From a virus, in the IMG/VR virus record IMGVR_UViG_3300025669_000137, positions 1 to 30,473 of that record: a DNA stretch of 30,473 nucleotides, one strand, 5' to 3'. Shown in pieces: positions 1-30,473 of this stretch. Under the pieces are notes generated by a model. That model was not told the origin of the DNA and ran no database searches. It saw only the letters and a list, made by a program, of their open reading frames with translations. Position 1 is the stretch's first letter. Every line of letters starts with the position of its first letter. Both the position numbers and the translations under genes were made by a program.

Positions 1-66
1 CCGGTTGCCTGTTTCAACCTGCCTTATTGATTTTGCTAAATTTACAACTTGCTGATCTAGTCCCAT
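1..66 (-). CDS. Partial 5' end of a probable peptidoglycan hydrolase gene
   Basis: Only the first 22 codons are inside the window; the gene runs off the left edge. The ATG at 66-64 follows the TAA of the LysM protein gene by five bases (ATAAA), the same tight spacing as its neighbours. The visible peptide is MGLDQQVVNLAKSIRQVETG followed by NR. The stretch SIRQVETGN resembles the region around the catalytic glutamate of lytic transglycosylases (pattern ..Q.ESGxN). That, plus the position just after a LysM protein, suggests a virion-associated or lytic transglycosylase. With so few residues this is an inference from one short motif. That the frame is coding is more secure than the function. 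Confidence 0.5.
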   Translation of the reverse strand, partial: MGLDQQVVNLAKSIRQVETGNR

Positions 67-71
67 TTTAT

Positions 72-1862
72 TTACCAGCTAAATCCACCCTCTGCTGCTC
101 CTCCGCTAGTTTCCGGTTGAGCTGCTTGATTTAGGACATTTATTAGATTTGTGAAATGTTTTTTTACCTTGTTTAAATTTGCTGTCAATTGTTCTGAGCT
201 TTGTCCGATGTCTAGTGAGGCTAGTGTTGACTGTAAGAGTCTATTTTCCATTTCAGATACTTGACCCAAGGCTCCACCTGTTGGTGAGGCTGCTCTCATT
301 GCTTGCAGTGCTGAAAATCCAACGACTGCTTTAACGGTGTCAATCTTTTTATCTAAGTTGAATGCCGGGGTGCCTGGTATCTTGGATGTTGCTGCTCCAG
401 CTATTCCAGTTGTCAAACCGTTAATCATTGGGGTCATTTCATCGATGGTACTCATAACGACTCCTGCTTGTTTGATAGCGTCCTTACCTAGCTTTGTTAG
501 ACCTCCGAGGATTGTCTGAGCTTTTGCTACGTCAGTTCGTAGGTCTTGAGGCACATCTGACAATTTTGCCTTTCCTGCATTAATTAAACTTGACCAGTAG
601 GATGCGTCAGCGCTTACGATGTTTGAGTCTCCACCTCCTGCTAGTCCAGCGTTGGATGCGATAATGTTTCCAGTCGCATCATATCTAACTTGGTCTTTTC
701 CTAAAGTAAAGTCATCAGCGCCTGCTGTCTCTGGTGCCTGAATAAATGATTTTGTTGTTGGATCGTAGAATGATGTTCCTGAAATTGGAGCTTTAGCAGC
801 GTCTTCCCTGGCCAACTTGGCTTCTTCAACACCAACCATAAATTTGCTACCCTCTAATGCAGCCGTCCTTTTGGCCTGTAATAAAGCCGCCTTGTCTGCC
901 AATGGTTCTGCAAGGTCTAATTTCCTTTGTTCTAAGTGTTGTTGTCTTCCTGTTATAAATTCCAAAGGAATTGGTCTGTTACCCTCTCCTGTATATGCTT
1001 TGCTGAATGATTCTTGAAGTTTATTTATTTCTTCCTGGTTAGCAATTTCTTCCGGTGTCAAATTTAGGTTTGATTGAAAACTACTAATTGCTGAATCATA
1101 TCCAGGTGTTGCACTTACTCCTGATGTTCCTGGTGCAGACGGAGTTGCCGACGCACCATATGTTGATGATGCTGGTGTTGCTGGAACCGATGGAGTGGCC
1201 GAAGGAGCTACTGTTCCTCCTGTTGCCGTATTTATAGTTTCTCCGCTTGACGTTCTTGGTGCTACTGGAGCAACTGGCGCCGTTGGAGCGGATGGTACAG
1301 GAGTATAATTTGGAGCTTGACTATAATTTATTTGATCAGCCTGTGGTACTGGAGTAAATGCCTGCGATGGGTCTTGTGTGAAGTTTTGTCCTGCCAGTGG
1401 TTCCTGTGTGTAATTCTGACCAGCTAATGGGTCTTGTGTATAGTTTTGTCCACCATTATTACTCAATGTTATTGCTTCTCCGGGTCTTATCAAATTTGGA
1501 TTTGCTTGATACTGAGGATTTAGTTCTAGCAAATCTTTTAGTGACATTCCGTTCTGACTTGCAATCGCTGAAAGAGTATCTCCATTTTTTACTGTGTACG
1601 GAGCTTGAGCAGATTGTTGTGATACTTGTGGCTGTGCTGGAGTATAATTCAAAGCACCCGACGATTGGTTCATCGCTGGAGTTGGTGTATAGTTTTGCTG
1701 GCTAGAGTTTATTGGAGAATAGCTAGTTGTTGGAACTGCCGGGGAACTCATTTGTGTTGTCTGACCAGTAGTTTGGCCAGGAGCAAAAGCTTGGCTTGCT
1801 CCAGACAATCCAGAGAATGCTTTTTTGAATGGATCAAGAAGTGATGGTGTTGCTGGAGTCAT
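72..1862 (-). CDS. LysM-containing virion protein, probable ejection/internal protein
   Basis: 596 residues. The N-terminal third is low-complexity, rich in Pro, Thr, Ala, Gln and Asn, and carries many NYTxxP-like motifs. A LysM domain sits at about residues 89-133 (YTVKNGDTLSAIASQNGMS, then LLELNP and LIRPGEAI), a fold that binds N-acetylglucosamine polymers such as peptidoglycan. Three 10-residue tandem repeats of type GQNYTQDPLA follow at 138-167, then Ala/Pro/Thr-rich linkers. The last ~120 residues (KIPGTPAFNLDKKIDTVKA, SPTGGALGQVSEMENRLLQS) form a helical domain; I recall similar C-termini in phage structural proteins, but could not search. It is the second-last gene of the visible late block, after the adaptor and before a hydrolase-like gene, which fits a protein that is ejected or contacts the cell wall. 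No signal peptide is seen. The LysM call is strong; the virion role is inferred. Confidence 0.75.
   Translation of the reverse strand: MTPATPSLLDPFKKAFSGLSGASQAFAPGQTTGQTTQMSSPAVPTTSYSPINSSQQNYTPTPAMNQSSGALNYTPAQPQVSQQSAQAPYTVKNGDTLSAIASQNGMSLKDLLELNPQYQANPNLIRPGEAITLSNNGGQNYTQDPLAGQNYTQEPLAGQNFTQDPSQAFTPVPQADQINYSQAPNYTPVPSAPTAPVAPVAPRTSSGETINTATGGTVAPSATPSVPATPASSTYGASATPSAPGTSGVSATPGYDSAISSFQSNLNLTPEEIANQEEINKLQESFSKAYTGEGNRPIPLEFITGRQQHLEQRKLDLAEPLADKAALLQAKRTAALEGSKFMVGVEEAKLAREDAAKAPISGTSFYDPTTKSFIQAPETAGADDFTLGKDQVRYDATGNIIASNAGLAGGGDSNIVSADASYWSSLINAGKAKLSDVPQDLRTDVAKAQTILGGLTKLGKDAIKQAGVVMSTIDEMTPMINGLTTGIAGAATSKIPGTPAFNLDKKIDTVKAVVGFSALQAMRAASPTGGALGQVSEMENRLLQSTLASLDIGQSSEQLTANLNKVKKHFTNLINVLNQAAQPETSGGAAEGGFSW
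1362..1451 (-). repeat. Three tandem 30-bp coding repeats (GQNYTQDPLA type)
   Basis: Residues 138-167 of the LysM protein are three consecutive 10-residue units: GQNYTQDPLA, GQNYTQEPLA and GQNFTQDPSQ. The DNA units are similar but not identical, so the array is a somewhat aged tandem duplication. Looser NYTP/NYSQAP copies lie on both sides. Such arrays can vary in copy number by slippage and probably form an extended flexible linker. Confidence 0.8.
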
Positions 1863-1866
1863 ATTT

Positions 1867-2796
1867 TTATAAACTAATCGTTAGGTTTGGATTTATATAA
1901 TTATTCTGATCTGTGCCGTCGTCAATAACCATGCTTGTATTTGTTGATGACCATGTCTTCACTAAGTCAGCAATTCGTCCTGTTGGGAGCCCTCCTCCTT
2001 GTCCGAAGTTTCCGTGTTGTGATAAATAAGCAGCTCCTCTTGCATCAGCTTCTTTTGCCCAGTATGTTCCGGCTGCATGTAACCATGGGAGTTCTTGGTA
2101 TGCCTCTGGCAATAATGGCATTTGACCTATTGTATAAGAAGCCGATCCGGCTACTATTCCTGTTCCACCATACGCTCGAGTCAATGTCATTGTAGTTGTG
2201 CTTGGTACTGCTGAAATTTCATACCACAGACCGTCTCCGGTATTAGTAGTATTTGAATAAGTAATGCGTATATAACGGCCTACCATCTGAGCTGTCCAGC
2301 TAGTGCCGAATCCGACGATTGCAGTCGTGCCATTCGTTGCCGTTAGAATTGTACCAGTAGTATAGTCAGCTACACTAAGATCAATGACCCTAGATTTTTG
2401 AGTGACGTTTATAGTGTTACTAGCGCTGGCAGGAGTTGGCCACAAGTAAAGTTGGCCGCTAAATACGAAATACCACTCAGGGTAGTCAGAAGTATAGCTT
2501 GTTTCGTTTAATCTATCCCAATGATCCTTGCTTGGAGACATTTTTGCAACATATGTTTTGTCAGAAACTTCAACAGAGACTGCTCTGACTTGATCGCAGT
2601 CATAAGGTAATGAATAAGATTGCTGATCTGCAACAGTTGTCAGTTCTCTCTCCCTTTCAAGAAATGGCCAATCTTTAACAGCACAAATCGACCTATAGTC
2701 ATCGTTTGCTAGTTCGTCTCCTATAGTTAAGTTAGCCGCACTTGAGTTTTTTGTTAAGACGCCATATAATGTGCGCCCTTGAGTATAACTTTTCAT
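1867..2796 (-). CDS. Probable head-tail adaptor / tail tube-like phage protein
   Basis: 309 residues. The N-terminal part (TIGDELANDDYRSICAVKDW, PFLERERELTTVADQQSYSL) and the end (LLPEAYQELPWLHAAGTYWA) resemble adaptor or connector proteins of short-tailed phages, which sit below the portal. Between about residues 140 and 225 lies a beta-rich insertion (GFGTSWTAQMVGRYIRI, then LWYEISAVPSTTTMTLTRAY) that looks like a small barrel or Ig-like domain. No transmembrane segment or catalytic motif is visible. The start is preceded by TATAATAAAAAT and no Shine-Dalgarno. It lies between the fibre-like 180-residue protein and the LysM protein. The structural class is well supported by context; the exact adaptor role rests on remembered family resemblance. 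Confidence 0.6.
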   Translation of the reverse strand: MKSYTQGRTLYGVLTKNSSAANLTIGDELANDDYRSICAVKDWPFLERERELTTVADQQSYSLPYDCDQVRAVSVEVSDKTYVAKMSPSKDHWDRLNETSYTSDYPEWYFVFSGQLYLWPTPASASNTINVTQKSRVIDLSVADYTTGTILTATNGTTAIVGFGTSWTAQMVGRYIRITYSNTTNTGDGLWYEISAVPSTTTMTLTRAYGGTGIVAGSASYTIGQMPLLPEAYQELPWLHAAGTYWAKEADARGAAYLSQHGNFGQGGGLPTGRIADLVKTWSSTNTSMVIDDGTDQNNYINPNLTISL

Positions 2797-2803
2797 ATTT
2801 TTA

Positions 2804-3346
2804 TTATACCACTGTTAGCTCAACCTTAACAGTTACGTTTGCAACTGATGTGAGTGTCCCTGTATCTTCAAGCGCCAACCTGTCGCCTGCGATCAGAGAT
2901 CTATTTGATAATGTTGAAGAAAGCACTCCGGTTTGAGTTGTGTTGGCCGTAGATTTTAATGATAATTCTGTTGACAAAACACTATCCCCTGATCCGAGAG
3001 CTTCTGTTCCTGAAAGCTTCTCTATTCCTATTGTTACTGCTCCCGCGTCATCTCCGGCTGTCTGATGAACTTCCATGACACTAATTACTACACAGGCCAC
3101 TGGTACTATGTAAAATACCCCATAATTCGTTGCTGTGGCTGCGTCTGTGCCATAGATAGTATGATTTATGTATAATGTCTTGTTTTCAATGTTTGCGTAC
3201 TGAATATAGCTAGAATCGAATCCATCGTGGAAATGATCAACTAATTCTGGATTTTTCTTCTGATTAGAAATATAAGAATTAATTATATCAATTTGAGACT
3301 GTAATTCTTCCGGTGTTTTATTCTTTTGTTTTGTCTTATCTATCAT
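2804..3346 (-). CDS. Small fibre/decoration-type virion protein with HFHDG motif
   Basis: 180 residues. A charged helical N-terminus (about 1-35) leads into DHFHDGFDSS at about 37-46, a His/Asp motif that recurs at the base of beta-rich phage and secreted appendage proteins. From about 60 on the protein is Thr/Ser/Val/Ala-rich beta-sandwich sequence (ACVVISVMEVHQTAGDDAG, LSLKSTANTTQTGVLSSTLS) ending in VKVELTVV. The ATG overlaps the TGA of the upstream tail gene (ATGA), so the two are probably translated in a coupled manner. The most likely role is a minor tail or fibre protein. No enzymatic motif is seen; the HFHDG residues could bind a metal ion. Confidence 0.55.
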   Translation of the reverse strand: MIDKTKQKNKTPEELQSQIDIINSYISNQKKNPELVDHFHDGFDSSYIQYANIENKTLYINHTIYGTDAATATNYGVFYIVPVACVVISVMEVHQTAGDDAGAVTIGIEKLSGTEALGSGDSVLSTELSLKSTANTTQTGVLSSTLSNRSLIAGDRLALEDTGTLTSVANVTVKVELTVV

Positions 3347-5106
3347 GGGTATAGTCTTACTTCTGCAAGTTCCATTTGAACCACGCCAATTGCTCCATCA
3401 TTCATTTCAACCTGAATTTGTATGTTATCTAAATCTATTAATCCTATATCCGGTGTTGAAAAAATATAGGTTGAACTGTCAGCAGCGTATGAATCAATTT
3501 CAACAAATGAGCTAGTCAAGTCTTTACGATAGCTAATTTTTATATTGCCATCTGTTGCTGGATTGGCCAACACCACTTCAATGTGAGAGTATGTTGCCTT
3601 ACCTACTTTTGTTGCAACTTTATAAAGAGGTGATTGAACAACTGTCTCGAGTGAAGTATATAGAATTGATCCATACTGAACTGAATTAAATGAATCTGCT
3701 CCTCCAGCATATCCCATTATATAAAATTCATCTTTTGCCCATATGGCGGTTGCATTTGTTTGCCCTGTTGATGGAGTATTATCAACTGAAAGTCTGCCAT
3801 CTGGCCACACTCTCCATACTCCACTATTTCCACCTGCTCCACTAACTCCAACCAATAGAGATCCATTCACTCCAGCTATTCCTCCCCATGTTATTGGATT
3901 AGATGATATTGTATGAGTATTTCCAGCTGCATATGTAGGTATCTTTTTAAAATTTTTGACATATGATCCTTGTGTAATATAAATATCTCCCCATGTCCCG
4001 GCTAAGATATAGACTGTTCCTCCGATATTTTTCATCTTCTTGATTCCAGTTTCTGGAACTGCAATTGGCAAAGTAAATGAATCACTGATTCTATTCCAAG
4101 GATATATTTTATTGAATGTATCTCCACCAATAAGTAGATTGGTTCCTAGCTCTTCTAGGCATTCAGCTTTCTCGCGCGGTGGCAGGTCAAGCGCTTGGTT
4201 ATTATAAGTACAGGTTTCATTTCCTGATTCAGTTGCTCCTGGAACGAATACCTCATCAACTTTTTCAATAATACTTCCAACATACCGATCATCACAAAAG
4301 TAAATCGCAGCGTCTTGGGCTTCAATAGCTTCATGACTATTACTTGATCCTGCTGCTGAATTTAATGATGCCCATCCGTTAGCCCACGCCAATGCTTCAA
4401 TTGCTGTTGAATCATAAACATCAATCACATCAATAAGTGCATTTCTAAATACAAATAAAAATGTTGAGGTTGTACTTGAAAATGGTGTAATTGCAAGTCC
4501 ATCCCCATTTGCATTTGTTACCGAAGAAGACCCAGTGTCAATCGCTGAATTATGAAGCAAATAGGCCCTGGTATTACTTGGTATAAACCAAATCCTACCC
4601 TTAGAGCAAACCATGTATTTATTGTTTGCCCTAGTATCTTCTACTATATGTTTAATAGTTCCTATCGGTACTTGGTGCATTGTGTGAACTCCTGTACCTG
4701 TATCTGTTATGTCAATTTCAGTGCCTGATGCTGATCCAACTGAATTTTTATAACTTGTTGCTACTTGAAATGTTTTAGTAGTTACTTTTATTAAAAAATA
4801 TATAGTATTAATTGCTAATCCAGCCGGCAGGGTATCTGTTGTTGTAAAATATACAGCCGCACCTCCAAAATTCTGCGCATTTCCTTCAACGTCTGACACT
4901 GTAGTACAGACATCAGTTCCGGCATCAGCCGTGAATGTCTGTTCTGTTATTAAGTGAAATAATGTTCCTGGCTTTTTACCTACTCTGACTGCTCCTGGGA
5001 AGCTATCAATATCTGCATTACGAAAAAGTCCGAATCCCTTGTGAGGAGAATCAGCCATTGCTTGATCGAAGTCTTTTATTATTAATGGTTCTTGTACGCT
5101 ACTCAT
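3343..5106 (-). CDS. Large beta-rich tail protein, beta-propeller-like (tail hub or stabilisation type)
   Basis: 587 residues. The N-terminus (PLIIKDFDQAMADSPHKGF, then LFRNADIDSFPGAVRVGK) matches the opening of short-tailed phage tail-nozzle/stabilisation-type proteins, in which a parade of blade-like beta segments follows. Repeating aromatic/glycine segments such as KGRIWFIPSNTRAYLL, NLLIGGDTFNKIYPW, GGTVYILAGTWGDIYI and SGVWRVWPDGRLSVDN look like propeller blades. An insertion at about 52-150 (TFTADAGTDVCTTVSDVEG) appears to be a separate beta domain. The C-terminus (KISYRKDLTSSFVEIDSY to VQMELAEVRLYP) is a jelly-roll-like stretch. The start overlaps the TGA of the holin-like gene (ATGA). 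The tail role is inferred from architecture and neighbours. Confidence 0.6.
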   Translation of the reverse strand: MSSVQEPLIIKDFDQAMADSPHKGFGLFRNADIDSFPGAVRVGKKPGTLFHLITEQTFTADAGTDVCTTVSDVEGNAQNFGGAAVYFTTTDTLPAGLAINTIYFLIKVTTKTFQVATSYKNSVGSASGTEIDITDTGTGVHTMHQVPIGTIKHIVEDTRANNKYMVCSKGRIWFIPSNTRAYLLHNSAIDTGSSSVTNANGDGLAITPFSSTTSTFLFVFRNALIDVIDVYDSTAIEALAWANGWASLNSAAGSSNSHEAIEAQDAAIYFCDDRYVGSIIEKVDEVFVPGATESGNETCTYNNQALDLPPREKAECLEELGTNLLIGGDTFNKIYPWNRISDSFTLPIAVPETGIKKMKNIGGTVYILAGTWGDIYITQGSYVKNFKKIPTYAAGNTHTISSNPITWGGIAGVNGSLLVGVSGAGGNSGVWRVWPDGRLSVDNTPSTGQTNATAIWAKDEFYIMGYAGGADSFNSVQYGSILYTSLETVVQSPLYKVATKVGKATYSHIEVVLANPATDGNIKISYRKDLTSSFVEIDSYAADSSTYIFSTPDIGLIDLDNIQIQVEMNDGAIGVVQMELAEVRLYP

Positions 5107-5414
5107 TTATTTGTTTTTATAAATTCAAGTATGCTTTTATTAACTTCATTAGAACTTTTCATTTCATCTTTAAGCTCACGGATTGCTCCTAGATGTTTTC
5201 CCTGCATCTCTCTATCTTGAGTTCGCTGATGATTAATAGTGTCAGTAAATTTTTCAGTATTAGATTGATTTTGGCAAACTAATGTTTCAATATATTTAGA
5301 TTTTTCTTGTGCAGTTTTTATAAAATAATTAATTATTACTTTTAATAGCCAACCAAGCAGCCCGGTTACGGTTACTAATATCGCAATAAATTCTACAGTT
5401 GTTTCCCCTACCAT
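5103..5414 (-). CDS. Holin-like small membrane protein with coiled-coil tail (BhlA/UviB-like topology)
   Basis: 103 residues. One clear hydrophobic segment lies at about residues 8-30 (EFIAILVTVTGLLGWLLKVI). It is followed by a charged, mostly helical cytoplasmic region rich in Lys, Glu, Gln and Asn. This one-span, coiled-coil-tail topology is that of BhlA/UviB-type phage holins and related membrane proteins. It lies inside the tail gene block and is coupled to the downstream gene by ATGA. No endolysin gene is adjacent within the window, although a hydrolase-like gene begins at the left edge. A role as a membrane anchor for another process cannot be excluded. Confidence 0.5.
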   Translation of the reverse strand: MVGETTVEFIAILVTVTGLLGWLLKVIINYFIKTAQEKSKYIETLVCQNQSNTEKFTDTINHQRTQDREMQGKHLGAIRELKDEMKSSNEVNKSILEFIKTNK

Positions 5415-5415
5415 T

Positions 5416-6069
5416 TTATATGATTGTTATTTTAGGTACAAATGATGATATGGTATCGCTAGAGACAAAAGATACTATATTTGTTGTATTTATGCCAGAA
5501 GATACAGATGTTTGAGTCATACTTACCTGTCCTGCTGGTGTCTTTGGGTTAGATGAATAAGCATACATTACTCCACCTGCACTATCATCAGTTGAAATAG
5601 CAGTTGAACCTGTTCCAGCGTTTGGTTTTATATTACCAGAGTTCCAACAAATAACAAAACAGTTATCAGATACTGTAGTTAGAAGTGAAGCATAAGAAGT
5701 TACATTACCAGTATTATATGATTCTTCTGCGTCTGGTTGTGATGTCTGCTCAGCCCCAGTATAAGATACAATAACTAAGTCAGATAAAGATGCTGGTGAA
5801 TAAGATACTACTACATTATTTGCTCCAGTTGCAGGAGCAACCAGCATAAACATTGCAGTCCAATAGTTATTGTCATTCTTAACGCTATTAACTTTTGTCA
5901 TTGAATCTCCATCGTAAGTTATGCCAGTAATACAATCAGTTCCATTAGCTTCACCATAACGAACACCAACAAAAAGAATAAGGTCTGAACCAGTACAGGT
6001 ATGAGAGACCGTACGGCTTGTTTGACCAGATTGACCAAAATCCTCTGTCACGCTATCTAGTGTTGCCAT
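5416..6069 (-). CDS. Beta-sandwich phage appendage protein
   Basis: 217 residues, Ser/Thr/Gly/Asn-rich with regular beta periodicity. The pattern HTCTGSDLILFVGVRYGEAN, ITGITYDGDSMTKV, MLVAPATGANNVVVSYSP and LVIVSYTGAEQTSQPDA is a recurring motif set that I associate with a beta-sandwich module in phage fibres and metagenomic secreted proteins. It has no signal peptide or transmembrane span. It sits between the second fibre and the holin-like gene, five bases downstream of the fibre stop. A role as a tail fibre tip or accessory adhesin is likely; the ligand is unknown. Confidence 0.5.
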   Translation of the reverse strand: MATLDSVTEDFGQSGQTSRTVSHTCTGSDLILFVGVRYGEANGTDCITGITYDGDSMTKVNSVKNDNNYWTAMFMLVAPATGANNVVVSYSPASLSDLVIVSYTGAEQTSQPDAEESYNTGNVTSYASLLTTVSDNCFVICWNSGNIKPNAGTGSTAISTDDSAGGVMYAYSSNPKTPAGQVSMTQTSVSSGINTTNIVSFVSSDTISSFVPKITII

Positions 6070-6073
6070 ATAT

Positions 6074-7759
6074 TTATTCTCTTACGGCCATATAGACTGT
6101 TAGTCCTTTGGCTGCTGTTGTATGAATTGAATCAATATCTATTGTGATTATATTTCCGACTGCTAAAGCTGTAGTAGTTAGGTCTGGTGGAGTTGCTGCG
6201 GTAGTGGTTGTCTTCTCGGTTGTATCAATATCTAATTTGTTTGTAGTCATTATTGAGGTTCCACCAATACTAATATCAACTACCATAGTTCCTGTAGTTC
6301 CAGCCGTGCTATTTGTGGCGTATAAATAAAATGGAGATGAATCGCTCTGCAAGATTGTTCCGGCGATTGGAGATACAAAATCTCCCGCGATATTACTTGC
6401 TATTGCACAGTCGGTTGCGGCTTCAACTAAATTAAAAACCAACCATCTTATATTTCTTTTTGATGCTACAAACTGATCAACTGGAATTGCGCGGGTAGTG
6501 TCTGTCCCTGTATCAATCTCGGAAGCAATTGCTAATTCAACTTTTCCGGCTGCCGTACCGCTTGCAGCGCTGACTAGGTCAGTTACGTCTGTATCTACGC
6601 TCACAAGGCCTGAATCTGCTCTTATAAGGCCAGTTAGGGCTACTGGTAGAGTTACTGCTGTGGTGAACGTCGGAGAGTCTATTGGTGCTTTAGCGTTTAT
6701 TTGCGATTGTACTGCTGATGTTAGGCCCTTGACATAACTTAGCTCAGTTAGTGATGGATAAGTCGCTACAGGCGCTGAAACGATGTTTTTTGAAGCATCT
6801 GTGATGAGTATTTCTGACGCTGTTAGATAATCTCCATTTATAGAAGTGTCAACAATCAATGGCATGTCAATTTTCATACCAAGTATGTTTGCATGGCCTT
6901 TTGCAATGTGATAATAATCATCAGTGTCGTCTATCTGATGTGTTATATATTGAGGAGCTGTTCCGTTGGTTAAATATCCCCATAGTTTGAATGTAGGGCT
7001 AGTTGTTATATCACTCTCTCCAATGGTGAAGTCAATTGCTCTTCCAACGGTATCGACATCATATATTTTAAATGCCGTATTGATACATATTATATCTGTT
7101 CCCCATGTATATTCAAAACCAGCTTGAGAAGTTACAACGGTTGGGTCTGCCATTTTAAAGCCTACACTCGATTCTCCAGTTATACCTTTTAGAACAAGAG
7201 TATCTGCTTCTATAATTCCTGCATTTGATAATACTGAACCTACTGGAGAAAGCATAGAAACATATCCAAGCCCAGAACCAGTAGCATCAAATTCACCAAC
7301 CGTCCAATTAGAGTTTGCTGTACCAAATACCGAACTAACACCACCACTCACTGGTCCTGCTACTGTCAAAGCGTCTGTTGTTTTGTTATATACAATTCCG
7401 GCATCCCCACCTAAAACTGAACCGCCATCATTAAATTGTACTTGAGTGTCGCTTCCTGCTGCTCCAGCTGATACTGTGTCCCATGTTGGATTTGCTCCGG
7501 CTCCCTGTGTTTTTAAAAATTTGCCTGATGTCCCTGGTGCCAAATTTACCCAGGCTGTTCCGGTATAATAAAGAATATCGCCTTGGGCCTCGGTAGTTAA
7601 TGTTACGTCAGTTAGGTCTCCCAAGTCTCCTGCTACGGCAGATACAAGTAATCTATGAGTTGTTGGATCTGCCCATAAAACTACAGGAGTCACACTATCA
7701 ACATTCGATACTGCCAATAATGTTGTTATGCTATTTTGATCACGTTTTGCTTCTGCCAT
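6074..7759 (-). CDS. Tail fibre protein (second fibre)
   Basis: 561 residues with fibre-like composition (Thr, Ser, Gly, Ala, Val, Asp). Residues 5-40 (KRDQNSITTLLAVSNVDSVT, then PVVLWADPTTHRLLVSA) form a short module that recurs in the neighbouring 90-residue protein. Next come typical fibre segments: DLTDVTLTTEAQGDILYYTG, SDTQVQFNDGGSVLGGDAGI and VYNKTTDALTVAG. Farther on are VATYPSLTELSYVKGLTSAV and QSQINAKAPIDSPTF, repeat-type shaft motifs common in tail fibres. The C-terminus is a beta-sandwich (GTMVVDISIGGTSIMTTNKL to AAKGLTVYMAVRE) that may be the receptor-binding or trimerising head. No chaperone-type autoprocessing motif was recognised. Confidence 0.75.
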   Translation of the reverse strand: MAEAKRDQNSITTLLAVSNVDSVTPVVLWADPTTHRLLVSAVAGDLGDLTDVTLTTEAQGDILYYTGTAWVNLAPGTSGKFLKTQGAGANPTWDTVSAGAAGSDTQVQFNDGGSVLGGDAGIVYNKTTDALTVAGPVSGGVSSVFGTANSNWTVGEFDATGSGLGYVSMLSPVGSVLSNAGIIEADTLVLKGITGESSVGFKMADPTVVTSQAGFEYTWGTDIICINTAFKIYDVDTVGRAIDFTIGESDITTSPTFKLWGYLTNGTAPQYITHQIDDTDDYYHIAKGHANILGMKIDMPLIVDTSINGDYLTASEILITDASKNIVSAPVATYPSLTELSYVKGLTSAVQSQINAKAPIDSPTFTTAVTLPVALTGLIRADSGLVSVDTDVTDLVSAASGTAAGKVELAIASEIDTGTDTTRAIPVDQFVASKRNIRWLVFNLVEAATDCAIASNIAGDFVSPIAGTILQSDSSPFYLYATNSTAGTTGTMVVDISIGGTSIMTTNKLDIDTTEKTTTTAATPPDLTTTALAVGNIITIDIDSIHTTAAKGLTVYMAVRE

Positions 7760-7769
7760 ATTTTTATAG

Positions 7770-8042
7770 TTAAGTTGATTTTATTAATAGACAACCACTT
7801 GAATCGACATAGAGTGGAACTGGTGTTGTGCCATCTGCATTTGATGTGGCCAGCATAACTGCTTCGCCATTTTGGTCCCGTTCAGCATTATCTTGGCCAA
7901 AATCACTTCCGGTTGCTCCGTCAGCTATGTCAAGAACATGTGTTCCTGCCGTAGCTTTTACTAATGAAATTGTTTCTCCATCAGTATTTAACACACCTAT
8001 TAAAGATGATACTAAATTGTTGTCATTTCCTGCTGTTGTCAT
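7770..8042 (-). CDS. Short fibre-associated protein carrying the RDQN module
   Basis: 90 residues. The C-terminal half (ERDQNGEAVMLATSNADGTT, then PVPLYVDSSGCLLIKS) aligns with residues 5-40 of the downstream second fibre (RDQNSITTLLAVSNVDSVTP, then VVLWADPTTHRLLVS). The N-terminal half (NLVSSLIGVLNTDGETISLV) is also beta-like. It could be a small head or fibre protein, or a detached fibre base domain. It starts one base after the stop of the coiled-coil gene. It is too small for a complete fibre; an adaptor that shares its interface with the fibre is an inference from the shared module. Confidence 0.5.
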   Translation of the reverse strand: MTTAGNDNNLVSSLIGVLNTDGETISLVKATAGTHVLDIADGATGSDFGQDNAERDQNGEAVMLATSNADGTTPVPLYVDSSGCLLIKST

Positions 8043-8043
8043 A

Positions 8044-8760
8044 TTATTTAATGCCTAGGTGCTCCTTAGCTTGCTCCAGGGCTTTATAGTTACTTCTGAG
8101 TGTCTTTTCTCTATTATACAATGTAATGTCTGTTTTGTCTTGTTCTTCCGATCTAATATCTAATGTTTTTTTAATAGTATTTAACTTCGATTCTATTTCA
8201 TTCAGCTCTAATGTTTTATCGTTTAATTTAGTAATTGCATTTGTTACCTTAATCCATTCATCCTTTGCTCTCTCTATGGATTTTTTTGAATCATCTTGTT
8301 CTATTATAACACATTTTTCATTCTCAATTATTTTTTCTTCCTTTTCATCAAGTGACTGCATCTGGTCACGGTTAGCTTCTGCAATTTCTTGCAATTTTTC
8401 TCTATCTTTTTCCAAATCTTCTTTTTGTTTTTTAACGTCAATTTTATCTGTTCTTGCTTCGGCCAAGAGTATCTCAGCTTCTTTTTTAATTTTGTCAATT
8501 GGTTTAAGTAATTTTTTGCGTTCATTTTGTAGTTTGTTAATCTCTTTATTAAGCGTCACTTTTTCAGTTGCTTTTGCTTTTTTATATTCTTCAAGGTCTT
8601 CGTTAATTTTTTTAATTTCATTTTCTGAGTTCTCCCTGGCAACATTAATTTGAAGCACGAGTCGATTCTCTTCATCCCTTAACTTATCTGCCCTTTGCTT
8701 TGCTTCATCTAGTATTTCAGACTTTTGTTCTTGAATCTCTTTTTGATTTAAAAGTTCCAT
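8044..8760 (-). CDS. Long coiled-coil protein beside the fibre genes
   Basis: 238 residues, almost entirely Lys/Glu/Asp/Leu/Ile/Asn with continuous heptad-like periodicity (KEINKLQNERKKLLKPIDKI, EDLEKDREKLQEIAEANRDQ, LNEIESKLNTIKKTL). One cysteine lies mid-protein (ENEKCVII). There is no transmembrane span or enzyme motif. It is predicted to form a long helical rod, tens of nanometres if continuous. A second, shorter coiled-coil gene lies on the other side of the giant fibre gene. Possible roles are a fibre shaft, a linker between fibre and virion, or a fibre assembly chaperone. None can be chosen from sequence. Confidence 0.55.
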   Translation of the reverse strand: MELLNQKEIQEQKSEILDEAKQRADKLRDEENRLVLQINVARENSENEIKKINEDLEEYKKAKATEKVTLNKEINKLQNERKKLLKPIDKIKKEAEILLAEARTDKIDVKKQKEDLEKDREKLQEIAEANRDQMQSLDEKEEKIIENEKCVIIEQDDSKKSIERAKDEWIKVTNAITKLNDKTLELNEIESKLNTIKKTLDIRSEEQDKTDITLYNREKTLRSNYKALEQAKEHLGIK

Positions 8761-8771
8761 ATAATTAATTA

Positions 8772-8975
8772 TTATTTTTTAAACACGTCAGGATAATCTT
8801 CTTTTATTGAAGCTATTTCCTTTTCTAATTTTTCTACTTTTAGCAATACTGTTTTAGCATCCATTTTGCGTGTATTTGTGGTTACAACTTCATAGCTACC
8901 GTCATCTTTTTTAATTATGCTTTTCTTTGTAGATAAATTTCTCAATGAATCTAAACTTGGTATTTTTATAGTCAT
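8772..8975 (-). CDS. Small protein of unknown function between fibre and coiled-coil genes
   Basis: 67 residues, basic. A beta-prone N-terminal half (KKSIIKKDDGSYEVVTTNTR) is followed by a helical, heptad-like C-terminal half (LLKVEKLEKEIASIKEDYPD). It starts eight bases after the stop of the giant fibre, preceded by AATAATAAAAAAT without a Shine-Dalgarno. The helical tail could pair with the adjacent coiled-coil protein. No family is recognised. The length, position and codon continuity with neighbours support a real gene. Confidence 0.5.
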   Translation of the reverse strand: MTIKIPSLDSLRNLSTKKSIIKKDDGSYEVVTTNTRKMDAKTVLLKVEKLEKEIASIKEDYPDVFKK

Positions 8976-8983
8976 ATTTTTTA

Positions 8984-11900
8984 TTATTTGCTTGATATTA
9001 ATCTTGATCCTATTGTGTCTACTTGATAATGAATACCTGTTGTTTCTAATAAAGCATCGCCAGCGTATTCATTAGCACTCGCAGCAATTCTTTCTAGCGT
9101 AAATAAAAATTGATCTCCTATATTAAAGTTAGTGCCTGTAATGGCCGTGAAGCTACAAATAATAGATTCATATTGTGTGTCGAAGTCACATTCAGCAGTT
9201 ATGGGGGTGGTCGCGTCTAGTGTAGCTCCCATCTGTGCCAAAGTATAAGTTAATTGCCACTTAACTTTGTCTGTTCCTGTTGGAGCTGTTTTTCCCTGAA
9301 AATGTACATGGAATGTAAAATCACTACCTTCCTTGTAATCATGTTGCAATTCAAAGCTACCATGCACTTTTTCTCCTACATCAAAAGCTAAAGTTGTTAT
9401 TCCTGTGTCTGTTCCGGTCTCGTCATCAAATGTGTCTATGTCCGGCTGTGAACTTGTTGGTCTAGATAATTGTGCCGATCCTAAGTTTATATCTTTCCAT
9501 ACAGCCTGAACAAGCTCAACTGTTTTTTCTGATCCACAATCAACCTTTAGGTCATCGTTTGTTACAATTTTTAAATTAGTACCATCGTCTGTTATATAGG
9601 AATTAATATCAGCAAAATATATATTTCCAGAAAAAGAAGCATCCTTCCATCTTAAATCAGAAGAACCTAGATCATATGAATCATCATCTGAAGGATTCCA
9701 GTCTAGATCGGCTGTAAAATAAAAATTAGCCAGGTCACATACAATTTCGCCTGTTGATGAGAAATCAGTTTTTCCAAATAAAAGATTGCATGTATCCGTG
9801 TCAGAATAATCAAAAATAGCAAACCTATCATATGTTCCGATGGCATAAGGTATTGGTATAACCGGTGAGGATGCCTTTCCTATGAGTAGTGGAATATAAA
9901 CATGTCCTGCTGAAATTCCTGTCAAATCGAGATCTATCTCACTGGTCTCTAAATATGTATTATTGACCCCGGTAGTTATTCTTAAATTATCATCAAATAA
10001 AAAGTAGTTTTCATCTTCCATCCACGAAAGAGAGCCTGTGTTGGACGTCCCTATAAACTGTAATGTTACATCTGAATCAGCGGTGGAATTTCTGAAATTA
10101 AAATTATTGTCAAAATAAACATCTAGGTCGCCACCATTGTCACTACCTATTTTTGTAGTATTTACATTGAATTGAATATATTGTTCAGTATTACCAAGTT
10201 TCCAATCATACCCAGTCTCATCAACAATACCATATGCATTAGTTTGGTCACCAGCCCTTAAATCCCAATCTGAGATTTGTAGACCTACGGCACCAAGTAA
10301 GTTGGCTGTTCTTGTAGCATCAACAGATTCTATTGATATCTTCTGTCCAACAATAAGCATATACAAGTTATTACAAGTCTCTGCTGGAGTTTTGTCCTCT
10401 ACACTAATGAGTTGGCCTATACTATAAAAAACAAAGTCTGATGTAGCGTCATTTATTATAGGTGCTACTATTAATTCTGCAACTAGCGGGATGTTACTGA
10501 TTGACATGTCTTCTGTTCCTGAATACGTAGCATCAACGTTTAATCCAAAATAATGAACAGCATTAATCTCTGACTGTCCTGTTGCATAATTATTAATTGT
10601 TCCTGTTCTATTAGACTTAACAATCATTGCTGCGTTAGCATATGTATTTCCTGCACCAACTGGATCTGAACTATATGTAGCTATATCATATATATTAGAA
10701 GAAACATAAAAAGAACCGTCACCTTCCCAATCAAGATAGCCAGCCGGGTTTGTGCCTTCAATATAAAAACCTTGAGGCATATAAATTAAATTATTTACCC
10801 CTGAATTTGAATAGCTTGTAAGCTGATTAAATGTTCCTGTGAGGTCTCCTGGGTCAACAACTGTGTCTATAGTAAAATTTGTAGTCGCGTTTCCTAGATA
10901 TGCTTCAGTTGCTATAAAATCTCCACCGACGTGAAGTTTGGCTGATGGGGAGCCTTCTCCTATTCCAACTGCGCCTCCTACCTTTAACATGATATTAGGG
11001 TCGCCACCGTTCCAGTCTCCTATAGCCAAATCATAATAACTTGATCCATCATATGGGAGCATTCTGCAAGTGGTCCCGCTTAGTACGTACATTTCAAGAT
11101 ATGCACCTATGCCTGAAGGATGACTTCCTGAGCCATTAGCCAACACCATTTCGGTTTGTACTATTCCTGATGCCGTTATATTTTCTACTGATGTTATATC
11201 TCCGGTTGTGGCAAAATCTCCAGTACCTATATTCATTGATCCGTCGGTAGATAGTACAACGCTATCTGTCCACTGAGTGAGCTCTGTGTGCTCTGAGAGG
11301 TTTAAATGGTAGTATTGGTCAGTTGTGCCTCCCTGCTTGCCTGAGGTATCGTTATGGGCCACTGTGGCCGTTCCTGCGACCCATGCTATCCCATTCCAGG
11401 TATATTGCTTGCTTTCATCTGTCACTATGATTGCCCATCCATTAGCAGGAGTCTGAAAAGTCCACTGGACAGCGTCCCATTCAGTCACATCATTAACGTG
11501 CCCGGCCCAGTCTCCACTTGCTGCTGGAGATTCCTCCGAACCATAGGTTAAAAAAGTAGAAGGGTCATCCTGGTTATTATAAGAAGTTTTAATTCGATCT
11601 GCCGAACGAGCTGAATCTGAAACTCTAACCTCGTCAACTGTCCCGCTAAATTGATAATTAGTTCCATCTGCTGACGACCCGAACCTTGTCGGCGTTGTTA
11701 AATTTCCATAAGAAGTTAAAGCATACTGTTTATTAAATACTCCGTTAATATAAACCTTAACAACAGACCCATCCCACGTGGCTGTCATTAAATACCAAGT
11801 GCCATAAACTGCCAAAGTTGTTGTTCTACCTGCTGCCCAGCCAATGCCTGATTGATTAGCTCCAATGGTGGCAGTTAAATAATCAGTATCATTCACACCG

Positions 11901-13777
11901 ATCCAATAGTCAGAACTTCCAACACTAGAAGCTGACGCTTTATGTAGTGCAGTTTCATAGTTGCTTCCACCAGCTTCTTTTTTAATCCAAGCAGACACAG
12001 TTAAGGCCGACGGTGTAGGAAGAAAATTATTATTTACTTTTATATAATCATTAGATCCATCAAACCCTACTGCATATCCATCTTTTCCAGTTGCTCGGTA
12101 TGTTACTCCTCCTGCTCCTATTCCATCACTGCTATTAGATGTTGAATCATAGAATGCTCCTGATTCTTCTCCTAAATGCTGAACCATTTTATAATTACTA
12201 TCCCATGTGTCGGTTACTTCTTGCTGATTACCTGATAGAGCGTTTCCATAATACATATATATTTCAGTATCTGATGATCCTGACAAATTTCTCTTAACCC
12301 ATGCCACAAGCTGTTTAGTTGTTGTGGTTTTAATATATTCTATTTCATGAGGAATTTTCGTTATACCGTCATCTGTTGTAAATAATATGTCATATCCTGA
12401 TGCCAAGCAATTGTCAAACAAAGTATTTGCTTGATCTGTTATGTCTATATAAACAGGGAAGTCGGTCTCGTCATCTTCAACCTTAGTATTGTCTATTGTA
12501 ATTTTCTGTCTATAATCCCAGTTCACACTGTACCAGTTTGATGCCGTGCCTGCGACTATATATCTATCTCCCAAGGTTGGCGCTCCAGGAGGTGTTGAAA
12601 GGTCTTTGTCTATTACAGGTGCTTGCCATGTGAATCCACTAAGCAAATCATCAACATATTTTTTCCTGGCTAAGTGATTATCCCCTGTTGGAGTAATTGC
12701 ACACGTAATAAGGTTATTGTAGGTCCAGTCTCCTTGGATAGTATAATTAGACGACGCACTTTGAATAATTGAGTTTACTTTATTGTCAGTATAAAAAAGA
12801 TTAGTTGATCCCTCTGTTATGTCATCAGTATCATCAACATTTTTAATAAACCAGTTGTTATGTTCTGCTTCGGTTGCGTGATAGTATTGAACTGCCTCTC
12901 CTCCCTGCAAACCAACTAGAGAGTTATGATCAAATGCTGAACCAATATCTGCCCACTCTGTAGTAGTTCCATTGTATGTATAAAATTTACTATCATCTAT
13001 ATTTTTTAATGCCATATTATTGGCTGCGACAGTTTCAGTCCACGCAGAACCACTCCACTCGTAGATGTTATTTTCTGTCCATCCTCCTCCGGTAACATTT
13101 GCAATATATCTATTTCCTGTAGCCTGTATTGCATCACCGACAGCGGCAAACTTTAAAATGGAATCCTGCCAGGCCAATCCTGATATCAATCCATCAACGT
13201 ATGATTTGTTTGTTGCGTCTGTCCCGGCCGTAGGTGTGGCCAATGAAGTTATTTTGTATGAGTTAGCATTTAACTCCTCGCCAAGTTTTGTTGGATATAA
13301 AGTTGTGCAGTATAAATTATCTACCCTGTCTGTAGTGTCTGATATATCTCCGGTCATCACTATGCTATTTGTTGCAAGGTTTATGTTGCCTGTTGATGTT
13401 AGAGAATCGACGGTTGTGTTTCCGAGGTCACAAGTTCCGGTTGTTATAATGTTTTCGTTATCAAAATTTACCTCTCCTCCTCCGGCCGTTATTTGTAGGT
13501 CACCGCTTGCATCAAGAAGAAGCACACCTTGCTGGTCTGCTTCATTTATAAATGTTATGGATGGGCTTGCACCTGATCCGTCATCCAGTATAATGTCACC
13601 AATTATTGTCTGAGGATTTGGTTGATTCAATTCTAAGAATATACCTGAGGCATCAAAAAATTCCAGCGCTGTTGCCCCGGAATTTACGTCAATTAACTTG
13701 TCCTCCTGACCTAAAAAAGAATCAGGGGTATCCCTAAGACCGACAAATGTATCTATCCCAGGTTGTTCGATTCGCAT
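8984..13777 (-). CDS. Giant multidomain tail fibre with DUF2341 and LamG-like lectin insert
   Basis: 1597 residues. Residues 1-190 are a fibre base with T4-fibre-like shaft repeats (TGNINLATNSIVMTGDIS). Two related modules start with YVD: copy 1 at about 193-307 (KSYVDGLISGLAWQDSI, NRYIANVTGGGW, AVQYYHATEAEHNN) and copy 2 at about 374-832 (KKYVDDLLSGFTWQAPV, DRYIVAGTAS, DQYYHLNLSEHTE). Copy 2 is interrupted at about 414-754 by a DUF2341-type domain (NWDYRQKITIDNTKVEDDET, YYGNALSG) and a concanavalin/LamG domain (YAVGFDGSNDYIKV, LTVSAWIKKEAGG, TATWDGSVVKVYINGV, SGTVDEVRVSDSARS). Later parts hold fibre repeats (SYDLGSSDLRWKDASFSGNI), and residues ~1450-1597 form a terminal beta domain. This is probably the main receptor-binding fibre, recognising a surface glycan. 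It is two bases downstream of a coiled-coil gene. Confidence 0.85.
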   Translation of the reverse strand: MRIEQPGIDTFVGLRDTPDSFLGQEDKLIDVNSGATALEFFDASGIFLELNQPNPQTIIGDIILDDGSGASPSITFINEADQQGVLLLDASGDLQITAGGGEVNFDNENIITTGTCDLGNTTVDSLTSTGNINLATNSIVMTGDISDTTDRVDNLYCTTLYPTKLGEELNANSYKITSLATPTAGTDATNKSYVDGLISGLAWQDSILKFAAVGDAIQATGNRYIANVTGGGWTENNIYEWSGSAWTETVAANNMALKNIDDSKFYTYNGTTTEWADIGSAFDHNSLVGLQGGEAVQYYHATEAEHNNWFIKNVDDTDDITEGSTNLFYTDNKVNSIIQSASSNYTIQGDWTYNNLITCAITPTGDNHLARKKYVDDLLSGFTWQAPVIDKDLSTPPGAPTLGDRYIVAGTASNWYSVNWDYRQKITIDNTKVEDDETDFPVYIDITDQANTLFDNCLASGYDILFTTDDGITKIPHEIEYIKTTTTKQLVAWVKRNLSGSSDTEIYMYYGNALSGNQQEVTDTWDSNYKMVQHLGEESGAFYDSTSNSSDGIGAGGVTYRATGKDGYAVGFDGSNDYIKVNNNFLPTPSALTVSAWIKKEAGGSNYETALHKASASSVGSSDYWIGVNDTDYLTATIGANQSGIGWAAGRTTTLAVYGTWYLMTATWDGSVVKVYINGVFNKQYALTSYGNLTTPTRFGSSADGTNYQFSGTVDEVRVSDSARSADRIKTSYNNQDDPSTFLTYGSEESPAASGDWAGHVNDVTEWDAVQWTFQTPANGWAIIVTDESKQYTWNGIAWVAGTATVAHNDTSGKQGGTTDQYYHLNLSEHTELTQWTDSVVLSTDGSMNIGTGDFATTGDITSVENITASGIVQTEMVLANGSGSHPSGIGAYLEMYVLSGTTCRMLPYDGSSYYDLAIGDWNGGDPNIMLKVGGAVGIGEGSPSAKLHVGGDFIATEAYLGNATTNFTIDTVVDPGDLTGTFNQLTSYSNSGVNNLIYMPQGFYIEGTNPAGYLDWEGDGSFYVSSNIYDIATYSSDPVGAGNTYANAAMIVKSNRTGTINNYATGQSEINAVHYFGLNVDATYSGTEDMSISNIPLVAELIVAPIINDATSDFVFYSIGQLISVEDKTPAETCNNLYMLIVGQKISIESVDATRTANLLGAVGLQISDWDLRAGDQTNAYGIVDETGYDWKLGNTEQYIQFNVNTTKIGSDNGGDLDVYFDNNFNFRNSTADSDVTLQFIGTSNTGSLSWMEDENYFLFDDNLRITTGVNNTYLETSEIDLDLTGISAGHVYIPLLIGKASSPVIPIPYAIGTYDRFAIFDYSDTDTCNLLFGKTDFSSTGEIVCDLANFYFTADLDWNPSDDDSYDLGSSDLRWKDASFSGNIYFADINSYITDDGTNLKIVTNDDLKVDCGSEKTVELVQAVWKDINLGSAQLSRPTSSQPDIDTFDDETGTDTGITTLAFDVGEKVHGSFELQHDYKEGSDFTFHVHFQGKTAPTGTDKVKWQLTYTLAQMGATLDATTPITAECDFDTQYESIICSFTAITGTNFNIGDQFLFTLERIAASANEYAGDALLETTGIHYQVDTIGSRLISSK

Positions 13778-13778
13778 A

Positions 13779-14261
13779 TTATAATGCTTTTACTAGCTCT
13801 TTTATTTTTTCCTCTCTATCATCTAGTTCTTTTCCTTTAACTGATAGAGCTTTTTCATAATCGTCTAGTTCTATCTTTCGATCGTTACTATTGATTTCTT
13901 TCTCTTCAAGTTCCAATCGTAAGCTATTTAAGTTTTCTTTTATATTATCAATCTTTTTAATCTCAGCTTCGGCTACGGCTTCTCTGTCCTTCTTAGAATT
14001 TATGAACATTGTTTTTTCTTTTTTCAATAAAACAACATCATCTTCTATTTCCTGCTTAATAGCACTTGCCTTTTTAATTAAAGATTCAACATAGTTGAGT
14101 GATTCTTTTGCCTGAACAATATCTCTCTCAAGAGATCCTTTAATCCTTGAATGGCTTGCTACGTCTGCCTGCAAGATAACAAGATTATCTCTGCACTTTT
14201 CAGTTGCTTTTTGTACTTCGTCAGGTACTGCCATGTTTATTGTTGGTTGTTGAGTTTGCAT
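13779..14261 (-). CDS. Coiled-coil protein upstream of the giant fibre
   Basis: 160 residues. After a short N-terminus (QPTINMAVPDEVQKATEKCR) nearly the whole protein is charged heptad sequence: IKQEIEDDVVLLKKEKTMFI, NSLRLELEEKEINSND and LDDREEKIKELVKAL. Its character, and phrases such as L-D-D/E-(R/K)-E-E-K-I, resemble the longer coiled-coil protein at 8044-8760, so the two may be paralogues or only share composition. It lies between a small head/fibre protein and the giant fibre with gaps of one to three bases. The role is unknown; a fibre shaft, anchor or chaperone is plausible. Confidence 0.55.
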   Translation of the reverse strand: MQTQQPTINMAVPDEVQKATEKCRDNLVILQADVASHSRIKGSLERDIVQAKESLNYVESLIKKASAIKQEIEDDVVLLKKEKTMFINSKKDREAVAEAEIKKIDNIKENLNSLRLELEEKEINSNDRKIELDDYEKALSVKGKELDDREEKIKELVKAL

Positions 14262-14264
14262 ATT

Positions 14265-14573
14265 TTATAGTTCGGTTACTGTGTAGCGTGGTGAAGTACC
14301 ATCTACTGTTATAATTCCTGTATAAATAATACCTTCCATTTGACTGAAGATACCACCTAATCCATCATCATTTCCAGTCCCTGCTTTTAAAACTATGTGG
14401 AAGACTGTAGTTGATCCGGACGCTCCTAACCTAACAAAAAGCGGGTTCGTACCCAGATTTTGGATACTCCAACCCGCTCTTGCAGTGTTAGACTCCAAGG
14501 CTGTTCCTGCGCTAGCGATTTCAGGTGTATTAGCTGTTTGTTTAGGGCAGATTATGCCCGATGAGTCTGACAT
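14265..14573 (-). CDS. Small beta-rich virion protein
   Basis: 102 residues. The sequence SNTARAGWSIQNLGTNPLFV, then RLGASGSTTVFHIVLKAG, then YTGIITVDGTSPRYTVTEL is a compact beta-sandwich pattern. I recognise it as the type of short protein found beside capsid and fibre genes in many phages (one strand reads W.IQN.G.NPLFV.LG). It has no catalytic motif. It lies at the boundary between the head-protein block and the fibre block, so it could be a head decoration or a fibre attachment protein. Confidence 0.5.
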   Translation of the reverse strand: MSDSSGIICPKQTANTPEIASAGTALESNTARAGWSIQNLGTNPLFVRLGASGSTTVFHIVLKAGTGNDDGLGGIFSQMEGIIYTGIITVDGTSPRYTVTEL

Positions 14574-14591
14574 AAATTTATAGTTTACTTC

Positions 14592-15065
14592 TTATTTTTT
14601 AGTTGAATCTTCTGGTTTATCAGGTTCCTGATAGTCATCTTCTTCTGTTGGCACAGTACCTATGACCTGAGGTGCTCCTCCTGGCCCGGAAACTGTGTTA
14701 ACTGATGCATCGTATGGATCTACGGATTCTCTTGGCTTAACATTTACATTCATTGAAGGTTCATCAGATGATTGGCCTCCAGTTTCAATGTCTAGGTTAT
14801 CTTCGTCTGCTACTTCTTCAACCAAGAAAGCCTTTAAGAATATATCCATGAATGCTGGAACTTCGTCTGGCTTTTTAGGAGAAGTGTATATCTCTTGTCC
14901 ATTTTCAGTCAAGATTTGATTTGTTAAGTGTTTAGCAAAGTGTCGAGCAATTAAATGTTGATAGTATTTTTTTGCTCCTGGCTTGAATGTGTATGCTTTG
15001 CCATTCCAGTATCCTGTGAATGGCTTGTCTGTGAAGTTGTGAAAAAGATATTTTTGAGTTGTCAT
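14592..15065 (-). CDS. Probable phage structural/assembly protein with disordered acidic tail
   Basis: 157 residues. The N-terminal half (YLFHNFTDKPFTGYWNGKAY, TFKPGAKKYYQHLIARHFAK, HLTNQILTENG) resembles a small domain often encoded just after capsid genes in marine and environmental phages (NFTDxPFxxxWxGxxYxFxPG). The C-terminal ~70 residues are acidic, Pro/Ser/Asp-rich and probably disordered (TEEDDYQEPDKPEDSTKK). The gene follows a hairpin-rich leader and its ATG is preceded by GGCGAATAACAAC, without a clear Shine-Dalgarno. Function is unknown; a minor head or assembly protein is likely from position. Confidence 0.5.
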   Translation of the reverse strand: MTTQKYLFHNFTDKPFTGYWNGKAYTFKPGAKKYYQHLIARHFAKHLTNQILTENGQEIYTSPKKPDEVPAFMDIFLKAFLVEEVADEDNLDIETGGQSSDEPSMNVNVKPRESVDPYDASVNTVSGPGGAPQVIGTVPTEEDDYQEPDKPEDSTKK

Positions 15066-15075
15066 GTTGTTATTC

Positions 15076-15146
15076 GCCGGTCGGAGAGTCCGGCTGATTA
15101 GCTCCGAAGGCTGGCGCGGTGACTCCAGCCGATTTTATAAGCACCG
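15076..15146 (-). promoter_or_regulatory. Cluster of alternative hairpins in an intergenic leader
   Basis: This gap between two structural genes is visibly more GC-rich than its surroundings and holds several perfect inverted repeats that exclude one another. GCCGG 15076-15080 pairs with CCGGC 15090-15094. TCGGAG 15081-15086 pairs with CTCCGA 15102-15107. GGCTGG 15109-15114 pairs with CCAGCC 15125-15130. CGGTG 15117-15121 pairs with CACCG 15142-15146. On the transcribed strand it forms the 5' leader of the 157-residue protein and the 3' trailer of the probable decoration protein. No run of T follows on the minus strand, so it is not a typical terminator. An mRNA processing, stability or translation-control element is possible. 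Confidence 0.45.
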
Positions 15147-15168
15147 TTTTTTATTTCAGCGATTGTGT

Positions 15169-15894
15169 TTATAACAATCTTAGGTTTACTGTTGTGTATT
15201 CAGCGCTAGTTCCGGCGATCATTGCAGTACCTACTAATGAAAGTAATTCTGCAGCTCCGTCGGCTACTACTTCTACAGCACCATTTACAGTTGCTGATGC
15301 AACTACATCTAGTCCTACGCCTATTGTGTCGTCTGAAAGTACAGCACAAGGGCCTGATAATTGTAACCAACCATAGTAAGCGGCTGTAATAGCTTTAACG
15401 GCTACACCAGCTGGGCTTGAACTGGTTGTGGTTGGGTTTATGATAACTGCATCGTAAGGATTTTTGATGATGTCAATTGTTGTTGCCGTAGTTAATGCAA
15501 CTTCGATTTCGTCATCTAAGTTTAATGTAACTACTGCACCAGTGGCAGCTGCATGAGAGCTGATTCGATATGTATATCCCTCTCCAGCGTCATCGGCGGT
15601 TGTTACGAATCCACCAGCGTATTGGTTGGCAGTGACTGTTACTGTACCAGTAGTCACGATTGCTTTTGCACCAGCTGAAGCTGCGGCAATTGCCAAATCG
15701 TGATCACCAGTGTCCTGAGCAGAAGACTGTTGTAGGTTTCCAGCTACTAGAGCTGTTCCGCCTGCTTTACAGTATCTAAATGCTCGACCATCATTGCTGT
15801 GTACCAATTCACCCAAGTTGTGAAGAGCTGTTACACTTTCTTCACGTAGACCTTGAGAGACCACTTGTGGTCCGGTTCCGGTTAATTGTGTCAT
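15169..15894 (-). CDS. Probable capsid decoration or minor head protein
   Basis: 241 residues from the ATG at 15894. An upstream in-frame TTG would add 16 residues, but it would overlap the preceding gene and is less likely. The sequence is Ala/Thr/Val/Gly-rich beta protein: GELVHSNDGRAFRYCKAGGT, QSSAQDTGDHDLAIAAASAG, IKNPYDAVIINPTTTSSSPA, AYYGWLQLSGPCAVL. The phrase DGRAFRYxKAG is one I associate with head proteins encoded two genes after the major capsid protein. It has no transmembrane span or enzyme motif. A cement/decoration function is inferred from position and composition. Confidence 0.55.
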   Translation of the reverse strand: MTQLTGTGPQVVSQGLREESVTALHNLGELVHSNDGRAFRYCKAGGTALVAGNLQQSSAQDTGDHDLAIAAASAGAKAIVTTGTVTVTANQYAGGFVTTADDAGEGYTYRISSHAAATGAVVTLNLDDEIEVALTTATTIDIIKNPYDAVIINPTTTSSSPAGVAVKAITAAYYGWLQLSGPCAVLSDDTIGVGLDVVASATVNGAVEVVADGAAELLSLVGTAMIAGTSAEYTTVNLRLL

Positions 15895-15922
15895 GGTTTT
15901 ATCTGTTAGTTTGTTAGATTGT

Positions 15923-16900
15923 TTATGTGACTGTTGGGGCAACTGCTAAACCTAAAGCGTTAGCGGTTGAAGTGTAAGACTGCATCTGAATCCTACCTGA
16001 TGCTGATGCTTCCCAATCAGTAATTCCAAGTCCTAGGAATGGAGTACCAGTTACTAGAACGTGGCCGGTAGCAGATTGTGCGGATAAATCCATACAACCA
16101 GTTACTGCCTGTCCGTCATTGGTAGAGAAAGCATAGAACGAACAGTTCTTGAATTCAACCCAACGATCAATAGCACTTGTTCCAGTAAATAGAACATGAT
16201 TTTGTGTTCCTGCTGTATCAGCGTGCATTAAGAATCGACAGTCTTCAAACACGTTACGAGATGCTGAGTTTTCAAACTCTAGAGTAGCGTTTGCTGCGCC
16301 TCGAGTGAATGTGTCTGATCCTAATGTACAACCACCAAAGTAGTTTTCTTGTCCACCGTTAATGTTTAATGCTCTCCATGGAGTTGAGTCAGCAGAAGTG
16401 GCATTATATGTTCCCTTGAAGTCTACCCCTAGGAAAGAGTTATAATGTCCGGTAATAGATACAGTCTCATCAATGTCAGCAGAACTTGTGAATGTTAAAT
16501 TTTTCATTATACATCCATTTTCACTAACCACTAATGATCCGCCAGTACCGAATTCAATTCCAGCTCGATTGTCTTGAGCGACTGGAGCACAACTACCAAC
16601 TAGATGGGTAAATCTTTTAGCCCATGTAATTGCTGAAGTCTCAGCTGCTCGTCCTGAGCCACCTGTTGGAGCAATAATGACAGTGTCATGTTTTCCACTT
16701 ACACATTTTGCGTAAGCTGCGGAAACTGTTGCCAAGGCATCATCCTGAGATGTACCACTATTGGCGGTGTCACTTCCTGCTGATGGATCAACATAGAAAA
16801 TGTTGCCAACATATGGAAGTCCTATCATTCCAGCAATATCTTCCGGGTGTATTCTAGCACCATATTTCAATGCAGGAACGTAATTGCTTAATTTAGTCAT
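15923..16900 (-). CDS. Right-handed beta-helix head-associated protein
   Basis: 325 residues. After a short N-terminus, the core from about residue 35 has FYVDPSAGSDTANSGTSQDD, then ALATVSAAYAKC. This is the opening typical of pectate-lyase-like beta-helix proteins (YVDxxxGxDxxxGxxxxxAxxT). Rungs follow: GCIMKNLTFTSSADIDETVS, NSFLGVDFKGTYN, NYFGGCTLGSDTF, NVFEDCRFLMHAD and WVEFKNCSFYAFS. No enzymatic triad can be assigned. Its place directly after the capsid gene suggests a surface protein of the head or a spike. It has one of the few SD-like sites in the structural block (AAAGGA, 8 bases before the ATG), which would suit a protein made in many copies. Confidence 0.65.
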   Translation of the reverse strand: MTKLSNYVPALKYGARIHPEDIAGMIGLPYVGNIFYVDPSAGSDTANSGTSQDDALATVSAAYAKCVSGKHDTVIIAPTGGSGRAAETSAITWAKRFTHLVGSCAPVAQDNRAGIEFGTGGSLVVSENGCIMKNLTFTSSADIDETVSITGHYNSFLGVDFKGTYNATSADSTPWRALNINGGQENYFGGCTLGSDTFTRGAANATLEFENSASRNVFEDCRFLMHADTAGTQNHVLFTGTSAIDRWVEFKNCSFYAFSTNDGQAVTGCMDLSAQSATGHVLVTGTPFLGLGITDWEASASGRIQMQSYTSTANALGLAVAPTVT

Positions 16901-16973
16901 TTAATTATTTCCTTTATATTTCTCCCTCTCTTGTAGTTTTTAGCTCAAGGTAAAAGGCGAAACAATTATTTAT

Positions 16974-17993
16974 TTAGACTCCTGTGATGCCAGTTAATTT
17001 ACCGTGACGTTTAGGGTTCTTAGTGATGAACTGTCCGCCGAAGTAGATGTGGCCAACAACGCCTGCTGCGTTAGCTGGAATAATCCAATCACTCCATGAG
17101 AATCCTAAGCCCATTGGTGCACTGTAGTCGTTTCCTTCAATCTGAGATTTGTAAGCTACTGGTTTTGCCATCTTGTATGGTAATGCATACCAATCTAGGT
17201 CTTCCTCTCTAACAGCGATCAATGCGCCGGAGGTACATTTTTCATCCATTAGAATTGGTTTACCGTTGTAGGATAGAGCTGTGAAGCCAGTTCCACCTTG
17301 TAGGCCTTTCATCAATGAAGCGCTCTTTGTGATTCGTTCTTGTGGTCGTAAAAGTTGACCATAGAAGTTGAAGATTGCTTCTGTGGTGTAGAATGCAGAT
17401 GGCTTTTGAGCACCTGTTGCTACGTTGATCCACAAAGTATCTACTTTAGCTAAGGTTAAAGTACCACCGGAGGCAGTAACAGTTCCCTGCAAAGTGTCGT
17501 ATGTTGATCGGCTTAAGCCACCAATAGTTGCGACTGCACTTCCATCATCAACCAAAGCTGCAAGACCTAGAGGGTCTTTACTGCTGTTTCCTGTACCGTC
17601 TGCATAGAAGATAGTTCCTAAGTCGTCGGCCATGTCTTCTGTATCAGATTGAATTGTGAGCTTCATTAAGTCTAGAATTTTATCATCTGTGTCAGCTACT
17701 GAAAGCTCATCACCAGGCAATGCACAAGTGATTTGATAAAATGAAGGAGTAAACTCCATGAACTGTCTGTTGTCAGTTGCTGCGACTGAAAATGTGTCGA
17801 AGCCTCTGAATGATTGACCAGTGGTATTCTTTGATACCTTAATTGGTGCTCTTAGTGTTCTTCCGCTCCACTTCTTCGCAGCACGCACTACGCGCTGGAA
17901 TAGAACATTTGATCCGAGAACAGTGTCCACAACGAAAGGTAAATAGTCTGTCTGCACTGTGGTCTGTACTCGTTGTCCGTATAATTCTGTCAT
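16974..17993 (-). CDS. Major capsid protein (HK97-like fold)
   Basis: 339 residues, placed directly after the portal and scaffold. Typical features are an N-terminal segment (LYGQRVQTTVQTDYLPFVVD), a P-domain-like helix (KILDLMKLTIQSDTEDMADD, then LGTIFYADGTG), and A-domain strands (KPSAFYTTEAIFNFYGQLLR, YNGKPILMDEKC). It ends in GHIYFGGQFITKNPKRHGKL. No long N-terminal delta domain and no maturation protease gene are visible, which agrees with the separate scaffold. It is a plausible client of the encoded GroEL/GroES, as gp23 of T4 is of its host chaperonin (known for T4, inferred here). The ATG follows CTACAAAAAA, with no Shine-Dalgarno, behind a 9-bp inverted repeat. Confidence 0.85.
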   Translation of the reverse strand: MTELYGQRVQTTVQTDYLPFVVDTVLGSNVLFQRVVRAAKKWSGRTLRAPIKVSKNTTGQSFRGFDTFSVAATDNRQFMEFTPSFYQITCALPGDELSVADTDDKILDLMKLTIQSDTEDMADDLGTIFYADGTGNSSKDPLGLAALVDDGSAVATIGGLSRSTYDTLQGTVTASGGTLTLAKVDTLWINVATGAQKPSAFYTTEAIFNFYGQLLRPQERITKSASLMKGLQGGTGFTALSYNGKPILMDEKCTSGALIAVREEDLDWYALPYKMAKPVAYKSQIEGNDYSAPMGLGFSWSDWIIPANAAGVVGHIYFGGQFITKNPKRHGKLTGITGV

Positions 17994-18000
17994 TTTTTTG

Positions 18001-18044
18001 TAGGTAAGTTATTTAGTTATTGAATATGCTGAGACACTTACCTA
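18001..18044 (-). promoter_or_regulatory. 9-bp perfect inverted repeat in the leader of the capsid gene
   Basis: TAGGTAAGT at 18001-18009 is the exact reverse complement of ACTTACCTA at 18036-18044, with a 26-base loop. The pair lies wholly in the 59-base gap between scaffold and capsid genes, ending 7 bases before the capsid ATG. It could be a hairpin stabilising or regulating capsid mRNA, or a protein operator. There is no T-run, so it is not a terminator. Confidence 0.45.
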
Positions 18045-18052
18045 TGAGCTAA

Positions 18053-18865
18053 CTACCAAGGACGATTTTGTTTAAAGTCATTTGTAGTTTTGAAGTTTTT
18101 AGGCTTTGTCTCTCCCTTTGATTCTGATGTAGTAGCACCTGCAATCTTCTTTTTTTCTGCTGTGTTTGAACTAGAGACTGGTTTGGTTACCTGGCCTTGA
18201 AGTATTTTCATACCGGCCCGGTAGTTCCATCGACCCTTTGAGTCTACCAGTTCATTGTCAATTACAACTTTTAGAAGTTTACTTTGGTTGACCTTTTTTC
18301 CTTCTGGATTCAGTTCTTTGTCTTTTTCAATTTTGACAATTTCGTCTTTCATGTAGGTAGTTGCTTCTTCAACTGCCTTTTGCTCTGCTGTTTTAGTGCC
18401 GTTGAACCTTTCAAATGCTTTTTCTTCAGCTGCCTTTAATTCAGATTCTCTGTCTGTTTGGTAGGCTTCCCATGATGCTTGATCTCCACCGAACCATGAT
18501 GGAATTGGTTTTGATTTAGTTTCAGCCGGTGGCTTCTTGCTAAATTCATCACGCAATGTTTTCACATTATCCTGATGACGGGATTCTTGGTTGTTGAACC
18601 TTGTTTCCCATTCTTCTTCACGCTCTAACCATCTTGGATGTTTGTGAAACGGAGTCTTTTCGTCGACGGTGTCGCCGTCACCGGCATTATCATCGTCGTC
18701 GTCTGTATCATCCTGACTATTTTCGTCGTCCCCGTCAGGCGATTGGGTGTCTTCCGTGTCGTTGTTTTCGGATGGCGAGTCCGTAGAGGTGTTGTCCTCA
18801 TCTACACTGTCATTGAAGGTGATTGCACCTTCTTGTTGTGTGTCTGCCATTGATTCTTCAGTCAT
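18053..18865 (-). CDS. Capsid scaffolding protein
   Basis: 270 residues. The N-terminal ~70 residues are strongly acidic and disordered (long Asp/Glu/Ser runs such as NSQDDTDDDDDNAGDGD). Then come TPFHKHPRWLEREEEWETRF, a helical middle rich in Glu, Lys and Ala (ESELKAAEEKAFERFNG, TTYMKDEIVKIEKDKELNPE), and a basic disordered C-terminus (KPKNFKTTNDFKQNRPW). Acidic head, helical body, basic tail and a location between portal and major capsid genes are the hallmarks of a scaffold. A second possible start (MADTQ) lies five codons downstream at 18850. Role strongly supported by context; no protease domain is fused. Confidence 0.75.
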   Translation of the reverse strand: MTEESMADTQQEGAITFNDSVDEDNTSTDSPSENNDTEDTQSPDGDDENSQDDTDDDDDNAGDGDTVDEKTPFHKHPRWLEREEEWETRFNNQESRHQDNVKTLRDEFSKKPPAETKSKPIPSWFGGDQASWEAYQTDRESELKAAEEKAFERFNGTKTAEQKAVEEATTYMKDEIVKIEKDKELNPEGKKVNQSKLLKVVIDNELVDSKGRWNYRAGMKILQGQVTKPVSSSNTAEKKKIAGATTSESKGETKPKNFKTTNDFKQNRPW

Positions 18866-18942
18866 ATTGTTACGATCTATTATTTAGCTACTGCGCCATA
18901 GAACGAGAGCGCTTTTATTAATTAACTTTATTATATCATATT

Positions 18943-20916
18943 TTAAGCAGTTTGGTTGTTTGGTTTAGGTTTGTTAGCTGATTTAGCCGCTTCCTTAATC
19001 AATTCTGCCTCCATATCTTTTGCTTTCAAACTATCATTATATGCGGCGACTGCTTCCGGATGAAGTTGAATGCCTGCCTGCATAGCCATTTGGGCCTGTC
19101 CTTCTGGAGGTAGGTCTTTGAAACTGATTGACTTGCTTGGCGGTTTGTCTTCTACTTGGCCGGCTGATTCTGCTTGTCTTTGCATTACCTGTTTTACTCT
19201 TTCATCACTAGTCAACAACATGTCCGGAGCATTTGCCTCGAGCCATACGTTGGCTGCCATCTCTTCCGGGTTTGGATAGTCTAGAGCTTTATATAAATCT
19301 AATAGGGACATTCTGTTCTGTCCGGCCAAATCAATCGCCTGGTTGGCCATTGTTGTGCTATCTTTTGGCAACAGAGACCCTTCCTTTACACTAATTATTA
19401 CCTTTGGTTTGTTTCCCTTAAGATATCTATCATCATAAACATATAGTAATTGAACGAACCAATTATACACTCCATCGGCCAGCTGTTCTAAGTATTCACT
19501 AAAACCTCCACCGATTCTGTCTGTATCAAGCATTCTACTCTGTAGTTTTCCTCTAACCGTTTGCTCGTTGGATAATCCTGCCGAGCTTGATCCTGCTGTG
19601 CCAAAAATATCTCTCATTCTTGTCCTGGTGTCGACTAATTGGTTATAAACGTCTCCAGGCAGGGATGGAGCACTCATGCGCGCTACAGCGTCAGAAACGG
19701 CTCCTGTAGGGATTGTTACGGTTCCACCCTTCCTAAGTGCCTCAGTTACTCCCTTAGCCTGTTGCTGAGTCAATCCTGATCGTTCCATTGATACCACCAT
19801 ACCACCGTTCATGCTGTCTGCATTCTTATCTATTTGCCTTACCCTCTTGTTGACGAGGTCTTGGCTGGCTAAGTTCTGGCCTATCAAAGAAGTTTCATCG
19901 ATTGGTTGTTTTCCTAGGTTAAAAACTGACAATAATAAATATGGAAGTCTAGGCGAACGAAAATGATTGATTCCTGTGATAGTTTCTGTCTGTGGCTCTG
20001 TCTCTACTTCATTGCCTAATTCATCAAACACAGGCTCTGCTTCCATTTTTACTTCCTCATCATAATTCCAGTGAGGATTTTTCTTTTTAAAAAGTACGTT
20101 ATCTCTTCCAAGAGTCCAGCACATAAATTCACTACTCCACCACTCAATAAATTGTATTTCAGTACCGAGGGCTTCATTTCCTTTGTCATCTTGAGCCAGT
20201 TTTTTAATTGCTTCTATTGCTCCTTCTTCCCCACCTACTGATTCAAGTGTGCTGATTATTTGCTCTGCATTAAGTTTTCTATATTCTCCTATTCTATCCC
20301 CGGTGTAGCCTTCTTCGTCAACAGTTGAACCTGGGTCTAGTATCAACTTCTGTGGCCTAATTACTTTAGTTGTTGGCATGTCCTTGTTTAAGTCCCAGCC
20401 TACCTTTTCTGCTCCCAATAAATATAAAGCCCAATGTCGAGCTGTTTTTTTCATCTTTAACCTTAGCACAAGTTCATCTGCTATTTCTCCTAATTCTTTT
20501 TGTAAATTACTAGCAAATGTTAAATTTTCAGGTGTTTGCTGTTCCTTGCGTGATAATGTAACCATTGGATCAGGGTTTCTGCGGGTAACCTGTGGGAGGT
20601 ATGTCTCCAAGGATTCAAAAATGACGTTATCAACCAATGGCCTTTGACCTCCTGATTTTGGCAAGTTATATTGTTTTCCTATCCAGTATTCTTCGTTTTC
20701 TTTTGAATGTTCAAACCATTTAGAATAAACTTCTGATTCCTTCCATGCTTTCTCCCATTTTGAAGTCAACGATAAAATATCCTCATTAGACATTTCGACT
20801 TCTAATTCAGGGAATTTTTCGGACACTACACCCTCGTCTGTTTCAACATCAAGGCTCTTTCCGACAGCCTTATTGACGTTACGTCCTAAAGAATAAAATG
20901 AATCTAGTATAGTCAT
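18943..20916 (-). CDS. Portal protein
   Basis: 657 residues from the ATG at 20916; an in-frame TTG five codons upstream would overlap a possible promoter and is not preferred. Features fit a large phage portal: an N-terminal helical region (DILSLTSKWEKAWKESEVYS, KWFEHSKENEEYWIGKQYNL), the substrate-facing core (NVIFESLETYLPQVTRRNPD), wing-like domains, and the long stem/crown helices (SLIGQNLASQDLVNKRVRQI, VARMSAPSLPGDVYNQLVDT, AGSSSAGLSNEQTVRGKLQS). It ends in an acidic/Gln-rich tail (VEDKPPSKSISFKDLPPEGQ). It lies between large terminase and scaffold, the usual order. It forms the dodecameric DNA channel at the capsid vertex. Confidence 0.85.
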   Translation of the reverse strand: MTILDSFYSLGRNVNKAVGKSLDVETDEGVVSEKFPELEVEMSNEDILSLTSKWEKAWKESEVYSKWFEHSKENEEYWIGKQYNLPKSGGQRPLVDNVIFESLETYLPQVTRRNPDPMVTLSRKEQQTPENLTFASNLQKELGEIADELVLRLKMKKTARHWALYLLGAEKVGWDLNKDMPTTKVIRPQKLILDPGSTVDEEGYTGDRIGEYRKLNAEQIISTLESVGGEEGAIEAIKKLAQDDKGNEALGTEIQFIEWWSSEFMCWTLGRDNVLFKKKNPHWNYDEEVKMEAEPVFDELGNEVETEPQTETITGINHFRSPRLPYLLLSVFNLGKQPIDETSLIGQNLASQDLVNKRVRQIDKNADSMNGGMVVSMERSGLTQQQAKGVTEALRKGGTVTIPTGAVSDAVARMSAPSLPGDVYNQLVDTRTRMRDIFGTAGSSSAGLSNEQTVRGKLQSRMLDTDRIGGGFSEYLEQLADGVYNWFVQLLYVYDDRYLKGNKPKVIISVKEGSLLPKDSTTMANQAIDLAGQNRMSLLDLYKALDYPNPEEMAANVWLEANAPDMLLTSDERVKQVMQRQAESAGQVEDKPPSKSISFKDLPPEGQAQMAMQAGIQLHPEAVAAYNDSLKAKDMEAELIKEAAKSANKPKPNNQTA

Positions 20917-20922
20917 AGTTTT

Positions 20923-20951
20923 ATTATACAACTTTTTAAGTTAGTCAACAA
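20923..20951 (-). promoter_or_regulatory. Candidate sigma70-type promoter before the portal gene
   Basis: On the minus strand a perfect -10 box TATAAT (20928-20923) lies 17 bases downstream of TTGTTG (20951-20946), which matches three of six -35 positions. A short palindrome, AACTT-TTT-AAGTT, occupies 20930-20942 inside the spacer. The -10 box ends six bases before the portal ATG, so a transcript from it would be leaderless or nearly so. AT richness makes chance TATAAT matches common, hence low confidence. Confidence 0.3.
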
Positions 20952-20957
20952 CATTTT

Positions 20958-22703
20958 TTATTCACTTCTCCAGTCATCATCTCTCTCTGTCCACCATGGC
21001 TCCTCTGGAGTTGAGTCTTTTGATCCGAACAACTCGTCCGGGTTAAAGTCTACGGTATTGTCCGGGTTAACAACATAGCTATCTGCTTGCCGTATTTCGT
21101 CTGCTCCTACAATCGAGCCTGAACTTCCAAATCTTGTTAATCCAACGTACCAGTATAGTGTTGCGTGAACCCAGTCATCTCTGTTTGAGCGAAGCCATTT
21201 GTATTCAACGACTCCTAGAGTATTTTCCTCTGATATTCTATAAATATGACTCCAATGTAGCCAGTATTCATGATAGTCTGCTTTGGTTCCACGATAGAGC
21301 CTGAACCTCTTGTCTCTCCAAAAATCCACCAATAGCTGTATCATTCTGTTTCTATCAACAATTACATTTCCGCTTTCATCCTTTTCTCCCCATCGGATCA
21401 ACTGCATGGTCTTGCGGTCCCTGGCGTAGTGGCACAGGAACACTCGGCCGGGGTATTTGTCTCTTAGTTTCCTGGCTCCGATAATATCTCCTCCTTGGTC
21501 TATTACCATTATACTATTTGGAAAGACTTTTAGGAAGTATTCAAGTGTTTCGTTTGGCGCTAGGTTATTGACCTCGTCCGGGACGTAGTCTGTCATCTCT
21601 CCGTAGCCAAGTATTCCTTGCTTATTTCCGTAGACATAGCGCAGTTTGATGCCGGTGTCTACTCCGATTACTATTCTGCCTTGCATTAAATTCTTTTCAG
21701 GTGTTATGGCATTTTTGATCATGTCTTCGGTTACACTATTTCCTCCTCCTGAATATGGTAGTCCGAGCACCTTATTGTAGAAGAAGTCCATTGTCTGTTT
21801 GCCCTCTACGACTTTATTGTGTTTTTTTATGATTTCTTTTGCGCTTACCCACGGCGCCATCAATAATGAAATGTGATAACCTGAGTATTCAGCATTTTCC
21901 TTGCCCTTCCTTGGTTTCCATGTGCCAATTCTTCTGTCCCTGTTTTCAAGAACACCGTGGCACTTCTTACATTCAAATTGAGCCTTATCAATGTTAATGC
22001 TCATCTTTTTAGGGTCTTCTGTATTCCAGGTCAGCATTTGAGAGTATCCACAATGTGGGCATTTTATGAACCATTCTTTTTTGTCGCTGATCTGCCATTC
22101 AATATCAACTCCACTATTTGGAACACTTGGATGGCTGAACACGTGCGTTTGCTTGAACTTTGAATGCTGTAGCCGGGCCTGATAGTCAGCGATAACATCT
22201 TGCTTCGATGAATCCTTTTCATCATGAACCAATCTATCTGCGGTGACCATGATAGCTGCCTTCTTGCTCCACGTTCCTCTAAAATACACCTGAGACTTGC
22301 CTATGCGCTTCTGCTCGATTGTGTCCTTATCCTTTGTCAATATCTCCATTGACGGATTGTTGGATATAATACGGTTTACTTTTCCTCCTACAAAAACACC
22401 CACGTCTTGATCAGTGGGCAGTGTGTAGATGATATCCATTTTATTGGATTCAGCGTCTCGGATAGTTTTAATGATTTCAAGTGTGCTTAGGCCAATCTGA
22501 GCTGCCTTCATTACGACTAGATTCTTGCTTTGGTCGTTGTATATGTCTATCTGAAATTGATGGTTGTACCAATCTATCGGGTCGCCTTTTTCATTCTTAA
22601 TCTTATAATAGTCGACCCAGGCATCCGCGTCCATCTTAGCTAGTGTCCTTGAAGCTTCATCTGAACTAACCTTCTCAATTTTAGGTATTGCTGGTTTCTC
22701 CAT
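20958..22703 (-). CDS. terL: Terminase large subunit, GpA type
   Basis: 581 residues. The ATPase domain shows a Walker A-like KAAQIGLST at 66-74 and Walker B ending HDE at 160-162. Two CxxC pairs (CPHCG at 215-219, CKKCHG at 245-250) make the zinc-binding insert typical of lambda gpA-type large terminases. The C-terminal nuclease has candidate acidic metal ligands at D349 (VIGVDTG), D402 (VIDQGGD) and D509/D510 (RDDWVHA). It cuts and translocates DNA into the procapsid through the portal, encoded next. Its ATG lies inside the 3' end of the small zinc-finger gene (23-base overlap). The C-terminus is acidic and Trp-rich (EEPWWTERDDDWRSE), a likely portal-contact tail. Confidence 0.92.
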   Translation of the reverse strand: MEKPAIPKIEKVSSDEASRTLAKMDADAWVDYYKIKNEKGDPIDWYNHQFQIDIYNDQSKNLVVMKAAQIGLSTLEIIKTIRDAESNKMDIIYTLPTDQDVGVFVGGKVNRIISNNPSMEILTKDKDTIEQKRIGKSQVYFRGTWSKKAAIMVTADRLVHDEKDSSKQDVIADYQARLQHSKFKQTHVFSHPSVPNSGVDIEWQISDKKEWFIKCPHCGYSQMLTWNTEDPKKMSINIDKAQFECKKCHGVLENRDRRIGTWKPRKGKENAEYSGYHISLLMAPWVSAKEIIKKHNKVVEGKQTMDFFYNKVLGLPYSGGGNSVTEDMIKNAITPEKNLMQGRIVIGVDTGIKLRYVYGNKQGILGYGEMTDYVPDEVNNLAPNETLEYFLKVFPNSIMVIDQGGDIIGARKLRDKYPGRVFLCHYARDRKTMQLIRWGEKDESGNVIVDRNRMIQLLVDFWRDKRFRLYRGTKADYHEYWLHWSHIYRISEENTLGVVEYKWLRSNRDDWVHATLYWYVGLTRFGSSGSIVGADEIRQADSYVVNPDNTVDFNPDELFGSKDSTPEEPWWTERDDDWRSE

Positions 22704-22893
22704 TTTTATTAATTTCTAATTCTCCGTTCTCCCAGATTGTTCTAGTCTCTCCGCATAAAACACAGCCTGACATTGCACCGTATTCATCGTCCCAGCGTTC
22801 GGCTACTATATTACTAGTTGAGTTAATGTTACTAACATTCTTTGATGGTCGTCTGGTCTGTTTAATGTGTTGAAATTGATGTTGACAAGTCAT
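22681..22893 (-). CDS. Small single-zinc-finger protein overlapping the terminase start
   Basis: 70 residues. CQHQFQH near the N-terminus and CVLCGETRTIW at about 44-54 make a plausible C-H-C-C zinc site. The same layout (H.F.. then CxxCGxT+xW) occurs in the 91-residue protein upstream of groEL, so both may belong to one small family. The last 23 bases overlap the terminase reading frame, suggesting coupled translation. No function is known; proteins of this size and pattern are common in phages and may bind DNA, RNA or a host protein. Confidence 0.55.
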   Translation of the reverse strand: MTCQHQFQHIKQTRRPSKNVSNINSTSNIVAERWDDEYGAMSGCVLCGETRTIWENGELEINKNGETSNT

Positions 22894-22895
22894 AT

Positions 22896-23351
22896 TTAGT
22901 TTGAATAACTTTTAATTAATAACATTGCACTTCCATAGTCAATGGCATTTCCGTATAAATCTCCAGCTAGTATCAATGCTAATCTGTGGAGTATTCTAGT
23001 CTGCTCGTTTCGGTCTTTTTTGATTGTCTTTAGTGCTCTCAATTGCGCGCCATATGCTTTGGCCTCTTGGTCTATTCTAAACTGTGGATCTCGTAGAAAC
23101 TTTCCCCACCATAGCGCCGGGGTCATGTCTCCGTCGGTCTGTTGCTTCATGTGCAGTTTTTCGTGAACAACGACGTCTCCTGTTATCTGAAGTTTGGCCG
23201 GGTTGTAGATTGTGTCTCCGTATGTGAAGAATGCTTGAACGTCTTTGTATCCTAGGAATTGACACACGCTTTTATAAATTGGTGGCTTCTCCTCTAATAC
23301 CTTCATGTCTTCGGGGATTGGTAGAGTTTTTGGTGTTCGTTTTTTTTTCAT
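22896..23351 (-). CDS. HExxH protein, putative small metallopeptidase
   Basis: 151 residues. VVHEKLHMKQQ contains H63-E64-x-x-H67, the zinc-binding motif of metallopeptidases. A possible third ligand is E96 in DQEAKAYGAQL, giving a gluzincin-like HExxH...E layout. The N-terminus is basic and proline-rich. The flanking residues (HEKLHMKQQ, WWGKFLRDPQF) remind me of short phage/bacterial peptidase-like domains. It lies between the small and large terminase genes, an unusual place for a peptidase; packaging-linked processing is one possibility, but a non-catalytic structural zinc site is another. Activity is not proven by sequence. Confidence 0.45.
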   Translation of the reverse strand: MKKKRTPKTLPIPEDMKVLEEKPPIYKSVCQFLGYKDVQAFFTYGDTIYNPAKLQITGDVVVHEKLHMKQQTDGDMTPALWWGKFLRDPQFRIDQEAKAYGAQLRALKTIKKDRNEQTRILHRLALILAGDLYGNAIDYGSAMLLIKSYSN

Positions 23352-23373
23352 GATGATTGTTAATTATTGATTA

Positions 23374-23874
23374 TTATTCTAGCTCCTTACTTTTGTCCTC
23401 TATCCTCTTGCGCCTGGCCGATCGAAGTATTGCCATTGCATTTTTTTCTTCTTCACTCATCTCTTCGGTTAGGTCCGCTACTTCAACTCTACCTCCGTGC
23501 TCAACTTTGCTTGTAGGCATAAAGTCTTTATCTTTTTTCTCCAACCAACGCCATGCGTGCTGTGGGTCATTTAATGCAGTTACTATTGTTTGCTGAGCGA
23601 GTAGGTCCGGCTTAAGCCTTAATGCCTCCTTTTCTTCAATAAACTTAGGGTTAGCATTCTGATAGTTATGTAATGTTGACACGGTTATTCCGGTATAAGC
23701 ACACGCTTTAACGTCACTTAGACCTATTGAATATGCGTCGTTTAGTTTTTGTAATGTATCATCTGTCATTACTGTTGGTCTGCCACACATACAATAGCCT
23801 TCAAGTCCTTTGAATTTCTTGCCCTTTGGTCTCTTGGGCTTCTTGCATTTTCCGCATTTTCGTGGTGGTGCCAT
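23374..23874 (-). CDS. Probable terminase small subunit with N-terminal zinc motif
   Basis: 166 residues from the ATG at 23874 (an in-frame TTG three codons upstream is less likely). The N-terminus has CGKCKK and CMCGRP, a Cys4 zinc knuckle in a very basic stretch. Residues about 40-75 (LQKLNDAYSIGLSDVKACAY, TGITVSTLHNYQNANPKF) form a helix-turn-helix like that of small terminases (S.ACAYTGI...T..NY...NP.F). Next comes WRWLEKKDKDFMPTSKVEHG, then an acidic helical tail, as in many small terminases. It probably recognises the packaging site and recruits TerL, encoded two genes downstream. The HTH and the context support the call; the zinc knuckle is an addition to the usual fold. Confidence 0.7.
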   Translation of the reverse strand: MAPPRKCGKCKKPKRPKGKKFKGLEGYCMCGRPTVMTDDTLQKLNDAYSIGLSDVKACAYTGITVSTLHNYQNANPKFIEEKEALRLKPDLLAQQTIVTALNDPQHAWRWLEKKDKDFMPTSKVEHGGRVEVADLTEEMSEEEKNAMAILRSARRKRIEDKSKELE

Positions 23875-23890
23875 ATATATCAATTATTTT

Positions 23891-23956
23891 TTATAAAAGG
23901 TGGGAGGAAGCCTTTTGAATTTGACCTACGGATTTGTCCCCGTAGCTGGTTTTCAT
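23891..23956 (-). CDS. 21-codon leader-like ORF with SD, upstream of the small terminase gene
   Basis: ATG at 23956 opens MKTSYGDKSVGQIQKASSHL plus a final L, ending with TAA at 23893-23891. It is preceded by GGGAGGGAG (23971-23963), one of very few true Shine-Dalgarno sequences in the window, at normal spacing. The same SD can pair with CCTCCCA at the 3' end of the ORF (see the stem-loop entry). The ORF ends 17 bases before the small terminase ATG. Size and arrangement suggest a leader peptide; the ORF may also be fortuitous. Confidence 0.35.
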   Translation of the reverse strand: MKTSYGDKSVGQIQKASSHLL

Positions 23957-23972
23957 AATATGCTCCCTCCCA
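23901..23972 (-). promoter_or_regulatory. Stem-loop that can sequester the leader-ORF SD
   Basis: TGGGAGG at 23901-23907 is an exact complement of CCTCCCA at 23966-23972; after one mismatch a further 3 bp (AGC 23909-23911 with GCT 23962-23964) can form. Inside is a second hairpin, CTACGG 23926-23931 with CCGTAG 23940-23945 and an 8-base loop. On the transcript the first strand of the outer stem is the GGGAGG Shine-Dalgarno of the 21-codon ORF. Closing the stem would hide it. Confidence 0.45.
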
Positions 23973-23991
23973 AGAGCTTAAAGAACTTGCG

Positions 23992-24183
23992 TCAGTCGCA
24001 ACCTACGTCTTGTGCTACTAACACTTTCCTTTCTATTCTTGTTGTGGCGTTCGCCGATTCGTCAAACTTTTGCCACTCGCTACAATTCATCACCCAGATG
24101 CGGTTGTGCTTTAGCACACATCCTTGTCCGTCTTGGTGAATCGGGCAACTAGAGGCAAACTCGCAGAGACATTCATTGTCCAT
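23992..24183 (-). CDS. Cysteine-rich small protein with a strong Shine-Dalgarno
   Basis: 63 residues. Six cysteines and several histidines are concentrated in the first 35 residues: MDNECLCEFASSCPIHQDGQ, then GCVLKHNRIWVMNCSEW, with a lone Cys at the end (DVGCD). This looks like one or two zinc or Fe-S sites. The ATG follows GGGAGGTGATTAACT, the best ribosome binding site in the window, while neighbours lack one. It is directly downstream of a probable structured RNA whose closing stem touches the SD. No family is recognised. Confidence 0.55.
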   Translation of the reverse strand: MDNECLCEFASSCPIHQDGQGCVLKHNRIWVMNCSEWQKFDESANATTRIERKVLVAQDVGCD

Positions 24184-24188
24184 AGTTA

Positions 24189-24197
24189 ATCACCTCC
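24189..24197 (-). promoter_or_regulatory. Ribosome binding site GGAGGTGAT
   Basis: On the minus strand GGAGGTGAT lies five bases before the ATG of the cysteine-rich ORF and matches the 3' end of bacterial 16S rRNA over nine bases. It is exceptional here because almost all other genes have only A/T-rich sequence at this position. Its first two G residues also belong to the closing stem of the adjacent structured RNA. Confidence 0.75.
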
Positions 24198-24286
24198 CAG
24201 CTCAGCTCCTTATTTGTATGGGGGTACCTACAAGGAGCCTAACTGCACTCTTATCTTGTGATAAGTCCAGACAAGGCTGAACTGGG
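24196..24286 (-). ncRNA. Candidate structured RNA / riboswitch-like leader (three-way junction)
   Basis: A 91-base segment closed by an 11-base stem: CCCAGCTCAGC at 24196-24206 pairs with GCTGAACTGGG at 24276-24286 (one mismatch on DNA). Two arms lie inside. Arm A: TCCTT 24207-24211 with AAGGA 24232-24236, plus TGTA 24215-24218 with TACA 24229-24232. Arm B: CTTATC 24250-24255 with GATAAG 24260-24265, closed by a 4-base loop. The element sits between the zinc-ribbon gene and the cysteine-rich ORF, and its 3' end on the transcript runs into the SD of that ORF. A C-rich loop of arm A could also contact the G-rich SD. It does not fit a tRNA. A weak promoter (TTGCTA at 24325-24320, TAGAAT at 24304-24299, 15-base spacer) would start transcripts just before it. 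I could not match it to a known RNA class. Confidence 0.5.
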
Positions 24287-24308
24287 AAATGACTAACGAT
24301 TCTATTTA

Positions 24309-24590
24309 TTATTTTACTCTAGCAATTCCCATGTTGTTGATAGCTTCATCTACTTTTGCCTTTTCGTTTTCTGACATACAGAAGTGAGCTGGATGTTCCG
24401 GGTCTAATAACATTGTGGCTGCTGTTTCCTTTTTTATAAAGAAACAATTTTTACCTTCTTCTTCTGTGCTTGGGTTAGGACATACTAGATACTGACCTTT
24501 GTCTTCTAGCTGAGTGTCGCAGTTAGGACACTTCTGATAAAATAGATTTTGCCATTTTCTTTTTGGTCTTGGTTTTTCAAATTCTACCAT
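24309..24590 (-). CDS. Small zinc-ribbon protein downstream of the ParB-methyltransferase
   Basis: 93 residues. YQKCPNCDTQLEDKGQYLVC, then PNPSTEEEGKNCFF is a zinc ribbon of the type CPxC...CPNxx...C. The basic N-terminus (MVEFEKPRPKRKWQ) and the helical C-terminus (SENEKAKVDEAINNMGIARV) flank it. The start overlaps the TAG of the methyltransferase by seven bases, implying coupled translation and perhaps a joint role. Zinc ribbons of this kind usually bind nucleic acid. Function is unassigned. Confidence 0.55.
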   Translation of the reverse strand: MVEFEKPRPKRKWQNLFYQKCPNCDTQLEDKGQYLVCPNPSTEEEGKNCFFIKKETAATMLLDPEHPAHFCMSENEKAKVDEAINNMGIARVK

Positions 24591-25840
24591 ACGATTTTTT
24601 CCCCGTCACGCATGACATCACGGTTACCAGTGTAGTCAACGTATCTTTGAATTATTACGTCGGCGAAGCGGGGGTCTAGCTCCATGCCTACGCATATTCT
24701 ATTGGTCTTTTCACAGGCTATCATTGTTGAACCTGAACCTAGAAAAGGGTCCATTACTATATCATCGACCTTTGAACTATTGTTGAGCGCATACATTATC
24801 AATTCAACTGGCTTTTGTGTCGGATGAACGTAGTCTCTGACTGACTCGCGCTTCATTGTCCATATGGTAGTCTTACCTTCCTTCTCGGCATCTCTTTGCT
24901 TCTTTGCCCATTTGGCAAGTTGCTCATCTGTCTTCTGAAAGTCTATGATGGTCGTGTTGGTTCTATCTCCATAGAAAATTGGAGATATTCCCTTTACGTT
25001 AGCATAGAAGAATGGTTCATGCTTCCATCTATAGTTTCCCCATCCCATTGATGCGGTAGGTTTATTCCAGATGAGTTGATTCCTTATTTCAAAACCACTT
25101 AAAGTTAATGCTTCTTCAAATGTGGCCTGAGTGCTAGTGCTATGAAAAACATAAATGCCGGCACCTTTTTTTATTACTTCTTGCCAATTAGAGAATGTAT
25201 CACTTAGAAACGACTGAAATGCTACCGACTCCATCTTGTCATTCATTATGTTGGTTGACGTGTTTTTGCCTGCTCCTTGATAATTTACATTATAAGGTGG
25301 ATCTGTAAAAACCATGTCAGCCTTTATGTCCTTGAGTATTTTCAGATATGATTCTTTTTTTGTTGAATTCCCTACGTATAGTTTATGGTTGCCGAGCTGG
25401 TATAATTCTCCCTCTTTGCTTCTAGCATTTAATGGAAGTTCTGAAACATCGTCATCCTTGTCGCTCAGGTCTACTATTAGTTTTCTGTCAAAGCCGGTAA
25501 GGTCAAGTCTTGCTATGTCGAGTTCCTTTAGTTCCTGAATAACTAATTTCATATCCCAGTCTGATTCGTTCAGCTTGTTGTCGGCCAATCTGTATGCCTT
25601 TGCGTCTTCTTCGCTTATTTTTACTTTTAGAACAGGCACCTCTCTCATGTCTAGATATTGAGCGGCCAAGTATCGTCCGTGTCCGGCTATCAGTACGTCG
25701 TTTTCATCAACAACTAATGGTTGATTGAAACCAAATGCCTGAATCGAATCTGCTATCTTATTGATTTGTTCTAGCGGATGCTTTTTGGCATTTTTTCCGT
25801 ATGGCACTATCTCTGTAATCTTTCTATTCTCTATTTTCAT
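24584..25840 (-). CDS. ParB/sulfiredoxin-like domain fused to a DNA methyltransferase
   Basis: 418 residues. Residues 1-90 are a ParB-like nuclease-fold domain (QPLVVDENDVLIAGHGRYLA, with GHGR at 53-56, then LADNKLNES). The rest is a beta-class N4-cytosine or N6-adenine methyltransferase: motif IV DPPYNVNYQG at 180-189 comes before motif I DPFLGSGST at 364-372, with HPTQKP just upstream. This fusion is well known in phages and prophages and probably masks the genome from restriction enzymes. It is coupled by ATGA to a 55-residue ORF upstream and overlaps the zinc-ribbon gene downstream. No restriction endonuclease is adjacent, so it is an orphan enzyme. Confidence 0.9.
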   Translation of the reverse strand: MKIENRKITEIVPYGKNAKKHPLEQINKIADSIQAFGFNQPLVVDENDVLIAGHGRYLAAQYLDMREVPVLKVKISEEDAKAYRLADNKLNESDWDMKLVIQELKELDIARLDLTGFDRKLIVDLSDKDDDVSELPLNARSKEGELYQLGNHKLYVGNSTKKESYLKILKDIKADMVFTDPPYNVNYQGAGKNTSTNIMNDKMESVAFQSFLSDTFSNWQEVIKKGAGIYVFHSTSTQATFEEALTLSGFEIRNQLIWNKPTASMGWGNYRWKHEPFFYANVKGISPIFYGDRTNTTIIDFQKTDEQLAKWAKKQRDAEKEGKTTIWTMKRESVRDYVHPTQKPVELIMYALNNSSKVDDIVMDPFLGSGSTMIACEKTNRICVGMELDPRFADVIIQRYVDYTGNRDVMRDGEKIVW

Positions 25841-26004
25841 TTTTTTATGATTAAGTAAATTACTTGCCTCTTGTTTCTATTTATTTCCTCGATGCTTCCT
25901 TCTTCCTTATTTATTTTACCTATAATCTCTAATGCTTTTAGGTGGTTAGCGTTGCCAAACTCCGGGTTGAAGTCTTTAACCACCACATCATAATTATAAA
26001 TCAT
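25837..26004 (-). CDS. 55-residue ORF coupled to the methyltransferase
   Basis: ATG at 26004 to TGA at 25839-25837, which overlaps the methyltransferase ATG as ATGA. The sequence begins MIYNYDVVVKDFNPEFGNAN and continues HLKALEIIGKINKEEGSIEE, ending YLIIKK. It fills the gap between groEL and the methyltransferase almost exactly, with six bases between the groEL stop and its start. It has a soluble alpha/beta look and no known motif. The overlap type and gap-filling fit support a real gene; a function cannot be assigned. Confidence 0.55.
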   Translation of the reverse strand: MIYNYDVVVKDFNPEFGNANHLKALEIIGKINKEEGSIEEINRNKRQVIYLIIKK

Positions 26005-26010
26005 ACTATT

Positions 26011-27540
26011 TTATTCTTGTCTAATCTGTTGAGGATTTTCTACCAATAATCCAGTTACCGTTACCAACAATGATGCGATAGAAACTGCACTCTCAATTTG
26101 AGCGATCAGGACGTCTACTGGGTCCATAACACCAATATCATGCCAGTAGCCAATCTCTCCTGTAACTACATTGATTGCTTCTTCTTCCATTAATCCTCTG
26201 TGATTCTTCAATCCAACATTATATTTTAATTGTTCGAATGGTACTTTTAGAGCATCATTTAATAATTTACTTGAAGTCTCAATGTTTAGCAGGGCTATTC
26301 CTCCGCCGGCTATTATTCCGCCTTGGAATGCTGACCTAGTTGCATTGACGGCATCCTCTACTTTATATCTCAATGCGTTGGCTTCATTCTCTGTGGCTGC
26401 TCCGACTTTAATGACTCCTACTTTATTACTAAACTTAGCAATTCTTTTTTCTATTAGGTCAATCGTTCCTTTATGTGTTTCGAATGATTTAGATTTTTTC
26501 AAATCTTCAATCGCTTTTGATATTTCCTTTTCATCTCCTTTTGGCCCGACGATTGTTGACTCTGTTCTCTTGGCAATGAACCTGTCTGCTCGGCCAAGGT
26601 CTTCTATTTCAGCATCTTCAATCTTATTTCCTTTGGTGTCACTAAAAACTTTTCCACCACACATGATCGCCATATCTTCTAGGAGGTTTGTTTTATTGTC
26701 TCCGGATGGTGCATTAACTGCTACAGCATTAAATTTACCCTGCATTTTATTAACTACTAATGTTGCTAAGGCTGTCTGCTCTATGTTTTCTGCAACAATT
26801 ACAAGGTTAGTTATTTTTTTAGCAAGAAGTTTTTCCATTACACCTATTACGTCTTTTGCTTCTGTCAATCTGTAGTCAGTAAATAGAATGTAAGGCTTCT
26901 CAATCAGGGCTTCCATTCGGTCCGGGTTGGTTACCATATAAGGGCTAATGTATCCACGGTTAATGCTGATTCCTTCTTTTAGCTCTACGCTTGTTTCCAT
27001 TGTGTCTGATCTATCGATTGTTAGTATCCCATCCTTTCCGAGTTCATTCCATGCATCTGCAATCTTTTCTGAAATGATTTCATCATCGAAGCTTATTCTA
27101 GACACCTTTAATAATTCATCATGAGTTTTGACTGGTTTGGCACGACATATTAATTGCTTTTTAGCTTCTATAAATCCCTGTTTGAGTTCTTTTTCGATTT
27201 CTCTTCCATTACGTTTTTTTGCTTTAAGTTTTGCAACTTGTTTCATAATGGCTTGAACAATTATCAAAGCACCGGTAGTTCCGTCTCCAACTCTGTCATT
27301 TGTTTTTATTGCTGTTTCCCGGACTAGCTTCATTATTGCATTCTCGTTTGAGTCTGCAAGTTCTAAATCTCTTGCAATTTGCACTCCGTCATCAACTACC
27401 ATGGCGTGAGTTACTTTGCTGATTATAACTTTATTACTTGCCGGGCCGTACGTTGGTTTAATAAAGTCAACTGTTTTGTCTACGGCCTTACAAATTAAAT
27501 TGAAAGTTTCTTTTTGAGTTACTTTTACTCTTGATTTCAT
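26011..27540 (-). CDS. groEL: Phage-encoded chaperonin GroEL
   Basis: 509 residues, about 40 shorter than E. coli GroEL. ATP-site hallmarks are intact: TYGP at 30-33, DDG at 50-52 (equivalent of D52), GDGTTGA at 85-91 (D87 equivalent D86; the usual third Thr is Gly), and VEDAVNATRSAF with D396 (D398 equivalent), then IIAGGGIALL. The apical peptide-binding face is recognisable (RGYISPYM, ALATLVVN), but the usual APGFGDRRK loop reads APSGDNKTN and one residue is missing. The C-terminus ends ...VENPQQIRQE without the Gly-Gly-Met tail. It should form a GroEL-type ring folding phage proteins with the co-chaperonin encoded 600 bases upstream. Its ATG overlaps the stop of the CxxC gene (ATGA). Family call certain; activity inferred. 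Confidence 0.96.
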   Translation of the reverse strand: MKSRVKVTQKETFNLICKAVDKTVDFIKPTYGPASNKVIISKVTHAMVVDDGVQIARDLELADSNENAIMKLVRETAIKTNDRVGDGTTGALIIVQAIMKQVAKLKAKKRNGREIEKELKQGFIEAKKQLICRAKPVKTHDELLKVSRISFDDEIISEKIADAWNELGKDGILTIDRSDTMETSVELKEGISINRGYISPYMVTNPDRMEALIEKPYILFTDYRLTEAKDVIGVMEKLLAKKITNLVIVAENIEQTALATLVVNKMQGKFNAVAVNAPSGDNKTNLLEDMAIMCGGKVFSDTKGNKIEDAEIEDLGRADRFIAKRTESTIVGPKGDEKEISKAIEDLKKSKSFETHKGTIDLIEKRIAKFSNKVGVIKVGAATENEANALRYKVEDAVNATRSAFQGGIIAGGGIALLNIETSSKLLNDALKVPFEQLKYNVGLKNHRGLMEEEAINVVTGEIGYWHDIGVMDPVDVLIAQIESAVSIASLLVTVTGLLVENPQQIRQE

Positions 27541-27812
27541 AGGTTTATTATGGTTTTATTTGGATGATAAAGTTTCATGAATACTCCCTTTGTTGATCCA
27601 AAGTCTTGAGCATATTGACGGACGTGGGCTTTTAGATATTCAGTATTTTCAATTTTTCCTTTGTAACCCTTATTCCACCTCTTTGTAATGCCACAGATTT
27701 TGCACTTCTCAACAGTCTGCTGTGGAGTTTCTCCTAGCTTAATAAAGTCATGTGGCTGCCCGAATCGACAGCCACTTAACCTTGTCCCGTATCTGATCGG
27801 TGAGCTTTTCAT
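27537..27812 (-). CDS. Small CxxC protein immediately upstream of groEL
   Basis: 91 residues. CRFGQPHDFIKLGE and EKCKICGITKRWNKGYKGK give a C..H...CxxCG site, the same layout as the 70-residue protein before the large terminase. The remainder (NTEYLKAHVRQYAQDFGSTK) is basic and helical. The TGA overlaps the groEL ATG, so translation of the chaperonin is probably coupled to it. It could be a regulator or a partner in the chaperonin cassette; no function is known. Confidence 0.55.
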   Translation of the reverse strand: MKSSPIRYGTRLSGCRFGQPHDFIKLGETPQQTVEKCKICGITKRWNKGYKGKIENTEYLKAHVRQYAQDFGSTKGVFMKLYHPNKTIINL

Positions 27813-27817
27813 TTTAA

Positions 27818-28141
27818 TTATTCTTTTGTTACTTCTTTTTCTGTGTTAGCTTCTCCTTTTCCGGCTTCGTCTTGCACAGTTTCAGCTTCAACTTTTTCAT
27901 CTTCGACACCCTCTTCGGCTTCTTCAGGAGCGTCATCAGATGTTGGTTCATTTACTTCTTCTTCAGGAGTTTCTTCTGTTTCTTCCTCTACTTTTTCATC
28001 TGCAATTTTTTCATCTTCAATAATTTCGTCTTTTAAAGTTTCCTCTAAGACTTCCGGTTGCTTTGTTTTAGCTCCGCACCGTGAGCAAGTTTCTTCGCCA
28101 GCGTTCATTACGTGGCCATCAGTGCAAATTACTTCTGTCAT
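27818..28141 (-). CDS. Acidic protein with N-terminal zinc motif, between groES and groEL
   Basis: 107 residues. The first 25 residues (ICTDGHVMNAGEETCSRCGA) form a CxxxH...CxxC zinc motif like a small zinc ribbon. The remaining ~80 residues are overwhelmingly Glu, Asp and Lys, with Val, Thr and Ala (TEETPEEEVNEPTSDDAPEE), and are expected to be disordered. It lies five bases before the CxxC gene and ten after groES. An anionic tail on a zinc knob might act as an anti-aggregation factor, a DNA mimic or a chaperonin-associated factor. These are guesses; no family is recognised. Confidence 0.5.
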   Translation of the reverse strand: MTEVICTDGHVMNAGEETCSRCGAKTKQPEVLEETLKDEIIEDEKIADEKVEEETEETPEEEVNEPTSDDAPEEAEEGVEDEKVEAETVQDEAGKGEANTEKEVTKE

Positions 28142-28151
28142 TTTTTTATGT

Positions 28152-28445
28152 TTAGTTTTTTAGAAAGGCAATGACATCTTCATCTAAAAGCAATTTATAC
28201 TCAACTTCTTTTGAGTATTCCCGGCGTTTTATTGTTTCGCCTGCAAATGCTCCATAGATTATTTTGTCATCAACTTTTATGTCTGTTACTTTACTGCCAA
28301 CAGACTGAACAGTTCCAACGGATTTTTGTTCTTGCTCATCTGTTGATGGAAGAACTAAACCGCTCTCTAATTCGTGAGATTCTTTTTCTACTGGTTTCAC
28401 GAGCAACCAGTTTCCTCTTGGTTCGATTGTTTCTTGATTGATCAT
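28152..28445 (-). CDS. groES: Phage-encoded co-chaperonin GroES
   Basis: 97 residues, the normal length of GroES. The N-terminal strand IEPRGNWLLVKPVEKE matches the GroES barrel start. The mobile loop carries SGLVLPS with L30-V31-L32 at the place of the conserved IVL tripeptide that docks on the GroEL apical domain. Then come SVGTVQSVGS and KVDDKIIYGAFAGETIK, the usual GxVxxVG and VGDxVxF regions. The roof hairpin seen in E. coli (around NGRILENG) is shortened. It ends in DEDVIAFLKN, like the normal ESDILAIVE. It caps the ring encoded at 26011-27540. With groEL this makes a complete chaperonin system. Confidence 0.93.
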   Translation of the reverse strand: MINQETIEPRGNWLLVKPVEKESHELESGLVLPSTDEQEQKSVGTVQSVGSKVTDIKVDDKIIYGAFAGETIKRREYSKEVEYKLLLDEDVIAFLKN

Positions 28446-28446
28446 A

Positions 28447-28692
28447 TTACATTAATTCATCGATTGGAGTATCTCTACCCACTTCCCTATTTTTTTTAAT
28501 TATCTCGTTCCGGGCTATTGTTGCGTCATCATCAGGAATATATATTTTTCCCTGTGGTCTTGGCCCGGCATTAACAATTTTTGCTTCAATCTTTTTTGAT
28601 TGTATCTCTATCTGTGATCTAAAAAATGTTAATGTTGTCACGGTTACGATCGCAATTAAAAGCCCGACTATAATTCCTAACACAAAATACAT
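28447..28692 (-). CDS. Small single-span membrane protein
   Basis: 81 residues. A strong hydrophobic segment occupies about 2-25 (YFVLGIIVGLLIAIVTVTTL). A basic/amphipathic region follows (RSQIEIQSKKIEAKIVN), then a polar C-terminus (KIYIPDDDATIARNEIIKKN). There is no cysteine lipobox. It is the gene before groES, with one base between the two reading frames. It could be a membrane anchor or lysis-related protein, but no holin family is recognised. Confidence 0.55.
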   Translation of the reverse strand: MYFVLGIIVGLLIAIVTVTTLTFFRSQIEIQSKKIEAKIVNAGPRPQGKIYIPDDDATIARNEIIKKNREVGRDTPIDELM

Positions 28693-28693
28693 A

Positions 28694-28978
28694 TTAGGCT
28701 TCTGGGTTAGTTATTTTCTCTTCCGGCTTTGTTTGCTGTTTCAATTGTTCTTCTCTTCCTCTAACGCTGACAATTACTGGGTCAGCTCCTAATGTGCCAC
28801 CTTTTAGAATTTTTGGCATTGCTCCTAGGCCTAATTCATATTTGGCTAGCAATGGTCCAATCTCTTCATTGAATCCTTTTAGTCTCTCTTGTAGGTCAGC
28901 TTCGTCTGGACCTTTTTTTTCTTCAGTTGGTGCTCCGGCTTGTAGTGGACCATCAACTTTTTTTTCGTCTTCAGTCAT
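28694..28978 (-). CDS. Small acidic protein of unknown function
   Basis: 94 residues. Charged, Pro/Lys/Glu-rich ends (TEDEKKVDGPLQAGAPTEEK and KQQTKPEEKITNPEA) flank a compact core (LLAKYELGLGAMPKILKGGT, then LGADPVIVSVR). The core pattern, a short helix and two strands, resembles small phage proteins with an LLxKYxLxLxAxP motif, but no function is attached to them. It is one base upstream of the membrane-protein gene and probably in the same transcript as the chaperonin cassette. Confidence 0.5.
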   Translation of the reverse strand: MTEDEKKVDGPLQAGAPTEEKKGPDEADLQERLKGFNEEIGPLLAKYELGLGAMPKILKGGTLGADPVIVSVRGREEQLKQQTKPEEKITNPEA

Positions 28979-29001
28979 AATTTCTTTTATTAATTTTAAG
29001 A

Positions 29002-30315
29002 TTATTTTTTAGCCCAGCGTTTTTCGGCACCACGTTTCCCAATTGTAGACATGTATTTTCGTCCATGCTTCTTGAGAGTAGATTTTCCTCCGTGACTTCC
29101 AACAAGAGCATATGCTCTACGCTCTTCTTCTGTCAGCTTCTTCTGTTTAGATTGACTTAGACGTGCCTTAATTATGTCTATATATTCCTTTTCTCGTTCT
29201 ATAAGTATGAAGTCCCGCCCTGTATTCTGACACGCCACTCCTGTTGTGCCACTTCCAGCAAATGGGTCTAGGACTATTCCACCAGTCGGGGTCTTAGTTA
29301 GGGTACAAAGGTATTCCATTAACTTTAAAGGCTTAATAGTTGGATGGTTATTCTTTCTTGGTGGATTTAATGGTTTACCATTTTCATCACGCTTTACCAT
29401 TATATCAAAACTACCACCTCGTCTATCATCATAGTACATCTGTTTATCCTTTAACTCCTCACACCCAGCATTTCGTTCTGCCTTTGAGGCTTTGGCACAG
29501 TAGAAGAATCTTGAAGCTCCACCTTTGTCATCATACATATTGACCTTTCCAAAATCTATTTCTTTGTAATCATTATCAATAAAATTATTTTTATATTTTG
29601 TATTTCTTAAATTAGGGCGATTAAAACCTTTACTCTCCCCACTCTGTTCATCTAGCATTTTACCTGCTTCTTCATCTAGTATTATATTAGCTGGGAATCT
29701 GCCTTGAGGTTGTTTATATTCTCCATTACCCTGTGGAATTGAAAAACTTGTTGCTTCTCTTTTATCTGACTTTTTAGAAAACTCACCACCATTTAGATTA
29801 TCATCAGTTGAGATACGTCCACCATCTATATTTAAGCCAGCAACTCCCCACTTGAGGGCGTTATTAGCATACGTTCCTTCTGGTTTTTTTTGAGCTAATA
29901 TCCAATGTTCAGCGGCAGGTTTTAAGGCAGTTCCGTATCCAACCCATTCTTTTTTGTCTGTAGACTTACCTATGTTATGAGATTTTGGAAATCCTGAACC
30001 GAATATGTGCATTATAATATCCTTTATTTGAAAACCAGCGTTCTCAATAGCAGTAGCAGTCCAGTGAGAAGTTCTAGGAATAGCCCAGACTAAAGCGGTT
30101 GCTCCTGGCTTAAGTACACGATTACATTCTTTCAATACACTTGTCAGCCATTCAATCCATTCATCTCTACCACCCTTATCATCATCCCAGGATTTTCCCA
30201 TAAAAGAAATTCCAGCTGGGGGGTCAGTTATTAACGTATCTATTGATTTACTTGGTATTTTCTTTAACCAATCAAGACATTCTCCTTGAATTACTTTGTT
30301 TTTTAGGTCTTTCAT
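29002..30315 (-). CDS. DNA methyltransferase with DPPA motif and KGG-like C-terminal tail
   Basis: 437 residues. Motif IV reads DPPAGISFMGKSWD at 31-44, where the fourth residue is usually Tyr, Phe or Trp. Motif I DPFAGSGTTG is at 350-359 with the adjacent HPTIKPLKLM. The order IV before I marks the beta class (N4-cytosine or N6-adenine). A long middle region (about 110-320) probably holds the target recognition part. The last ~33 residues (GSHGGKSTLKKHGRKYMS, then TIGKRGAEKRWAKK) resemble a basic KGG-type repeat. It is the second orphan methyltransferase of the window. DPPA is also seen in some phage enzymes as I recall, so it need not mean inactivity. Confidence 0.85.
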   Translation of the reverse strand: MKDLKNKVIQGECLDWLKKIPSKSIDTLITDPPAGISFMGKSWDDDKGGRDEWIEWLTSVLKECNRVLKPGATALVWAIPRTSHWTATAIENAGFQIKDIIMHIFGSGFPKSHNIGKSTDKKEWVGYGTALKPAAEHWILAQKKPEGTYANNALKWGVAGLNIDGGRISTDDNLNGGEFSKKSDKREATSFSIPQGNGEYKQPQGRFPANIILDEEAGKMLDEQSGESKGFNRPNLRNTKYKNNFIDNDYKEIDFGKVNMYDDKGGASRFFYCAKASKAERNAGCEELKDKQMYYDDRRGGSFDIMVKRDENGKPLNPPRKNNHPTIKPLKLMEYLCTLTKTPTGGIVLDPFAGSGTTGVACQNTGRDFILIEREKEYIDIIKARLSQSKQKKLTEEERRAYALVGSHGGKSTLKKHGRKYMSTIGKRGAEKRWAKK

Positions 30316-30354
30316 AATTTAACTAGCTAAAATTTTATCAATTTCTATTTAGAT

Positions 30355-30473
30355 TTATTTATTGTATCGATCATATTTTTTAATGTCGCTGATAATGGCA
30401 GGACTTGGTAAGACTTGGCCAGGCGTGGCCTTGTCTATCTGTTGACGGATTGTCAACCACCTGCACAACGCCT
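30355..30473 (-). CDS. Partial 3' end of an unidentified gene at the right edge
   Basis: An open minus-strand frame enters from the right edge and ends at TAA (30357-30355). The 38 visible residues include CRWLTIRQQIDKATPGQVLP, then SPAIISDIKKYDRYNK, with coding-like composition, and this frame stays open longer than the alternative. It stops 39 bases before the methyltransferase ATG, in the same direction as all others. Too little is visible to assign a family. Confidence 0.45.
   Translation of the reverse strand, partial: ALCRWLTIRQQIDKATPGQVLPSPAIISDIKKYDRYNK

Follow-up and report, generated by a model that had tools for sequence, protein, structure and literature searches.

A three-gene group I chaperonin cassette in a lineage of compact tailed phages, probably of Patescibacteria

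Phage-encoded chaperonins and the locus in the window

Some phages are known to encode both GroES and GroEL (PMC7185714), and in some isolate phages the two genes are adjacent or nearly so. Cellulophaga phage phi40:1 (72.5 kb), Flavobacterium phages immuto (160 kb) and elemo (60 kb) and Bacteroides phage DAC (179 kb) all carry the two subunits together, in genomes that are larger, and in hosts that are other, than those of the lineage described here; their GroELs are 26–34% identical to the one studied here and lie on other branches of the tree. In phi40:1 a gene for a 90-residue protein (gp006) lies between groES and groEL, in the position taken in our locus by the gene for a small CxxC protein, but comparison of the two proteins shows no homology. 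Group I chaperonins of the virioplankton (Marine et al. 2017, as presented in the citing papers PMC7185714 and PMC9611531) also comprise GroEL, in some cases with GroES, as here; according to the same citing papers gene order in these viruses is linked to GroEL phylogeny, and the phages concerned are quoted as likely having genomes of more than 70 kb (PMC9611531). GroEL homologues are likewise encoded by phages EL, OBP and AR9. Their chaperonins reportedly act without a co-chaperonin, whereas the phage studied here and its relatives have an adjacent groES; the EL protein is 22% identical to E. coli GroEL, and that of AR9 23% identical to ours. The small genome of Caudoviricetes MW202566 (Manatee Spring) has a gene annotated 'groeL' with a short gene upstream of it, near the terminase and portal genes. 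Its GroEL is 30.7% identical to ours and has a long branch that joins the Patescibacteria GroELs in the tree, and the product of the upstream gene shows only a weak match to GroES and none to the CxxC protein.

The sequence analysed here, hereafter the window, is an IMG/VR virus record of 30,473 bases. All four open reading frames to which the first-pass annotation had drawn attention are present on its minus strand (Table 1), and the products of the two that it had read as groES and groEL both match group I chaperonin families. It was also right to place the pair near packaging genes, as groEL lies about 3.3 kb from the terminase gene, and to couple the CxxC gene to groEL, the stop codon of the former overlapping the start of the latter as ATGA. 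Its view that a full pair beside packaging genes is uncommon in phages is weakened: since GroES/GroEL pairs are already known from phi40:1, immuto and elemo, the pair as such is not new. What is new is a chaperonin cassette of three genes that is found across a lineage of phages of about 40 kb and in which an orphan zinc protein accompanies a lid that has no roof; a literature search, which covered Marine et al. 2017 through the papers that cite it, found no description of this three-gene cassette.

As terminase, capsid and tail genes lie downstream of the cassette, the window derives from a tailed phage. No clear Shine-Dalgarno sequence was found upstream of the gene starts in the cassette region (25840–28978), where the sequences are AT-rich. 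Two DNA methyltransferase genes lie on either side of the cassette, at 24584–25840 (with a ParB-like N-terminal domain) and at 29002–30315. Elsewhere, a 1597-residue product of the window (8984–13777) contains a Laminin_G_3 domain of the concanavalin A-like type and is probably an adhesin or tail fibre.

Table 1. Cassette genes, their upstream neighbours and marker genes in the window
Feature	Coordinates	Strand	Evidence
groEL, group I chaperonin, 509 aa	26011..27540	-	Pfam, PHROGs, PDB, AlphaFold2 model
CxxC protein, 91 aa, basic zinc-ribbon-like orphan	27537..27812	-	Synteny, invariant residues, low dN/dS
Acidic Cys-motif protein, 107 aa, accessory	27818..28141	-	Found in L002, weakly in L023
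groES, co-chaperonin, 97 aa, mobile loop, no roof hairpin	28152..28445	-	Pfam Cpn10
p81, short, N-terminal hydrophobic stretch, upstream of groES	28447..28692	-	Profile matches, alignment
p94, upstream of p81	28694..28978	-	Profile matches, alignment
Terminase large subunit (TerL), lineage marker	20958..22703	-	phrog_675, 7.3e-95
Major capsid protein (MCP), 339 aa, proposed main client	16974..17993	-	phrog_9953, 2.5e-44

GroEL and GroES as a proposed ring and lid

GroEL is recovered by the Pfam Cpn60_TCP1 model (E-value 1.7e-34, with the match spanning residues 25–498), by phrog_5725, 'chaperonin groEL' (3.5e-101), and by chaperonin sequences of the PDB (down to 2.1e-88). Its AlphaFold2 model (pLDDT 85) matches a solved bacterial GroEL with an E-value of 1.2e-46 and a TM-score of about 0.8; together, the Pfam match and the model indicate the three-domain Cpn60 fold. 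The ATP-site aspartates D51, D86 and D396, described as intact by the first-pass annotation, are indeed so: they correspond to D52, D87 and D398 of E. coli and are conserved in 47, 47 and 45 of 47 relatives, respectively. The wider set of ATP-site positions (D52, G86–T90 forming GDGTT, D398 and D495 in E. coli numbering) is complete in the window protein, and the apical positions that bind GroES and substrate (Y199, S201, Y203, L259, T261, V263, V264 and N265) show for the most part identity or conservative substitution, with the residues of the ATP site and apical groove conserved in 45–47 of the 47 relatives.

GroES matches Pfam Cpn10 with an E-value of 4.3e-12, its score of 46.3 bits exceeding the curated threshold of 21.1. 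The mobile loop that had been recognized by its LVL residues reads SGLVLP, the glycine (G23) being present in 39/39 relatives and followed in each of them by I, L or V; in the alignment the loop is about three residues longer than that of E. coli. None of the 39 family members compared has the roof hairpin (E. coli positions 50–55), and 37 of them have A or S in place of Y71; most Patescibacteria GroES proteins retain the roof.

Several departures from the E. coli pattern had been noted as oddities of this one pair. All of them are real, but they prove to be traits of the lineage, as is the loss of the roof. In the GDGTTGA motif T91 of E. coli is replaced by G, and G or S occurs at this position in 45/47 relatives; the apical loop, APSGDNKTN in place of APGFGDRRK, is rewritten across the family, and the GGM tail is missing family-wide. 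The sampled Patescibacteria GroELs retain the APGFG loop, and most of them also the Gly/Met-rich tail.

We propose that GroEL and GroES would form an ATP-driven ring and lid, the pairing of two rings being putative, as the equatorial segment around E. coli 426–440 is shortened and that at 461–464 rewritten or shortened, with changed inter-ring contacts. The same changes lend something to the alternative that this GroEL resembles those of EL, OBP and AR9 in functioning as one ring or with no GroES, but we consider this quite unlikely, given that the groES gene is retained beside groEL in the lineage and that the apical residues that bind the mobile loop are conserved. In the preferred arrangement of ring and lid the absence of the roof may open the dome, as in gp31 of phage T4, a co-chaperonin that folds the T4 capsid protein and likewise lacks roof loops, a lack that is believed to help it with this larger protein (PMC6318259). 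The two systems differ in that gp31 uses the GroEL of the host, whereas the window phage encodes its own, and in that the mobile loop is extended by six residues in gp31 as against about three here.

A cassette shared across the lineage, and its probable hosts

Relatives were gathered by scans of IMG/VR with GroEL, the CxxC protein and TerL, which yielded dozens of contigs. The order groES–CxxC–groEL is invariant in the 41 distinct loci that have all three genes, and the genes often overlap or nearly do so; groEL follows downstream in every one of the 37 contigs that the CxxC protein alone retrieved. Among contigs of the TerL lineage with at least 6 kb of upstream sequence, groEL and the CxxC gene are present in 24/24 and groES in 23/24, with 0.8–6.7 kb between the end of groEL and TerL in contigs of this lineage. 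As every one of these 24 contigs has groEL, the cassette is a core element of the lineage and not occasional cargo. Outside this pattern stand L021 and L022, which have a more distant GroEL and neither the CxxC gene nor an adjacent groES (in L022 GroES lies about 12 kb from GroEL), and L025 and L026, which have GroES–GroEL without the CxxC gene. Further upstream, p81 is matched in nearly all and p94 in most loci with enough sequence, and counterparts of both are present even in the divergent L025.

The cassette also receives insertions. HNH endonuclease-like genes lie inside it in four relatives (L058 8240–8647, L073 3581–4096, L075 5330–5881 and L077 399–917), and a recurring gene for a protein of about 65–70 residues, ending in ...LRxFVxFLI...YN, lies between the CxxC gene and groEL in some relatives (L010 1944–2153, L012 7698–7904, L048 7128–7325 and L073 4101–4310). 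The acidic zinc-motif protein of the window has the composition first ascribed to it (37% Asp/Glu, pI 4.05), but its proposed role as a chaperonin partner is not supported: homologues were found only in L002, a nearly identical contig, and, as a weak match, in L023, and the gene is missing from most relatives. Loosely similar small, charged proteins with Cys and His residues are encoded in the same gap in L018 and L079.

Three relatives, of 40,359, 40,964 and 42,488 bases, have exact direct repeats of 121, 123 and 52 bases, respectively, at their ends, as complete genomes should, and hence look complete; the last of these is L022, the outlier that lacks the CxxC gene. These complete-looking relatives of 40–42 kb fall below the '>70 kb' rule in the form in which it is quoted from Marine et al. 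2017 (PMC9611531), and the circular, 38,956-base MW202566 with its 'groeL' is another exception to it.

That a groESL pair in a viral contig might be host DNA joined by contamination or misassembly is a default worry, as groESL is a common bacterial operon from which chimaeras could arise. We regard this as scarcely credible here, because dozens of independent contigs show the same cassette next to phage genes, with exact repeats at the ends of three of these contigs, and because the GroELs are 45–68% identical inside the clade as against about 36% for the best match outside it. A maximum likelihood tree agrees: the phage GroELs lie on one side of a branch with support of 93/94 when L025 is included and 100/100 when it is left out, forming a clade whose long branch separates it from the GroELs of 22 Patescibacteria and of other bacteria, with the GroELs of Bacteroidota phages placed elsewhere. 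The phylogenetic check suggested by the first-pass annotation thus speaks against recent host contamination, the phage clade being separate from the sampled bacterial GroELs.

A profile of the phage GroELs run against about 85,000 cellular genomes (one per species) gave only four matches, all of them in metagenome-assembled genomes (MAGs) of Patescibacteria, which suggests that the phages probably infect members of this group (CPR). In a search within Patescibacteria, TerL relatives of 33–37% identity were found inside contigs, two of them of 0.8 and 1.1 Mb; the best-ranked isolate phages are more distant, with 24–25%. Three of the four MAG matches lie on free phage contigs, for which mis-binning is possible, and small-cell filtrates, from which many such MAGs derive, enrich both phages and CPR. 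The fourth, a WWE3 scaffold (L085 9248–9721), has host-like genes and a phage CxxC–groEL region joined across a run of N, and the join may be due to genuine insertion or to an artefact of scaffolding. Comparison of the window DNA with 362 Patescibacteria genomes gave mostly groEL homology or chance matches and no convincing CRISPR spacers, and a search of Patescibacteria chromosomes with the capsid protein gave one weak match (2.9e-4). Prophages with a related terminase (L243 4314–4817 and L244 14623–15078, in the long Patescibacteria contigs G048:C1 and G209:C1) are without the chaperonin cassette; both adjoin fragments resembling a ComM/YifB-type Mg-chelatase gene, possibly a shared insertion site.

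The notion that the host lacks GroEL and the phage supplies one is rejected: all four matching MAGs have a chromosomal GroEL of their own, and GroEL is present in 53/59 sampled Patescibacteria, as a rule in a single copy. As the hosts have their own GroEL, any need of the phage for the chaperonin is putative.

The CxxC protein as a candidate part, and the capsid protein as a candidate client, of a proposed folding machine

The CxxC protein has 14 invariant positions among 17 diverse members, including C15, H21, C37 and C40, which likely form a zinc site, and a YLxxHxRxxxQxxGxT stretch. All members tested are basic (pI 9.8–11.0), and the model (pLDDT 81) has a three-stranded zinc-ribbon-like head plus helices. 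Values of dN/dS are mostly 0.08–0.16 where dS is informative, indicating purifying selection. No significant match was found in the PDB, viral models, Pfam, PHROGs or 50,697 phage records, the best scores being 0.0044 (Pfam), 0.0066 (PHROGs) and 0.35 (PDB sequences), and a Foldseek search with the model returned nothing below 0.001. Weak matches to Viral_Hsp90 (0.0044) and to a Lar-like protein (0.14) were judged to be chance, and assignment to a known zinc-ribbon or any other family or fold was rejected, as no profile or fold match was significant. The protein is also essentially absent from Patescibacteria chromosomes: matches were found in three of 380 genomes, two of them phage contigs and one a weak match with internal stops.

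As its gene lies between groES and groEL in all 41 of the loci with the full set, the CxxC protein could belong to the proposed machine as its third part. Pairwise divergences, with that of TerL removed, correlate for GroES and the CxxC protein (partial r = 0.52), for GroEL and GroES (0.44) and for GroEL and the CxxC protein (0.30), and less so for p81 with GroES or GroEL (0.18–0.19). This tracking beyond TerL is suggestive; short proteins give noisy distances, linked genes can recombine jointly, and correlated divergence can arise from linkage. From fixed position, selection and correlated divergence, the protein does appear to be the candidate chaperonin partner that it had been taken for, and is likely the third component of the cassette, with a function that would be that of an adaptor or regulator, for instance, working with the chaperonin. 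The chances of this last step, the weakest in our explanation, are at best about even. A more specific version, in which the protein is a dedicated basic zinc-ribbon adaptor that binds GroEL or GroES and either brings the capsid protein to the chaperonin or links folding with ribosomes or nucleic acid, is rather unlikely.

A serious rival, to which we give a somewhat less than even chance, is that the CxxC protein is unrelated to folding and is a small nucleic-acid-binding regulator, which would act in late transcription, translation or packaging and owe its place in the operon to historical linkage. Its strongly basic character (pI about 10), its zinc-ribbon-like head and sub-threshold similarities to zinc fingers would suit such a protein, and p94 and p81 are likewise syntenic without an obvious role in folding; however, in the contigs examined it is always accompanied by GroEL, even where other genes are inserted around it, and its divergence tracks that of GroES and GroEL more than that of p81 does. 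It is most simply seen as a partner of the chaperonin machine.

By far the most conserved of the proteins compared is the MCP, with a median identity of 81% across relatives as against 51% for TerL, 53% for GroEL and 56% for a 662-residue protein (18943–20931); it is 77–93% identical across contigs in which TerL is 44–76% and GroEL 47–66% identical. High conservation, a length of 339 residues, small enough for a GroEL cage, and the gp31-like opening of the lid would make it the best candidate client, although its conservation may reflect capsid geometry alone, or have other causes. The chaperonin could also be a general helper that promotes the folding of many phage and host proteins during infection, or stand in for a host GroEL that is in short supply in ultra-small cells, with no special tie to the MCP. 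The generic residues of the apical groove and the usual single GroEL copy of the sampled Patescibacteria are consistent with this, but the roofless lid and the lineage-wide retention of the cassette beside structural genes indicate that the phage needs it for something specific, and we hold the general-helper reading to be improbable on balance.

The ATP-site signature, the apical groove, the roofless GroES with its mobile loop, the gene order and the purifying selection are all apparent at the level of sequence. The explanation that we favour, and regard as somewhat better than an even prospect overall, is that a compact tailed-phage lineage, probably of Patescibacteria, has a group I chaperonin of its own as a core operon of groES, a zinc-ribbon-like protein and groEL. 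Ring and lid would be dedicated to folding phage structural proteins, above all the conserved MCP, independently of host GroEL/ES, with the CxxC protein as helper. This explanation and its rivals overlap.

Phage GroEL/ES is usually regarded as the cargo of large phages; here the pair forms part of the core of a compact lineage, its putative partner protein keeps a strict place in the cassette, and the probable hosts of the phages are ultra-small bacteria that are hard to culture. Two questions are thereby made testable: why a phage of about 40 kb spends about 2.4 kb on a chaperonin although the host already possesses one, and whether the operon of a group I chaperonin can also encode an accessory factor for it. 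If the proposal is true, the CxxC protein would be such a factor in the roughly 40 kb phages of Patescibacteria.
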